Source of the DNA: Blastococcus sp. CT_GayMR16
Lineage (GTDB): Bacteria > Actinomycetota > Actinomycetes > Mycobacteriales > Geodermatophilaceae
NCBI RefSeq assembly: GCF_004570875.1
Contig: NZ_SPQK01000008.1
Location: 1-64,000, forward strand
DNA length: 64,000 nt
Direction: 5' to 3'
Shown here: positions 1 through 64,000 of the stretch, piece after piece
How positions within the stretch are numbered: the stretch's first letter is position 1
Layout of the letters: each line of letters opens with the position of its first letter
Notes under the pieces: generated by a model
Database searches by the model: none
Seen by the model: the letters and a program-made list of their open reading frames with translations, nothing else
What the model was told of the DNA's origin: nothing
Made by a program: the position numbers and the translations under genes

Positions 1-36
1 AGACGCGCATGGCGGCAAGTCTGACAGGCTGCCGGG

Positions 37-126
37 ATGGCGGTCCTGGGAGTCGACGGCTGGCGCGGTGGCTGGGTCGGGGCCCTCCTCGACGGCAGCA
101 CCGTCACCGTCCTGGCGCTGCCCGAC
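37..126 (+). pseudogene. N-terminal fragment of a DUF429-like protein
   Basis: The first ~30 codons from ATG 37 read [18 protein letters not shown] and then a VTVLALPD segment. This resembles the start of DUF429 proteins, which carry a GVDG-RGGWV motif near the N-terminus. After about position 120 the + strand no longer resembles that family, because the opposite strand begins to encode a B12-binding domain. The frame stays open to 960 only as antisense of other genes. I read it as a gene cut at about position 120. Family assignment is from recall of the motif, so moderate only. Confidence 0.45.
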
Positions 127-300
127 GGCGTCGGCGTCCTCCTGGACGACGGTCTCGACGATCTGCTCCGGTGTCTGGTGCAGGCCGGTGTAGACGACCT
201 CCATGCCCGCGTCGCGCAGCGCACGCGCCACGATCTTGGCGCCGCGGTCGTGCCCGTCGAGGCCCGGCTTGGCGATGACCACCCGGATGCGTTCGTCCAC
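121..300 (-). pseudogene. Truncated cobalamin-binding (methylmalonyl-CoA mutase C-terminal domain) protein
   Basis: From GTG 300 the minus strand encodes ~60 residues typical of the small B12-binding subunit or domain of methylmalonyl-CoA mutase: [16 protein letters not shown], then [20 protein letters not shown] and EDADAVG. The DGHDRG segment holds the His that coordinates cobalt in this family. Intact proteins are ~135 aa. Here homology stops after DADAVG at about position 120, so the second half of the Rossmann-like domain is missing and a DUF429-like start lies beyond it on the other strand. It follows the membrane-protein gene ending at 330 on the same strand with a 29-bp gap. Probably non-functional. 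Confidence 0.65.
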
Positions 301-329
301 GACAGGCAGCTTATGCAGCGTGGCCCCGA

Positions 330-1415
330 TCAGGTGGGGCTGCGCCGCAGTCGCCACGCGAGCACGGTGAGGACGGCGTACCCCAGACCGGTGACGACCA
401 GGCCGGCCCCCGGTACCGTCCACTCCAGGTCCGCGGACGAGGTGGCGTCGCGCAGGCCGGTCATCGCGGCGGCGAGCACGGTGACGGTGATCGCCAGCAG
501 TCCTCCGACCGTGGCCAGCCGGGGCCGCAGGGACGGCGCGACCACCGAGCACAGCACGACCGCGCCGGCGAGCAGCAGCCCGCCGAGCAACGCCATCCCC
601 GGCCGCTCGAGCAGCGCCTGGGGACCCTCGCGGGTCACCACGGTCTCCAGTCCGGTCGTCGGGTCGGTCACCAGCTGGTCGGGAACGTCCGCGGCGGGCA
701 GCGCGAGGCAGAGCACGGTCGCGACACCGAGCAGGACCGCTGCCCCGGCCAGTCCCGAACGGGCCGGGTCCAGCGCGCCGCCGTCCTCCATCACCGTGCG
801 GCCCCACGCGGCGACGGCGCCCATGCCCGCGAGCACCGTCAGCGCGAGTGCCACGACGCCCAGGACCCAGCCCGTGCCGACGTCGACACCGCTGGTCAGC
901 ACCCGCTCGCCCGCGATCACCTCCACGGCCGGGCGCGTGGTGGAACTGCTGCCGCGGTAGATCTCGATGAGCAGCTGGCCGAGGGCCAGCGCCCCGGCCA
1001 CGCCCGCGTACGCCAGACCGAACTTCGGGACGGCGCCTCGCACGAGGACGATGCCCACCGCGAGGTTCACCAGCGGGACGGGCAGCGCGGCCAGCAGGCT
1101 GCCGAACCCGCTCACGGTCGAGAGCTCCGCGCCGCCGACCACGAGGTAGGTGGGGAACAGCGCGGCAACGCCCGCGAGCGCCGCCAGAACGAGCAGGACG
1201 CCGGTCAGGCGAGCCGTCGTGGGGATCGTGCCGACGACGAGGGCGTCGGGACCGCCGCCGTCCACGGTGCCGACCGTGGCACCCCGTCGGGCGAGCGCCG
1301 GGGCACTGAAGGAGGCGCCGGCCCGGGAAGCTGCGGCGCTGCGGCGGGCCTTCCCGGAGGCCGTCGCCGGGGTGCCCCGGTCGCGGCCGGACCCGGAGCG
1401 GGCGTCGCGGGACAC
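330..1415 (-). CDS. Multi-pass membrane protein, unknown function
   Basis: A 361-aa protein. The GTG start at 1415 is chosen because an AAAGGGG Shine-Dalgarno lies just upstream; the frame stays open further but without a ribosome site. The N-terminal ~75 residues are Arg/Ala-rich and cytoplasmic-looking. Hydrophobic segments follow: [18 protein letters not shown], a second near [11 protein letters not shown], more in the centre, and three near the C-terminus. A ~50-residue polar loop sits between helices. I do not recognise the family. It may be co-transcribed with the truncated B12-binding gene downstream. Confidence 0.75.
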
Positions 1416-1597
1416 GGTTCCCCTTTCAGCTGACTTGGTCACGAACCGGCGTCGATCCGCCACCCGTTGGTGACGCCCATGTGACGTCCGCCACACGCGG
1501 GCATTACCGTCCGGTGAACGGAGCACATAGCCGGGTACCGCCGGGGCCGAAACCCGTGCCGCCGTCGGTAGGACAGCCGGGGAAGGAATCGCAGGAC

Positions 1598-2494
1598 ATG
1601 CGTGATTCGGGCGGATCGGGTTCCGGTCCAGAGTCGCACACCGAGCCCCGGCCGGAGGCCGCGCCACGAGGTGGTCTCCGCGGTCTGTGCAGCGCGTCCA
1701 CACTGACCGGCGGGCTCACCGAGCTGGCCTGGGTCGGCGCCCACGTGCTCATGTATCCGCTCGGCACGCGCACCGCTGTGCTGCGGCCCGATCCTCGGCA
1801 CCGGCCCGGCGTCCAGCCCGCCACCGTGCGGGCCCTCTTCGCCTCCGACCCCCTGGCCGCCCGGATCCCGGTACTGCTCGTGCACGGCCTCGTCGACAAC
1901 CGATCGGTCTTCTCCGTGATGAACCGGAGCCTGCGCCGTCGCGGCTTCGCCCAGGTGGGTACCTGGAACTACAGCCCGCTGCTGACCGACGTGGCCCGCG
2001 GTGCGGCCGACCTCGGCGCGCACATCGACCGCATCTGCGAGCAGACCGGCCACGACCGGGTGCACGTCGTCGGGCACAGCCTCGGCGGGCTGATCGCCCG
2101 CTACTACGTGCAGCGGCAGGGCGGCGACCGTCGGGTGGAGTCCCTGGTCACCCTGGGGACGCCGCATCACGGCTCGGTCTGGGCGCACGTGGTGCCCACG
2201 CCGCTGATCCGCCAGCTCCGGCCGGGATCGCCGGTGATCCAGAAGCTGGACGAGCCGGCGCCGGGTTGCCGCACGCCGGTGACCGCCATCTACAGCGACC
2301 TCGACCAGGTGGTCGTGCCCACGAGCTCCGGGCGGTGCGACCACCCGGACCTCCAGGCGCGCAACGTGCTGTTCCGCGGCATCGGGCACATGTCTCTCCC
2401 CCGGCACCGGGGCGTCGTGGACGAGGTGGCGGCGACGCTGGCAGGTGTCCGCGGCATCGCAGACGCTCCCGCATCGCGTTCCGCCGTTGCCTGA
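1598..2494 (+). CDS. Lipase/esterase of the alpha/beta-hydrolase fold
   Basis: A 298-aa alpha/beta hydrolase resembling bacterial triacylglycerol lipases. Visible elements are the oxyanion-hole strand PVLLVHGLVDN (HG at 96-97), the nucleophile elbow GHSLGG with Ser161, a YSDLDQVV segment that probably carries the catalytic Asp, and GIGHMSLPRH with the likely catalytic His. ATG 1598 is chosen for its upstream GGAAGG and AGGAC; 39 more in-frame codons upstream have low-complexity composition. No signal peptide is evident. The substrate is unknown. It is transcribed away from the membrane-protein gene and ends at a palindromic repeat. Confidence 0.8.
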   Translation: MRDSGGSGSGPESHTEPRPEAAPRGGLRGLCSASTLTGGLTELAWVGAHVLMYPLGTRTAVLRPDPRHRPGVQPATVRALFASDPLAARIPVLLVHGLVDNRSVFSVMNRSLRRRGFAQVGTWNYSPLLTDVARGAADLGAHIDRICEQTGHDRVHVVGHSLGGLIARYYVQRQGGDRRVESLVTLGTPHHGSVWAHVVPTPLIRQLRPGSPVIQKLDEPAPGCRTPVTAIYSDLDQVVVPTSSGRCDHPDLQARNVLFRGIGHMSLPRHRGVVDEVAATLAGVRGIADAPASRSAVA

Positions 2495-2499
2495 GACAA

Positions 2500-2557
2500 G
2501 ACCCCCTCCCTCCCCACGCCTCGCACGCTCGGGTCGGGTCCCTGGGCGGGGGCAGTC
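2500..2557 (+). repeat. Dispersed palindromic 3'-end repeat, copy 1
   Basis: Six bases after the lipase stop codon the RNA-like strand reads GACCCCCTCCCTCCCCACGC, then CTCGCACGCTCGGGTCGGG, and closes with GGGCGGGGGCAGTC. The CCCCC and GGGGG arms can pair. The core CTCGCACGCTCG recurs at 24.7, 42.2, 49.9, 51.1 and 56.2 kb. Its position suggests a terminator-like 3' element. Confidence 0.55.
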
Positions 2558-2841
2558 CTGCGCCGCGACGCTCGGCAGACGGGGCCCCCTGTCGTACCCC
2601 CGTGCGAGCGTCGGTTGAGCCACGCACCTTTCGTCCACGCACCACTCGTCCCGCACGCACCGCACGCATCGCGACACGTCGTGTGCGGTGCTTGGACGCG
2701 TTCTCACGCATCGTTACGGTTCGATCACGGCGTCGGTGACAACCGGCGGGCACCCATGGGGAGCCCTCAGGCCGCCGCCGCTCCCCCGGCGGAGCGCCTC
2801 GCGGCGCCCGGCAGGGAAGCGCTCGACCGGGAAGGTGCGCC
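2558..2841 (+). promoter_or_regulatory. Non-coding upstream region of the M23 peptidase gene
   Basis: This stretch has no credible gene. It lies upstream of a TTG-started cell-wall hydrolase and contains CGTTACGGTTCGATCACG (2712-2729), an AT-richer island that could hold the promoter. I looked for the cyclic-di-AMP (ydaO) riboswitch that precedes many actinobacterial cell-wall hydrolases but could not fit its conserved blocks. The promoter role is inferred from position and composition only. Confidence 0.3.
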
Positions 2842-3618
2842 TTGTCTCGCAGCAGTGCACCGCAGGTCCTCGAGCGCCCCGCGGTCGAGGCCGTCACCAC
2901 CCAGGCACCTCCCGCCGAGCCCGTCGTCGACGTCCGACCGGCGGCTGCCGATCGGCCCCGCCGCCGGCGCGTCCCCCACCCGCCCGGCCGGCGCGCACAC
3001 CTGTGGTTCGCCGCCCTCGTGGCCGGTGCCCTCCTGGCCGCCACACCCAGCGTGATCGGCAGCCCTGCCGGACCCCAGGCTGCGGCGTCGGACTACGGCC
3101 TCGGTGCCGCCTCCGAGCTCGGCCTCGGCGGCGAGATCGACGACGCCGGCGTCCGCCGGAGCATCACCGAGGCCGAGGCCCAGGCCCGCCTGGGCGAGCT
3201 GGCCGCCTCCCGCGCCGCCCGCGAGCCGAAGACCTTCCTTCCCACCCAGGGACGGCTCACCACCTGCTACTGCATGCGCTGGGGGCAGATGCACTGGGGC
3301 CTGGACCTGGCCGCCCCGCTGGGAACCCCCATCATCTCCGCCGCCGACGGCGTCGTCCTCCGGGCCGGCCCCGCGTCCGGCTTCGGCAACGCCCTCTACA
3401 TCCAGGACGCGGACGGCAACGTCCACATCTACGGGCACATGCGCTACTACGACGTGCAGGCGGGGGACGTCGTGCACGCGGGCGACCCGATCGCGAAGGT
3501 CGGCAACCAGGGCCAGTCGACCGGCCCCCACCTGCACTACGAGATCCATCGCGGCGGGATCGACGGCCGACCGCTGGACCCCGAGGACTGGCTCGCCGAG
3601 CGCGGCGTCGAGATCTAG
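2842..3618 (+). CDS. M23-family peptidase (LytM-type cell-wall endopeptidase), membrane anchored
   Basis: A 258-aa protein starting at TTG 2842, supported by GGAAGG nine bases upstream. A basic Pro/Arg-rich N-terminus (1-52) precedes one hydrophobic helix (53-71), so it is probably a type II membrane protein or has an uncleaved signal. The C-terminal half is a LytM domain with the zinc ligands of M23 enzymes: HxxxD (H151, D155, in HWGLDLAAP) and HxH (H230, H232, in GPHLHYEIH). It should cut peptidoglycan cross-bridges outside the cell. CYC at 142-144 could form a disulfide. It ends convergently with pcrA at a strong hairpin. Confidence 0.88.
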   Translation: MSRSSAPQVLERPAVEAVTTQAPPAEPVVDVRPAAADRPRRRRVPHPPGRRAHLWFAALVAGALLAATPSVIGSPAGPQAAASDYGLGAASELGLGGEIDDAGVRRSITEAEAQARLGELAASRAAREPKTFLPTQGRLTTCYCMRWGQMHWGLDLAAPLGTPIISAADGVVLRAGPASGFGNALYIQDADGNVHIYGHMRYYDVQAGDVVHAGDPIAKVGNQGQSTGPHLHYEIHRGGIDGRPLDPEDWLAERGVEI

Positions 3619-3624
3619 GCCGGA

Positions 3625-3651
3625 GTCGGGGAACCCGCAGGGTTCCCCGAC
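3625..3651. terminator. Bidirectional hairpin terminator
   Basis: A perfect 12-bp inverted repeat GTCGGGGAACCC / GGGTTCCCCGAC with a 3-nt loop fills the 41-bp gap between the convergent M23 peptidase and pcrA genes. There is no T-run, as is common for actinobacterial terminators. Confidence 0.75.
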
Positions 3652-3659
3652 GACCGACG

Positions 3660-5975
3660 TCAGAGCTTGACGAGCGGTGCGTAGCGCAGGACCAGGCGCT
3701 TCGTGCCGCCCGAGCCGAAATCGACGGTGGCCTGGGCCTTGTCGCCGGCCCCGGTCACCTCGACGACGGTGCCCAGCCCGAACGCGTCGTGGCTGACCCG
3801 GTCGCCGACGGCGACGGAGATGACCGCACGGTTGCCGATGCCGCCGCGCAGTCCCCCGGTCGACAGCCCGGTCGCGGCGACCCGCGCCTGCGCCGAGCCG
3901 TAGCCGGTGGAGGCCGGGGCCGCCTCGAGCCGTGACCAGTGCACGGTGTCGGCCGGCAGCTCGTCGAGGAACCGGGACGGCGGGTTGTAGGAGGGCTGAC
4001 CCCAGCTCGTACGCACCTGTGCCCGGGACAGGAACAGGCGTTGCTGGGCCCGCGTGATGCCCACGTAGGCCAGGCGGCGCTCCTCCTCCAGCTCCCGCGG
4101 GTCGCCGAGGGCGCGCAGGTGCGGGAAGACGCCGTCCTCGAGCGCCGTCAGGAACACGACGGGGAACTCCAGTCCCTTGGCCGTGTGCAGCGTCATCATC
4201 GTGACGACGCCGGCGTCGTCGCCGGTGACGGGGATCTGGTCGGCGTCGGCGACCAGCGACACCTGCTCCAGGAAGTCGGTCACGGTTCCGGAGGGGTTGG
4301 CCGCCTCGAACTCGGCGGCCACCGAGATGAGCTCGTTGAGGTTGTCGACGCGGCCCTCGTCCTGCGGGTCGGTGCTGGCCTGCAGTTCGGTCAGGTAGCC
4401 GGTGCGGTCGAGGATGCTCTCCAGCAGCGCGGCCGGCCCCGAGCCGGTCTCGACCAACTGCTCGAACTCCTCGAGCAGCGCCACGAACTCCTGCAGCGCC
4501 TTGAGCGAGCGGGTGGCGAGGTCGGGCACCTCGGAGACGCGGCGCAGCGCGCTGGCGAACGCGATCCGCTCGCGGTCGGCGAACTTCTCCACGCAGGCCT
4601 CGGCGCGCTCACCGATGCCGCGCTTGGGCGTGTTGATGATCCGCCGCAGGCTGACGACGTCGGCCGGGTTGGCGACGACCTTCAGGTAGGCCAGCGCGTC
4701 GCGGACCTCCTTGCGCTCGTAGAACCGCACCCCGCCGACGACCTTGTAGGGCATGCCGACCCGGATGAAGACCTCTTCGAACACACGCGAGGCGTTGTTG
4801 GTCCGGTAGAAGACCGCGATGTCCTTCGGCTGGGCGACGCCCTCGTCGACCAGGGCATCGATCTGCTCGGCGACCCACGCGGCCTCGTCGTGCTCGTTGT
4901 CGGCGACGTAGCCCTCGATCAGCTCGCCGTCACCGGCGTCGGTCCAGAGGCTCTTGGGACGACGGCCGGTGTTCTTCGCGATGACCGTGTTGGCCGCGCG
5001 GAGGATGCGCTGGGTGGAGCGGTAGTTCTGCTCCAGCACGATCGTGGTGGCCTGCGGGTAGTCGCGCTCGAACTCGTCGATGTTGCGGATCGTCGCGCCC
5101 CGGAAGGCGTAGATCGACTGGTCGGCGTCGCCGACGACGCACAGCTCGGCCATGGGAACCGGACCCTCGCCCGTGCCGACCAGCTCGCGCACCAGCATGT
5201 ACTGCGCGTGGTTGGTGTCCTGGTACTCGTCGACCAGCACGTGGCGGAACCGGCGGCGGTAGTGCTCGGCGACGTCGGGGAACGCCTGCAGCAGGTGCAC
5301 CGTGTTCATGATCAGGTCGTCGAAGTCCATGGAGTGCGCCTGGCGCAGCCGCTGCTGGTAGAGCTTGTAGGCCTCGGCGAGCACCTTCTCGGGCGCCGTC
5401 TGCGGGGCGTAGCTCTCCTCGTCGATCAGCTCGTTCTTCAGGTTGGACACCTGGGCGGCGAGGCTGCGACCCGGATAGCGCTTGGCGTCCAGGTCGAGGT
5501 CGCGGGCCACCATCGTCATCAGGCGCACCGAGTCGCCCTGGTCGTAGATCGTGAACGAGGACTTCAGGCCCAGCTTGGCCGCCTCGGCACGCAGGATGCG
5601 CACGCACATCGAGTGGAACGTCGACACCCACATCGCGCGGGCGCGCGGGCCGACCAGGGAGGCCACCCGGTCCTTCATCTCACCGGCGGCCTTGTTGGTG
5701 AACGTGATCGCGAGGATCTCGCCGGGCTGGGTGTGCCGGGCGCCGAGGAGGTAGGCGATGCGGTGCGTGAGCACGCGGGTCTTGCCCGATCCGGCCCCGG
5801 CCACGATGAGCAGCGGGCCGCCCTCGTGGACGACGGCCTGCCGCTGCGGGCCGTTGAGGCCGGCCAGCATGCGGTCGAGCTCCCGGCCCACGGACCCCGG
5901 AGCGGTGCGCTGGAGGGTCTCCGTGCCGGGAAGACTGCTCTGGGCACCGGAGAGGGCCTGCTGGACGCTGCTCAT
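3660..5975 (-). CDS. pcrA: ATP-dependent DNA helicase PcrA/UvrD
   Basis: A 771-aa superfamily 1A 3'-5' helicase used in nucleotide-excision repair and conflict resolution. Walker A is AGAGSGKT (59-66), the DExx box is VLVDEYQDTNHAQY, and GDADQSIYAFRGA (motif III), NYRST (motif IV) and the downstream TMHTAKGLEFPVVF (motif V) are intact. The C-terminal 45 residues (GDRVSHDAFGLGTVVEV to the end) match the Tudor-like domain of PcrA that contacts RNA polymerase. ATG 5975 is chosen for its GAGGAGG site; an in-frame extension to 6056 lacks one. It is read away from the chorismate mutase leader. Confidence 0.95.
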   Translation of the reverse strand: MSSVQQALSGAQSSLPGTETLQRTAPGSVGRELDRMLAGLNGPQRQAVVHEGGPLLIVAGAGSGKTRVLTHRIAYLLGARHTQPGEILAITFTNKAAGEMKDRVASLVGPRARAMWVSTFHSMCVRILRAEAAKLGLKSSFTIYDQGDSVRLMTMVARDLDLDAKRYPGRSLAAQVSNLKNELIDEESYAPQTAPEKVLAEAYKLYQQRLRQAHSMDFDDLIMNTVHLLQAFPDVAEHYRRRFRHVLVDEYQDTNHAQYMLVRELVGTGEGPVPMAELCVVGDADQSIYAFRGATIRNIDEFERDYPQATTIVLEQNYRSTQRILRAANTVIAKNTGRRPKSLWTDAGDGELIEGYVADNEHDEAAWVAEQIDALVDEGVAQPKDIAVFYRTNNASRVFEEVFIRVGMPYKVVGGVRFYERKEVRDALAYLKVVANPADVVSLRRIINTPKRGIGERAEACVEKFADRERIAFASALRRVSEVPDLATRSLKALQEFVALLEEFEQLVETGSGPAALLESILDRTGYLTELQASTDPQDEGRVDNLNELISVAAEFEAANPSGTVTDFLEQVSLVADADQIPVTGDDAGVVTMMTLHTAKGLEFPVVFLTALEDGVFPHLRALGDPRELEEERRLAYVGITRAQQRLFLSRAQVRTSWGQPSYNPPSRFLDELPADTVHWSRLEAAPASTGYGSAQARVAATGLSTGGLRGGIGNRAVISVAVGDRVSHDAFGLGTVVEVTGAGDKAQATVDFGSGGTKRLVLRYAPLVKL

Positions 5976-6091
5976 GTCCTCCTCACTGTAAGCCGGACGG
6001 GTGACAGACCTCCCCGGCGAGGGACCCCCTGCCACACCCGCCCCAGCGGTGGTCATGGCGTCGCGCCGGGCGCTGTGGCAGACTCGGCGCC

Positions 6092-6154
6092 GTGCTCGCC
6101 ACGGTCAGCTTTTACTACGGTCACCGGGATCCGGTGTCCGTCACCGCTGGCTGA
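6092..6154 (+). CDS. Putative FYY leader peptide of the chorismate mutase attenuator
   Basis: A 20-codon ORF reading (M)LATVSFYYGHRDPVSVTAG. It starts at GTG 6092 with no Shine-Dalgarno but with a possible -10 CAGACT (6079-6084) ending 7 nt upstream, so the transcript may be leaderless. It contains consecutive Phe-Tyr-Tyr codons. The codons after Tyr-Tyr form one arm of a hairpin (6117-6141: ACGG-t-CACCGG / CCGGTG-t-CCGT). A T-tailed terminator follows 16 nt after its stop. This order (control codons, pause hairpin, terminator, aromatic biosynthesis gene) is the layout of ribosome-mediated attenuation. The function is inferred. Confidence 0.7.
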   Translation: MLATVSFYYGHRDPVSVTAG

Positions 6155-6170
6155 GCAACCGCCGCAACAG

Positions 6171-6210
6171 ACGCCCCGGGCCCGAAGAGCCCCGGGGCGT
6201 TTTTCTGTTT
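6171..6210 (+). terminator. Attenuator terminator upstream of chorismate mutase
   Basis: Ten-bp perfect stem ACGCCCCGGG / CCCGGGGCGT with a 10-nt loop, directly followed by TTTTTCTGTTT. It lies between the FYY leader ORF and the chorismate mutase ATG, so it can only act on read-through into that gene. The T-run is notable, since most other hairpins in the window lack one. Confidence 0.8.
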
Positions 6211-6249
6211 CCGGGGTCGACGGTCCACCAGCACCCCGAAGGACATCCG

Positions 6250-6534
6250 ATGAGCACCGTCACCGCCTCCCCCGCTTCCGCCGTCGACGACCCGTCGGCG
6301 CGGATCGGTGAGCTGCGCAGCTCGATCGACGCCTGCGACGCCGAGATCATCGAGCTCGTCCAGCGCCGGCTGGCCATCTCGCACGAGATCGGCGCCCTCC
6401 GCGCCGCCAGTGGCGGGACGCGGCTGTCGCTGTCCCGGGAGCAGCAGGTCCTCTCCCGCTTCCAGGCCGCGCTCGGGCCGGACGGCGCCGCGCTCGGCAT
6501 GATGCTGCTCCGCCAGGGCCGCGGCCGGCTCTGA
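6250..6534 (+). CDS. Chorismate mutase, AroQ class (monofunctional, actinobacterial type)
   Basis: A 94-aa protein converting chorismate to prephenate, the branch point to Phe and Tyr. It has the helical AroQ signature: IGELRSSIDACDAEIIELVQRRLAISHEIG, where the Arg pair and the E/D residues match the active-site pattern, then a short second helix. Its length suits the small actinobacterial type that relies on DAHP synthase for full activity. ATG 6250 has GAAGGA upstream. It sits directly behind the FYY attenuator, which fits feedback by charged Phe and Tyr tRNA. Confidence 0.88.
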   Translation: MSTVTASPASAVDDPSARIGELRSSIDACDAEIIELVQRRLAISHEIGALRAASGGTRLSLSREQQVLSRFQAALGPDGAALGMMLLRQGRGRL

Positions 6535-6535
6535 G

Positions 6536-6649
6536 TCAGGGCTTCGCCCGCCGGACCAGCTGCCGTTCGTCGTCCACCGCGACGACCTCCTCGTCGAGCG
6601 CCGTGTATCCGCGGAGGTCCGGCCCGCCTCTTCCCCACGTCCACAGCAC
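6536..6649 (-). CDS. Possible small protein (37 aa), unknown
   Basis: From GTG 6649 the minus strand reads VLWTWGRGGPDLRGYTALDE and continues EVVAVDDERQLVRRAKP to a TGA two bases past the chorismate mutase stop. Third codon positions are strongly G/C and the composition looks protein-like. It has no clear Shine-Dalgarno, and the frame stays open upstream without a better start. It could be the remnant of a longer gene. Low certainty. Confidence 0.25.
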   Translation of the reverse strand: MLWTWGRGGPDLRGYTALDEEVVAVDDERQLVRRAKP

Positions 6650-6664
6650 CGGAACCGGAGAGAC

Positions 6665-6790
6665 GTGACCCCCATGCCCGAGCCGACCCCCGTTCCGCCG
6701 TTGTCCCGTCAGCTGCCCGCCGAGGTCGCCGACCGCATCAGGGCCACCGCTCCGCCGCCGAAGCGGCGCGTCGAGAACGACCGCTGCTGA
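6665..6790 (+). CDS. Small proline/arginine-rich protein (41 aa), unknown
   Basis: Starts at GTG 6665 with GGAGAG five bases upstream and ends at TGA 6788-6790. The product contains PEPTPVPPLSRQLPAEVADR and a basic tail ending ENDRC. ATG 6674 in the same frame is an alternative start. No family recognised. A real Shine-Dalgarno supports translation. Confidence 0.35.
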   Translation: MTPMPEPTPVPPLSRQLPAEVADRIRATAPPPKRRVENDRC

Positions 6791-6925
6791 TCACCGTCGT
6801 CCGGCCCGTCCGACACCCGCCCGCCGTGACCCCGCGGGCTGTCGACGACGAGGCCGGGGACCGGCCAGGGCCGGTCAGCGGGAGCCGGCCGGGTCGCCAG
6901 GGGGAGGACCCGGCCGGCTTCGGCA

Positions 6926-6952
6926 TGTCACGTCAGGTCCCCCTGCTCCGTC
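6926..6952 (+). promoter_or_regulatory. ECF41-type promoter upstream of the AhpD-like/sigJ operon
   Basis: TGTCACG (6926-6932), a 16-bp spacer, and CGTC (6949-6952). The published ECF41 promoter pattern is TGTCACA-N16-CGTC, so this matches both boxes and the spacing with one mismatch. It lies 33 bp before the gene that forms an operon with an ECF41 sigma factor, implying autoregulation. Confidence 0.75.
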
Positions 6953-6985
6953 ACATGGGCGTTCCCCCGACGGAGAGGACCCGAC

Positions 6986-7555
6986 ATGACCCGCAGCGCA
7001 ACCAGCCGCATCCCGCTCGACCCGCCCCGCACCCCGCTCTACCGCCTCGCCGAGTGGTACGCCCGTCGTAGCTACGGCGTGGTCCCCGACCCGCTCCCGG
7101 CGATGGCCCACAACATGCGTGTCCTGGTCTCCGACCTCCGGTTCGAGACGTCCGCGGCGCGATGGAACAAGCTCGACCCGACCCTGAAGAACCTCGCCGC
7201 CATGGCCTCGGCCGTGGCGATCGGCTGCAGCTGGTGCGTCGACTTCGGCTACTGGGAGACCACCCGGCACGGGACCGACCCGGCGAAGATGCGCGACGTG
7301 CCGCACTGGCGCGACAGCGACGTGTACACCGACCTGGAGCGGCAGGTCATGGCCTACGCCGAGGCCGTGACGGCGACGCCGCCGGCCGTCACCGACGAGA
7401 TGGTGGCCCGCCTCCGGCGCGAACTGGACGACGCGGCGCTGGTCGAGCTGACCATGATGGTGGCTGTGGAGAACGTCCGGTCCCGGTTCAACAGCTCGCT
7501 GGGGCTCACGAGCCAGGGCTTCACGGACCGCTGCGAGATCCCGGCCCGCTCGTGA
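6986..7555 (+). CDS. Carboxymuconolactone decarboxylase-like (AhpD fold) protein
   Basis: A 189-aa AhpD-fold protein with the redox pair CSWC (C81, C84) in the GCSWCVDFGYW motif. Such proteins are typically peroxidase-linked thiol oxidoreductases or lack a defined substrate. ATG 6986 has GGAGAGG eight bases upstream. The stop overlaps the GTG of the sigma factor gene (GTGA), so the two are translationally coupled. This is the carboxymuconolactone decarboxylase partner (one of the COE genes) usually adjacent to ECF41 sigma factors. Confidence 0.88.
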   Translation: MTRSATSRIPLDPPRTPLYRLAEWYARRSYGVVPDPLPAMAHNMRVLVSDLRFETSAARWNKLDPTLKNLAAMASAVAIGCSWCVDFGYWETTRHGTDPAKMRDVPHWRDSDVYTDLERQVMAYAEAVTATPPAVTDEMVARLRRELDDAALVELTMMVAVENVRSRFNSSLGLTSQGFTDRCEIPARS

Positions 7556-8487
7556 CGGCCGCGCTCGGCGCGTTCGACCGGCACCGACGGCTGCTGTTCT
7601 CGGTGGCGTACCAGATGCTCGGCAGCGTCGCGGACGCCGAGGACGTCGTCCAGGACACCTGGCTGCGGTGGTCGGCGGCGGACCGCACCGATGTCACCGA
7701 CGAGCGGGCCTACCTGGTGCAGATCACCACCCGGCTGGCCCTCGACCGGATGGGCTCGGCGCGGGCGCGGCGGGAGACCTACGTCGGACCGTGGTTGCCC
7801 GAGCCCCTGCTGACCGGGGCCGCTGCGGTCGCCTCGGGTCCTCCGGCACCTGACCCGGAGGACGCCGCCGAACTCGGCGAGATGGTGTCCCTGGCCCTGC
7901 TCGTCGTCCTCGAGACGCTGTCGCCGGCCGAGCGGGCGGTCTTCGTGCTCCGCGAGGTCTTCGGCATGTCGCTCGCGGAGGTCGCCGGGGCGCTGGACCG
8001 GACGGAAGCTGCCGTCCGGCAGATGGCCCACCGCGCCCGGCAGCACGTGCAGGCGCGACAGCCGCGCTTCGACGCCGACCGCCGGGCGCAACGGGAGGTG
8101 ACCGAGCGGTTCTTCGCCGCGGTCGCCGGCGGCGACGTCGAGGCGCTGCTCGCCGCGCTGGCACCCGACGTCGTCCTGATCAGCGACGGCGGGGGCAAGA
8201 CCAGGGCTGCGCTCCGGCCGATCACCGGCTCGGACAAGGTGGCCCGCTGGCTGGTGGCCATCGCGCAGCAGGGGGCGGGCATCCCGGACCTGCGGATCGA
8301 GGTCGCCGAGGTCAACGGGTGGCCCGCGATCGTCGGATGGTCCGGGGTCGAGCCCTTCGGGTCGATCTCCCTCGCCGTGGTCGACGGCCGGATCGAGCAG
8401 GTCCTGGTCGTCGTCAACCCGGACAAGCTCGCCGGCCTCGTCGTGCCGTCCGGAGAGGAGGGCCAGGGCACCGGCGGACCGACCTGA
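7552..8487 (+). CDS. sigJ: ECF41-family RNA polymerase sigma factor (SigJ-like) with SnoaL-like C-terminal domain
   Basis: A 311-aa sigma factor. Region 2 (10-75) has VADAEDVVQDTWLRW; region 4 (120-170) has LSPAERAVFVLREVFGMSLA. The linker carries the ECF41 hallmark YVGPWLPEPL (77-86). The C-terminal ~130 residues form a SnoaL-like domain with the diagnostic DGGGK (212-216), which in this family modulates sigma activity in place of a separate anti-sigma factor. GTG 7552 overlaps the upstream stop. The upstream ECF41 promoter suggests it drives its own operon. The inducing signal is unknown. Confidence 0.92.
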   Translation: MTAALGAFDRHRRLLFSVAYQMLGSVADAEDVVQDTWLRWSAADRTDVTDERAYLVQITTRLALDRMGSARARRETYVGPWLPEPLLTGAAAVASGPPAPDPEDAAELGEMVSLALLVVLETLSPAERAVFVLREVFGMSLAEVAGALDRTEAAVRQMAHRARQHVQARQPRFDADRRAQREVTERFFAAVAGGDVEALLAALAPDVVLISDGGGKTRAALRPITGSDKVARWLVAIAQQGAGIPDLRIEVAEVNGWPAIVGWSGVEPFGSISLAVVDGRIEQVLVVVNPDKLAGLVVPSGEEGQGTGGPT

Positions 8488-8552
8488 CGGCGGCAGCCCC
8501 ATGAGCGGCTCGGTACCATCCGGTTCACGTCGGCATGCTGGGTACACGGGGG

Positions 8553-8576
8553 GTGCCGCCCACTCGCGGGCGGCAC
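8553..8576 (+). terminator. Hairpin between sigJ and the PP2C gene
   Basis: Perfect 9-bp arms GTGCCGCCC / GGGCGGCAC around a 6-nt loop, 65 bp after sigJ and 20 bp before the next ATG. No T-run. It could terminate sigJ transcripts or lie in the 5' UTR of the phosphatase gene. Confidence 0.5.
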
Positions 8577-8595
8577 CAGGGATGCGGAGGCGTGC

Positions 8596-10416
8596 ATGTC
8601 GGCAGCGGAGCCGAACCCCATCGGCACGGTGCCCGTCGACTTCCAGCTCCTGTTCACCGCGCTCCCGACGGCGTTCCTGGTGATGGACCCGGACCTGGTG
8701 ATCGTCGAGGCGAACCCGGCGTACCTGGAGCTGGTGGGTCGTCGGCGGGACGAGATCGTCGGCCGGCCCGTGTTCGAGGCGTTCCCACCCGCGCCGGACG
8801 CGCTCGACGAGAGCGGCCGGAACCCGATCGAGATCTCCTTCGAGCGAGCTCGCGACACCGGCGTGGTCGACCCGATGCCGATCGCGAAGTACGACGTCCT
8901 GGACCCGGTCACCGGGAAGCTCGGCGAGCGGTACTGGTCGCTGATCAGCGCCCCGGTGCTCGATGCCGCCGGCCGCACCGTCCTGGTCCTGCAGCGGACG
9001 GAGGACGTGTCGGCCTACGTCAGGGAACGGTCGGGCCAGCAGGTCGAGCCGATGCACGGCATGAACGGGCACCGCGATGTCGAGGCGGTGGAGGCCGATC
9101 TGTATGCCCGGGTGCAGGAGCTGAGGATCGCTCAGGAGGCGCGTGACACCGCTGCCCGACGGCTGTCCAGCCTCGCTGAGGTGGCGATCCAGCTGACCAC
9201 GGCCGAGACGGTGGAGGACCTCGAGCGCGTCGTCGTCAGCCGGGGGCTCGCCGTCCTGGGGGCCGACGGCGGCGGGATCATCTCCCCCGACGATCACGGT
9301 GGCTGGCGGGCCACCCTCAGCGACGCCCTCGGTGAGGACGTCCAGCTCGCCTACGGCAACGTCCCCTACGACAGCCCGCTCCCAGCGCCGTGGGTCGCTC
9401 GGACCGGCCAGGAGAAGCTGCTGCCGACCCGGGAGTCGGGCCTGGCGTTCGACCGCGAGTCGATGGCCGGTGTGTACGCCGACATCGGCCGGTACGGCTG
9501 GGCGTTCCTGCCGCTGAGCGTCAACGACATGTGCGTCGGAAGCCTGGCGGTGGCGTGGGCCGAGGAGCACCCGTTCGGTGCCGACGAGCTGGAGCTGATG
9601 CGCGTCTTCGCCGCGCAGTGCGCCCAGGTGCTGGTGCGGATCCGGGCCACGGCCGCACAACGGGCTGCCGCTGTCACTGCGCAGAAGATGTCCGAGACCC
9701 TCCAACGCAGCCTGCTGACCCAGCCGCCGACACCGGAGTCGCTGCAGATCGCGGTGCGCTACCAGCCCGCCTCCCAGGGAGCCCACGTCGGCGGGGACTG
9801 GTACGACGCGTTCCGGACGGTCTCCGGCGCCACGATGCTGGTGGTCGGGGACGTCACCGGTCACGACCGCACGGCGGCGGCGACGATGGGCCAGCTCCGC
9901 AACCTCCTGCGCGGCCTGGCCTACGACTCCGACGACAGCCCGGCGGAATTGCTCAGCCGGCTCGACGCTGCCATGGACGGTCTGCAGGTCGGCACCTTGG
10001 CGACCGCGGTGCTCGGCCGGGTCGAGCTGCACGGTGCGGCGGGGCACCGGACCTGGCGGCTGCGGTGGGGCAACGCCGGACACCTGCCGCCGCTGCTGCG
10101 TCGTCCGGACGGGACCGTCGAGGTCCTCGCCGGCCGACCCGAGCTGCTGCTGGGCCTCGACGCCCGCGCTTCCCGGAGCGAGCACGTCGTCGACCTGGTG
10201 GCCGGCGACACCGTCCTGTTCTACAGCGACGGGCTGGTCGAGCGCCGGAAGGCCGACCTGGACCAGGGCATCGACCGGCTCGCCGACGCGCTGTCACGGG
10301 CAGGGGCGCTCGACCCGGAGGAGCTGTGCGACCGGCTGCTCGCCGAGGTGGGCATGGACATCAACGACGACGACATCGCGCTGCTCGTCCTGCGCCCCGG
10401 CGAGGAGCCGACGTGA
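8596..10416 (+). CDS. PAS-GAF-PP2C (SpoIIE/RsbU-type) serine phosphatase
   Basis: A 606-aa cytoplasmic signalling protein. The N-terminal PAS domain (~15-130) includes AFLVMDPDLVIVEANPAYLE; a helical linker (~150-195), a GAF domain (~195-350) and a PPM/SpoIIE phosphatase domain (~375-600) follow. Metal-site motifs GGDWYDAF (399-406) and VGDVTGHD (~417-424), FYSDGLVE and the C-terminal DDDIALLVL are intact, so it should be active. Such enzymes usually dephosphorylate anti-sigma antagonists. No anti-sigma partner is adjacent. Its stop overlaps the GTG of a PIG-L deacetylase. Confidence 0.9.
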   Translation: MSAAEPNPIGTVPVDFQLLFTALPTAFLVMDPDLVIVEANPAYLELVGRRRDEIVGRPVFEAFPPAPDALDESGRNPIEISFERARDTGVVDPMPIAKYDVLDPVTGKLGERYWSLISAPVLDAAGRTVLVLQRTEDVSAYVRERSGQQVEPMHGMNGHRDVEAVEADLYARVQELRIAQEARDTAARRLSSLAEVAIQLTTAETVEDLERVVVSRGLAVLGADGGGIISPDDHGGWRATLSDALGEDVQLAYGNVPYDSPLPAPWVARTGQEKLLPTRESGLAFDRESMAGVYADIGRYGWAFLPLSVNDMCVGSLAVAWAEEHPFGADELELMRVFAAQCAQVLVRIRATAAQRAAAVTAQKMSETLQRSLLTQPPTPESLQIAVRYQPASQGAHVGGDWYDAFRTVSGATMLVVGDVTGHDRTAAATMGQLRNLLRGLAYDSDDSPAELLSRLDAAMDGLQVGTLATAVLGRVELHGAAGHRTWRLRWGNAGHLPPLLRRPDGTVEVLAGRPELLLGLDARASRSEHVVDLVAGDTVLFYSDGLVERRKADLDQGIDRLADALSRAGALDPEELCDRLLAEVGMDINDDDIALLVLRPGEEPT

Positions 10417-11144
10417 CCCAGCCAGCTGCAGTCATCCCGGCGGAGCGCGTGGAGCGTGTGCTCTGCGTGGTCGCCCACCCCGACGACGTCGACTTCGGCA
10501 GCGCCGGCACGGTCGCCACCTGGACGGCGGCCGGCACCGAGGTGACCTACTGCGTCATCACCGACGGGGACGCCGGCGGCTTCGACGACACCCCGCGCGA
10601 CCAGATGGGCCCCCTGCGCAGAGCCGAGCAGCGGGCGGCGGGCAAGGAGGTCGGCGTCTCCGACGTCCGGTTCCTCGGCTATCCCGACGGCCGGCTGGAA
10701 CTGACGCTCGACCTGCGCCGCGACATCAGCCGGGTGATCCGGCAGGTACGTCCGCAGCGCGTGCTCACCACGTCGCCGGAACGGTTCTGGGACCGGATCG
10801 GCGCCAGCCACCCCGATCACATGACGGTCGGCGAGTCGACCCTGCGGGCCGTCTACCCCGACGCCCGCAACCCCTTCGCCTTCCCGGAGCTCGCCGCGGA
10901 GGGACTGGAGGCCTGGACGGTGTCGGAGGTGTGGCTCAGCGCCAGCCCGCAGGCCGACCACGCCGTCGACGTGACCGACGTCGTCGACCGCAAGTTCGCG
11001 GCGCTGCGGTCGCACGTGACGCAGGTGAGCCACAACCCGGATCTCGAGACGTTCGTGACCGGCTGGATGGCCCAGACAGCGCAGCGGTTCGGCCTGCCCG
11101 AGGGACGGCTGGCCGAGGCCTTCCACGTCGTCCACACCATGTGA
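10413..11144 (+). CDS. PIG-L/LmbE-family N-acetylglucosaminyl deacetylase-like protein
   Basis: A 243-aa zinc deacetylase homologue with AHPDDVDFG (H22, D24, D25) and the second metal motif HPDH (133-136). In actinobacteria this family includes MshB and Mca of mycothiol metabolism; this protein resembles generic PIG-L members and cannot be assigned to a substrate. Start GTG 10413 overlaps the upstream phosphatase stop (GTGA), implying coupled expression. Confidence 0.85.
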   Translation: MTQPAAVIPAERVERVLCVVAHPDDVDFGSAGTVATWTAAGTEVTYCVITDGDAGGFDDTPRDQMGPLRRAEQRAAGKEVGVSDVRFLGYPDGRLELTLDLRRDISRVIRQVRPQRVLTTSPERFWDRIGASHPDHMTVGESTLRAVYPDARNPFAFPELAAEGLEAWTVSEVWLSASPQADHAVDVTDVVDRKFAALRSHVTQVSHNPDLETFVTGWMAQTAQRFGLPEGRLAEAFHVVHTM

Positions 11145-11160
11145 TTCGCGGCGATGTGAT

Positions 11161-11197
11161 CTGTCGTCCTCCGGACGACAACCGCGGCCACCTGCCG
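11161..11197 (+). repeat. Intergenic repeat with small hairpin, copy 1
   Basis: Sequence CTGTCGTCCTCCGGACGACA followed by ACCGCGGCCACCTGCCG, 17 bp after the deacetylase stop. TGTCGTCC / GGACGACA form an 8-bp hairpin. A close copy (CTCTCGTCCTCCGGACCACA, then CGCGGCCACGTGCCG) occurs at 20544-20578, again just after a stop codon. Confidence 0.5.
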
Positions 11198-11296
11198 ACC
11201 CGTGCGGTGCTGAGCCGCTCCGTCGCGCCTGCGCGGACCCCTCCGGGGCCCACTCGGCGCGACCGTGACGTCGGCGGTCGCTGACATGCTTTCCGC

Positions 11297-11602
11297 ATGA
11301 CGGACGAGCGGTGGCTGGACCTGGTCGAGGCGGCCGAGGGCGGCCACGTCACCCAGGGGACGATGTTCGGCTCGAAAGGCCTGCGGACGGGCACCAAGTT
11401 CTTCGCCATCTGGTGGCACGAGCAGCTGGTCGTGAAACTGCCCCCTGCCCGGCTGACCGAGCTCGTCGAGGCCGGCGACGGCCAGCCGTTCGAGCCGATG
11501 GAGGGGCGCCGGATGAACGGCTGGTTGGTCGTCGCCCCCGCTGCCGACTGGGACGAGCTGGTCGGCGAGGCGCGCACCCACGTCGAGGCGCAGCAGCGGT
11601 AG
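11297..11602 (+). CDS. TfoX N-terminal-like domain protein
   Basis: A 101-aa single-domain protein. The pattern GTMFGSKGLRTGTKFFAIWW, then LVVKLPPARL and FEPMEGRRMNGWLVV resembles the TfoX N-terminal / YjbR-like small domain. No DNA-binding motif is seen. Function unknown. It ends 1 bp before the convergent response-regulator gene. Confidence 0.65.
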   Translation: MTDERWLDLVEAAEGGHVTQGTMFGSKGLRTGTKFFAIWWHEQLVVKLPPARLTELVEAGDGQPFEPMEGRRMNGWLVVAPAADWDELVGEARTHVEAQQR

Positions 11603-11603
11603 G

Positions 11604-12260
11604 TCAGAGCAGGCGGTTGGTCGCCGCCCAGCGGGTGAGCTCGTTGCGGTTGGACAGCTGCAGCTTGCGCAGCACGTTCGAGGCGTGCGACTCCACGGTC
11701 TTCACCGAGATGAACAGGCGGGAGCCGATCTCGCGGTAGGTGTAGCCGCGGGCCAGCAGCTGCATGACCTCGCGCTCGCGGGCGCTCAGCAGGTCCAGCC
11801 CGGGATCGACCGCCTCCTCGGCGGGCTCGGGGGCAGCACCGGCGGCGGAGAACGCGTCGAGCACGAAGCCGGCCAGCCGGGGGCTGAAGACGACGTCGCC
11901 CTCGGCCACGCGGCGGACGGCGTCGAGCAGGTCCGGCCCGGAGATCGTCTTGGTGACGTAGCCCTTCGCGCCGGCCCGGATGACGGCGATGACGTCCTCG
12001 GCGGCGTCCGACACCGACAGCGCCAGCCAGCGCACCTCGGGCAGCTCCGCGCGCAGCGTCTCGAGCACCGTCCGCCCGCCGCCACCGGGCAGATGCACGT
12101 CGAGCAGGACGACGTCGGGCACGGTCGCGCGAATGCCCTCCACGGCCGTGGCGACGTCGGGGGCCTCGCCGACGAACGTGACGTCGTCCCCGAGCTCGGC
12201 GCGCACGCCGGCGCGGACCATGGCGTGGTCGTCGACGACGAAGACGCGGGGGCCGGTCAT
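11604..12260 (-). CDS. NarL/FixJ (LuxR)-family response regulator
   Basis: A 218-aa regulator. The receiver domain (5-120) carries VVDDH and phospho-acceptor D54 in VVLLDVHLPG, with the conserved Thr and the Lys of GYVTKT. The LuxR HTH (155-212) has LSAREREVMQLLARGYTYRE and VKTVESHASNVLRKL. ATG 12260. The histidine kinase gene lies upstream on the same strand with a ~79-bp gap, so they form a two-component pair, probably for envelope stress given the PspC domains nearby. Confidence 0.93.
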   Translation of the reverse strand: MTGPRVFVVDDHAMVRAGVRAELGDDVTFVGEAPDVATAVEGIRATVPDVVLLDVHLPGGGGRTVLETLRAELPEVRWLALSVSDAAEDVIAVIRAGAKGYVTKTISGPDLLDAVRRVAEGDVVFSPRLAGFVLDAFSAAGAAPEPAEEAVDPGLDLLSAREREVMQLLARGYTYREIGSRLFISVKTVESHASNVLRKLQLSNRNELTRWAATNRLL

Positions 12261-12339
12261 GACGTGCTCCTCGGTTCGCTCCCGCGGGGCGCTCCGCTCC
12301 TCGCTCGTTCCTCGCTGCGATGCTCACGCCCCTGTCCGC

Positions 12340-13539
12340 TCACGTCGCGACCCTCGGCAGCACGAGCTCCACTTCGGTCCCTTCACCTGGCGCCGACCGG
12401 ATCTCGGCCGTCCCGCCCAGCCGGGCGAGCCGGCCGCTCACCGAGTCACGCAGCCCACGCCGGTCGTCGGGCACCGTCGCCGGATCGAACCCCTTGCCGC
12501 GGTCGCGGACGAAGACCGACACCTGTTCCGGGGTCACCTCCGTGTACAGGTCGGCCGCCGTGGCACCGGAGTGCTTGGCCGCGTTGACCAGCGCCTCGCG
12601 GGTGGCCGCACCGAGCGCGGCGAGCCCGTCGTCGATCGGGGCGTCGCCCACGACGACCGGGTCGACGATCAGGGCGTGGTCGGCCTCGACCTCGGCGACC
12701 ATCCCGGCCACGATGCCGGCCCAGGTGCCGCCCTCGCGGACGACCTTCGGGTCGTAGAGCCAGGCACGGAGCTCACGCTCCTGGCTGCGCGCCAGCCGGC
12801 CGACCGCCTGCTGGTCGTCGGCGTGCCGCTGGATGAGCGCCAGCGTCTGCAGGACCGAGTCGTGCAGGTGGGCGGCCACCGACGCACGTTCCTCCGAGCG
12901 GATCCGGGCCGTACGTTCCTCGGCCCGCGAGTCCAGCAGCCGCCGCCAGATGGGCGCGGTCGCGAGGACGACGCCGGTGAGGATGACGAGCGTGGCCGCG
13001 AACCCGTTGCGGGCGGCGGTGAGCTGGCCGGTGGTGGCCAGCAGCAGGATCACTCCACCGGCGGCCAGGACGACGCCACCGGCCAGCGCCCAGCGGACGC
13101 CGGGCACGGCGAGGGTCCGGTCGGTGTCCAGCTGGCGCCAGATGACGGCGAGGCCGACCGAGACCAGGATGAGCGGCACCGCCAGCGCGCCGCTCCACTG
13201 GGCCACCTGACCCAGCAGGGCGAACGCGGCCAGGCCCAGCAGCACGAGGATGAACAGCTGGCGGCGGCCGGTCGTCGCACCGAGGTGCACCGCCCCCGGC
13301 TCGGGGTCCTCGCCCGGCGCGGCGACGGGCATGGTCAGCCAGAGCAGGCCGTAGGCGACGATGCCGATCCCGGCGGTCGCCAGGACGGCGAACGCGACGC
13401 GCACCACCAGCGGGTCCTGCCGCAGGTGCGCGGCCGTGCCGGCGGCGACGCCGGCCAACAGGCGCCCCGACCGGGGACGCACGAGGGGCGGCCGCGGGGC
13501 GGTCACGCGGGCCGGCGCCCGGGTCGGAGTGGTGGTCAC
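12340..13539 (-). CDS. PspC-domain sensor histidine kinase (HisKA_3 type)
   Basis: A 399-aa membrane kinase. A PspC-like segment (~21-72: RPRSGRLLAGVAAGTAAHL, then a helix) is followed by four or five transmembrane helices up to residue 200. HisKA_3 dimerisation has HLHDSVLQTLALIQRHADD with His226 as phosphosite. The HATPase domain has NAAKHSG and DRGKGFD. Start GTG 13539 is chosen because the PspC domain begins right after it; the open frame runs further as Gly/Pro-rich antisense of the divergent PspC gene. It likely phosphorylates the response regulator downstream, resembling LiaS-like envelope-stress kinases. Confidence 0.88.
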   Translation of the reverse strand: MTTTPTRAPARVTAPRPPLVRPRSGRLLAGVAAGTAAHLRQDPLVVRVAFAVLATAGIGIVAYGLLWLTMPVAAPGEDPEPGAVHLGATTGRRQLFILVLLGLAAFALLGQVAQWSGALAVPLILVSVGLAVIWRQLDTDRTLAVPGVRWALAGGVVLAAGGVILLLATTGQLTAARNGFAATLVILTGVVLATAPIWRRLLDSRAEERTARIRSEERASVAAHLHDSVLQTLALIQRHADDQQAVGRLARSQERELRAWLYDPKVVREGGTWAGIVAGMVAEVEADHALIVDPVVVGDAPIDDGLAALGAATREALVNAAKHSGATAADLYTEVTPEQVSVFVRDRGKGFDPATVPDDRRGLRDSVSGRLARLGGTAEIRSAPGEGTEVELVLPRVAT

Positions 13540-13663
13540 GGTATCGATCGTCGCACCGCCCAGCCCCCGGCCGACACCGGTGATCACCCCCCTTGAGGAA
13601 CCAGGGTCGGATGGGGGCGTTCCCTGATGGATTCCCGGGACGCGGATCGGCAGGCTTCTCGCC
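13540..13663. promoter_or_regulatory. Divergent promoter region between the PspC kinase and the PspC membrane protein
   Basis: A 124-bp region between divergent genes. It holds an imperfect inverted repeat CCAGGG-N16-CCCTGA (about 13601-13628), a plausible site for the LuxR-type regulator encoded next door. The regulator assignment is inference; no -35/-10 pair stands out. Confidence 0.35.
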
Positions 13664-14620
13664 ATGACAACCGCTCCGCCCCCCGCAGCGCCGCCGCCGA
13701 GCCCGCCGCCCCTCGAGCCGCCCGTGTGGCAGCCCCCGCCGCCGCCTCCCGGCCCACCCGTCCGCCCCCAGCTGCGCCGCAGCCGCACCGACAAGATCTT
13801 CGGTGGCGTCAGCGGCGGCCTCGCCGACTACAGCGGCATCGACGCGCTGCTGTGGCGGGTCGGCTTCGTGGCCCTGACCCTCGCCGGTGGCACCGGCATC
13901 ATCGTCTACCTGCTGCTGTGGCTGCTCATGCCGGCCGGCCCGCCCGCCTACGGGACCTACGGAGTGCCGGCCGAGCAGAAGGCGAAGGCACCGGTCGGGC
14001 CGCGATCACCGATTCCGGGCCTCACGATCGCCGGCCTGCTCATCGTCGTCGGGTTGCTCGTCCTGATCACCCGGTTCAGCAACTGGGACCTGGGTCCGCG
14101 CGGCTTCCTCGGCGCCGCCCTGCTCGTCGTCGGGCTCGGACTGGTCGCCGCGGCGTTCAGCGGTGGCCGCACGGCCCGTGGCGGACTCATCGCCCTGGGC
14201 GTCGTCCTTTCCATCGCCCTGGTGGCGGTGTCGACGCTGCCCTGGAGCGGTCTCCGTGGCGGCGTCGGTGACCGCACGTACCGGCCGGCCGCGGTCGCCG
14301 AGGTGCGGGACGTCTACCGCAACGGCGCCGGCGACATGACCGTCGACTTCTCGCGGCTCGACCAGGGGATCTCCGGCGACCCGATCACCACGAGCGTCGA
14401 GCACGGCGTCGGGGATCTGACGGTCATCGTTCCGCGGTCCGCGGACGTGCAACTGGTCGTCGAGCAGGGGATCGGCGACCTGGATGTCTTCGACCGGGGG
14501 GCGGACGCGGACGGCTTCTTCGCCGGAACCGGGTCCCGGCCGTGGACCGACGACGGCGAGCCCGAGTTCGTCCTGACCATCGACTCCGGTCTCGGAGACG
14601 TGGAGGTGTCCCGTGGCTGA
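13664..14620 (+). CDS. PspC-domain membrane protein with LiaF-like C-terminal domain
   Basis: A 318-aa protein. A cytoplasmic Pro-rich tail (1-35) is followed by a PspC domain (~40-90: KIFGGVSGGLADYSGID, then VGFVALTLAGGTGIIVYLLL), then three more helices (~125-200). The C-terminal ~100 residues have repeated G-[AVIL]-GD segments (NGAGDMTVD, HGVGDLTV, QGIGDLDV), a beta-solenoid-like pattern seen in LiaF/DUF2154-type domains of antibiotic-response proteins. It overlaps the next gene by 8 bp and is divergent from the PspC kinase, suggesting a LiaFSR-like envelope-stress module. Confidence 0.85.
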   Translation: MTTAPPPAAPPPSPPPLEPPVWQPPPPPPGPPVRPQLRRSRTDKIFGGVSGGLADYSGIDALLWRVGFVALTLAGGTGIIVYLLLWLLMPAGPPAYGTYGVPAEQKAKAPVGPRSPIPGLTIAGLLIVVGLLVLITRFSNWDLGPRGFLGAALLVVGLGLVAAAFSGGRTARGGLIALGVVLSIALVAVSTLPWSGLRGGVGDRTYRPAAVAEVRDVYRNGAGDMTVDFSRLDQGISGDPITTSVEHGVGDLTVIVPRSADVQLVVEQGIGDLDVFDRGADADGFFAGTGSRPWTDDGEPEFVLTIDSGLGDVEVSRG

Positions 14621-14909
14621 CTACAGCGAGTTCCCGACCACCCCGACGGCCTGGCAGGAGCGGCAGGCCCTTGACTGGCAGACCGTCACCCCGCTGGAGA
14701 CCGAGGACGCCGACCCACCACGTCGGCGGGTCGACCTCGGCGCCCTGATCCCCGGCGTGGCGTTCAGCGTCCTGGCCATCGTCCTGATGACCGGCGTGGA
14801 CCTCCCGTTCGGGCTGTGGCGGGACGGCGGGTTCGTCTGGGTGCTTCTCATCGGAGGCGGCATCGCGCTGCTGATCTCCGAGCTCCGCAAGGCCCGCCGC
14901 CGGCGGTAG
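14613..14909 (+). CDS. Small two-helix membrane protein
   Basis: A 98-aa protein starting at GTG 14613, overlapping the previous stop. It has a polar N-terminus (1-45), two hydrophobic helices (GALIPGVAFSVLAIVLMTGV and FVWVLLIGGGIALLI) and a basic tail KARRRR. It looks like an accessory of the PspC protein. No named family recognised. Confidence 0.75.
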   Translation: MADYSEFPTTPTAWQERQALDWQTVTPLETEDADPPRRRVDLGALIPGVAFSVLAIVLMTGVDLPFGLWRDGGFVWVLLIGGGIALLISELRKARRRR

Positions 14910-14934
14910 GCGGCACACGCCGGGGGCGGAGGGC

Positions 14935-14969
14935 AGAGGACCCGGGGAGCATCGCTCCCCGGGTCCTCT
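14935..14969 (+). terminator. Strong hairpin terminator of the PspC operon
   Basis: Perfect 16-bp arms AGAGGACCCGGGGAGC / GCTCCCCGGGTCCTCT with a 3-nt loop, 25 bp after the stop. No T-run. Confidence 0.8.
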
Positions 14970-14976
14970 CGCGTCC

Positions 14977-15768
14977 GTGGCGGAACCGTTGGCCCCGTCA
15001 GCGCGTCCCTTGCACGTGCCCCGCGCCCTGCTCGTCCTCGTCGCTGCGCTGCTGGTCGCCGGCTGCGCCGAGCGCGCGGGGACGGCCTCCGAGCTGAGCG
15101 GCGAGTGGTTCCTCGTCGACGGCAGTGCGGACGGCGGCGCGCTCCCGCAGCCCGCCGGGGCCGGCGCGACGTTGACCGTCGGGCCCGACGAGCTGAGCGG
15201 CCGGAGCTTCTGCAACCACTACAGCTCGACCTACTCACTCGACGGCACCACCCTCGCCGTCGACGGCCTGGGCGGTACCGACATGGGCTGCGAGCCCGCC
15301 GTCATGGCGGCCGAGGCCGCGTACCTGGGCGCCCTCGGTCGGGCGGACACCGTCGCGCGTGACGGTGAGGATCTCCTGCTCACCGGGGACGGCGTCCGGC
15401 TGCGGTTCTCCCTCGTCCCGCCGGTGCCCGACCGCGAGCTGGCCGGCACGCGGTGGGTGCTGGACACGCTCGTGGACGGCGATGTCGCGAGCTCCACGCT
15501 GGGCGAGCCCGCCGTCCTGCTGCTCGAGCCGGACAGCACGGCCGACGCGTCCACCGGCTGCCGGGCGGTGACCGGCACCTGGCTGGTCGAGGACGGCGCC
15601 CTGGTCATCGACGACCTGCTCGTCACCGGCACCTGCCCGCCCGACGTCGAACCGCAGGACGCGCACGTGACGGCAGTCCTGTCGAGCGGGCCGGCGGTCG
15701 AGATCTCCGAGGACCGGCTCACCCTCACCGCCCCCGACGGCCGCGGCCTCGTCTACCGCGCAGGCTGA
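14977..15768 (+). CDS. Lipoprotein with two META-like domains
   Basis: A 263-aa secreted lipoprotein. The signal peptide RALLVLVAALLVAGC ends at a lipobox LVAGC (C30). Two META/HslJ-like repeats follow: LSGEWFLVDG ... RSFCNHYSSTYSLDG, and LAGTRWVLDTL ... STGCRAVTGTWLVEDG, each with the conserved Cys pair typical of the domain. GTG 14977 gives the longest form. GTG 15016 (VPRALLVLV) would give a compact signal peptide and is equally likely; neither has a clear ribosome site. It ends 1 bp from the convergent guaA stop. Confidence 0.82.
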   Translation: MAEPLAPSARPLHVPRALLVLVAALLVAGCAERAGTASELSGEWFLVDGSADGGALPQPAGAGATLTVGPDELSGRSFCNHYSSTYSLDGTTLAVDGLGGTDMGCEPAVMAAEAAYLGALGRADTVARDGEDLLLTGDGVRLRFSLVPPVPDRELAGTRWVLDTLVDGDVASSTLGEPAVLLLEPDSTADASTGCRAVTGTWLVEDGALVIDDLLVTGTCPPDVEPQDAHVTAVLSSGPAVEISEDRLTLTAPDGRGLVYRAG

Positions 15769-15769
15769 T

Positions 15770-17332
15770 TCATTCCCACTCGATGGTGCCCGGCGGCTTG
15801 CTGGTCACGTCGAGGGTCACCCGGTTGACCTCGGGCACCTCGTTGGTGATCCGGGTGGAGATCTTCGCCAGCACGTCGTAGGGCAGCCGCGTCCAGTCGG
15901 CGGTCATCGCGTCCTCGCTGGACACCGGCCGCAGCACGATCGGGTGCCCGTACGTGCGGCCGTCCCCCTGGACGCCGACCGACCGGACGTCGGCGAGCAG
16001 CACGACGGGGCACTGCCAGATCTCGCGGTCCAGCTTCGCGGCGGTGAGCTCGGCCCGGACGATCGCGTCGGCCTTGCGCAGGATGTCCAGCCGCTCCTGG
16101 GTCACGGCGCCGACGATCCGGATGCCGAGGCCGGGGCCCGGGAACGGCTGGCGCCACACCATCGCCTCGGGCAGCCCGAGCTGGATGCCGACCTCGCGGA
16201 CCTCGTCCTTGAACAGCGTCCGGAGCGGCTCGACCAGCGTGAACTGGAGGTCCTCGGGCAGCCCGCCGACGTTGTGGTGGCTCTTGATGTTCGCCGTCCC
16301 GCTGCCGCCGCCGGACTCGACGACGTCGGGGTAGAGCGTCCCCTGCACGAGGAAGTCGAGGGTGTCGCCGTGCTCCTTCGCGTCGCCGACGACGTCGAGG
16401 GCGGCCTGCTCGAAGACCCGGATGAACTCCCGGCCGATGATCTTGCGCTTCTCCTCGGGGTCGGAGACCCCGGCCAGAGCGGTCAGGAACTGCTCGCGGG
16501 CGTCGACCACCCGCAGGTCGACCCCGGTGACGGCGACGAAGTCCCGCTCGATCTGCTCGGTCTCGCCCTCGCGCATCAGCCCGTGGTCGACGTAGACGCA
16601 GGTGAGCCGGTCGCCGATCGCGCGCTGCACCAGCGCGGCCGCGACGGCGGAGTCCACACCGCCGGACAGGGCGCACAGGGCGCGGCCCTCGCCGATCTGG
16701 GCGCGGATCCGCTCGACCTGCTCCTCGACGACGTTGGCCATCGTCCAGGTCGGCTCGAGCCCGGCGATGTCGAAGAGGAAGTGCTCGAGCACCGTCTGCC
16801 CGTGCGCGGTGTGCCGCACCTCGGGGTGGAACTGCACCCCGGCGAGCTTGCGGTCGACGTCCTCGAACGCGGCGACCGGCGCACCGGTCGAGGTCGCGGT
16901 GACGGTGAACCCGGGGGGCGCCTCGCTGACGGCGTCCCCGTGGCTCATCCAGACGCTCTGCTCGATCGGCAGTGAGCCGAACAGCCGGCCCCCGGTGGTG
17001 AGCGTCAGCGGCGTCCCGCCGTACTCGCGGTCGCCGGTGTGGGCGACCGTTCCGCCGAGGCTCTGCGCCATGGCCTGGAACCCGTAGCAGATGCCGAACG
17101 CCGGGACGCCGGACTCGAACAGCGTGGCGTCGACCTGCGGGGCACCGGGGGCATAGACGCTCGACGGGCCGCCGGACAGCACGATGGCGGCCGGCTTGCG
17201 GGCGACGATCTCCTCGGCGGGGACGTCGGACGAGACGATCTCCGAGTAGACGCCGGCCTCGCGGATCCGCCGGGCGATCAGCTGCGCGTACTGGGCACCG
17301 AAGTCGACGACGAGGACGGTCGGGAAGTCCAT
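15770..17332 (-). CDS. guaA: GMP synthase (glutamine-hydrolysing)
   Basis: A 520-aa enzyme converting XMP, ATP and glutamine to GMP. The glutaminase domain (5-195) has nucleophile C82 in [12 protein letters not shown] and the HPE pair in GVQFHPEV. The ATP-pyrophosphatase P-loop is [13 protein letters not shown], and the dimerisation domain ends with PGTIEWE. ATG 17332 overlaps the guaB3 stop (TGATG), so translation is coupled. Last gene of guaB-guaB3-guaA. Confidence 0.97.
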
Positions 17333-18480
17333 CAACGGCTCTCGTCGCCGATCGCTCCACCGATGACCAGGTCCACCCGCTGGAACTCCTTGAGGTCCCG
17401 GTAGCCCGTCTTCGCCATCGTCCGGGCGAGCGCACCGAAGAGGTTGGTGCGTCCGTCGGAGGTCTCCGCGGGGCCGAGCAGCACCTGCTCCAGCGACCCC
17501 ACCGGGGGCACCGGCGCCGAGGCGCCGCCGCGCGGCAGCCGGGGATGGGCCGCCACGGAGTCCCACCAGATGCCGCCGCCGGGTACCTCGGCGGCGATCC
17601 GCAGCGGCTCCCCGAGCTGGACGGCGTCGGCGCCGCAGGCCAGGGCGCGGGCGATCGCGCCGCTGGTCTCGATCCGGCCGTTGGCGATGACGTGCACGTA
17701 CCGCCCGCCGGTCTCGTCGAGGTAGTCGCGGCGGGCGGCCGCGGCGTCGGCGATGGCGCTGGCCAGCGGCACGCGGATGCCCAGGACGGCGTCACCCGTG
17801 GAGAAGCTGTCGGCGCCGACGCCGACGATCACGCCGGCCGCGCCGGTGCGCATGAGGTGCAGCGCGGTCGTGTAGTTGGCCGCGCCGCCGACGATCACGG
17901 GGACGTCGAGGTCAGCGATGAACTGCTTGAGGTTGAGCGCGTCGCCCTGGGTGGTGACGTGTTCGGCGGACACGATCGTCCCCTGGATGACCAGGAGGTC
18001 GACACCCGCGGCCAGCGCTGCCGGCGCGAGCTGTTCGGTGTGCTGCGGCGAGACGCGCACGGCCGTGGTGACGCCGGCGTCCCGCATCTCCTTGATCCGG
18101 GCGGTGATGAGCTCGGGCTTCACCGGCTCGCAGTAGACCTGCTGGAGCAGGGCCACCGACGGGGCGCCGCTGCCCGCGGCGTCACGCAGCTTCCGGTAGA
18201 CGGGCTCCGGGTCCTCGTAGCGGGTCCACAGACCTTCGGCGTTGAGGACGCCGAGCCCTCCGGCGTTGCCGACCGCGACCGCAGTCGCCGGGCTGACCAC
18301 CGCGTCCGACGGACTGGTGATCAGCGGGATGTCGAACCGGAAGGCATCGATCTGCCAGGCGGTGGAGACGTCGTCGACGTCGCGGGTGCGGCGGGACGGG
18401 ACGATGGAGACGTCGTCCAGGTCGTAGCCACGGCGGGCGAACCGGTTGAGGCCGATCTCGACGGTGTCGCGTGCACTCAT
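17332..18480 (-). CDS. guaB3: IMP dehydrogenase-family protein GuaB3 (no CBS domains)
   Basis: A 382-aa TIM-barrel protein of the GuaB3 type found in actinobacteria beside guaB. It starts [20 protein letters not shown], typical of the family, and lacks the CBS pair that GuaB has. The usual GSxCxTR catalytic loop is replaced by a [16 protein letters not shown] segment without the cysteine, so it is probably not a classical IMP dehydrogenase; GMP reductase-like roles have been proposed for such paralogues. It sits between guaB (1-bp gap) and guaA (overlap). Confidence 0.9.
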
Positions 18481-18481
18481 G

Positions 18482-20014
<1,533 letters not shown>

Positions 20015-20133
20015 TCAGCTGATCGCGTAGGACTCCGGTCGGCACCCGCCGGGCGCCGGAAGACCGCACCCGATCGTAGGCGGCGGTGCAGATGGCACGG
20101 TGCTCCGCCTGTTCGGCCGTTACCGTGGAGGGC

Positions 20134-20541
20134 GTGACTCCGTTCGACGACGCCTCCGGACCCGACTTCGGGCCCGGCGACCCCACCGGTCCTCCCCCGC
20201 TCACCATGGAGGAGCGAGCCGGCGTCCTCGACGACCTGGCCGAGCTCGAGGTGTTCCGCACGCTCCTGGAACCGACCGGCATCAAGGGCATCGTCGTGGA
20301 CTGCCCCGACTGCGACGAGGAGCACCACGTCGACTGGGCCCTCATGCAGGCCAACCTCCAGCAGCTGCTGGAGGAGGGGCAGACCGGCCGGCACGAGCCG
20401 CCGTTCGACCCCGATCCCGACGACTACGTCAGCTGGGACTACGCCAGCGGATACGCCGACGGGGTTGCCGCGACGGCCGAGCAGGACGAGCCCAGCGGCC
20501 AGCACGGCGCGGCCGGCGGCCGCCACGCCCGCGACGACTAG
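20134..20541 (+). CDS. DUF5319-type acidic protein
   Basis: A 135-aa acidic protein with a CPDC pair in VVDCPDCDEEHHVDWALMQANL, resembling the DUF5319 family found next to guaB in actinobacteria. GTG 20134 is chosen: TACCGT (20121-20126) lies 7 nt upstream, giving a leaderless start; GTG 20125 is an in-frame alternative. The CxxC and His residues suggest metal binding, unproven. It is divergent from guaB. Confidence 0.75.
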   Translation: MTPFDDASGPDFGPGDPTGPPPLTMEERAGVLDDLAELEVFRTLLEPTGIKGIVVDCPDCDEEHHVDWALMQANLQQLLEEGQTGRHEPPFDPDPDDYVSWDYASGYADGVAATAEQDEPSGQHGAAGGRHARDD

Positions 20542-20543
20542 AC

Positions 20544-20578
20544 CTCTCGTCCTCCGGACCACACGCGGCCACGTGCCG
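20544..20578 (+). repeat. Intergenic repeat, copy 2
   Basis: Three bases after the DUF5319 stop: CTCTCGTCCTCCGGACCACA, then CGCGGCCACGTGCCG. It matches the element at 11161-11197 apart from a few bases. Here the hairpin arms are less perfect. Confidence 0.45.
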
Positions 20579-20727
20579 CCCTGACCGCTCGACACCTGTC
20601 AACGCGCTTTCGCGACTGGCGCAACAATTGCGCAGTCAGCGCAATGCGCCATTCCGCGGCGCTTTTTCCGACCATTCCCGCCAGACTTTCCGCGACGTCA
20701 ATCCCTGCTCTGCGGAGGTCTGAAACC
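20579..20727 (+). promoter_or_regulatory. Upstream region of clpP with an inverted repeat
   Basis: This AT-richer region contains GACTGGCGCAA / TTGCGCAGTC (20615-20638), an inverted repeat with one bulge, then TTTTTCC tracts. It likely holds the clpP promoter and an operator. A ClgR site (the usual clp regulator) could not be fitted to the known consensus. Confidence 0.35.
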
Positions 20728-21372
20728 ATGCACCCCGATGCGTCCACCAGCGAGACCACACGACTGCTGGACGGGGGTGTCTCGCCGGGGAGTCTGAAGG
20801 ACTCCGTCTACGAACGGCTGCTCGGGGAGCGGATCATCTTCCTCGGCAGCGAGGTCGACGACGTCATCGCCAATCAGCTCGCCGCCCAGATGCTGCTGCT
20901 GTCGGCCGACGATCCCCGCCGCGACATCCATCTCTACATCAATTCACCGGGCGGCTCCGTCAGCGCCGGGATGGCGGTGTACGACACGATGCAGTTCATC
21001 GACTGCGACGTCGCCACCTACGGCATGGGCATGGCCGCTTCGATGGGGCAGTTCCTGCTCACCTGCGGTACGCCGGGCAAGCGATTCGCGCTGCCCCACA
21101 CGCGGATCATGATGCATCAGCCCTCGGCCGGCGTCGGGGGCACGCAGTCGGACATCGCCATCCAGGCCGACCTCTTCGGCCGACTCTAGCGCGAGCTCAA
21201 CGAACTGCAGTCGCAGCACTCCGGGCAGACCGTGGCCCAGATCGAGAAGGACTCCGACCGCGACCGCTGGTTCACCTCCGACGAGGCGCTGGCGTACGGC
21301 CTCGTCGACCACGTCGTCGCGCAGGCCGCCGCCCTCCCCGTACGCGACAACCCGGTCGCGAGCGACCATTGA
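20728..21372 (+). pseudogene. clpP: clpP protease subunit interrupted by an in-frame amber codon
   Basis: ATG 20728, behind a good GGAGG, opens a ClpP frame of 214 codons broken by TAG at 21187-21189 (codon 154). Upstream lie catalytic Ser105 ([13 protein letters not shown]) and His130 (MMHQPSAG). Downstream, in the same frame, RELNELQSQHSGQTVAQIEK DSDRDRW carries the catalytic Asp (about 175) and the C-terminal handle, ending at TGA 21370-21372. The 153-aa product would lack the Asp and the ring-contact helix. No other lesion is visible, so the change looks recent, or it is a sequencing error or a read-through site. It is a solitary clpP, not in a clpP1P2 pair. Confidence 0.85.
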
Positions 21373-21387
21373 CGCCGTCAGCCCGCG

Positions 21388-21435
21388 TACGCGTGAGGGC
21401 GGTTCCCCCAGGTGGGAGAACCGCCCTCAGGCGTA
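21388..21435. terminator. Long bidirectional hairpin between clpP and the LuxR gene
   Basis: TACGC-g-TGAGGGCGGTTC pairs with GAACCGCCCTCA-g-GCGTA, with an inner CCCA/TGGG stem. It separates the convergent clpP and regulator genes and probably terminates both. Confidence 0.8.
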
Positions 21436-21453
21436 CATCGGTGGGAACGAGCC

Positions 21454-22167
21454 TCAGGTCATGATGCCGCGGCGGAAACCCGTCGCGACGGCCTCGGCGC
21501 GGTCCTTGGCGCCGAGCTTGCGGAACAGCCGGCGGGCGTGGGTCTTGATGGTGTCCTCGGACAGGTAGAGCTCGCGCCCGATCTGGGCGTTGCTCTTGCC
21601 CTGGCTCATGCCGGTCAGCACCTGCATCTCGCGCATCGAGAGCGCGGCGGGCGGGGTGGCCTCACGGACGGTCGAGCGCACCGTGGTCGGCGCGGAACCG
21701 GCCAGGGGGGCGGCACCGCTCCAGGCCGGCACGGAGCCGACCTGCTGCGGGATGCGGCCGCCCTCGGCGCGGAGGCCGAGGCGGGACAGGCCCAGGCCCA
21801 TCTCGATCGGGCTGGCGTCCCACCGGAGGTAACCGCGGGCACCGAAGGCGACGGCGGCGCGGACGCTCTCGGCGTCGTCCGGCGCACCGAGCACGAGCAC
21901 CGGCAGACCCGGGTAGGCCCGCAGGGCCTGGGTCGCGGCACTCAGGCCGGTGTCGACGGCCCGCTGGGTGCCGACGATCAGCACGTCGGGCGTGCGGGTG
22001 GCCAGCCGGGACATGAGGGAGGCGGCGTCAGCCACCACCTCGACCCGGCCGACGAAGGGCAGGGCGACCAGGCGGGAGGCGACGTCGTCCCGGACGCGTC
22101 GCCGCTCGTCGTACACCCAGACGGTGGTGGTGCCGTGTCCAGGGCCGCGCATCCTGTCGTCGATCAA
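21454..22167 (-). CDS. LuxR-family transcriptional regulator with an atypical receiver domain
   Basis: A 237-aa protein. The N-terminal ~120 residues have a receiver-like fold (TTVWVYDERRRVRDDVASRL ... DVLIVGTQRAVDTG ... ARGYLRWDAS) but the usual acidic pocket and phospho-Asp are not evident (VGTQ instead of LLD), so it is probably a pseudo-receiver. The LuxR HTH is at the end: LSMREMQVLTGMSQGKSNAQ, then EDTIKTHARRLFRKL. TTG 22167 is chosen because GAGGAG lies 6 nt upstream; ATG 22152 lacks a site. It is divergent from whiB2, suggesting a role in development or stress control. Confidence 0.82.
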   Translation of the reverse strand: MIDDRMRGPGHGTTTVWVYDERRRVRDDVASRLVALPFVGRVEVVADAASLMSRLATRTPDVLIVGTQRAVDTGLSAATQALRAYPGLPVLVLGAPDDAESVRAAVAFGARGYLRWDASPIEMGLGLSRLGLRAEGGRIPQQVGSVPAWSGAAPLAGSAPTTVRSTVREATPPAALSMREMQVLTGMSQGKSNAQIGRELYLSEDTIKTHARRLFRKLGAKDRAEAVATGFRRGIMT

Positions 22168-22522
22168 GGCCTGCTCCTCGCTCTCCCCGGTGAACGAGCC
22201 GCCGGGTCCCGACCGACCGGGGAACACCCGGCCGGCGGTGCGTCGGTGGGGGCCCTCCGGAACCGGGGAGCCCCCACCGCTGCACGGGTCGCGGCGCGGA
22301 ATCGGGTTTCTCCCCCTCCCGGTTCCGGCACGACCTGTTCCGAGCTTGATCGACACGATCGGGCTACAACACCCGCCCTCACCCCCGGGGGTGAGGAGCG
22401 CGATTTCGCAACTCGAAGCAAAAAGTTGCGATCGCGACGTGTTTGACCATGTCAGGGCTCGGGCACCGGGGCCTTGCAGCAGCCGGACAGCCCCCTCCGG
22501 CTCGCAGAGCCCTGGAGGAGAG
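22168..22522. promoter_or_regulatory. Divergent regulatory region of the LuxR gene and whiB2
   Basis: A 355-bp intergenic region with no gene. It holds a perfect 18-bp palindrome CTCACCCCCGGGGGTGAG (22378-22395) and directly after it the inverted repeat CGCGA-tt-TCGCAACT / AGTTGCGA-TCGCG (22399-22436), set in an AT-rich island. GATCGACACGATC upstream contains GACAC, the motif bound by WhiA. Their use as operators is inference. Confidence 0.5.
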
Positions 22523-22822
22523 ATGGCCGACATTCGCAGGCTCCCGACACCCGTCGCCGAGGTCTGGGACTGGCAGCTCCACGGCGCATGCCGTGGCGAG
22601 AACACGTCCCTCTTCTTCCACCCCGACGGCGAGCGTGGCCCGGCACGCGCCAGGCGGCAGACGGCGGCCAAGGCCGTGTGCGCCCGGTGCCCGGTACTCG
22701 ATGCGTGCCTCAAGCACGCGCTGTCGGTTCGCGAGCCGTACGGGGTCTGGGGTGGGATGAGTGAGGAAGAGCGGGCGCGGCTGATCGCGGCCGAGCCGGC
22801 AGCAGTCGCCGCGGGGGTCTGA
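22523..22822 (+). CDS. whiB2: WhiB-family iron-sulfur regulator, WhiB2/WhmD type
   Basis: A 99-aa protein with four cluster-binding cysteines (C23, C53, C56, C62) in GACRGENTSLFFHPDGERGP and AVCARCPVLDAC, and the GVWGG turn (74-78). The LFFHP-ERGPAR block and RLPTPVAEVWDWQL N-terminus match WhiB2 (WhmD, WhiB in Streptomyces), which controls septation and cell division. Strong GGAGGAGAG site before ATG 22523. Confidence 0.9.
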   Translation: MADIRRLPTPVAEVWDWQLHGACRGENTSLFFHPDGERGPARARRQTAAKAVCARCPVLDACLKHALSVREPYGVWGGMSEEERARLIAAEPAAVAAGV

Positions 22823-22878
22823 CGACTCGGCGTCGGTGTCTGACCTGAGACGGCGCCGACGTCGGAGCAGAGCGAGGC

Positions 22879-22921
22879 ACAGAGAGGGCCGGTCCAGTTG
22901 ATCTGGACCGGCCCTCTCTGT
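22879..22921. terminator. Perfect 19-bp hairpin between whiB2 and groEL
   Basis: ACAGAGAGGGCCGGTCCAG / CTGGACCGGCCCTCTCTGT around ttgat. It sits between convergent genes and should terminate both. Confidence 0.85.
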
Positions 22922-22954
22922 CGTTCCCGGCCCCCCGTGCGGGGGCCGCCTCGT

Positions 22955-25062
<2,108 letters not shown>

Positions 25063-25168
25063 GTCGTGACGCCCCCTTCGGTATGAGACGGCTGGGGATG
25101 TACTGCAATGCTGTGGCACGGGATCCGGGCACCCGCCGTCGCGGGGGTCGGGCGCCAGCCCGTGTCGG

Positions 25169-25195
25169 TTGGCACTCTACCCACGAGAGTGCCAG
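25169..25195 (-). promoter_or_regulatory. CIRCE operator (HrcA binding site)
   Basis: TTGGCACTC-N9-GAGTGCCAG against the CIRCE consensus TTAGCACTC-N9-GAGTGCTAA: both core arms GCACTC/GAGTGC and the spacing are exact. It lies ~107 bp upstream of groES and 37 bp upstream of the divergent methyltransferase gene. Confidence 0.9.
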
Positions 25196-25231
25196 CCACT
25201 CAACCGGGTCCCTCTCAGGGCGTAACGAGAC

Positions 25232-26485
25232 GTGCACCAGGCTGGGCCGGTGGACCGGGAACCCGACGAGCAGGCCGCCGAGACGGTGCGCCAGCTCCGG
25301 TCCCTCGCGACGCCGGAGGGCGCGGCGGCTCTGTCCCGGGCTGGCGAACTGCTGGCCGGCCGGACCGACGCGGTGACCGCGCTGAGCCGACTGCGTGCCG
25401 AGGTGGGCGCGGACCTCGCCGGTCCGGCGTGGGGTGTGGCGAGGCAGCGCGACAAGGCCCGGGCCTCGTTCGGTGCCGAAGCCGCGCGGCTGCTGTTCAC
25501 CGGGGACGCCCTCGAGCAGGCGGGCCGCCCCGCGTTGGCCGACCGTCGCGCCGCCCGGCTCCTGACCGGCGGCGCGACGTCGGTCGCCGACCTGGGCTGC
25601 GCGGCCGGCACCGACACGATGGCCCTGGCCCGGGCCGGCGCGCGGGTGGTCGCGGTCGACCGCGACCCGGTGGCCCGCGAGCTCACCCGGCTCAACACCG
25701 CCGCACTCGGGCTGACCGCTGTGGAGGTGCTCGACGCCGACGTCGTCGACCTGGTGGCCGCAGCCGCGGACGGCCGGGTGGCCGGGTGCGACTCCGCCGT
25801 CCTGGATCCCGCGAGACGGTCGGGTGGGCGCCGGCAGTTGGACCCCGACCGCTGGTCGCCGCCCTGGTCCACCGTGACCGCGCTGCTCGACCGCGTGCCG
25901 GCCGCGGTGGTGAAAGTGGCCCCGGGCCTCGACCACGACCGGGTGCCGGACGGGATCGAGGCCGAGTGGGTGTCCGTCGGCGGGTCGATCGTCGAGGCGC
26001 TCCTGTGGGGGCGGGAGCCGTCGCGCACCTGGCGGCGGGCCACCCTGGTCCGGGACGGCGCGGTGCTCGAGCTGACGGCCGGCGCGGACCCGGGCCCGGC
26101 GCCGGTCGCACCCGTGCGCGGCTGGCTGCACGAGCCCGACCCGGCACTCATCCGGTCCGGGCTGATGTCCCTCGTGGCGGCTGAGCTGGACGCCACCCTG
26201 GTGGACCCGACGATCGCGTACCTGACCTCCGACTCCCGCGCGGACTCCCGGTGGGTCAGCTCCTACCGGGTCACCGAGGTGCTGCCGTTCAACCTCAAGA
26301 AGCTGAAGGCCCTGCTCCGGGCGCGCGGGGTCGGCCGGGTCGTCGTCAAGAAGCGGGGCTCGCCGATCGAGCCGGAGACCCTGGCCAGGCAGCTGAGAGG
26401 CCCCGGGACCGGCTCAGCCGTCGTCGTGGTCACCCGTGTGGCAGGGGCCCCCACCGTGCTGGTCTGCGAGCCGCTCAGCGGGTGA
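25232..26485 (+). CDS. THUMP-like class I SAM-dependent methyltransferase
   Basis: A 417-aa protein. The N-terminal helical part (1-100) is followed by a Rossmann methyltransferase domain with the SAM motif VADLGCAAGTDTMALA and acidic VVAVDRDP. The C-terminal part has RVTEVLPFNLKKLKALLRAR and VVKKRGSPIEPE, resembling the THUMP-like domain in actinobacterial methyltransferases. RNA is the likely substrate but unproven. Starts at GTG 25232; GTG 25250 (VDREPDE) is an alternative. Divergent from groES, with CIRCE between. Confidence 0.8.
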   Translation: MHQAGPVDREPDEQAAETVRQLRSLATPEGAAALSRAGELLAGRTDAVTALSRLRAEVGADLAGPAWGVARQRDKARASFGAEAARLLFTGDALEQAGRPALADRRAARLLTGGATSVADLGCAAGTDTMALARAGARVVAVDRDPVARELTRLNTAALGLTAVEVLDADVVDLVAAAADGRVAGCDSAVLDPARRSGGRRQLDPDRWSPPWSTVTALLDRVPAAVVKVAPGLDHDRVPDGIEAEWVSVGGSIVEALLWGREPSRTWRRATLVRDGAVLELTAGADPGPAPVAPVRGWLHEPDPALIRSGLMSLVAAELDATLVDPTIAYLTSDSRADSRWVSSYRVTEVLPFNLKKLKALLRARGVGRVVVKKRGSPIEPETLARQLRGPGTGSAVVVVTRVAGAPTVLVCEPLSG

Positions 26486-26503
26486 AGGACCCACGATCGT
26501 CGT

Positions 26504-27541
26504 TCAGCGGCTCACCGTCTCGATCGGCAGCGAGCTGTCCGCGCCGAGGTCGGGCGCCGACGGCGCGACGCCGGCCGCCACCAGCCGTGAGCCGAGCGCG
26601 GCGACCATCGCCCCGTTGTCTGTGCACAGCTTCGGGCTCGGCACCCGCAGCACGATCCCGGCCTTCCCGCAGCGCTCCTCGGCGAGGGCACGCAGCCGGG
26701 AGTTGGCCGCCACCCCCCCGCCGAGCACGAGGTGGTCCACGCCGTGGTCGCGGCAGGCCCGCACCGCCTTCGCCGTCAGCACGTCGGCCACCGCCTCCTG
26801 GAACGACGCGGCGACATCGGCGACCGGCACCGGTTCGCCCGCCCGCTCGCGGGCCTCCACCCAGCGAGCGACGGCGGTCTTCAGCCCGGAGAACGAGAAG
26901 TCGTAGGGGGCGTCGCGCGGTCCGGTGAGACCGCGGGGGAAGGCGATCGCCGAGGGGTCGCCCTCGCGAGCCGCCCGGTCGATCGGCGGGCCACCCGGGA
27001 ACGGCATCCCCAGCACCCGCGCGACCTTGTCGAAGGCCTCCCCCGCCGCGTCGTCCACGGTGCGGCCGAGCGACTCGACGTGCCTCGCGAGGTCGGGCAC
27101 GAGCAACAGGGAGCTGTGCCCCCCGGAGACCAGCAGGGCGATCGACGGCTCGGCCAGCGGGCCGTGCTGGAGCTCGTCGACGGCGACGTGCGCGGCCAGG
27201 TGGTTGACGCCGTACAGCGGCTTCCCGAGCGCCAGCGCGTACGCCTTCGCCGCGGCGACGCCGACCAGCAGCGCGCCGGTCAGCCCGGGCCCGGAGGTCA
27301 CCGCGATCGCGTCGACGTCGTCGACGGTCGCCCCCGCCTCGGCCAGCGCGCGGTGCACCGTCGGCACCATGGCCTCCAGGTGCGCGCGCGACGCGATCTC
27401 CGGGACGACGCCACCGAACCGCTCGTGCTCCGCCATCGAGGTCGCCAGGGCGTCGGCGAGCAGCGTGCGGCCGCGCACGAGGCCGACGCCGGTCTCGTCG
27501 CAGGAGGTCTCGAAGCCCAGGACCAGTGGCTCCTCAGGCAC
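26504..27541 (-). CDS. tsaD: tRNA N6-adenosine threonylcarbamoyltransferase TsaD
   Basis: A 345-aa catalytic subunit for t6A37 formation on ANN-decoding tRNAs. [15 protein letters not shown], the metal motif NHLAAHVAV (HxxxH), [11 protein letters not shown] and [14 protein letters not shown] are intact. GTG 27541 lies 7 bp before the rimI stop, so the genes overlap. Last gene of the udg-tsaE-tsaB-rimI-tsaD operon. Confidence 0.96.
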
Positions 27542-28058
27542 GGTTTCCTCCCGGCGCCCGGCTCAAGGACCGCACCCGCTTGCGCTTCATGACGACGGCG
27601 TCGGCGCCGCTGGGCTGGTAGTAGCCCCGCCGCCGGCCGATCTCGGTGAAGCCGCGGCGCTGGTAGAGGCGCTGGGCCACGTCGTTGTCGGCCCGCACCT
27701 CCAGCAGCACCACGGGGCTCCGCTTGTCGGCCTCGGCGAGCAGCGCGTCGAGCAGCAGCGAGCCCACCCCCTCGCCCTGGAGCGCCTTGGTCACGCCGAG
27801 GGTGGCGACGTGGGCCTCGTCGTCGTAGGCGATCAGCCCGCCGTAACCGACCATCACCGGCGCCCCGGTGCCGGCCTCCTCGTCGTCGTCCTCGCCCTCC
27901 AGGTGGAACTCGGCCACGACGTAGAAGCGCGTGTCGCCGCGGGAGAGCTCGTCGCGGTACATCGCCTCCGTCCACGTGTCCGGGGCGAAGAGCTCCTCCT
28001 CCAGCACCATGACCCCGGGAAGGTCGTCGGGCGTCATGGCACGCAGCCGCACCATCAT
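27534..28058 (-). CDS. rimI: GNAT acetyltransferase, ribosomal protein S18 alanine N-acetyltransferase type
   Basis: A 174-aa GNAT enzyme. The acetyl-CoA loop is [16 protein letters not shown] (Q/RxxGxG/A), then [21 protein letters not shown]. An acidic insert [11 protein letters not shown] around residues 55-64 is not typical of RimI cores. ATG 28058 overlaps the tsaB stop (ATGA). Position between tsaB and tsaD is the normal place for rimI. Substrate inferred from context. Confidence 0.9.
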
Positions 28059-28693
28059 GCCCTCGTCACCGCCTTGATCGCCGTCGGCGGGGTGGCGTCG
28101 GGACGGCGGAGGTACAGCGGCACCAGCGGGCCGGCGGACGACGGATCGGCGAGCTGGGCCGCAGCGGCGCGCACCAGTCCCGCCGTCGTCACATCGGCCG
28201 ACGCGACCGCGATCCCCAGGCGCTCGGCGAAGGCGGGATCCCCGACCGCGGGCTCCGGCAGGGTCACGTCGGCCGGCTTGTCGACGGCGGGGCCGGTGAG
28301 GCGGCTGCCGTCGGCCGCGTAGGTCGCCCAGTAGATCTCCTTGCGCCGGGCGTCGGTGACGACGGTGCGAGCGCCGGAGCCGATCGCGTCCAGGGAGCAG
28401 ACCCCGATCACCGGCAGGCCCCGGGCGTCGGCGAGCGCCGCCGCGGTGACGACCCCGACCCGCAGCCCGGTGAAGGGTCCGGGCCCGAGGCCTGTGACGA
28501 CCGCCTCGAGGTTCCCCATCGTCAGGCCGGCGTCGGCCAGGACGCCGGCGATCGCGGGGGTGAGCAGCTCGGCGTGCCGGGTGCCCGACGGGACGGCGCG
28601 CTCGGCCAGCACCTCCGTCGCCCCGTCCTGCGACCAGTTCGCCAGCCCGGCGACCAGCGTCGGGGTGGCGGTGTCGAGAGCGAGGACGAGCAC
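28055..28693 (-). CDS. tsaB: tRNA threonylcarbamoyladenosine biosynthesis protein TsaB
   Basis: A 212-aa ASKHA-fold partner of TsaD. LVLALDTATPTLVAGL and VTGLGPGPFTGLRVGV are the family motifs. GTG 28693 may be a leaderless start as well as co-transcribed with tsaE: TAACGT (28702-28707) lies 8 nt upstream inside the end of tsaE. Confidence 0.93.
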   Translation of the reverse strand: MLVLALDTATPTLVAGLANWSQDGATEVLAERAVPSGTRHAELLTPAIAGVLADAGLTMGNLEAVVTGLGPGPFTGLRVGVVTAAALADARGLPVIGVCSLDAIGSGARTVVTDARRKEIYWATYAADGSRLTGPAVDKPADVTLPEPAVGDPAFAERLGIAVASADVTTAGLVRAAAAQLADPSSAGPLVPLYLRRPDATPPTAIKAVTRA

Positions 28694-28704
28694 GTCCGAC
28701 CACG

Positions 28705-29160
28705 TTACCGAGTCGGCCGGAGGCGTTCCTCCCAGCCGGGGCCGTGGGGCACCAGCACGGCGGTCCGGACGTCGTCGTCCCGCCGCTCGAGCCGCACCTC
28801 CAGGTGCTCCTCCGCCAGCCGCTCGACCAGACCCTGCCCCCATTCGACGACCGTGACCGACTCGTCCGTCGACGCGTCGAGGTCGAGGTCGTCGACGTCG
28901 GCCACGCCGCCCAGCCGGTAGGCGTCGACGTGCACCAGGGGCACGCGCCCGCCGTTGTGGACGCGGGAGATGACGAACGTCGGCGAGGTGACCGGCTCGC
29001 GGACGCCGAGGCCCGCACCGATTCCCTGGGTCAGCGCGGTCTTGCCGGCTCCCAGCGGCCCGACCAGGACGACGAGATCACCGGCCCGCAGCACCTCGGC
29101 GAGGGAGCGCCCGAGCGCGTGGGTGTCCTCCGGTGTCGGCAGGACGTGCTCGCGGTTCAC
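28705..29160 (-). CDS. tsaE: tRNA threonylcarbamoyladenosine biosynthesis ATPase TsaE
   Basis: A 151-aa P-loop ATPase with GPLGAGKTALTQGI (Walker A), SPTFVISRVH and the VHVDAYRL/VVEWGQ signature of TsaE. GTG 29160 overlaps the upstream udg stop (GTGA). Confidence 0.95.
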   Translation of the reverse strand: MNREHVLPTPEDTHALGRSLAEVLRAGDLVVLVGPLGAGKTALTQGIGAGLGVREPVTSPTFVISRVHNGGRVPLVHVDAYRLGGVADVDDLDLDASTDESVTVVEWGQGLVERLAEEHLEVRLERRDDDVRTAVLVPHGPGWEERLRPTR

Positions 29161-29810
29161 GGGAGATCCCGCTTCCCGACGAGGTGGGCGACCTGCCGCA
29201 GGTCGGCCGCCAGCGCCGCGCGCGGTGCACCGTTGGGTCCGAACCGGATCGCCGCGGAGGGGTGATAGGTGACGTACAGGCCCCGCCCGTTCCACGGGTG
29301 GGGGTGCTCGCGGGCGCGGCCCAGCACCGTCTTCGGCCCGAGGAACCATTTCGCCGCAGACAGCCCCAGCGCCACGATGGCCGGAGGGTCCAGGAGGTCG
29401 ATCTGCCGGTGCAGCCAGCCGCTGCACCGCGCCACCTCGGGGGCCTTCGGCGTTCGGTTGCCCGGCGGACGGCACTTCACCACGTTGAGGACTGCGCACT
29501 CGGCACGGTCGAGGCCGGCCTCGGCCAGGAGCTGGTCGAGGAGGGCGCCGGACCTCCCGACGAACGGCCGGCCGGTCTCGTCCTCGGTGGCGCCGGGCGC
29601 CTCGCCGACGAACGCGACGAGCGGACGGCCGGAGGCCGGGACGTCGCCGACGACGACGTGCTGCCGGACGGCGGCGAGTTCGGGGCAGGCGACGCAGGAA
29701 CGCGCCGTCGCGGCCAGCGTGGCCCAGTCGGGCGCGGCCGCGGCGATGCGGGCGACCTCGTCCGGGGCAGCGTCCAGCCGGGGCGGTCGGAGTGCTGCCA
29801 CGCCCGGCAC
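29157..29810 (-). CDS. Uracil-DNA glycosylase, family 4-like (iron-sulfur)
   Basis: A 217-aa enzyme removing uracil from DNA. GEAPGATEDETGRPFVGRSG is the family 4 catalytic motif; YHPSAAIRF is the second motif. Four cysteines (SCVACPEL and, later, VKCRPP ... ARCSGWL) fit a 4Fe-4S cluster. GTG 29810 gives the longest product. GTG 29801 follows a TAGGGT -10-like box by 7 nt and may be the true leaderless start. Head of the tsa operon. Confidence 0.9.
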   Translation of the reverse strand: MPGVAALRPPRLDAAPDEVARIAAAAPDWATLAATARSCVACPELAAVRQHVVVGDVPASGRPLVAFVGEAPGATEDETGRPFVGRSGALLDQLLAEAGLDRAECAVLNVVKCRPPGNRTPKAPEVARCSGWLHRQIDLLDPPAIVALGLSAAKWFLGPKTVLGRAREHPHPWNGRGLYVTYHPSAAIRFGPNGAPRAALAADLRQVAHLVGKRDLP

Positions 29811-29909
29811 CCTAACCGGGCGGCGGAATCCCGCTTCCGTCGTCCGCCCCGGCGTGGGACCGTTTCACTGCGGCTCCAGCCCACGTCTGCGCCTCGAAGG
29901 GCGGCGGTC

Positions 29910-30587
29910 ATGACGGCATCCGGCAACGCCGGCATCCTCGACGTCTACGACATCGCCTGCCTCGCCGGCGGGCCTGATCGGATGGTCGACACGGCACTGG
30001 TCGCGTTGATCCAGTCCGGGCGCGTGCGCATCCACCGCCCCGGGCAGCTGGCGACCGTCACGCTGTCGCGCCGCCATCCCGTCGAGGCCGCCGTCCTGGA
30101 CGCCGTCGGCCCGACCGGCCACCGCTCGGTGGACACGATCCGCTGGCGGCTGGCGACCGACGACCGCCTGCTCGACGTCGCCCGCCGCCTCCAGCGGGAG
30201 GGGCTGCTCGGCCACGCGCACCGGCTCGTCCCGCACCTGTCCGGCGGTCGCTCGTCGCCCGCCCCCACCGGCGAGGGACGGCGGGTCCTGCACCGGCTGG
30301 AGGCGCAGCCGCCCGCCGACGACATCGCCCCCGACACCGACGCGATGCTGGTGGCCCTGTGCGGCGCCGACCGGCTGCCCGATCACGAGTTCCACGCGGC
30401 GATCTTCGCGACGACCCGGACGGTGACCCCGTTCCGACGGGGCAGCCGCAGCAGCAACCGGATCGAGGCGGCCGCGGAAGCCGCGGAGGCCGCCTCCCGG
30501 ACGCCGAACGTCATCCACGGCACCTTCAACGAGTGGGTGGCGCCGGGCGGTCCGACCGCCCCCCGCAACCCGTCCCGCCGCCGATGA
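29910..30587 (+). CDS. TIGR04222-like domain protein, soluble
   Basis: A 225-aa protein. ILDVYDIACLAGGPDRMVDTALVALIQSGRV and then HPVEAAVLDAVG resemble the TIGR04222 domain of actinobacterial proteins, usually followed by a membrane part; here no transmembrane segment follows. A tail rich in Glu/Ala and Arg ends the protein. ATG 29910 with GAAGGG eight bases upstream. Function unknown. Confidence 0.7.
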   Translation: MTASGNAGILDVYDIACLAGGPDRMVDTALVALIQSGRVRIHRPGQLATVTLSRRHPVEAAVLDAVGPTGHRSVDTIRWRLATDDRLLDVARRLQREGLLGHAHRLVPHLSGGRSSPAPTGEGRRVLHRLEAQPPADDIAPDTDAMLVALCGADRLPDHEFHAAIFATTRTVTPFRRGSRSSNRIEAAAEAAEAASRTPNVIHGTFNEWVAPGGPTAPRNPSRRR

Positions 30588-30620
30588 CGAGGCGGGGACG
30601 CCGAGCCCGTCGGCCGGGCC

Positions 30621-32216
30621 CTACGCCGCCGCCTCCTGCGGCTCGGCGGACGTGTGCAGTGCGCCGAGCATGATCGCCCCGTCGTGGCGGACCCGGTTGC
30701 GCCAGTGGATGACGGCGCCGACGACCAGGGTGAGCCCGATGAACAGCAACGCACTCCACTTCAGCCACCACGTGTCGCCGGTCAGGTCGTAGATCTCCGG
30801 GCGCGGCCAGACCAGGTTGACCACCATGACCACCTGGTAGGCGACGGCGACCACATTGATCGCGATGCCCCACCGGCCGAGGGAGAACAGCGGCCTGCCG
30901 TCCTCGGCGATGCCGGACTCCAGGCCGCCGGAGCGGCGGAGCCGCAGCCGCTTGAGCAGCAGCGGGAGCGTGACCCCGAGGTAGGCCAGGTACAGCATCG
31001 CGATGCACAGCGAGGCCAGCGCGGTGAAGACCGCACTCTGGTTCCAGTTCACGGCCAGGGCGATGGCCGCCCCGACGCCGACGACGAGCGAGGTGGCGAT
31101 CGGGGTGCCGGTGCGGGGCGAGACCTTGCCGAGGACCCGGTGGAACGGCAGCGACCGCTCGCGAGCCATCGAGAACATCATCCGGGCGCCGGAGGTCTGC
31201 ACCGCGAGGGTGCAGGCGAACACGGCGACGGCGACGGCGGCCAGCAGGAGGCGTCCACCGACCCCGCCGAGCTGGCTGGTCAGCACGCCCGCCAGACCGC
31301 CCGTCGCCAACGTCCCGTCGGTGAGGCTGGGGGCTGCGACGAGGCCGCCCAGGAGCAGCAGGACTCCGCCGAGCCCGGACACGACGAGCGCCCGGATGAT
31401 CGTCCGCGGCGTCGTCCGGCGCGGCCGGTGCGTCTCCTCGGACAGCTCACCGGCGGAGTCGAAGCCGACCATGACGTAGGCGGCCATCAGCGACGAGGCG
31501 AGCCACAGCGGCAGGTAGGAGCCTTCGGGGGCGCCCTCCGTGGTGAGCACGACCGACGGTGAGCGCTCGGCCTGGAAGAAGAGCGCGACCACGAGTGCGG
31601 CCACGCCGAGCAGTTCGATCACGACGCCGACCGACGTCAGCATGGCCATGAGGCGGACGCCGATGATGTTGATGACGGTCGTGACGACGAGAAGGAGCAG
31701 CCCCAGGAGGACGGCGTTCTGCGCACCGGTCGGGCTGGTCGGCGCCGAGTCCGCCGAGGAACCGCCGATGAGCTGGAACCCCGACCAGATGGAGGGCAGC
31801 ACGGCCTGGAGGGCGATCGCGGCGGTGGCCACGGTGAGGATCTGTCCGACGATCATGACCCAGCCGGTGAACCAGCCGAAGTCGGTCCCCGCGAGGCGGC
31901 TCGACCACTGGAAGATCGAGCCGGAGATGGGATAGCGGGCCGCGAGCTCCGCGAAGCAGAGGGCGACGAGGAGCTGTCCTGCGAAGACAGCCGGCCAGGT
32001 CCAGAAGAACGCCGCGCCGCCGAAGCTGAAGCCCAGCCCGAAGAGCTGGAACACCGTGGTCAGGATCGAGACGAAGGAGAAGCCGGCGGCGAAGGAGGCG
32101 AAGTACCCGACGCCCCGGTGCAGCTCCTGCTGGTAGCCGAAGCCGCTGAGGTCGGTCCTCTCGTCGGCGGACGAGTGTGTCGACGGAGCGGCGACAGTGG
32201 TTGTCTCGGCAGCCAT
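30621..32216 (-). CDS. APC-superfamily permease, candidate guanidine/amino-acid importer
   Basis: A 531-aa transporter with about 12 transmembrane helices. The N-terminal pattern GFGYQQELHRGVGYFASFAAG, with FSFVSILTTVFQLF, is the start of APC-family amino-acid/GABA permeases; SMARERSLPFHRVLGKVSPRTGTPI is the conserved cytoplasmic loop. ATG 32216 has GAGGAG upstream. It follows the ureohydrolase gene by 41 bp on the same strand, and both lie behind a guanidine-I riboswitch, so guanidine or a related cation is the inferred substrate. This is not shown by sequence alone. Confidence 0.88.
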   Translation of the reverse strand: MAAETTTVAAPSTHSSADERTDLSGFGYQQELHRGVGYFASFAAGFSFVSILTTVFQLFGLGFSFGGAAFFWTWPAVFAGQLLVALCFAELAARYPISGSIFQWSSRLAGTDFGWFTGWVMIVGQILTVATAAIALQAVLPSIWSGFQLIGGSSADSAPTSPTGAQNAVLLGLLLLVVTTVINIIGVRLMAMLTSVGVVIELLGVAALVVALFFQAERSPSVVLTTEGAPEGSYLPLWLASSLMAAYVMVGFDSAGELSEETHRPRRTTPRTIIRALVVSGLGGVLLLLGGLVAAPSLTDGTLATGGLAGVLTSQLGGVGGRLLLAAVAVAVFACTLAVQTSGARMMFSMARERSLPFHRVLGKVSPRTGTPIATSLVVGVGAAIALAVNWNQSAVFTALASLCIAMLYLAYLGVTLPLLLKRLRLRRSGGLESGIAEDGRPLFSLGRWGIAINVVAVAYQVVMVVNLVWPRPEIYDLTGDTWWLKWSALLFIGLTLVVGAVIHWRNRVRHDGAIMLGALHTSAEPQEAAA

Positions 32217-32257
32217 CAGGAACTCCTCGGGGACGGCGGAGAGGGTGCGGAAAGGGA

Positions 32258-33400
32258 TCACCGGGTGGTGCCCTTCGGCAGGTGACCGGAGCGGACGAGG
32301 CAGCCGAGGGTGTCGCAGATGATGCGGGTCGAGATGAGCGCGGTGATCTCGGCGTTGTCGTAGGGCGGGGCGCACTCGACGACCTCGATCCCCGCCAGCG
32401 GCCGGGCGTCGGCGATGATCTGGATGAACTTCAGGACCTCGCGCGGCAGGAAACCGCCGGGCTCCGGCCATCCGGTGCCGGGCACGAAAGCGGCGTCGAG
32501 GCAGTCGACGTCGAAGGAGAGCCACACGGCCTCGGCGCCGTCCCAGGCGACGTCGAGCGCCCGCTGCGCGGCCTCCTCGATGCCCATCTCCACGCAGTCG
32601 GTGACGGTCATGACCGTCGTGCCGCGCTCGCGCCCGACCTTCACGCCCGGCCGCGGGGCCTGCCAGCCGCCGATGCCGATCTGCACGAGGTTCTTGGCCG
32701 GCACGTTCGGGATGTCCGTGGCGTGGAACCACGGCGTGGTGTGCATCCGCTCGTCGAGGTCGGTCTCCTGGGTGTCGACGTGACGGTCGAAGTGGATGAT
32801 CCCGAGGTTGCCGCCGTTCAGGTGCGGCGCGACACCGCGGGTCGTCGGATAGCCGATCGAGTGGTCGCCGCCCAGGACGACCGGGAAGGCCCCGCTCTCG
32901 TAGACGTGGCTGACGGCCTTCGTGATCTGGTCGAAGGTCTTCTCGATGTTGCCGGGGATGGTGAAGACGTCCCCCAGGTCGGCGATCGTGATCGACTCCC
33001 GGAGGTCCACCCCGAGCTCGAAGCTGTAGGGCCCGTAGAGCGCGGAGATCTTGCGGATGCCCTGCGGGCCGAAGCGGGTGCCCGAGCGGTAGGTCGTGCC
33101 GCCGTCGAACGGGACACCGAGGACGGCGACGTCGTACTCGCCCGCCCGACGGACGTCCTCGACGTACGGCGCCTTCAGGAACGTGTTGATGCCGGCGAAG
33201 TGCGGCAGTTCCCCGCGGGAGAAGGTCGGGATGGTGCGGTCGACGATGGAGTCGGCACCCTGCAGGCCCAGCTCGAGGCCACGGGCGATCTCCCGCTCGT
33301 GGACCGTCGTGGGCAGCCGCGCCTCCGCCTCGACCGCGAAGCGGGCTTCCGGCCCGTAGTTGTCGTGCAGCGGCGGACCGTGCGGATGGGAGTGGGACAC
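32258..33400 (-). CDS. gdmH: Ureohydrolase-family enzyme, probable guanidine hydrolase (GdmH-like)
   Basis: A 380-aa arginase/agmatinase-fold metalloenzyme. Metal ligands are in GGDHS (177-181), HFDRHVDTQ (203-211; an Arg replaces the usual Ala of DAHxD) and SFDVDCLD (295-302). It has a ~85-residue N-terminal extension (NYGPEARFAVEAEARL ... FAGINTFLKAPYVEDV) that standard ~310-aa agmatinases lack and that nickel-dependent guanidine hydrolases share, as I recall them. GTG 33400 has GGAGG five bases upstream. The guanidine-I riboswitch directly upstream strongly favours guanidine as substrate, giving urea and ammonia. Agmatinase remains possible. Confidence 0.82.
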   Translation of the reverse strand: MSHSHPHGPPLHDNYGPEARFAVEAEARLPTTVHEREIARGLELGLQGADSIVDRTIPTFSRGELPHFAGINTFLKAPYVEDVRRAGEYDVAVLGVPFDGGTTYRSGTRFGPQGIRKISALYGPYSFELGVDLRESITIADLGDVFTIPGNIEKTFDQITKAVSHVYESGAFPVVLGGDHSIGYPTTRGVAPHLNGGNLGIIHFDRHVDTQETDLDERMHTTPWFHATDIPNVPAKNLVQIGIGGWQAPRPGVKVGRERGTTVMTVTDCVEMGIEEAAQRALDVAWDGAEAVWLSFDVDCLDAAFVPGTGWPEPGGFLPREVLKFIQIIADARPLAGIEVVECAPPYDNAEITALISTRIICDTLGCLVRSGHLPKGTTR

Positions 33401-33445
33401 CGGTGCCTCCGGAGGGACAGCGCCGCGCGCGCGGCCGCGATCGAC

Positions 33446-33566
33446 CTCCCGGGCTTTTGTCCCGCCGTGGAACACGGGGCCGGCCAGATCGGACGACGTC
33501 CGTGCATGCACCTCTCGGACCAGGCCTGTCGCCCGTCGTGCGCCCGGACGGCAGCGGAACCCTAGG
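33446..33566 (-). ncRNA. Guanidine-I (ykkC) riboswitch
   Basis: On the minus strand the leader contains the conserved blocks of the ykkC/guanidine-I aptamer in the right order: CTAGGGTTCCG (33555-33565), CTGGTCCGAGAG (33512-33523) and GGGACAAAAGCCCGGGAG (33446-33463). The hypervariable stem between the first two contains GCCGTCCGGGCGCACGACGGGC. It ends 46 nt before the GTG of the ureohydrolase; the GGAGG ribosome site is embedded in CCTCCGGAGG, which could be masked. It turns genes on when guanidine is bound. Confidence 0.93.
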
Positions 33567-33667
33567 TGCGCCCCGGCGTGGCACCGGGTCGCGGACAGCG
33601 AACCGCTGGCCTGTTACCGCTGCTCGAACCCCGGGGTTACGTCCGGGCTACGTTCCCCGCACACGGC

Positions 33668-34858
33668 TCAGCCGGCGGTACGCGCACCCTGCTCCGCGGA
33701 GACGCGCCGCAGCATCGCCGTGAGGGCAGCACTCACTTCGGTCGGCTTCTCCAGCAGCACCAGGTGCCCGGCGTCCGGGACGACCACGAGCTCCGCGTCC
33801 GGCAACTGGCCCACGATCAGCTCGCTGTGCTCCTTGGGGATCATCCGGTCCTTGTCGCCGGTCAGGACCAGCGTCGGGATCGCGCGCAGCGGCTCGAGCG
33901 ACCCGGTCTCGTCCAGCCCCGCGAGCGCCGGGTAGAACTCGGCGATCACGTCGACGGGGGTGCCGGCGATCATCGCGTCGACGTAGTGGACCAGCGCCTT
34001 GTCCACGTTCCCGGACGCGAACGACAGCGACCGCGTCGCGGCCGACACGACGTCCGCGGCCATCCGCCGCGTCCGCTCGGCGAGGGCCGGTCGGCGGCGC
34101 ATCGTCCAGGCCGCCACCGGGAAGACGGCGGCCCGGACGCGGGTGAGCAGTTCGGGCAGCCCGAAGTTCAGCTCGGCCAGGCCGCCGCTGGACGTGGAGA
34201 TCAGCGCGACCGCGGCCACCTTCGGGCCGAAGAGCTCGGGACTCACCGACGCGAGCCCCATGATCGTCATCCCGCCCATCGAGTGGCCGACGAGGACCAC
34301 CGGCCCGCGCGGCACCCGCGCCTCGATGACCGCGTCGAGGTCACGCGCGAGCTGATCGATGGTCGAGTTCTCGGAGTGCCCGCGCCCGGACGCGCCATGG
34401 CCGCGCTGGTCGTAGAAGACCAGCCGCGCGGCCGGTCGGTGGCCGTTCGCGGTGGCCAGCTCGGCGGCCAGGGTCCTGCGCTGGAAGGTCCAGGAGGCCA
34501 TGGACAGCGTGTAGCCGTGCACGAAGACGACGGTCAGCGGCGCATCGGCCGGACCGATCTCCTCCACCGCGAGCGGGACGCCGTCGTCGGTCTGCACCAC
34601 CGCCGTCCGGTCCGCCGTCCGGGACGCGGAACCGAGCGGGTCGTCCGTCCGGAGTTCCGCGGCCGTCTGCTCCGTAGCGGTGGTGACCTCGTCGGTCAGC
34701 TCGGCGGCCCGCACCCGGCCGCCCGCCTTCCGGGTGACCGCGACACCGACCGCCGTCCCCGCGGCCGCCAGGCCGACCAGCCCACCGATGATGCCTGCGG
34801 CGGGGTGCCGCGAGACGGCGCCGGTCAGGCCGTTCCGCTTCGCCGGGCGGGCCGCCAT
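33668..34858 (-). CDS. Alpha/beta hydrolase, membrane-anchored
   Basis: A 396-aa protein with one N-terminal hydrophobic helix (GIIGGLVGLAAAGTAVGVAV) and an alpha/beta-hydrolase domain: VVFVHGYTLS, nucleophile elbow VGHSMGG, a TGDKDRMIP acid and DAGHLVLLE His. The lid is large (~100 residues). Start ATG 34858 overlaps the alr stop (TGATG), so it is coupled to alr as in several actinobacteria. Substrate unknown. Confidence 0.88.
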   Translation of the reverse strand: MAARPAKRNGLTGAVSRHPAAGIIGGLVGLAAAGTAVGVAVTRKAGGRVRAAELTDEVTTATEQTAAELRTDDPLGSASRTADRTAVVQTDDGVPLAVEEIGPADAPLTVVFVHGYTLSMASWTFQRRTLAAELATANGHRPAARLVFYDQRGHGASGRGHSENSTIDQLARDLDAVIEARVPRGPVVLVGHSMGGMTIMGLASVSPELFGPKVAAVALISTSSGGLAELNFGLPELLTRVRAAVFPVAAWTMRRRPALAERTRRMAADVVSAATRSLSFASGNVDKALVHYVDAMIAGTPVDVIAEFYPALAGLDETGSLEPLRAIPTLVLTGDKDRMIPKEHSELIVGQLPDAELVVVPDAGHLVLLEKPTEVSAALTAMLRRVSAEQGARTAG

Positions 34859-36009
34859 CAGACCGCCCCTGCCGAGCCGACGTAGCGCCGGGCGAACCGG
34901 CCGCCCACCCGCGTGACCAGCTCGTAGTGGATGGTGTCGACGGCGTCGGCCCACTGCTGCGCCGTGGGCTCGCCGCGGTCGCCCGGGCCCCACAACACGA
35001 CCTCGTCCCCCGCCTCGACGGCGTCGTCGCCCACGTCGAGCACGAACTGGTCCATGCAGACCCGCCCGGCGATGGTCCGCTGCGCGCCCGCGGCCAGGAC
35101 CGGCGCCCGGTTGCCGCCCGCCCGGGGGACACCGTCCGCGTAGCCGACCGGGACGAGGGCGAGCGTGGTCTCGCGGTCGGTGACGTAGGTGTGGCCGTAG
35201 GAGACCCCCGAGCCGGCCGGGACGCGCTTGGCCAGGGCGACCGTGGCCTGCACCGTCATCGCCGGCCGCAGGCCGTGCTCGGCGGGGTCGCCGCCGAGCG
35301 GGTCCAACCCGTACAGCGCGATCCCGGGGCGGACGAAGTCGTACCAGGTGTTCGGGAGGGCGACCGTGGCCGCCGAGTTCGCCAGGTGCAGGCGGGCGTC
35401 GGTCAGCCCGGCACGCCGGGCCAGCGCGACGGCCTCCTCGAAGACCCCGACCTGCGCGGTGATCGAGGGATGCGTGGGCGCGTCGGCGTAGATCATGTGG
35501 CTCCAGAGGCCCACCACGTCGATCTCGCCGGCGGCCTGTGCGCGGGCGGCCGCCCCGACGAGTGCGGGCCACTCCGCCGGCGTCGCCCCCGCCCGGGAGA
35601 GCCCGGTGTCGGCCTTGAGATGCACCCGGGCGGTGTGACCGGTCGCGCGGACCGCCCCCAGAACCTCCGCCAGCGCCCAGTCGGCGTTCACCGAGACCTC
35701 GACGTCGGCATCCAGCGCGGCGGCGTAGTCGGTGCCCGGCCCGTGCAGCCAGGCCAGGAGCGGCGCGGTGATGCCGCCCGCGCGCAGCGCCAGCGCCTCC
35801 TCGAGGACGGCGACGCCGAGGAAGTCCGCGCCGCCGGCGAGCACCGCGCGCGCTGCGGGGAGCAGGCCGTGGCCGTAGCCGTCGGCCTTGACCACGGCCA
35901 TGAGGGGACGGCCGACCCGCTCGCGGAGCACCGCGGTGTTCGCGGCGATCGCATCCAGGTCGACGACCACCTCCGCGCGGGGGACGGCTCGTGCTGAGGG
36001 GGCGCTCAC
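34858..36009 (-). CDS. alr: Alanine racemase
   Basis: A 383-aa PLP enzyme making D-Ala for peptidoglycan. PLP Lys is in MAVVKADGYGHG, the catalytic Tyr region is GSGVSYGHTY, and AGRVCMDQFVLDVG is the C-terminal barrel motif. GTG 36009 overlaps the nnrD stop (GTGA). Confidence 0.96.
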   Translation of the reverse strand: MSAPSARAVPRAEVVVDLDAIAANTAVLRERVGRPLMAVVKADGYGHGLLPAARAVLAGGADFLGVAVLEEALALRAGGITAPLLAWLHGPGTDYAAALDADVEVSVNADWALAEVLGAVRATGHTARVHLKADTGLSRAGATPAEWPALVGAAARAQAAGEIDVVGLWSHMIYADAPTHPSITAQVGVFEEAVALARRAGLTDARLHLANSAATVALPNTWYDFVRPGIALYGLDPLGGDPAEHGLRPAMTVQATVALAKRVPAGSGVSYGHTYVTDRETTLALVPVGYADGVPRAGGNRAPVLAAGAQRTIAGRVCMDQFVLDVGDDAVEAGDEVVLWGPGDRGEPTAQQWADAVDTIHYELVTRVGGRFARRYVGSAGAV

Positions 36010-37478
36010 GCTCCCGAGTCTCCCAGGCGGCGGGCCGGAACCCCTCGCACCCGGCCGATCGCGTCGGGCAACCGCCGGATCAGGTCGCCGGCCACCAGCG
36101 GCCCGCGCTCGGCGGCCAGCTGGCCGGTTCGGCCGTGCAGATGGGCGGCCACCGCACCGGCCTCCGCCGCGTCCAGGCCCGTGGCCAGGAGCGCACCGGC
36201 GATCCCGGCCAGGACGTCGCCCGTGCCGGCGGTGGCCAGCCAGGACGTCCCGGTGGCGTTGACGAACGCCGTGCCGGCGGCGTCCGCGACGACGGTGGCC
36301 TCGCCCTTGAGGAGGACGGCGCAGCCCAGGTCTGCGGCCAGCCGGCGTGCCGCCCCGATCCGGTCGGGGCCGGGCTCGGCACCGAACCGCGCGAACTCGC
36401 GGTCGTGCGGGGTCAGCAGGGTGGGCGCGGACCGGTCGCGCACCAGCGACGGATCCTCGGCCAGCATCGTCAGGGCATCGGCGTCGACGACCACGGGGAC
36501 GTCGGTGCCGAGCACCTCGGTCAGCACGCTGCGGGCGTCGTCGTCGGTGCCCATCCCCGGCCCGACCACCCACGCCTGCACGCGACCGGCGTCCCCGGGT
36601 CGGCCGTCGGTGACGATGGCCTCCGGCCACGCCGCGCGGACGCCGTCCGCGGCCGTGCCTGCGTACCGGACCAGGCCGGGCCGCGTGCGCAGCGCCGCTC
36701 CCGTGCACAGGACACCGGCACCGGGAAAGGTGGCCGAGCCGGCGACGACCCCGACCACGCCCTGCGTGTACTTGTCGTCCGAGGCCGACGGCGGAACCAG
36801 GCGCGCGGCCACGTCGGCGTCGGTGAGCCGGACGGCGGTGGGCGACGGCAGGTGGGGACCCAGGCCGATGTCGATCAGGTGGACCTCGCCGGCGTACCCT
36901 CGCCCCTCCCCCACGACCAGGCCGGGTTTCACCGCGCCGAAGGTGACCGTGTGCATGGCCGGGAACGCGGCTCCGTCGACGGCGCCGGTGTCGGCGTCGA
37001 TGCCGCTGGGGACGTCGACGGCGACGGTGAGCGCCGCGGACTCCCCGGCCAGCCGGGCGAGCTCCGCGGCGTCCGGGCGCAGACCGCCGCGGCCGCCGAT
37101 GCCCAGCATCCCGTCGAGCACCAGGTCGGCCCGGCTGATGGCTGCGGCGGCGTCGTCGGTGCCCGCCGCCAGCACCCGGCCGCGCGCCCGGCGCAGCGCG
37201 GACAGGCCGGCGGGATGGGCCCGGTCGGGATCGAGCAGGAGGGCGCTCACCCGGGCGCCCCGCCGTGCGAGGTGCGTACCGGCGAAGAGGGCGTCGCCGC
37301 CGTTGTTGCCGGTGCCGACGAGAAGCACGATGCGCCGTCCGTACACCGCGCCGAGCAGCCGCAGGCACACCGTGGCCAGGCCCGTGGCGGCTCGCTGCAT
37401 GAGAGCGCCGTCGGGGGTCGCAGCGAGCACCGGCGCCTCAGCGACGCGGATCTCCGCGGCCGTGTACAGCCCGATCAC
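36006..37478 (-). CDS. nnr: Bifunctional NAD(P)H-hydrate repair enzyme (epimerase and ADP/ATP-dependent dehydratase)
   Basis: A 490-aa fusion. The N-terminal YjeF_N epimerase domain (1-215) has [20 protein letters not shown]; the C-terminal carbohydrate-kinase-like dehydratase (225-475) has [13 protein letters not shown] and [20 protein letters not shown]. It repairs NADHX/NADPHX. GTG 37478 overlaps the acpS stop. Sits in the usual actinobacterial glmS-acpS-nnr-alr order. Confidence 0.94.
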
Positions 37479-37864
37479 AGATCACTGTCCCGCGGGAAGC
37501 CCTCCGCCACCACCATCGCCGAGGCGATGCCGCCGTCGTGGCTCAGGGAGATGTGCCAGGAGGAGACGCCGAGCTGGGCGGCCCGGCCGGCGACCGATCC
37601 ACGGACCTCCAGATGCGGCCGGCCGTGCTCGCCGACCATCACCTCGGCGTCGTGCCAGTGCAGGTCACCGGGAGCGCCGAGCGCCTTGGCGAGCGCCTCC
37701 TTGGCCGCGAACCGGGCGGCCAGGGACTCACCCGACCGTTCCGCGCCCGACGGGGTGCGCTGTTCGGCAGCGGTGAACAGCCGGTCGCGCAGACCCGGGG
37801 TGCGGGTGAGCGACTCGGCGAACCGCTCGACCGGCACGACGTCGATACCGATCCCGATGATCAC
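37475..37864 (-). CDS. acpS: Holo-[acyl-carrier-protein] synthase
   Basis: A 129-aa phosphopantetheinyl transferase. [12 protein letters not shown] and [12 protein letters not shown] are the Mg- and CoA-binding motifs; [10 protein letters not shown] is the third. GTG 37864, 16 bp after the glmS stop. Confidence 0.94.
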
Positions 37865-37880
37865 CGGAGGTCGGGGTCCT

Positions 37881-39758
37881 TCATTCGACGGTGACGCTCT
37901 TCGCCAGGTTCCGCGGCTGATCGACGTCCAGACCCCGGGTGTCGGCGATCTCGCAGGCCAGCACCTGCAGCGGCACGGTGGTGACCACCGGTGCCAGCAG
38001 CGTCGGCGTCCGAGGAACCCGGATCAGGTGGTCGGCGTACGGGACGACGTCCTCGTCGCCCTCCTCCGCGATCACGATCGTCAGGGCACCGCGGGCGCGG
38101 ACCTCCTGGATGTTGGAGACGACCTTGCCGTGCACCGACTCGCGGCTGCGCGGCGACGGCACGACGATGATCACCGGCGTGCCCTGGTCGACGACGGCGA
38201 TCGGGCCGTGCTTCAGCTCGCCGGCCGCGAAGCCCTCGGCGTGGATGTAGGCGAGCTCCTTGAGCTTCAGCGCGCCCTCCAGGGCCACCGGGTACCCGAC
38301 GTGGCGGCCGAGGAAGAGGATCGTGTTCGCGTCGGCCAGGGACCGGGCCAGCTCGCGCACCGGCTCCATGGTCGTCAGCACCTGCGCGACGGCCTCGGGA
38401 AGTCGGCGGAGGTCGGCGACGATGGCCGCCACCTCGTCCTCGTACTTGACGCCGCGGATCTGGGACAGGAACAGCCCGACGAGGTAGCACGCGACGACCT
38501 GGGTGAGGAAGCCCTTGGTCGAGGCGACGGCGACCTCGGGCCCGGCGTGCGTGTAGAGGACGGCGTCGGACTCGCGCGGGATCGTGGAGCCGTTGGCGTT
38601 GCAGATGGCCAGCACCCGGGCGTTCTGCTCCTTGGCGTGACGCAGCGCCATCAGGGTGTCCATCGTCTCGCCGGACTGGCTGATGACGACGACCAGCGTC
38701 GAGCGGTCGAGCACCGGGTCGCGGTAGCGGAACTCGCTCGCCAGCTCGACCTCGACCGGGATGCGGGTCCAGTGCTCGATGGCGTACTTGGCGATCAGGC
38801 CGGCGTGGAACGCCGTGCCGCAGGCGACGACGAAGATCTTGTCGATGTCCCGCAGCTCCTGGTCGGAGAGGCGCACCTCGTCGAGCACGAGTTCGCCCTG
38901 GGGACCGAGGCGGCCCAGCAAGGTGTCGGCGATCGCCTGGGGCTGCTCGGCGATCTCCTTGAGCATGAACCAGTCGTATCCGCCCTTCTCGGCGGCGGCG
39001 GCGTCCCAGTCGACCGTGTAGGCCTTCGGTTCGACCGCTGCTCCGAAGAAGTCCGTGACGGTGAGGCCGGTGGTCCGGTCGATCTCGACGACCTGGTCCT
39101 GGCCGAGCTCGCGGGCCTCACGGGTGTGCGCGATGAACGCGGCGACGTCGGAGCCCAGGAAGTACTCAGCAGTACCGTCGACTGTCTCGCCGAGGCCGAC
39201 CACGAGGGGGCTGCTGCGCCGGGCGGCGACGAGCGTGTCCGGCTCGGTCGCGGCGGTGGCGACCAGGGTGAAGGCACCCTCGAGGCGGCGGCAGATCAGG
39301 CGCATCGCCTCGGCGAGCCGTCCGGGGCCCTCGGGCGTCCGGGCGTAGGCGGCGGCAAGCAGGTGCGCGGCGACCTCGGTGTCGGTCTCGGAGCGGAACT
39401 CGACCCCCCCGGCCTCGCACTCGGCGCGCAGGGCGGCGAAGTTCTCGATGATGCCGTTGTGGATCACGGCGACGGAGCCGTCGGCGGACAGGTGCGGGTG
39501 CGCGTTGCGATCGGTGGGACCGCCGTGCGTGGCCCACCGGGTGTGGCCGATCCCGACGGTGGCGGGCGGCAACGGGTGCTCGGCCAGCACCTTCTCCAGG
39601 TTGGCCAGCTTGCCGGCCTTCTTCGCCGAGCTCAGCCGACCGTCGGCGACGACCGCGATGCCCGCCGAGTCGTACCCCCGGTACTCGAGCCGGCGCAGCC
39701 CTTCCAGGACGACGTCCCGCGCGTCCTGAGGACCGACGTAACCCACGATGCCGCACAT
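37881..39758 (-). CDS. glmS: Glutamine-fructose-6-phosphate aminotransferase (isomerising)
   Basis: A 625-aa enzyme for glucosamine-6-phosphate synthesis. The N-terminal amidotransferase has the nucleophile in MCGIVGYVG and NGIIENF; two SIS domains have SQSGETMDT and ASTKGFLTQ; it ends LAKSVTVE as the family does. ATG 39758 is preceded 7 nt upstream by TACTCT (39766-39771), so the mRNA is probably leaderless. No glmS ribozyme was seen in the short leader. Confidence 0.96.
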
Positions 39759-39835
39759 TGCACCGAGAGTACCGGGGGAAGGGGCACAACCCGGCTCAGG
39801 CGACCGGTGTGGGCCCCCCGATGGGTGGCCCCGGC

Positions 39836-41182
39836 TCAGCCGACCGCTGCGACGACCTCGGCGAGGCGGGCGGCGACCTCGTCGGCCTGTTCCTGGGTGG
39901 GCGCCTCGACCATCACGCGGACGAGCTGCTCGGTCCCCGACGGGCGCAGCAGCACCCGCCCGGTGTCCCCGAGCTCCGCCTCGACGGCGTTGACGGCCTC
40001 GGCGACCTCGTCGCTCGCGGCGACGGCCAGCCGGTCGGTCACGGGGACGTTGATCAGGATCTGCGGCAGCTTCTGGACGACGGCGGCCAGGTCGGCCAGC
40101 GAGGCGCCGGTCGCGGCCATCCGCGACATCAGCGCCAGGCCGGTGAGGAGCCCGTCGCCGGTCGTGGCGTGGTCGAGGAACACCAGGTGTCCGCTCTGCT
40201 CGCCACCGAGGCTGAGCGAGCGGGCGCGCAGGGCCTCCAGGACGTAGCGGTCGCCGACGGCGGTGGTGTGCACCGCGATGCCGGCGTCGCGCATCGTGTG
40301 GTGGAACCCCAGATTGCTCATGACGGTGGCGACGACCGTGTCCTGGGCCAGCTCGCCCCGCTCGTGCAGCGCCAGCGCGCAGACGGCCAGGATGGCGTCG
40401 CCGTCGACGAGGTCGCCCTCTGCCGTGACGGCCAGGCACCGGTCGGCGTCCCCGTCGTGGGCAAGACCCAGGTGGGCACCCTGCTGCCGGACGGCGTCGA
40501 TGAGCGGGCCCAGGTGGGTGGACCCGATCCCGTCGTTGATGTTCCAGCCGTCGGGATCGCACCCGATGGCGTGGACGGTGGCACCGGCGCGGCGGTAGAC
40601 CTCCGGGGCGATCGTGGCGGCCGCGCCGTGCGCTCCGTCGACGACGAGGGACAGCCCGGTCAATGGCCGGTCGACCGTCGAGAGGAGATGGGCCACGTAG
40701 TCGTCGGCGGCGTCCGGCAGGTCCCGGACCCGGCCCACACCGGCACCGGTCGGCCGGTGGTCGGCGGAGGCACCGCTCACCACGGTGCGCTCGATCGCGG
40801 CCTCGACCGCGTCGGGCAGCTTCTGCCCACCCCGGCTGAAGAGCTTGATGCCGTTGTCGGGCATCGGGTTGTGGCTCGCCGAGATCATGACGCCGAGATC
40901 GGCGTCGGTCCGGGCGGTCAGGTAGGCGAGCGCAGGCGTCGGGAGAACGCCGGCGCGCAGCACCTCGGCCCCGGCGCTGGTCAGCCCGGCGACCACCGCG
41001 GCCTCGAGCATCTCCCCGCTGGCGCGGGGGTCACGGCCGACGACCGCGACGGGACGTCGAGTCCCGTCGCGGTCGGCGAGGACACCGGCAGCGGCGCGCG
41101 CCACCGACAAGGCCAACTCCGGCGTGAGGTCGGCATTGGCCAGACCCCGGACGCCGTCGGTCCCGAAGAGTCTCCCCCCCAT
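39836..41182 (-). CDS. glmM: Phosphoglucosamine mutase
   Basis: A 448-aa enzyme converting GlcN-6-P to GlcN-1-P for UDP-GlcNAc. The phosphoserine loop is [14 protein letters not shown], the metal loop [10 protein letters not shown] and the sugar loop [25 protein letters not shown] binds phosphate. It follows rpsI and precedes glmS. Confidence 0.96.
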
Positions 41183-41202
41183 GGGCGGGGCAGCCGTGCG
41201 GG

Positions 41203-41622
41203 TCAGCGCTTGGAGTACTGGGGAGCCTTGCGGGCCTTCTTCAGCCCGTACTTCTTGCGCTCCTTGGCCCGCGGGTCACGAGTGAGGAAGCCGGCCTTCT
41301 TCAGGGCCGGACGGTCCTCGATCTCGATCTCGATGAGTGCGCGGGCGATGCCGAGGCGCAGGGCACCGGCCTGACCGGTGACACCGCCACCCTTGAGGAG
41401 GCCCACGACGTCGTACTGGTCGGCCTTCTCCAGGGTCACGAACGGCTCACGGATGAGCTGCTGGTGCACCTTGTTCGGGAAGTAGTCCTCGAGCGTGCGG
41501 CCGTTGAGCTTGAACTGGCCGGTGCCGGGGAGCAGACGCACCCGGACGATGGCCTGCTTGCGACGGCCGACCGTCTGGATGGGACGCCCGTCGGCGTCGG
41601 TCACGGTCTGTGCGCTCGTCAC
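41203..41622 (-). CDS. rpsI: 30S ribosomal protein S9
   Basis: A 139-aa S9 with [14 protein letters not shown], the body [20 protein letters not shown] and the C-terminal tRNA-contacting tail ending [11 protein letters not shown] 41622 overlaps the rplM stop (GTGA). Confidence 0.97.
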
Positions 41623-42062
41623 TGGGACACCTGCTTGATCTCGAAGGTCTGGGGCTGCTGCGCAGCGTGGGGGTGCTCAGGACCCGCGTAGATCTTGAGC
41701 TTGGAGAGCATCTGCCGGCCGAGGCTGTTGTGCGGCAGCATCCCCTTGATCGCGCGCTCGACGACCCGGTCCGGGTGCGTGCGCAGCTGGTCGCCGACGT
41801 TGATCGTCTTGAGACCGCCCGGGTGACCCGAGTGGCGGTAGGCGACCTTGTTCTCGCGCTTGGAGCCGGTGAGGGCCACCTGCCCGGCGTTCACGATGAC
41901 GACGAAGTCGCCGACGTCCACGTGCGGGGCGTACTGGGGCTTGTGCTTGCCGCGCAGCAGGATCGCGGTCTGGGTGGCAAGTCGACCGAGCACCACGTCA
42001 GTGGCGTCGATGACATGCCAGGCCCGGGTGATGTCTCCGGGCTTGGGTGAGTACGTGCGCAC
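41619..42062 (-). CDS. rplM: 50S ribosomal protein L13
   Basis: A 147-aa L13: [28 protein letters not shown] and [16 protein letters not shown] 42062. The ~140-bp leader upstream shows no obvious autoregulatory structure. Confidence 0.97.
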
Positions 42063-42203
42063 GGCGCTCGTGTCCTCCGTCGTCGTCGGGAGGCTGGTGT
42101 TGTCGCCTCACCGAGCACGGGAGACGTTGCGACGCGCGGGCACCAGCCAGCTTGCGCGCGCCAGTCGGCCACGATACCAGCGGGAGCTGAGCCCCCGGCT
42201 CTC

Positions 42204-42257
42204 GGCCCTGTTGCGGGGTCCCGCCGCGAGCCTGCGAGTGGTGGGGCAGGGAGGTCC
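42204..42257 (-). repeat. Dispersed palindromic 3'-end repeat, copy 3
   Basis: Minus strand, 4 bases past the carbonic anhydrase stop: GGACCTCCCTGCCCCACCAC, TCGCAGGCTCGCGGCGGGAC, then CAGGGCC. The outer GG/CC and CCCTG/CAGGG arms pair. Lies between can and rplM. Confidence 0.6.
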
Positions 42258-42261
42258 TCTG

Positions 42262-42747
42262 TCAGACGACTTCGCGCAGGTGCCCGGTCTCCACGTCGTA
42301 GACGGTCCCGCGGACCTCCTTGGACAGGAGGTAGGGGCTCTCCTGGATCAGCCGCACGGACTCGCGGACGTCGTCGTCGACGTCGGTGAACGCCCGCGCC
42401 GCCCACGGTGGACGCCGCCCGGTGGACTGCTCGACGAGGTCGGCGAAGGCGATGTCGTCGGTCGCCTGCAGCCCGCACTCGGTGTGGTGGACGAGCACGA
42501 TCTCCCGGGTGCCGAGCAGGTGCTGGGAGATGGTCAGCGACCGGATGGTGTCCTCGGTGATGACCCCGCCGGCGTTGCGGATCACGTGCGCGTCGCCGAC
42601 GTCCAGGCCGAGCAGGCCGAACAAGGGCATCCGGGAGTCCATGCAGGCGACGACGGCGACGGCGCGGGCCGGCCGCACCGGCTTGCTGCCGGGGAACCGC
42701 CGCGCCCACTCCTCGTTCGCCACCAGCATCCGGTCGATCTCGGCCAC
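42262..42747 (-). CDS. Beta-class carbonic anhydrase
   Basis: A 161-aa zinc enzyme. Zn/active-site motif VVACMDSRMPLFGLLGLDVGD (Cys, then the Asp-Arg dyad), RNAGG and VHHTECG (His and Cys ligands). GTG 42747 with GGAGG five bases upstream. Divergent from moeA across a palindrome. Confidence 0.92.
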   Translation of the reverse strand: MAEIDRMLVANEEWARRFPGSKPVRPARAVAVVACMDSRMPLFGLLGLDVGDAHVIRNAGGVITEDTIRSLTISQHLLGTREIVLVHHTECGLQATDDIAFADLVEQSTGRRPPWAARAFTDVDDDVRESVRLIQESPYLLSKEVRGTVYDVETGHLREVV

Positions 42748-42793
42748 TCCTACCTCCAGGTCTGCGACGCCAGCCGACCATATCGGGGCTCCT

Positions 42794-42810
42794 CCGACGG
42801 TGACCGTCGG
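42794..42810. promoter_or_regulatory. Palindrome between can and moeA
   Basis: CCGACGGT-g-ACCGTCGG, a perfect 8+1+8 inverted repeat in the 79-bp divergent region, 16 bp before the moeA start. Could be an operator for either gene. The cognate regulator is unknown. Confidence 0.4.
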
Positions 42811-42826
42811 ACCGATCGGAGAGGAT

Positions 42827-44038
42827 GTGACGGTGCGCACCGTCGAAGAACACCAGGCAGTGGTCGCCGCACTGCTGACGCCGCTGCCCGTGGAGGAGGT
42901 CGCCCTCGCCGACGCGCACGGCCGGGTGCTCGCCCGGGACGTCGCCGCGGCGGTCGCCCTGCCCGGTTTCGACAACTCCGCGATGGACGGCTACGCCCTG
43001 CGCTGGGCGGAGGTGTCGACCGCTGCTTCAGGCTCCCCGGTCCGGCTGCCCGTGGCCGAGGACATCCCCGCGGGCCGCACCGACGTCGTCCCGCTGGCGC
43101 CGGGCACCGCTCACCGGATCATGACCGGCGCACCGCTCCCGGCCGGCGCCGACGTCGTCATCCCCGTCGAGCTCACCGACGGGGGTACCGACGTCGTCGA
43201 GATCCGCGACATCCTTCCCGCCGGCAGTCACCTCCGGGCCGCCGGCGAGGACATCGCGGCCGGGGCGATAGCGCTCACGGCCGGCTCTCCGCTGGGCGCA
43301 GCGCAGCTCGGGCTCGCAGCAGCCGTCGGCGTCACGACCCTCCCCGTGGGGCGCCGCCCGCGCGTGCTCGTGCTGTCCACCGGGAGCGAGCTCGTCGCGC
43401 CCGGGCAGCCGCTCCTGCCCGGCCAGATCTACGAGTCGAACTCCCAGCTGCTCGTCGCGGCGGTCGAGGAAGCCGGTGGTGAGGCCCGCCGGCTGCACTT
43501 CGTCCCCGACGACGTCGACGAGTTCCTCACCACGGTCCGGAGCGAGCTGGCCGGCGCCGACCTGCTGATCACCAGCGGCGGCGTCAGCGCCGGGGCCTAC
43601 GAGGTCGTGAAGGACGCCTTCCGGGGTCTGGGCACCGTCGAGTTCGCCAAGGTCGCCATGCAGCCCGGTGGCCCGCAGGGGGCCGGCACGGTCGACGGCG
43701 TCCCGGTGGTGACCCTGCCGGGCAACCCGGTGAGCGCGTTCGTCTCCTTCGAGGTCTTCGTCCGGCCGGCGCTGCGGCGCGCGCTCGGCTACGCGTCCCC
43801 GGAGCGGCTGCACGCCCCGGCCCGGTTGTCCGGTGCCCTGCGCTCCCCCGCCGGGCGCCGCCAGTTCCTGCGCGGCCGCTACGACGGCGGTCACGTGTCC
43901 CAGGTCGGCGGTCCTGGCTCGCACCTGGTCGCCCATCTGGCGCGCGCCAACTGCCTGGTGATCGTCCCCGAGGACGTCACCGAACTGCCCGCCGGCGCCG
44001 AGGTCGACGTCGTGCTGATCGAAGGAGCGCTGCAATGA
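42827..44038 (+). CDS. moeA: Molybdopterin molybdenumtransferase MoeA
   Basis: A 403-aa enzyme inserting Mo into adenylated molybdopterin. LPGFDNSAMDGYAL, PAGADVVIPVE, TSGGVSAGAYE and TLPGNPVSAFVSFEVFVRP are the family motifs. GTG 42827 with GGAGAGG upstream; the open frame extends further without support. Overlaps moaC (ATGA). Confidence 0.95.
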   Translation: MTVRTVEEHQAVVAALLTPLPVEEVALADAHGRVLARDVAAAVALPGFDNSAMDGYALRWAEVSTAASGSPVRLPVAEDIPAGRTDVVPLAPGTAHRIMTGAPLPAGADVVIPVELTDGGTDVVEIRDILPAGSHLRAAGEDIAAGAIALTAGSPLGAAQLGLAAAVGVTTLPVGRRPRVLVLSTGSELVAPGQPLLPGQIYESNSQLLVAAVEEAGGEARRLHFVPDDVDEFLTTVRSELAGADLLITSGGVSAGAYEVVKDAFRGLGTVEFAKVAMQPGGPQGAGTVDGVPVVTLPGNPVSAFVSFEVFVRPALRRALGYASPERLHAPARLSGALRSPAGRRQFLRGRYDGGHVSQVGGPGSHLVAHLARANCLVIVPEDVTELPAGAEVDVVLIEGALQ

Positions 44039-44508
44039 CGGAACCGCGGCTCACCCACGTCGACGAGTCGGGCGCGGCCCGGATGGTCGACGTCAGCGAG
44101 AAGGCGGTCACTGTCCGCGTGGCGACGGCGGCCGGGCGGGTGACGGTCAGCCCGGAGGTCGTCGCGCTCCTGCGCGGTTCCGGGGTGCCGAAGGGCGACG
44201 CCGTCGCCGTCGCCCGGATCGCCGGCATCGCCGGGGCCAAGCGGACGCCGGACCTCGTGCCGCTCTGCCATCCGATCGCCCTGCACGGGGTCACCGTCGA
44301 CATCGAGGTCACCGACGAGGCGGTCGAGATCACGGCGACCGCGCGGACTGCCGACCGGACGGGCGTGGAGATGGAGGCGCTGACGTCGGTCGCGGTCGCC
44401 GGGCTGACGATGATCGACATGGTCAAGGCCGTCGACCCGCGGGCCGCGATCACCGACGTCCGGCTGCTGACCAAGAGCGGCGGCAAGAGCGGGGACTGGG
44501 TCCGATGA
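44035..44508 (+). CDS. moaC: Cyclic pyranopterin monophosphate synthase MoaC
   Basis: A 157-aa protein with GAARMVDVSEKAVT, IAGAKRTPDLVPLCHPI (catalytic Lys region) and GVEMEALTSVAVAGLTMIDMVKA. ATG 44035 overlaps moeA by 4 bp. Confidence 0.96.
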   Translation: MTEPRLTHVDESGAARMVDVSEKAVTVRVATAAGRVTVSPEVVALLRGSGVPKGDAVAVARIAGIAGAKRTPDLVPLCHPIALHGVTVDIEVTDEAVEITATARTADRTGVEMEALTSVAVAGLTMIDMVKAVDPRAAITDVRLLTKSGGKSGDWVR

Positions 44509-45020
44509 GCGCACCGTCCGATCACTCCGAGCTGCCTCCCGACGCCCGCGCCATGGTGCTGACGGCCTCCAACCGGGCGTACGCGGGCGTGTACGACGAC
44601 CGCAGCGGCAAGGCCCTCGCCGAGGGCATGGCCGCGCTCGGGTTCGACGTCGAGGGACCGCACGTGCGGCCGGACGACGTCGACGAGCTCGAGGCTGTGC
44701 TGCGCGCGGCGGTCGACGCCGGCTTCGACGTCGTCCTGACGACCGGGGGAACCGGGCTGTCCCCCACCGACGTCACACCGGAGGCGACGCGGTCGATGAT
44801 CGAGCGCGAGGCACCCGGCATCGCCGAGGCGATCCGTCGGTACGGCGCCGAGAACGGTGTGCCGACGTCGGTGCTCTCCCGCGGGCTGGCCGGCACGGCC
44901 GGCCGCACGCTGATCGTCAACCTGCCCGGCTCCACCGGCGGCGTGAAGGACGCCCTGGCCGTGCTGGGTCCGCTGCTCCCGCACGTCGTCAGCCAGCTGC
45001 GCGGGGGGGACCATGCTTGA
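44505..45020 (+). CDS. mog: MogA/MoaB-family molybdenum cofactor protein
   Basis: A 171-aa molybdopterin-binding protein: VLTASNRAYAGVYDDRSG, TTGGTGLSPTDVTPEAT and VNLPGSTGGVKDAL. It adenylates molybdopterin before MoeA acts. ATG 44505 overlaps moaC by 4 bp. Confidence 0.93.
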   Translation: MSAPSDHSELPPDARAMVLTASNRAYAGVYDDRSGKALAEGMAALGFDVEGPHVRPDDVDELEAVLRAAVDAGFDVVLTTGGTGLSPTDVTPEATRSMIEREAPGIAEAIRRYGAENGVPTSVLSRGLAGTAGRTLIVNLPGSTGGVKDALAVLGPLLPHVVSQLRGGDHA

Positions 45021-45192
45021 GCACATTGCGACGCTCCGCACTCTGTCGCGCTCCCGCGCTCCCACCGCGGCCAGGAGCCGTCCCGGCCTGCGTTGAGCCC
45101 ACCCCGCCGCTCCTCGCGGGAGCCTCCGGCCCCCACTCGTCTCGTCGCCTCGCAGGGCGGCTCCGGAAGGGCAGCCACGCGGGGCGGCTCAG
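45021..45192. other. Non-coding region between mog and fdhD with nested inverted repeats
   Basis: No gene seen. The segment 45095-45190 begins GAGCCCACCCCGC and ends GCGGGGCGGCTC, and inside are GGAGCC-tccg-GCCC / GGGC-g-GCTCC arms. Between convergent stops, it should act as a bidirectional terminator; its plan is similar to but not the same as the dispersed 3'-end repeat. Confidence 0.4.
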
Positions 45193-46041
45193 CTATTCGG
45201 GTAGGACCAGTCTTTCCTGGCGGGTGTAGACGTTGCATCCGTCGCCGCGGAGGAAGCCCACCAGCGTGATGCCGACCTCGCGGGCGAGCTCCACCGCCAG
45301 CGAGGACGGGGCAGAGACAGCCGCGAGCACCGGGATGCCGGCCATCGCCGCCTTCTGCGTGAGCTCGAAGCTCGCCCGCCCGCTCACCATGAGGACCTGT
45401 CGGGCCAGCGGCAGCCGCCCCTCGCGGACGCCGTCCCCGATGACCTTGTCGACGGCGTTGTGCCGGCCGACGTCCTCGCGCAGCGTCAGCAGCTCCCCGG
45501 TCGCGGTGAACAGCCCGGCCGCGTGCAGTCCGCCTGTCTTGTCGAACACCTGCTGGGCGGCCCGGAGCTTGTCGGGCAGGCCGAGCAGCACGTCCAGGGG
45601 CAGCCGGAGGTCATCGGCGACCACGTCGAAGCGCGTCTTGGTGCGGATCGCGTCGATGCTGGCCTTGCCACAGACCCCGCAGGAGCTGGAGGTGTAGAAG
45701 TTCCGCTCCAGGCCGGTGTCGGGGATGGGCACACCGGGCGCCAGGTCGACGTCGACGACGTTGTAGGTGTTGCGGCCGTCGGCGTCCACCGAGTCGCAGT
45801 ACCGCAGCCCGCCGATGTCCGCCGGCCCGGTGATGACCCCCTCGGTGGCGAGGAAGCCGTGCACGAGGTCGAAGTCGTCGCCCGGCGTCCGCATCGTGAC
45901 CGCCAGCGGCGTGCCGTCGAGACGGATCTCCAGCGGCTCCTCGGCAGCGACGGTGTCGGGGCGCGTGGTGTGCACTGCCCCGCGGATGCGCAGTACCGGT
46001 GTCCGGCTGGTGACTCGTCCCACGCGGAGGACGGTACCCAC
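45193..46041 (-). CDS. fdhD: Formate dehydrogenase accessory sulfurtransferase FdhD
   Basis: A 282-aa sulfur carrier for formate dehydrogenase: SSSCGVCGK (the CxxC that carries sulfur), [16 protein letters not shown] and [22 protein letters not shown] 46041 is the longest form; GTG 46023 (VGRVTSRTP) lies 7 nt after a TACCGT box and is the likelier leaderless start. No formate dehydrogenase gene is in the window. Confidence 0.93.
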
Positions 46042-46058
46042 GCGTTCCGCTCTACGGT
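46031..46058. promoter_or_regulatory. Back-to-back divergent leaderless promoters for fdhD and mobA
   Basis: Minus-strand TACCGT (46031-46036) is 7 nt before GTG 46023, and plus-strand TACGGT (46053-46058) is 6 nt before GTG 46065. The two -10 boxes are 16 bp apart, so each promoter's -35 region would fall on the other's -10. Confidence 0.5.
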
Positions 46059-46064
46059 GTCGCC

Positions 46065-46736
46065 GTGGATCCGCTGCCGCTGTACACGGCCGTCGTGCTC
46101 GCCGGCGGTAAGGCGGCCCGGCTGGGCGGACAGGCCAAGCCGCAGCTGCAGGTCGGCGGGCGGACCATGCTCGCCACGGTGCTGACCGCCGTCGCCGACG
46201 CCGACCACCGGATCGTCGTCGGGCCCCCGCAGCCGGTTCCGGACGACGTGCGTCGGGTTCGCGAGCAGCCGCCCGGCGGCGGCCCGGTCGCCGCCCTGCG
46301 TGCCGGGCTCGCCGAGGTGCCCACGGAGGTGGTGGCGGTCCTCGCGGGCGACCTGCCCTTCCTCACCGACGCCCTCGTCGGCGAGCTCCGGGCACGGTTG
46401 ACGCGTGACGGCGTCCTCGTGGTCGACGACGGGGGGAGGGACCAGTACCTGCTCGGGATGTGGCGGACGGCGGCGCTGCTCGCTGCGGTGGCGGGGGCCG
46501 GCGGGCCGACGTCCCTGCGGCGGGTGATGGCACCCCTGCGGGTCGACCGCTACCGCCCCGTCGTGCAGCCGGGAACCCCTCCGCCGTGGACCGACTGCGA
46601 CACCCCCGCCGACCTCGCCCGCGCCCGGGCGCTGGCCGCGACACGGCACGGCGCTCCCCCAACGGCCGAGACCCCGCCGGCACCTCCGACGCAGCCCCCG
46701 TCCCTGATCCCGCGCTTCCTGAGCCCCCCGGACTGA
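46065..46736 (+). CDS. mobA: MobA-like molybdenum cofactor guanylyltransferase
   Basis: A 223-aa nucleotidyltransferase with [19 protein letters not shown] (GGxAxRLGG..K), LAGDLPFLT and the [13 protein letters not shown] ending. A ~25-residue Pro-rich tail follows. Leaderless GTG 46065. Confidence 0.85.
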
Positions 46737-46782
46737 CCGCGCGGGAGATATCTTCGACGTCCCCGCCGGAGAAAGGGCCCTG

Positions 46783-47427
46783 ATGCGCCAGCGACGCCGT
46801 ATCGCCGCACTGCTGGTCGCAGGCCCGCTCCTGCTGTCGGCCGGCTGCTCCGGAGGGGACGACGAGGAGCCGTCCGCGTCGAGCAGCAGTTCGTCGTCGG
46901 CCGCGACGACGACGTCGCCCTCGCCGAGCCCCCCGACGTCGACCGGCGCCGCCCCGACGGACGAGGAACTGCCCGGCGACGCCTCGTTCCCCGCGGACAC
47001 CTCCGACGACGGCGGTCCCGCACAGGCCGGGTCCGACCCCGACCCGGCGGGTCAGGGTGGCGGTCTCGGGATCCGGCTCGCGACCCACGACGGGTACGAC
47101 CGGCTGGTCATCGACCTGAACACCAACGGCGTCCCCGCGTGGACCGTCCGGTACACCGAGGCATCCGGTCCCGGCGGCGGACCGGTCGACATCGACGGGG
47201 ACGCCTTCCTGCGGCTGTCGCTGCAGACCGGGGCACAACCGGGCGGTCAGGGCAGTTCGCGGGCCACCCTCGGCCCGCCCGGCACCATTGCCGGCGTCGT
47301 GACGACCGGCCTCTTCGAGGGCGTGGAGGAGGTACTGATCGGCGTCCGCGGGGGCGAGGCGCCGTTCCGCGCGTTCGCGCTGACCGACCCGGGCCGGATC
47401 GTGATCGACGTGAAGCCGGCCGGATGA
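46783..47427 (+). CDS. Lipoprotein with an AMIN-like domain
   Basis: A 214-aa lipoprotein. Signal peptide with lipobox LLLSAGC (C22), then a Ser/Thr/Pro-rich linker (27-75) and a C-terminal beta domain beginning LATHDGYDRLVIDL and ending FALTDPGRIVIDVKP, the pattern of AMIN-like cell-wall-binding domains in actinobacteria. ATG 46783 with GGAGAAAGGG upstream. Role unknown. Confidence 0.78.
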   Translation: MRQRRRIAALLVAGPLLLSAGCSGGDDEEPSASSSSSSSAATTTSPSPSPPTSTGAAPTDEELPGDASFPADTSDDGGPAQAGSDPDPAGQGGGLGIRLATHDGYDRLVIDLNTNGVPAWTVRYTEASGPGGGPVDIDGDAFLRLSLQTGAQPGGQGSSRATLGPPGTIAGVVTTGLFEGVEEVLIGVRGGEAPFRAFALTDPGRIVIDVKPAG

Positions 47428-47474
47428 GCGGCCCGGCACTGGTGCGCAGATCCCCCGGCGGGTAGATCTCTCGC

Positions 47475-48137
47475 ATGCGCATCGCCATCGCCGGGGCCCA
47501 CGGGCAGGTCGCCCGCCGTCTCGGCCGCCTCCTGTCGGGCCGCGGGGACACCGTCGTCGGCATCGTCCGCAACCCGGCACACACGGCCGATCTGACCGAG
47601 GACGGCACCACCCCGGTGGTGCTGGACCTCGAGACGGCCTCGGTGGACGACGTGGCGCCGGTCCTCGAAGGCGCGGATGCGGTCGTCTTCGCCGCGGGTG
47701 CCGGTCCCGGCAGCGGCGTGGAGCGCAAGCACACCGTGGACCACCGCGCCGCGGTCCTGCTGGCCGACGCCGCCGAACGGGCCGGGGTCCGTCCGTACGT
47801 CCTGGTCTCCTCGATGGGCGTCGAGCAGGCGCGGCTGGGGACTCCTCGCGGGATGGACCCGGTCTTCGCCGTCTACCTGCAGGCCAAGCTGCGCGCGGAG
47901 GACCAGATCCTGCCCCGCCCGGGCCTGGACACCACGATCGTCCGCCCCGGGAGCCTCACCGACGACCCGGGCACCGGCCGGGTCACGCTGGGGCACGGCA
48001 TCGGGTCCGGGGAGATCCCGCGCGACGACGTGGCGGCCGTGCTCGCGGAGATCCTGCGCGCCGGCAAGATCAACGACGTCGTAGAACTGACCAGCGGCCC
48101 GACCCCGATCGCCGAGGCTGTCGCCGACCTGCCGTGA
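47475..48137 (+). CDS. NAD(P)-binding SDR-like protein (atypical, NmrA/YwnB type)
   Basis: A 220-aa Rossmann protein with the nucleotide motif IAGAHGQVARRLGRLL, DAVVFAAGAGPGSG and VRPGSLTDDPGTG. No catalytic YxxxK in the standard place. ATG 47475; a TAGATC box lies 6 nt upstream, so it may be leaderless. Substrate unknown. Confidence 0.82.
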   Translation: MRIAIAGAHGQVARRLGRLLSGRGDTVVGIVRNPAHTADLTEDGTTPVVLDLETASVDDVAPVLEGADAVVFAAGAGPGSGVERKHTVDHRAAVLLADAAERAGVRPYVLVSSMGVEQARLGTPRGMDPVFAVYLQAKLRAEDQILPRPGLDTTIVRPGSLTDDPGTGRVTLGHGIGSGEIPRDDVAAVLAEILRAGKINDVVELTSGPTPIAEAVADLP

Positions 48138-48141
48138 CCTG

Positions 48142-48975
48142 TCAGCCGCGGCGGGCGCGGGTGACCAGCGTGCGGGCCGCCAGGTCGTGCTCCGCCGGGT
48201 AGTCGACGGCGACCAGCGTCAGCCCGTGGGCGGGCGCCACGGGCACGTCACTGGCCCGCTCGGTCCGCGGGAGGAGCCCGGCCGGCCACTCGAGGGGCCG
48301 ACGGCCCTCCCCGACGGCCAGCAGCGAGCCGACGAGGCTGCGGACCATCGAGTGGCAGAACGCGTCGGCCGACGCGCGCACCTCGATCAGGCCGCCGGAA
48401 CGGACGACGTCGAGGGCGAGCAACGTCCGGATGGTCGTGGCACCCTCCCGGCGGCGGCAGAAGGCGGCGAAGTCGTGCTCGCCGAGCAGCAGGCCCGTCG
48501 CCAGCGCCATGTCCTCGGAGTTCAGCGTCCGCGGCCAGCCGACGGTGTCCGCACGGCGCAACGGCGCCGGGCCGGCCGGGTCGTCGGTCAGGCGGTAGAC
48601 GTAGTGGCGCCCGAGCGCGCTGAAGCGGGCGTCGAAGTCCGGGTGCGCCTTCGTCACGGCCGGTACGGCGATGTCGGGGGGCAGCACCCCCCGCAGACGG
48701 CGGACGAGGCGGTGCTCCTGCTCCTGCCACAGCTCGCGCGGGACATCGCAGTGGGCGACCTGGCCGGTCGCGTGCACGCCGGCGTCGGTACGGCCGGCCA
48801 CGGTCAGGTCGACGTCGGTCCGGAGCACCGTGCTCAGGGCCCGCTCGAGGTCGCCCTGCACGGTGCGCTCGTCGGGCTGGCGGGCCCAGCCGTGCAGGGC
48901 CGTGCCGTCGTAGCTGACGTCCAGACGAAGACGGACGAGCCCGCCACCGTCGTCGGTGGCGGGCTCGTCCGGGAC
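48142..48975 (-). CDS. truA: tRNA pseudouridine(38-40) synthase TruA; start codon non-canonical
   Basis: Conserved TruA body: catalytic Asp in [26 protein letters not shown], and [13 protein letters not shown]. The conserved N-terminal strand [20 protein letters not shown] is present in frame, but no ATG, GTG or TTG precedes it before an in-frame TGA inside rplQ. The first canonical start is GTG 48861, which would delete that strand. At 48975 a GTC codon sits 7 nt after GAAGGA where a start is expected. I set the start there to show the coding extent; the real start is uncertain (GTC, a CTG upstream, or a sequence error). Confidence 0.85.
48934..48969 (-). terminator. 15-bp hairpin after rplQ, overlapping the truA 5' end
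   Basis: GACGAGCCCGCCACC / GGTGGCGGGCTCGTC with a 6-nt loop, 25 bp past the rplQ stop. Its 3' arm encodes the first conserved residues of TruA, so it sits inside or at the edge of truA. Confidence 0.7.
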
Positions 48976-48994
48976 GTGCAGGTCCTTCAGGGTC

Positions 48995-49744
48995 TTACTT
49001 GGGGTCGGGCGCAGCCTCGCCGCCGGGAGCGTTCAGGCTCTCGGTGGCGGCGTCGCCGGTCTCCGCGGCGTTGATCTCGGCCGCAGCGGCCTCGGCCAGC
49101 TCCGGCGAGACGTTGTCGCCCTCGACGACGACACCGTGCTGCGCGTTCGGCTCCGGGGTGACGTCGCCGTCGTCCTGGCGCTCGCCGTCGGGCACGAAGA
49201 CGTCGGTGACGACCTCCTGCGGCTCGTCGTCGCCGGCGGCCGGCGCGGCCGCCTCGGTGTCGGTCTCGGCGATCTCGACGGCGTCGGCGGTGACCTCGCC
49301 GGAGGCGGCGGACGCGCCGGCACCCGTGGCGGCGAACTTCGTGCCGCGCGCACGCTCGGCCTCACCGACGGCCTGCTGGCTCACGGTCAGCGCCTCGACC
49401 AGCTCGATGACCGCCATGGGGGCGTTGTCGCCCTTGCGCGGACCGACCTTGGTGATGCGGGTGTAGCCACCGGGGCGGTTCTCGTAGCGAGGACCGATCT
49501 CGGCGAAGAGGGTGTGGACGACGTCCTTGTCACGGATGGTCGTCATCACCTGGCGGCGGGCGTGCAGGTCACCGCGCTTGGCGAAGGTGACGAGCTTCTC
49601 GGCCAGGGGACGCAGGCGCTTCGCCTTCGTCTCGGTGGTCGTGATCCGCCCGTGCTCGAACAGCGAGGTGGCCAGGTTGGCCAGCATCAGCTTCTCGTGC
49701 GCAGGGGACCCGCCGAGACGGGGGCCCTTGGTGGGGGTGGGCAT
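48995..49744 (-). CDS. rplQ: 50S ribosomal protein L17 with long acidic C-terminal extension
   Basis: A 249-aa protein. Residues 1-125 are a normal L17 ([48 protein letters not shown]). The remaining ~125 are low-complexity, rich in Ala, Glu, Asp and Thr, without known domain. Usual L17 is 115-130 aa. ATG 49744. Confidence 0.96.
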
Positions 49745-49886
49745 GTCGGTCCTTCCTCAGGCCGCCGGCAATGGCTGCGCGGCTGCTTCCGTGGTGGTGC
49801 GTCGTCCGGGTCGTGCGGTACTGCTTCCGTTCAGTGTGGCTGCCCGGAGGGCGGTGCCGGACGGCGGGTTCCCCCGCCGCCCGGCT
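49745..49886. other. Non-coding spacer between rplQ and the repeat behind rpoA
   Basis: Part of the ~200-bp gap between rpoA and rplQ. No gene; GGAAGGACC at its left end is the rplQ ribosome site. A CCGCCGC/GCGGGTT-type fold around 49855-49882 may add to the neighbouring repeat. Confidence 0.4.
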
Positions 49887-49941
49887 GGCCCCGCTGCAGG
49901 TTCCCGCCGCGAGCCTGCGAGCGGTGGGGGCAGCGGGGCCC
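49887..49941 (-). repeat. Dispersed palindromic 3'-end repeat, copy 4
   Basis: Minus strand, 4 bases after the rpoA stop: GGGCCCCGCTGCCCCCACCG, CTCGCAGGCTCGCGGCGGG, then GCAGCGGGGCC. The outer arms GGCCCCGCTGC / GCAGCGGGGCC are a perfect 11-bp stem, the best-paired copy. Confidence 0.7.
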
Positions 49942-49945
49942 TCTT

Positions 49946-51010
49946 TCAGAGCTGCTCGGTCTCCTGGAAGGAGGTGTCGCTGTACTCGACGTCGGAGTAC
50001 TCAGGCGTTCCCTGGTACGCGTCGGTCTCGTAGCCCTCGTCGTAGCTCTCGATCGACGTGGGGATGAATCCGGGCGGGCTGTCCTTGAGCGCGAGGCCCA
50101 TGGCGGCCAGCTTCATCTTGACCTCGTCGATCGACTTGGCCCCGAAGTTCCGGATGTCCAGCAGGTCGGCCTCGGAGCGGGTGACGAGCTCACCGACGGT
50201 GTGCACGCCCTCGCGCTTGAGGCAGTTGTAGGACCGGACGGTGAGGTCCATGTCCTCGATCGGCATCGAGAAGTTCGCGATGTCGGCGGCCTCGGCCGGG
50301 CTGGGCCCGACCTCGATGCCCTCGGCGTCGACGTTCAGCTCGCGCAGCAGGCCGAACAGTTCGACCAGCGTGGAGCCGGCGCTGGCGATCGCGTCACGCG
50401 GCGCGATCGACGGCTTGCTCTCGACGTCGACCACGAGGCGGTCGAAGTCGGTCCGCTGCTCGACGCGGGTGGCCTCGACGGCGTAGGTGACCTTGAGGAC
50501 CGGCGAGTAGATCGAGTCCACCGGGATCCGGCCGATCTCCTGGCCGGGCTGCTTGTTCTGCGGCGCCGGCACGTAGCCGCGGCCGCGCTCGACGACCAGC
50601 TCGATCTCGAGCCGGCCCTTGCCGTTGAGCGTGGCGATGTGCAGCTCGGGGTTGTGCACCTCGACACCGGCCGGGGGCGCGATGTCGGCGGCGGTGACCT
50701 CGCCGGGGCCCTGCTTGCGCAGGTACATGGTCACCGGCTCGTCGGAGTCGGAGCTGACGACCAGGCCCTTGAGGTTCAGGATGATCTCGGTGACGTCCTC
50801 CTTGACGCCCGGCACGGTGGTGAACTCGTGCAGGGTGCCCTCGATCCGGATGCTGGTGACAGCAGCGCCGGGGATCGAGGAGAGGAGCGTGCGGCGCAGG
50901 GAGTTGCCGAGCGTGTAGCCGAAGCCCGGCTCGAGCGGCTCGATCACGAAACGCGAACGCGATTCGGTGATCGTCTCTTCGGTGAGGGTGGGGCGCTGAG
51001 CGATGAGCAT
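49946..51010 (-). CDS. rpoA: DNA-directed RNA polymerase subunit alpha
   Basis: A 354-aa subunit. N-terminal assembly domain ([28 protein letters not shown]) and C-terminal UP-element domain ([31 protein letters not shown]). A ~30-residue acidic Tyr-rich tail ([20 protein letters not shown]) extends past the usual end. ATG 51010. Confidence 0.98.
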
Positions 51011-51115
51011 GGTGGTTCTCCTTCAGGTCCTCCGGCACCCGCCATATGACGCCGTGAGGTGGTGGTGCCGACGGGGCGGACATCTGTCCGCCCGCCCCGC
51101 CGTCGTGCAGTCTCT

Positions 51116-51169
51116 GGCCCCCTGCAGGGTCCCAGCGCGAGCGTGCGAGCGGTGGGGGGCAGGGGGTCC
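51116..51169 (-). repeat. Dispersed palindromic 3'-end repeat, copy 5
   Basis: Minus strand, right after the rpsD stop: GGACCCCCTGCCCCCCACCG, CTCGCACGCTCGCGCTGGGA, then GCAGGGGGCC. The stem is GG-a-CCCCCTGC / GCAGGGGGCC with one bulged A. Confidence 0.7.
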
Positions 51170-51174
51170 TTTCG

Positions 51175-51801
51175 TTACTTCGAGTAGAGCTCGACGATCA
51201 GCTGTTCCTGGACCGGGGTGTCGATCACCTGACGCGCCGGGATGCTGTGCACGAGCACCCGCAGCTGGCTGCTGACGACCTCGAGCCACGCCGGGATCGG
51301 ACGCTCGCCGGCCCGGGCCTGGGCGATCTCGAACGGCAGCATCGTGCGCGACTTCTCGGCCACCTCGATGATGTCGTTCTCGCTCACGCGGAAGGACGGG
51401 ATGTCGACCTTGCGGCCGTTGACCCGGATGTGGCCGTGACGCACCAGCTGGCGCGCCATGTCACGGGACTCGGCGAAGCCGGCCCGGTAGACCACATTGT
51501 CGAGGCGCGACTCCAGGATCTGGAGCAGAACCTCGCCGGTCTTGCCGGTCTTGCGGTTGGCCTCTTCGTAGTAACCGCGGAACTGCTTCTCCAGCACGCC
51601 GTAGATGCGGCGGGCCTTCTGCTTCTCGCGAAGCTGGAGCAGGTACTCGCTGTCCTTGGTGCGGCCACGGCCGTGCTCGCCCGGCGGGTAGGGCCGGATC
51701 TCGATCGGGCACTTCGGGGACTCGCACTTGCTGCCCTTGAGGAACAGCTTCATCTTCTCGCGCCGGCACAGGCGGCAGTCGGCTCCGGTATAGCGGGCCA
51801 C
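51175..51801 (-). CDS. rpsD: 30S ribosomal protein S4 (zinc-binding form)
   Basis: A 208-aa S4. Four cysteines (C9, C12, C26, C31) form the zinc site of the C+ form. The S4 domain has [18 protein letters not shown] and [24 protein letters not shown] 51801. Confidence 0.98.
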
Positions 51802-51836
51802 GTCAAATACTCCTAGATCGTCTCGTCAAGGACCGG

Positions 51837-52244
51837 TCAGACCCGGCGGCGCTTCTTGGGGCGGCAGCCGTTGTGCGGCTGCGGCGTCACGTCCTGGATC
51901 TGGCCGACCTCGAGGCCAGTGGCCTGCAGCGACCGGATGGCCGTCTCGCGACCGGAGCCCGGGCCCTTCACGAAGACGTCGACCTTGCGCATGCCGTGCT
52001 CCTGCGCCTTGCGCGCGGCGCTCTCGGCAGCCATCTGCGCCGCGAACGGCGTGGACTTGCGCGAGCCCTTGAAGCCGACGTGGCCGGCGGAGGCCCAGCT
52101 GATCACGTTCCCGTTCGGGTCGGTGATCGACACGATCGTGTTGTTGAACGTGCTCTTGATGTGCGCGGCGCCGTGGGCGACGTTCTTCTTCTCCTTGCGG
52201 CGGACCTTCTTGGCACCAGCCGCGGTGCGAGCCCTGGGAGGCAT
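51837..52244 (-). CDS. rpsK: 30S ribosomal protein S11
   Basis: A 135-aa S11: [32 protein letters not shown] and the C-terminal [21 protein letters not shown] 52244. Confidence 0.98.
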
Positions 52245-52354
52245 GTCTCTCCGGTCTGTGTCTGTGTTCGTGGCCTAGGTCGTGCAGGTGGTGCTAGGGC
52301 GCCCCGTCGGTCCGGCCCTACGGACTCAGCGAGAGGAACGCCGACGTGCTGAGA

Positions 52355-52729
52355 TCAGCGAGCCTTCTTCTTGCCCGCGATCGTCTTGCGCGGGCCCTTG
52401 CTCGAGCGCGCATTGGTCTTGGTGCGCTGACCGTGGACGGGCAGTCCGCGACGGTGCCGGATCCCCTGGTAGCAGCCGATCTCCACCTTGCGGCGGATGT
52501 CGCCAGCAACCTCACGGCGCAGGTCACCCTCGACGCGGAAGTGCTCGTCGATGTAGTCACGCAGCTTCAGCAGGTCCTCGTCGCCGAGGTCCTTGACGCG
52601 CAGGTCGGGGCTGACGCCCGTCGCCGCAAGGGTCTCCTTGGCGTGGGTCTTGCCGATGCCATAGATGTAGGTGAGCGCGACCTCCATCCGCTTCTCGCGG
52701 GGGAGATCGACGCCGGCCAGTCGTGCCAT
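52355..52729 (-). CDS. rpsM: 30S ribosomal protein S13
   Basis: A 124-aa S13: [32 protein letters not shown] and [21 protein letters not shown] 52729. About 110 bp separate it from rpsK; nothing else in the gap. Confidence 0.98.
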
Positions 52730-52743
52730 GTTCAGGTACTCCC

Positions 52744-52857
52744 TCAGCCCTGGCGCTGCTTGTGCCGGGCGTTGTCGCAGATGACCATGACCCGGCCGTG
52801 CCGGCGGATCACCTTGCACTTGTCGCAGATTCTCTTCACCGACGGCTGGACCTTCAC
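52744..52857 (-). CDS. rpmJ: 50S ribosomal protein L36 (zinc-binding form)
   Basis: A 37-aa protein: [20 protein letters not shown] and then [17 protein letters not shown]. Zinc ligands C11, C14, C27 and H32. GTG 52857. Between infA and rpsM, as usual. Confidence 0.97.
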
Positions 52858-52929
52858 CGGTGCCGCCCCTCATTCCTGTCGATCGTGTGCCGGCCGCTGG
52901 TCTGCCCTGGGCAGACGCGGACCGAGCGA

Positions 52930-53151
52930 TTACTTGTAGCGGTAGACGATGCGACCGCGGGTCAGGTCGTAGGGCGAGAGCTCCACGACCACGCGGTCCT
53001 CGGGCAGGATGCGGATGTAGTGCTGCCGCATCTTGCCGCTGATGTGGGCGAGCACCCGGTGCCCGTTCTGCAGTTCGACCCGGAACATCGCATTGGGGAG
53101 CGGCTCGACGACGCGACCCTCGACCTCGATGGCCCCGTCCTTCTTCGCCAT
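52930..53151 (-). CDS. infA: Translation initiation factor IF-1
   Basis: A 73-aa OB-fold protein: [40 protein letters not shown] and [14 protein letters not shown] 53151. Head of infA-rpmJ-rpsM-rpsK-rpsD-rpoA. Confidence 0.98.
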
Positions 53152-53381
53152 GCCCTGTACGCGCTCCCTGACTCGGTGGTACTCGTTCCGCCTGCGCCCA
53201 CGGGAGAACCCGGACGGACGCAGTCGGTGGTTGCAGAACAGATGGTGCAGACGCTCTCGCGAGGGCGCTCCAGGTCATGCGGCCACAGCACAACCACGGA
53301 ACGGCGCGAACGCCGTCGTTCACTGTACCCCGGCCTCTCACCGGCCACCAACCCGCCTCCGGGTGACGGCCGTCATGGCCG
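53152..53381 (-). promoter_or_regulatory. infA operon promoter region
   Basis: A 230-bp gap between map and infA. Minus-strand TTGGTG (53346-53351), an 18-bp spacer and TACAGT (53322-53327) form a housekeeping-type promoter. ACGGCG-cgaa-CGCCGT (53301-53316) is a small stem just downstream. The leader would be about 165 nt; no known leader motif recognised. Confidence 0.65.
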
Positions 53382-54185
53382 CTAGCTGCGGGCCGTGACC
53401 CCGAACGGGGCGAGGCCCGCGATGCCGCCGTCCTCGGCGGTGAGGACCCAGGGACCCTCGGGCGTGATGGCCACGGTGTGCTCGAAGTGTGCGGCGCGGG
53501 ACCCGTCCTTGGTGACGACGGTCCAGCCGTCCTCGAGCTCGACCGTCGCCGGGTCGCCCACGGTCACCATCGGCTCGATGGCCAGGGCCAGCCCGGGGAC
53601 CAGCTTCGGCCCGCGGCCGGGACGCCCGTAGTTGAGCACGTGCGGGTCCTGGTGCATCTCGGTGCCGATGCCGTGGCCGCCGTAGTGGTCGACGATCCCG
53701 TACGGGTGGGACTCGGCGGTGATCGTCTGTTCCACGGCGGCGCTGATGTCGGTCAGCCGGCCGCCGGCGATCGCCTTCGCCAGGCCCGCCCACATGGAGC
53801 GCTCGGTGACCTCGAGCAGCGCGGCGTCCTGGGCCGACGACTCCCCCACCGTCACCGTCACCGCGGAGTCGCTGTGCCAGCCCTGCAGGATCGCCCCGCA
53901 GTCGATGGAGATGTTGTCGCCCTCGGCCAGCCGGCGGTCGGGGTCGGGGATCCCGTGCACGATCTCGTGGTTGATCGACGCGCAGATCGTGCCGGTGAAC
54001 CCGTGGTAGCCGAGGAAGTTCGGGATCGCGCCCTTGGACCGGATGTGGTCCTCGGCGACCGCGTCCAGCTCGCCGGTGCTGACACCCGGGCGGACTGCCG
54101 CTTTGACCGCAGCGATGGCTCCCGCCGTCACCAGCCCGGAGGCCCGCATCAGCTCGATCTCGTGCGCGGTCTTGATCTGGATCAT
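53382..54185 (-). CDS. map: Methionine aminopeptidase, type I
   Basis: A 267-aa metalloprotease: metal ligands in [19 protein letters not shown] (two Asp), [22 protein letters not shown] and [13 protein letters not shown] 54185 ([13 protein letters not shown]) is the usual family start, with GGAG upstream; GTG 54248 would add 21 residues without support. Behind adk. Confidence 0.95.
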
Positions 54186-54262
54186 GCGTCCACTCCACTT
54201 CGCGAGCAGCGGGAGACGGGCGCGGAGACCGGGATAGCGTCCGGCCACGACTGGCCCGCCCC

Positions 54263-54867
54263 TCAGTCCGCGCTCGGCTGCCCGGCGTCGTCCACGCCCA
54301 GCGCCTTCAGCGCCCGGGCGGTGACCTCCTCGACCTCACCGATCGCGTCGATGCGGGAGAGCAGGCCTGCTGCCTCGTAGAAGCCGGAGAGAGGTTCGGT
54401 CTGTTCCCGGTAGACCTGCAGCCGATGCCGCACGGTCTCGGGCTTGTCGTCGTCGCGCTGGATCATCTCGCCGTCGACGAGCATCCGGCGGCCGGAGAGC
54501 CGGCGGACCAGCTCGTCCTCGTCGACCACGAGCTCGAGCACCCGGTCGAGGGAGTGGCCGAGCTCGGCGAGCGACTCGCGCAGCTGCTCCGACTGGGGGA
54601 TCGACCGGGGGAAGCCGTCGAGCAGGAACCCGGCCTTGGCATCGGGCTCGGCGAGCCGGTCCTTGACCATGGCCACGGTGATCTCGTCGGGCACGAGATC
54701 CCCGGCGTCCAGGTACTCCTTCACCTTCAGCCCGAGCTCGGTCTTGCCGCTCACGTTCGCCCGGAAGATGTCGCCGGTGGAGATCGCCGGCACGTTCAGC
54801 TTGCCGGCGATGATCTGCGCCTGGGTGCCCTTGCCTGCTCCGGGGGGGCCCAGCAGCACGACGCGCA

Positions 54868-54868
<1 letters not shown>
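54263..54868 (-). CDS. adk: Adenylate kinase
   Basis: A 201-aa kinase: P-loop [24 protein letters not shown], short LID with [17 protein letters not shown] 54868 overlaps the secY stop (TAGTG), as in the secY-adk-map cluster of most bacteria. Confidence 0.97.
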
Positions 54869-56178
<1,310 letters not shown>

Positions 56179-56210
56179 GTGCCCTCCCCTTATCGGTCGA
56201 GTGAGTGTAA

Positions 56211-56299
56211 GGACCACCCTGCCCCCCACCACTCGCAGGCTCGCGGCGGGCCCCTGCAGGGCGGCCGTCAATCCTGCCTGTGGTGAGGGGCAGAGGTCC
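56211..56299. repeat. Dispersed palindromic 3'-end repeat, composite copy 6
   Basis: One full element in reverse orientation (plus strand GGACCACCCTGCCCCCCACC, ACTCGCAGGCTCGCGGCGGG, then GCAGGGCGGCC) is preceded, on the rplO side, by the first ~25 bases of another copy on the minus strand (GGACCTCTGCCCCTCACCAC). It fills the gap between rplO and secY. This looks like insertion of one copy into another or a partial duplication. Confidence 0.6.
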
Positions 56300-56300
56300 T

Positions 56301-56744
56301 TCAGATGCGGGTCGTGCTGCCTCCGGCCGCGCCGATCTTCTCGGCGGCGGACGCGGAGAACGCGTGCGCGTGCACGTGGACCTCGACACCGCCGAGATCG
56401 CCGGTGCCCAGGACCTTGACCGGCTGGTTGCGCCGGACGGCGCCGGCCTCGGCCAGGCTGTCCGGGTTGATCGAACCGCCCTGCGGGAACAGCGCCGCGA
56501 TCCGGTCGAGGTTCACGACCTGGAACACGATCTTGTTGTTGTTCTTGAAGCCCGAGAGCTTGGGCAGCCGCATGTGCAGCGGGGTCTGCCCACCCTCGAA
56601 GCGGGCGGAGGTGTTGCCGCGCGCTCCGGTGCCCTTGGTGCCGCGACCGGCGGTCTTGCCCTTGGAGCCCTCACCACGCCCGACTCGCGTCTTCGGGGTG
56701 TGGGCGCCGGGGGCGGGACGCAGGTGGTGAACCTTCAGAGTCAT
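56301..56744 (-). CDS. rplO: 50S ribosomal protein L15
   Basis: A 147-aa L15: [52 protein letters not shown] 56744. Confidence 0.98.
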
Positions 56745-56758
56745 GGTGTGTCAATCCC

Positions 56759-56938
56759 TCATACTTCTTCGACGCGCACGAGGTGCGGCACCGTCGCGAC
56801 CATCCCGCGGATCTCGGGACGGTCCTCCTGCACGACCGAGTCGTGGATCCGCTTCAGGCCGAGCGAACGCAGCGTCTGACGCTGGTTCGGCTTGGTGCCG
56901 ATCCCGGACTTGATCTGGGTGACCTTGATCTGTGCCAT
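56759..56938 (-). CDS. rpmD: 50S ribosomal protein L30
   Basis: A 59-aa L30: [38 protein letters not shown] 56938, 1 bp after the rpsE stop. Confidence 0.98.
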
Positions 56939-56939
56939 C

Positions 56940-57572
56940 TCAGGCTCCCTGGCCGGCACGCGCACGGAGCATGGCGGCCGGGGCGACGTCCTCGAGGGGC
57001 AGACCACGGCGGGCCGCGATCTCCTCGGGGCGGACGAGGTCCTTCAGCGCCTGCATCGTGGCGTGCACGATGTTGATCGGGTTCGAGGACCCGAGACTCT
57101 TGGAGAGCACGTCGTGGATCCCGGCGCACTCGAGCACGGCACGCACCGGGCCACCGGCGATGACGCCGGTACCGGGGCTGGCCGGCTTGAGCAGCACCAC
57201 ACCGGCCGCCGCCTCACCCTGCACCGGGTGGGGGATGGTGCTGGCGATGCGCGGCACGTTGTAGAAGTGCTTCTTGGCCTCCTCGACGCCCTTGGCGATC
57301 GCCGCGGGCACCTCCTTGGCCTTGCCGTAGCCGACGCCGACCTTGCCGTCGCCGTCACCCACGATCACCAGGGCAGTGAAGCTGAAGCGCCGACCGCCCT
57401 TGACGACCTTGGACACGCGGTTGATGGCAACCACGCGCTCGATGTAGTTGCTCTTCTCGGCGGGCGCGCCTCCGGGGCCCCGACCGCCGTCGCGGCGGTC
57501 GCGGCGGTCGTTGCCGCCGCCGGCGCCACCGGCACCGCCGGCGCCACCGCCGCGTCGCTGTGGTCCTGGCAT
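56940..57572 (-). CDS. rpsE: 30S ribosomal protein S5
   Basis: A 210-aa S5 with a Gly/Arg-rich N-terminal tail ([20 protein letters not shown]) of ~38 residues typical of actinobacteria. Core: [20 protein letters not shown] and [19 protein letters not shown] 57572. Confidence 0.98.
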
Positions 57573-57603
57573 CAGACGTCCCTCTCGATCAGCTTGTCAG
57601 TCA

Positions 57604-58017
57604 TCAGAAGTCCAGCCCGCCCTCGCGGGCCGCATCGGCCAGGGCGGCGATCCGCCCGGCGTACCGGTTGCCGCCACGGTCGAGGACGACCGCAGTGACG
57701 CCGGCGGCCTTGGCCCGGTCGGCGATCAGGGCGCCGACCTGGCGGGCCAGAGCGGACTTGTCGCCGTCGGCACCACGCAGGCCGGCGTCCATCGTCGAGG
57801 CGCTGGCCAGCGTGCGGCCGGCCGTGTCGTCCACCAGCTGCACGTGGATGTGCCGCGCGCTGCGGTTGACCACCAGGCGCGGACGCTCCGGCGTACCGGA
57901 GACGCGCTTGCGCAGCCGGTTGTGGCGACGCAGCCGCGAGACGCGGCGCGCCGTGCTGATGTCGGTGCCGACGGGCTTGCGGGCCCCGGCCTTCTCGTTC
58001 TTAGCTGCCTGAGCCAT
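57604..58017 (-). CDS. rplR: 50S ribosomal protein L18
   Basis: A 137-aa L18: [43 protein letters not shown] 58017 overlaps the rplF stop (TGATG). Confidence 0.98.
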
Positions 58018-58556
58018 CACTTGCCCGTCTTCCCGACCTTGCGCTTGACGACCTCGCCCTGATACCGCACGCCCTTGCCCTTGTACGGGTCGGGCTTGCG
58101 GATCTTGCGGATCTTGGCGGCGACCTCGCCGACTTGCTGCTTGTCGATCCCGGTCACCCGCAGGCGGGTCGGGGACTCGACCGCGAAGGAGATCCCCTCG
58201 GGGGCCTTCACCGGCACCGGGTGACTGAAGCCCAGGGCGAACTCGAGGTCCGAGCCGCGTGCCTGGACGCGGTAACCGACACCGACGATCTCGAGGGTCT
58301 TGGTGTACCCCTCGGTGACGCCGGTGATCATGTTGGCGATCAACGTGCGCGAGAGGCCGTGCAGGGCCCGGCTCTGCCGCTCGTCGTTGGGCCGCTGAAC
58401 CTTCAGCGTGCCGTCCTCGTCGCGCTCCACCGTGATGGGCGCGGCGACCGTGTGGCTCAGCGAGCCCTTGGGGCCCTTGACGTTGACCGTCTGACCGTCG
58501 ATGGCGACGTCCACGCCGGTGGGCACGGGGATCGGGAGTCGTCCGATTCGTGACAT
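58017..58556 (-). CDS. rplF: 50S ribosomal protein L6
   Basis: A 179-aa L6: [51 protein letters not shown] and [18 protein letters not shown] 58556. Confidence 0.98.
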
Positions 58557-58570
58557 CTTCGCTCGCTCCG

Positions 58571-58981
58571 TTACCAGACGTAGGCGAGGACTTCCCCACC
58601 CACGCCCTTCTTGTTCGCCTGCTTGTCGGTCAGCAGCCCGGTGGAGGTCGAGATGATCGCCACGCCGAGACCGCCGAGCACCTTGGGCAGTGCGGTGGAC
58701 TTCGCGTACACCCGCAGACCGGGCTTGGAGACCCGCCGGACACCGGCGATGCTCCGCTCACGGTTGGGGCCGTACTTCAGGTCGATCACGAGCTGCTTGA
58801 AGGTGCTGCCGTCCTTCTCGATGTCGTTGACGGTCCAGCCGGCGATGTAGCCCTCCTGCTGGAGGATCTCGGCGATCTTCGTCTTCAACTTCGACGACGG
58901 CATGGCCGCTGCGTCGTGGTACGCCTGGTTGGCGTTCCGCAGCCGCGTCAGCATGTCCGCGATCGGGTCGGTCATCGTCAT
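58571..58981 (-). CDS. rpsH: 30S ribosomal protein S8
   Basis: A 136-aa S8: [41 protein letters not shown] and [23 protein letters not shown] 58981; ATG 58975 is an alternative. Confidence 0.98.
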
Positions 58982-59110
58982 GGTGTGGTGCCTCTCTCGC
59001 CGCGGTTCCGCACGTTTCCCGGTGAGACGGTGGTCGTGGGCCTATCGGCGAACGGTGGAGCTGTGGTGCGGCCCGGGCAAGTGCCCCGGCCGGTGGTGAC
59101 GTGCTGGATC
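58982..59110. other. Non-coding spacer between rpsN and rpsH
   Basis: About 150 bp separate rpsH and rpsN, longer than other gaps in this cluster. Apart from the hairpin element directly after rpsN, it holds a GC-rich fold GGCCCGGGCAAGTGCCCCGGCC (about 59071-59094). No gene and no clear promoter. Confidence 0.4.
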
Positions 59111-59134
59111 GGCCCCGTCCGGAGGACGGGGTCC
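59111..59134 (-). repeat. Short hairpin form of the dispersed 3'-end repeat, copy 7
   Basis: Minus strand right after the rpsN stop: GGACCCCGTCC-tcc-GGACGGGGCC. Same outer arms as the copy behind groES but with the CTCGCACGCTCG core deleted, leaving a compact terminator. Confidence 0.6.
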
Positions 59135-59135
59135 T

Positions 59136-59321
59136 TCACCAGCTGGACTTGCGGACGCCCGGGAGCTCCCCGGCGTGCGCCATCTCCCGCAGGCAGATCC
59201 GGCAGAGGCCGAACTTGCGGAAGACCGAGTGCGGGCGACCGCACCGCTGGCAACGGGTGTAGCCGCGAACCTTGAACTTCGGCTTGCGGTTCGCCTTCTC
59301 GATCAGAGCCTTCTTGGCCAT
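59136..59321 (-). CDS. rpsN: 30S ribosomal protein S14, type Z (zinc-binding)
   Basis: A 61-aa protein: [20 protein letters not shown] and RICLREMA with zinc ligands C24, C27, C40 and C43. ATG 59321. Confidence 0.98.
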
Positions 59322-59338
59322 TGGTTTCTCCTACCGGC

Positions 59339-59923
59339 TCAGCGGATGGTGGCCACGACGGGCTGACCGGCGAAGGGGAACCCCAGCTGGCGGAGCAGCT
59401 CGCGGCCCTCGTCGTCGTTCGTGGCGGTGGTGACCAGCGTGATGTCCATGCCGCGCTGCCGGTCGATCCGGTCGACGTCGATCTCGCGGAACATCGACTG
59501 CTCGTTGAGACCGAAGGTGTAGTTGCCGTGGCCGTCGAACTGCTTGGCGTTGAGGCCACGGAAGTCACGGATACGGGGCAGGGCCAGCGACAGCAGCCGG
59601 TCCAGGAACTCCCACATGCGGTCGCCGCGGAGGGTGACCTTCGCGCCGATCGGCATGCCCTCGCGCAGCTTGAACTGCGCGATGGACTTGCGGGCCCGGA
59701 CGACGGCCGGCTTCTGACCGGTGATCGCGGTGAGGTCGCGGACGGCGCCGTCCATCAGCTTGGCGTCGCGGGTGGCCTCGCCGACGCCCATGTTGACGAC
59801 GATCTTCGTCAGCCGCGGGATCTGCATGACGTTGTCGTAGTTGAACTCCGACTGCAGCGCGGGGGCGATGTTCTCGCGGTAGTTGGCGAGCATGCGGGGC
59901 AGCTCGCGGGTGGGTGCGCTCAT
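59339..59923 (-). CDS. rplE: 50S ribosomal protein L5
   Basis: A 194-aa L5: [40 protein letters not shown] and [23 protein letters not shown] 59923. Confidence 0.98.
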
Positions 59924-59928
59924 GACGT

Positions 59929-60297
59929 TCAGAGGTCCTTACCGGTTCGCCGCGAGACGCGGACGTTGCGGCCGTTGTCGTCCTTGCGGTAGCCGACGCG
60001 GGTGGGCTTGTCCTCGGAGTCGATCACCATCACGTTGCTCACGTGGATGGGAGCCTCCTGCGTGACGATCCCGCCCTGCTGGGCGCCGCGCTGGGTGGAG
60101 CTGATGCGGGTGTGCTTCTTGACCCGGCCGACTCCCTCGACCAGCACGCGCTGGACCTTCGGGAAGGAGGCGATGACACGGCCCTTGGCGCCCTTGTCCT
60201 TGCCGGACAGCACGAGGACGGTGTCGCCCTTCTTGACCTTCATCGACGGCGTCTTGCCGGCGCTCTTCTTGGTGCCGCCGTTCGTGTGGGTAGCCAT
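59929..60297 (-). CDS. rplX: 50S ribosomal protein L24
   Basis: A 122-aa L24: [32 protein letters not shown] and [20 protein letters not shown]. The N-terminal ~18 residues are an extension. ATG 60297. Confidence 0.98.
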
Positions 60298-60299
60298 GA

Positions 60300-60668
60300 T
60301 CACAGCACCTCCGGTGCGAGCGAGATGATCCGCATGAAGCGCTTGTCGCGGAGCTCGCGGCCCACGGGGCCGAAGATGCGCGTACCGCGCGGGTCGCCGG
60401 TGTCGCGGATGATGACCGCGGCGTTCTCGTCGAAGCGGATGTAGGAACCGTCGGGACGACGGCGCTCCTTCACGGTGCGGACGACGACGGCCTTGACCAC
60501 GTCGCCCTTCTTGACGCCGGCACCGGGCAGCGCGTCCTTGACGGTTCCGACGATGATGTCGCCGATGCCCGCGTAGCGTCGCCCGGAACCGCCGAGCACC
60601 CGGATGCAGAGGATCTCCTTCGCACCGGTGTTGTCGGCGACTCGCAGTCGCGACTCCTGCTGGATCAC
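60300..60668 (-). CDS. rplN: 50S ribosomal protein L14
   Basis: A 122-aa L14: [40 protein letters not shown], and the ending [15 protein letters not shown] 60668. Confidence 0.98.
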
Positions 60669-60886
60669 GTCCAACTCCCAATTCTTGTTGTGACAGCCGG
60701 GCCGGATCGGTGAACCGGCTGTCCGGAACCCGCGTGCCGACGCACCGGCGGCGAGTGCCACCGGTGCGTCCGAAGCACGAGGTACCGGGATGCGGCGCGC
60801 ACCCCCGATGAGGGTGCGATGCGCGCCAGTCGTCCAGAGTACGCGTACCGCTCTGGCTTCGTGCTACGGCCCCGGAGGGCCGCCGC
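60669..60886 (-). promoter_or_regulatory. rpsQ-rplN junction with serial hairpins
   Basis: A 218-bp gap in an otherwise tight cluster. It holds four inverted repeats: CCAGAG/CTCTGG (60834-60856), GCACCC/GGGTGC (about 60795-60826), ACGCACCGG/CCGGTGCGT (60740-60769) and ACAGCCGG/CCGGCTGT (60693-60722). This is the classic S10/spc operon boundary, so terminators plus a promoter for rplN are expected. I could not pick a clear -35/-10 pair. Confidence 0.55.
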
Positions 60887-61177
60887 TCACTTGGCCTTCT
60901 CGACGACCGTCACGAGCCGCCACCGCTTGGTGGCCGACGTCGGACGGGTCTCCATGATCTGCACGCGGTCGCCGATGCCGGCGACGTTCTGCTCGTCATG
61001 CACCTTGAGCTTCGTCGTACGACGGATGACCTTGGCGTAGAGGGCGTGCTTCACACGGTCCTCGACCTCGACGACGATGGTCTTCTCCATCTTGTCGCTG
61101 ACGACCAGGCCCTCGCGCACCTTGCGGTACCCGCGACCGGCCAGGCCGGGGCCCGACGCTTCCTGGGTCTCGCTCAT
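60887..61177 (-). CDS. rpsQ: 30S ribosomal protein S17
   Basis: A 96-aa S17: [40 protein letters not shown] and [14 protein letters not shown] 61177 overlaps the rpmC stop. Confidence 0.98.
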
Positions 61178-61407
61178 GCCACACCCTCATTCGGGGCGAC
61201 CGAGAGACCCAGCTCGCGCTCGCGCATGATCGTGTAGATCCGGGCGATGTCGCGGCGGACGGTCTGCAGTCGCCGGTTGTTGTCCAGCTGGCCGGTGGCC
61301 ACCTGGAACCGCAGGTTGAACAGTTCTTCCTTGTGCTCACGCAGCCGCGTGGCGAGCTCGTCGGCAGAGAGCTCGCGCAGCTCGGGAGCGGTCAGACCGG
61401 CGGCCAT
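61174..61407 (-). CDS. rpmC: 50S ribosomal protein L29
   Basis: A 77-aa L29: [37 protein letters not shown] 61407 overlaps the rplP stop (TGATG); GTG 61410 is an alternative. Confidence 0.97.
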
Positions 61408-61823
61408 CACACTTCTCCTTCACGCGTGATGAAGCGGCACTTCATCGGGAGCTTGTGGATCGCGCGGCGCATGGCCTCGCGGGCCACGGGCTCGGCCACA
61501 CCGGACAGCTCGAACATGATCCGGCCGGGCTTGACGTTGGCGACCCACCACTCCGGGGAGCCCTTACCCGAACCCATGCGGGTCTCGGCAGGCTTCTTGG
61601 TCAGCGGACGGTCCGGGTAGATCGAGATCCACACCTTGCCGCCACGCTTGATGTGACGGGTCATGGCGATACGAGCGGACTCGATCTGCCGGTTGGTCAC
61701 GTAGGCGGGCTCGAGGGCCTGGATGGCGAACTCACCGAAGTTGATCGCCGTCCCGCCCTTGGCCTTGCCGCCGCGGTCCGGGTGGTGCTGCTTGCGGTGC
61801 TTGACGCGCCGTGGGATGAGCAT
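61407..61823 (-). CDS. rplP: 50S ribosomal protein L16
   Basis: A 138-aa L16: [63 protein letters not shown] 61823. Confidence 0.98.
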
Positions 61824-61826
61824 GGC

Positions 61827-62800
<974 letters not shown>

Positions 62801-62801
<1 letters not shown>

Positions 62802-63292
62802 TAGCGGGTCCCTCCCCTCGTGTTGCTCTGCCTGGAAGTGGCTGACTGATTGCCGGTCTGCTGGGTCGCCGGGCCGGACTGGCCGGTGTCCCGGCGAGCC
62901 TTGCGCGACTTCTGCGCGAGGACGTCGCTGGAGGCGACCTCGCTCACCTCGACGGTGATGTGGCTGGTCCGCTTGTTGATGCGGAACGCACGCCCCTGCG
63001 CACGCGGACGGATCCGCTTCAGCGTCGGGCCCTCGTCGACGTAGGCAGCGCTGACGACCAGTGCGGCCGGGTCCAGCTGCAGGTTGTGCTCGGCGTTGGC
63101 CACCGCGCTGGCGACCACCTTGGCCACCGGCTCGCTGGCGCTCTGCGGTGCGTAGCGCAGCAGAGCCAGAGCCTCATCGGTCGGCAGGTAGCGGATCAGG
63201 TCCACCACCCGGCGGGCCTTCATGGGAGTCACGCGGACGAACCGGGCCGTAGCCCGGGCGACCGGCGCCTCCTGTCCCAACTGGGAAGTCAT
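62801..63292 (-). CDS. rplV: 50S ribosomal protein L22 with polar C-terminal tail
   Basis: A 163-aa L22: [34 protein letters not shown] and [20 protein letters not shown] with the exit-tunnel loop. About 40 residues of Gln/Ser/Thr/Arg-rich tail follow the core. ATG 63292. Confidence 0.97.
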
Positions 63293-63312
63293 CGAAATCT
63301 CTCTCTACCTGG

Positions 63313-63594
<282 letters not shown>

Positions 63595-63617
63595 GTCTGT
63601 CGGACTCCTCTTCCCGC

Positions 63618-64000
63618 TCAGCGCTTCTTGTTGGCGCGCCGGCGGCGCACGATCATGGCGTCACTGGCCTTGCGCTTGCGCGTACGGCCCTCCGGCTTGC
63701 CCTTCGGGTTCACCGGGTGACGTCCACCGGACGTCTTGCCCTCACCACCACCGTGCGGGTGGTCGACCGGGTTCATGGCGACACCGCGGACGGTCGGGCG
63801 CTTGCCCTTCCAGCGCATGCGACCGGCCTTGCCCCAGTTGATGTTGGACTGCTCGGCGTTGCCCACCTCGCCGACGGTGGCGCGGCAGCGCACGTCGACG
63901 TTGCGGATCTCGCCCGACGGCATGCGCAGCTGAGCCAGCCGGCCCTCACGGGCGACCAACTGGACGCTGGTTCCCGCGGAGCGGGCGATCTTGGCACCGC
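63618..64000 (-). CDS. rplB: 50S ribosomal protein L2, C-terminal part (runs off the window)
   Basis: The last ~127 residues of L2: [40 protein letters not shown] and the peptidyl-transferase-centre segment [20 protein letters not shown]. The 5' part lies beyond 64000. Confidence 0.97.

Follow-up and report, generated by a model that had tools for sequence, protein, structure and literature searches.

We found that the window, by which we mean the whole 64-kb stretch of DNA analysed, very probably (probability about 0.82) contains a horizontally acquired cassette for guanidine use that combines sensing, uptake and hydrolysis. On the minus strand, a guanidine-I (ykkC) riboswitch aptamer (33444-33576) precedes a gene for a guanidinase, a GdmH-type ureohydrolase of 380 aa (32258-33400), and a gene for an APC-superfamily permease of 531 aa, a probable guanidinium importer judging by its sequence (30621-32216). 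We propose that guanidinium entering the cell would bind the aptamer, that binding would switch on the two-gene operon, that the permease would then bring in more guanidinium without ATP, and that the hydrolase would split guanidine into ammonia and urea. A two-gene operon of hydrolase and APC permease behind a guanidine-I aptamer is what the original prediction had described, and it is present as claimed; the coordinates given for it (30621-33566) stop 10 bases short of the aptamer's start at 33576. The hydrolase and the permease are the only genes between the aptamer and the permease end, with no exporter gene among them, and they lie close together on the same strand (43 bases from the aptamer end to the hydrolase GTG; 41 nt from the hydrolase stop to the permease). 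The hydrolase (N-terminus MSHSHPHGPPLHDNY) most likely starts at the GTG at 33400-33398, behind a Shine-Dalgarno GGAGG (33406-33410, minus strand) that is immediately preceded by CCTCC (33415-33411), and its stop ends at 32258; a longer open reading frame, from 33511, overlaps part of the aptamer.

The aptamer is the only Rfam gathering-level match within the window (RF00442, 33576-33444, minus strand; full length, 64.3 bits, E 4e-9), and this covariance-model match upholds its predicted identity, with a margin of only 1.3 bits over the gathering cut-off of 63. Our own model, built from 14 actinobacterial aptamers with the window's own among them, gave it 87.1 bits. In the same 14-row alignment, window included, double-change cells number 40, where shuffling gives 11.5 on average, and 95.7% of its paired cells can pair, as against 28-48% after sliding by 1-3 columns. 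For the sister cassette in another genome of the genus (G304), the aptamer scored below the RF00442 cut-off and reached 81.1 bits with our own model. As to the mode of control, no intrinsic terminator was found in the window's stretch, and a run of five T was absent from all 41 leaders checked. A translational switch through mutually exclusive helices looked attractive by eye in many of these leaders and was not supported by folding: Shine-Dalgarno sequestration changed in the expected direction in 12 of the 41 and in the opposite direction in 7, the window's among the latter. Folding also placed pairing of the aptamer end with downstream sequence above the shuffle mean in 31 of the 41 leaders.

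The permease is an APC protein, as predicted, by its match to PF13520 (AA_permease_2; 132 bits, cut-off 27) and by the APC-like fold of its predicted model (pLDDT 75), for which the best Foldseek matches were BasC, AdiC and LAT-type transporters, and also ApcT. Among NCBIfam models it scores best with TIGR03428 ('permease, urea carboxylase system'), at 658.1 bits, below the cut-off of 740.45; by sequence it is a relative of that family and is not filed as a member. In the permease tree it shares a 9-row clade (100/100) with L055, L056 and its nearest relatives, the carboxylase-operon permeases of L113-L118 (66-75% identity); permeases from further guanidinase loci (L127, L130, L136, L193, L196 and L053) form a separate group (88/80). 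Among 14 permease relatives whose loci were fetched, 13 adjoin carboxylase and DUF1989 genes, and the window permease appears to come from this competing carboxylase pathway. At many other guanidinase loci the equivalent slot is taken by ABC binding-protein genes, and since binding-protein ABC systems are importers, this argues for import by the window permease as well.

We nevertheless weighed the alternative that, instead of importing guanidine, the permease transports urea (alone or along with guanidine) or serves as an exporter for the urea made by the hydrolase, and we regard this as unlikely. The family name of TIGR03428, the carboxylase genes beside 13 of the 14 relatives, and the one carboxylase tested (that of L114, which matches the TIGR02712 urea carboxylase) all speak for urea; moreover, the six operons with the nearest permeases (L113-L118) gave no guanidine-I match, which leaves room for a urea permease. 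On the contrary, all 13 carboxylase operons beside permease relatives have matches to DUF1989, which we take to be of the carboxyguanidine deiminase type, and guanidine-I matches turned up at L119, L122, L124 and L125, four of the 14 loci fetched, as well as directly upstream of L055 and L056, which belong to the same clade as the window permease. According to PMC12186494, guanidine is the preferred substrate of several enzymes that carry a urea carboxylase annotation, and the ABC systems in the equivalent transporter slot likewise speak against a urea permease. Import of guanidinium is the role we consider probable on the sequence comparisons; PMC12508155 (2025) states that studies of possible guanidine importers are lacking.

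The urea released by the hydrolase would have a use in the same cell. That no urease lies near the cassette, as the original prediction had noted, is correct; however, a search of the same genome revealed a urease cluster on another contig (C4), with ureA, ureB, ureC, ureF, ureG and ureD in a row (ureB identified by eye), and this rules out the idea that urea has no fate here. All 15 guanidinase genomes sampled from the order have urease alpha, compared with 177 above the cut-off among the full 298 (hypergeometric p 3e-4, with no correction for kinship), and ureC lies in the fetched flanks of 15 of the best 80 named guanidinase loci. A guanidine carboxylase route in this genome was considered and dropped, with no full-length match and only biotin-carboxylase-domain and other partial matches found there. 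It seems to us distinctly improbable that the cassette serves to detoxify endogenous or local guanidine rather than to supply nitrogen: riboswitch control is compatible with either role, and loss of sll1077 makes Synechocystis deteriorate in guanidine (PMC8390497), but guanidine uptake through the operon's own permease would counteract detoxification, an exporter is absent between the aptamer and the permease end, and the genome has a urease. Nitrogen supply would thus be the more plausible role of the cassette.

The hydrolase itself is, by sequence, a guanidinase with its active-site residues intact. In Foldseek alignments it is 82% identical to the crystallised guanidinase of Nitrospira inopinata (9FEK) and 64% identical to Synechocystis GdmH (7ESR), and a phmmer comparison with solved structures ranked these enzymes first (9FEK, 731 bits; Synechocystis 7ESR/7OI1, 559 bits), the next solved family being proclavaminate amidinohydrolase at 174 bits; the arginase/ureohydrolase domain PF00491 matched at 259.7 bits (cut-off 22). 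The available text of PMC11410670 names the metal ligands and the guanidine-specificity residues of the N. inopinata enzyme. All six metal ligands and Thr105, His222, Trp313 and Glu344 (N. inopinata numbers) have their counterparts in the window protein. Across 96 aligned relatives, the equivalents of T105, H182, D207, H209, D211, H222, D299, D301 and W313 are present in every row, and that of E344 in 94, with 2 gaps. The Arg of the DRHVD metal loop, which had been put forward as separating this enzyme from agmatinase, also occurs in 96 of the 96 guanidinases compared; it therefore marks the family, and we discarded the reading that DRHVD is special to this protein. The predicted N-terminal extension fared in part: the Pfam arginase domain does begin about 90 residues in, but both solved guanidinases align across most of the extension. 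The predicted model of the hydrolase is poor (mean pLDDT 67; TM 0.7 and rmsd 18-19 A against 9FEK) and adds little to the sequence evidence. The suggested comparison of the enzyme with guanidinases and agmatinases, run in part, through scores and identities (the enzyme trees comprise guanidinase relatives only), puts it far nearer the solved guanidinases, as anticipated. Scores and residues led us to reject the agmatinase reading, and we consider it exceedingly improbable that guanidine controls an agmatinase or a guanidino-acid hydrolase here: the deposited names of the solved guanidinases are 'putative' or 'probable agmatinase 2', and the agmatinase model TIGR01230 gives the window hydrolase 164.3 bits, but this misses the model's cut-off of 174.3, the Thr/Trp specificity pair is conserved, and a second, separate arginase-family gene (38% identity) lies on contig C7 of the same genome.

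A guanidinase of this kind would presumably use nickel, and the window hydrolase begins MSHSHPHG. Of 60 guanidinases in the window's clade (57 actinobacterial, the remaining 3 belonging to different phyla), 36 have HxH within the first 12 residues, in arms that differ greatly in sequence (e.g. GHLHH, HWHP, GFNHHHHPHQH); the Nitrospira clade has it in none of 24 sequences and a more distant clade in 1 of 12. Among all ORFs called at these loci, guanidinase ORFs included, the background is 35 of 519; start codons for this count were chosen by script from Shine-Dalgarno-like sites. HypA had no match in the window's own genome, nor in G188 or G267; G304 and G215 both have one, as do 20 of the 40 genomes in a wider set. 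We tentatively raise the possibility, itself doubtful, that actinobacterial guanidinases load nickel through a His-rich N-terminal arm and not through dedicated HypA/HypB-type chaperones. Against it, the three closest relatives of the window protein (L068, L129 and L051) have no HxH in the first 12 residues, and the presence of HypA in the 40 genomes shows no visible link to HxH arms. Moreover, the comammox extension contacts a neighbouring subunit, as described in PMC11410670, so the arm may be structural. How the comammox enzyme, which has no chaperone nearby, acquires its nickel is called unclear in the same paper, and the His-rich arms offer a direct way to test that question.

To place the cassette in its genomic setting, we compared its site among relatives. 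A close guanidinase (E at most 1e-120) occurs in 15 of 298 sampled genomes of the order, the window's own included; within the genus, 2 of 16 have one. We fetched the insertion site in 14 of the 15 other genus genomes, and the order alr-abh-UDG-tsaE-tsaB is kept in these 14 (one contig ends before tsaB); 13 have neither the guanidinase nor the permease there, and G304 (L068) has both. In the window, this site is bounded upstream of the cassette by an alpha/beta hydrolase gene (33671-34768, minus strand; gene start possibly further up) and downstream by a uracil-DNA glycosylase family gene (29157-29810, minus strand), both assigned by Pfam (UDG for the latter) and by the conserved gene order. 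Against one relative that lacks the cassette (G303, L069), blastn similarity ends at 30564 and picks up again at 33705, two points separated by 69 bases in the relative; the stretch 30565-33704, which comprises the inserted cassette and small flanks, has no counterpart at the same site there. Against G304, a single blastn block spans 30625-33576 at 87.5%. The G+C content of the cassette is 0.706, compared with 0.756 and 0.753 in its flanks. The enzyme tree joins the window with G304, Pseudonocardia pini (L129) and G188, a genome of a different family from the window's (bootstrap/SH-aLRT 100/93), and two further Pseudonocardia rows come next (100/83). Horizontal acquisition is the simplest reading; loss in many lines may be an alternative. 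Both enzyme trees also nest the comammox enzymes within Actinomycetota, on deeper branches that are weak (66/69, 77/79, 82/44), and we make no claim for this placement.

Guanidine riboswitches widely control such 'agmatinases', as the available text of PMC8390497 states, and our survey places riboswitch-controlled guanidinases in many actinobacterial genera. In the best 80 named guanidinase loci, drawn from at least 570 relatives, our own aptamer model matched 55: in 38 the aptamer immediately precedes the guanidinase, and in 17 it lies further upstream, 15 of these having the Nitrospira layout with the permease first; no guanidine-I aptamer was found by this model at the other 25. Among the 15 guanidinase genomes sampled from the order, a guanidine-I aptamer lies directly upstream on the guanidinase strand only in the window's own genome (G000) and in G188. 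On either strand, the fetched flanks of the best 80 loci hold ABC transporter genes (34), distant APC permeases (20), window-like APC permeases (5) and sodium symporters (3); none was found in the fetched flanks of 18, some of which lie at contig ends. The 38 directly controlled guanidinases of this set are flanked by an ABC substrate-binding-protein gene in 25 cases, a window-like APC permease in 5 and a sodium symporter in 1, with none found in 7. On the enzyme tree, the four transporter states require 12 changes, rows in which no transporter was found being left uncounted. The pathway is therefore modular, with closely related guanidinases beside three unrelated transporter families, and these swaps provide three candidate importer families that can be compared side by side. 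A further layout appeared in the distant clade of 12 loci, part of which we take to be 'Mycobacterium-like': a guanidine-III aptamer lies directly upstream of the guanidinase in 10, and in 8 of these a guanidine-I aptamer lies on the opposite strand before a divergent transporter, so that each half of the pathway would have a different riboswitch class for the same ligand. Among the papers listed for guanidine riboswitches in Pseudonocardia, actinomycetes and mycobacteria, no title or abstract opening describes this layout, for which we claim no novelty. The nickel arm and the double-riboswitch layout are two leads worth testing.

Finally, we compared the cassette with known systems. The Synechocystis gdmH (sll1077) operon, as far as the available parts of PMC8390497 and PMC12186494 describe it, shares with the window guanidine-I control, a guanidinase and an import transporter (import being predicted from sequence for the window); however, it has an ABC transporter and hypA/hypB-type genes, neither of which is in the window cassette. 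The carboxylase operons L113-L118 share the TIGR03428-like permease, yet their enzymes are a carboxylase, DUF1989 proteins and, where in range, an allophanate hydrolase, whereas the window has a guanidinase. Closer in layout, Pseudonocardia xinjiangensis (L127), Kutzneria sp. 744 (L130), Actinomycetospora (L193) and P. pini (L129) have the same riboswitch-guanidinase-transporter order as the window, but the first three carry APC permeases of another clade, 51-58% identical to the window's, and P. pini has a sodium:solute symporter in place of the APC permease. The comammox unit of N. inopinata and others, as presented in the accessible part of PMC11410670, where its induction by guanidine is reported from proteomics and metatranscriptomics, likewise has a guanidine-I riboswitch, an APC permease and a guanidinase (82% identity), with no nickel chaperone nearby. 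Its order is riboswitch-permease-guanidinase, however, and that of the window is reversed (riboswitch-guanidinase-permease); at loci of this kind, the permeases of Nitrospira share only 27-31% identity with that of the window and lie far off in the permease tree. The architecture of the cassette is already known from comammox Nitrospira, and here it is built with a permease of different origin.

At related loci of the distant clade, which comprises 12 loci whose guanidinases are more distantly related to the window enzyme, guanidine-III and guanidine-I aptamers were found back-to-back (L055, L056 and L059-L064), with the guanidine-III aptamer preceding the guanidinase gene and the guanidine-I aptamer preceding a divergent gene for an APC permease or a sodium symporter; L057 and L058 carry the guanidine-III aptamer only. 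In four distant-clade genomes (L059-L062), we also observed a carbon-nitrogen hydrolase gene of the nitrilase family after the guanidinase gene.

Besides that of the window, the only cassette found in the genus is that of G304, and its permease (L068:9142-10679) changes frame between its two halves. This change could reflect an assembly error or decay of the gene, and, because the G304 assembly is fragmented and 81% complete, we consider error just as likely as decay.

Elsewhere in the window, the minus strand encodes a GroEL (22955-24604) whose ORF ends in a long His-rich C-terminal tail (22 residues, sequence not shown); tails of this kind are known from actinobacterial GroEL1.

Finally, genome G030 carries a guanidine-I aptamer (within L067:4170-7917) remote from its own guanidinase gene, and the genes downstream encode a 2OG-Fe(II) oxygenase, a protein that matches HRI1 weakly, an NtaA/DmoA-type flavin monooxygenase and an FMN reductase. 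A methylguanidine-hydroxylating dioxygenase linked to a guanidine riboswitch is described in a published report (PMC12508155).
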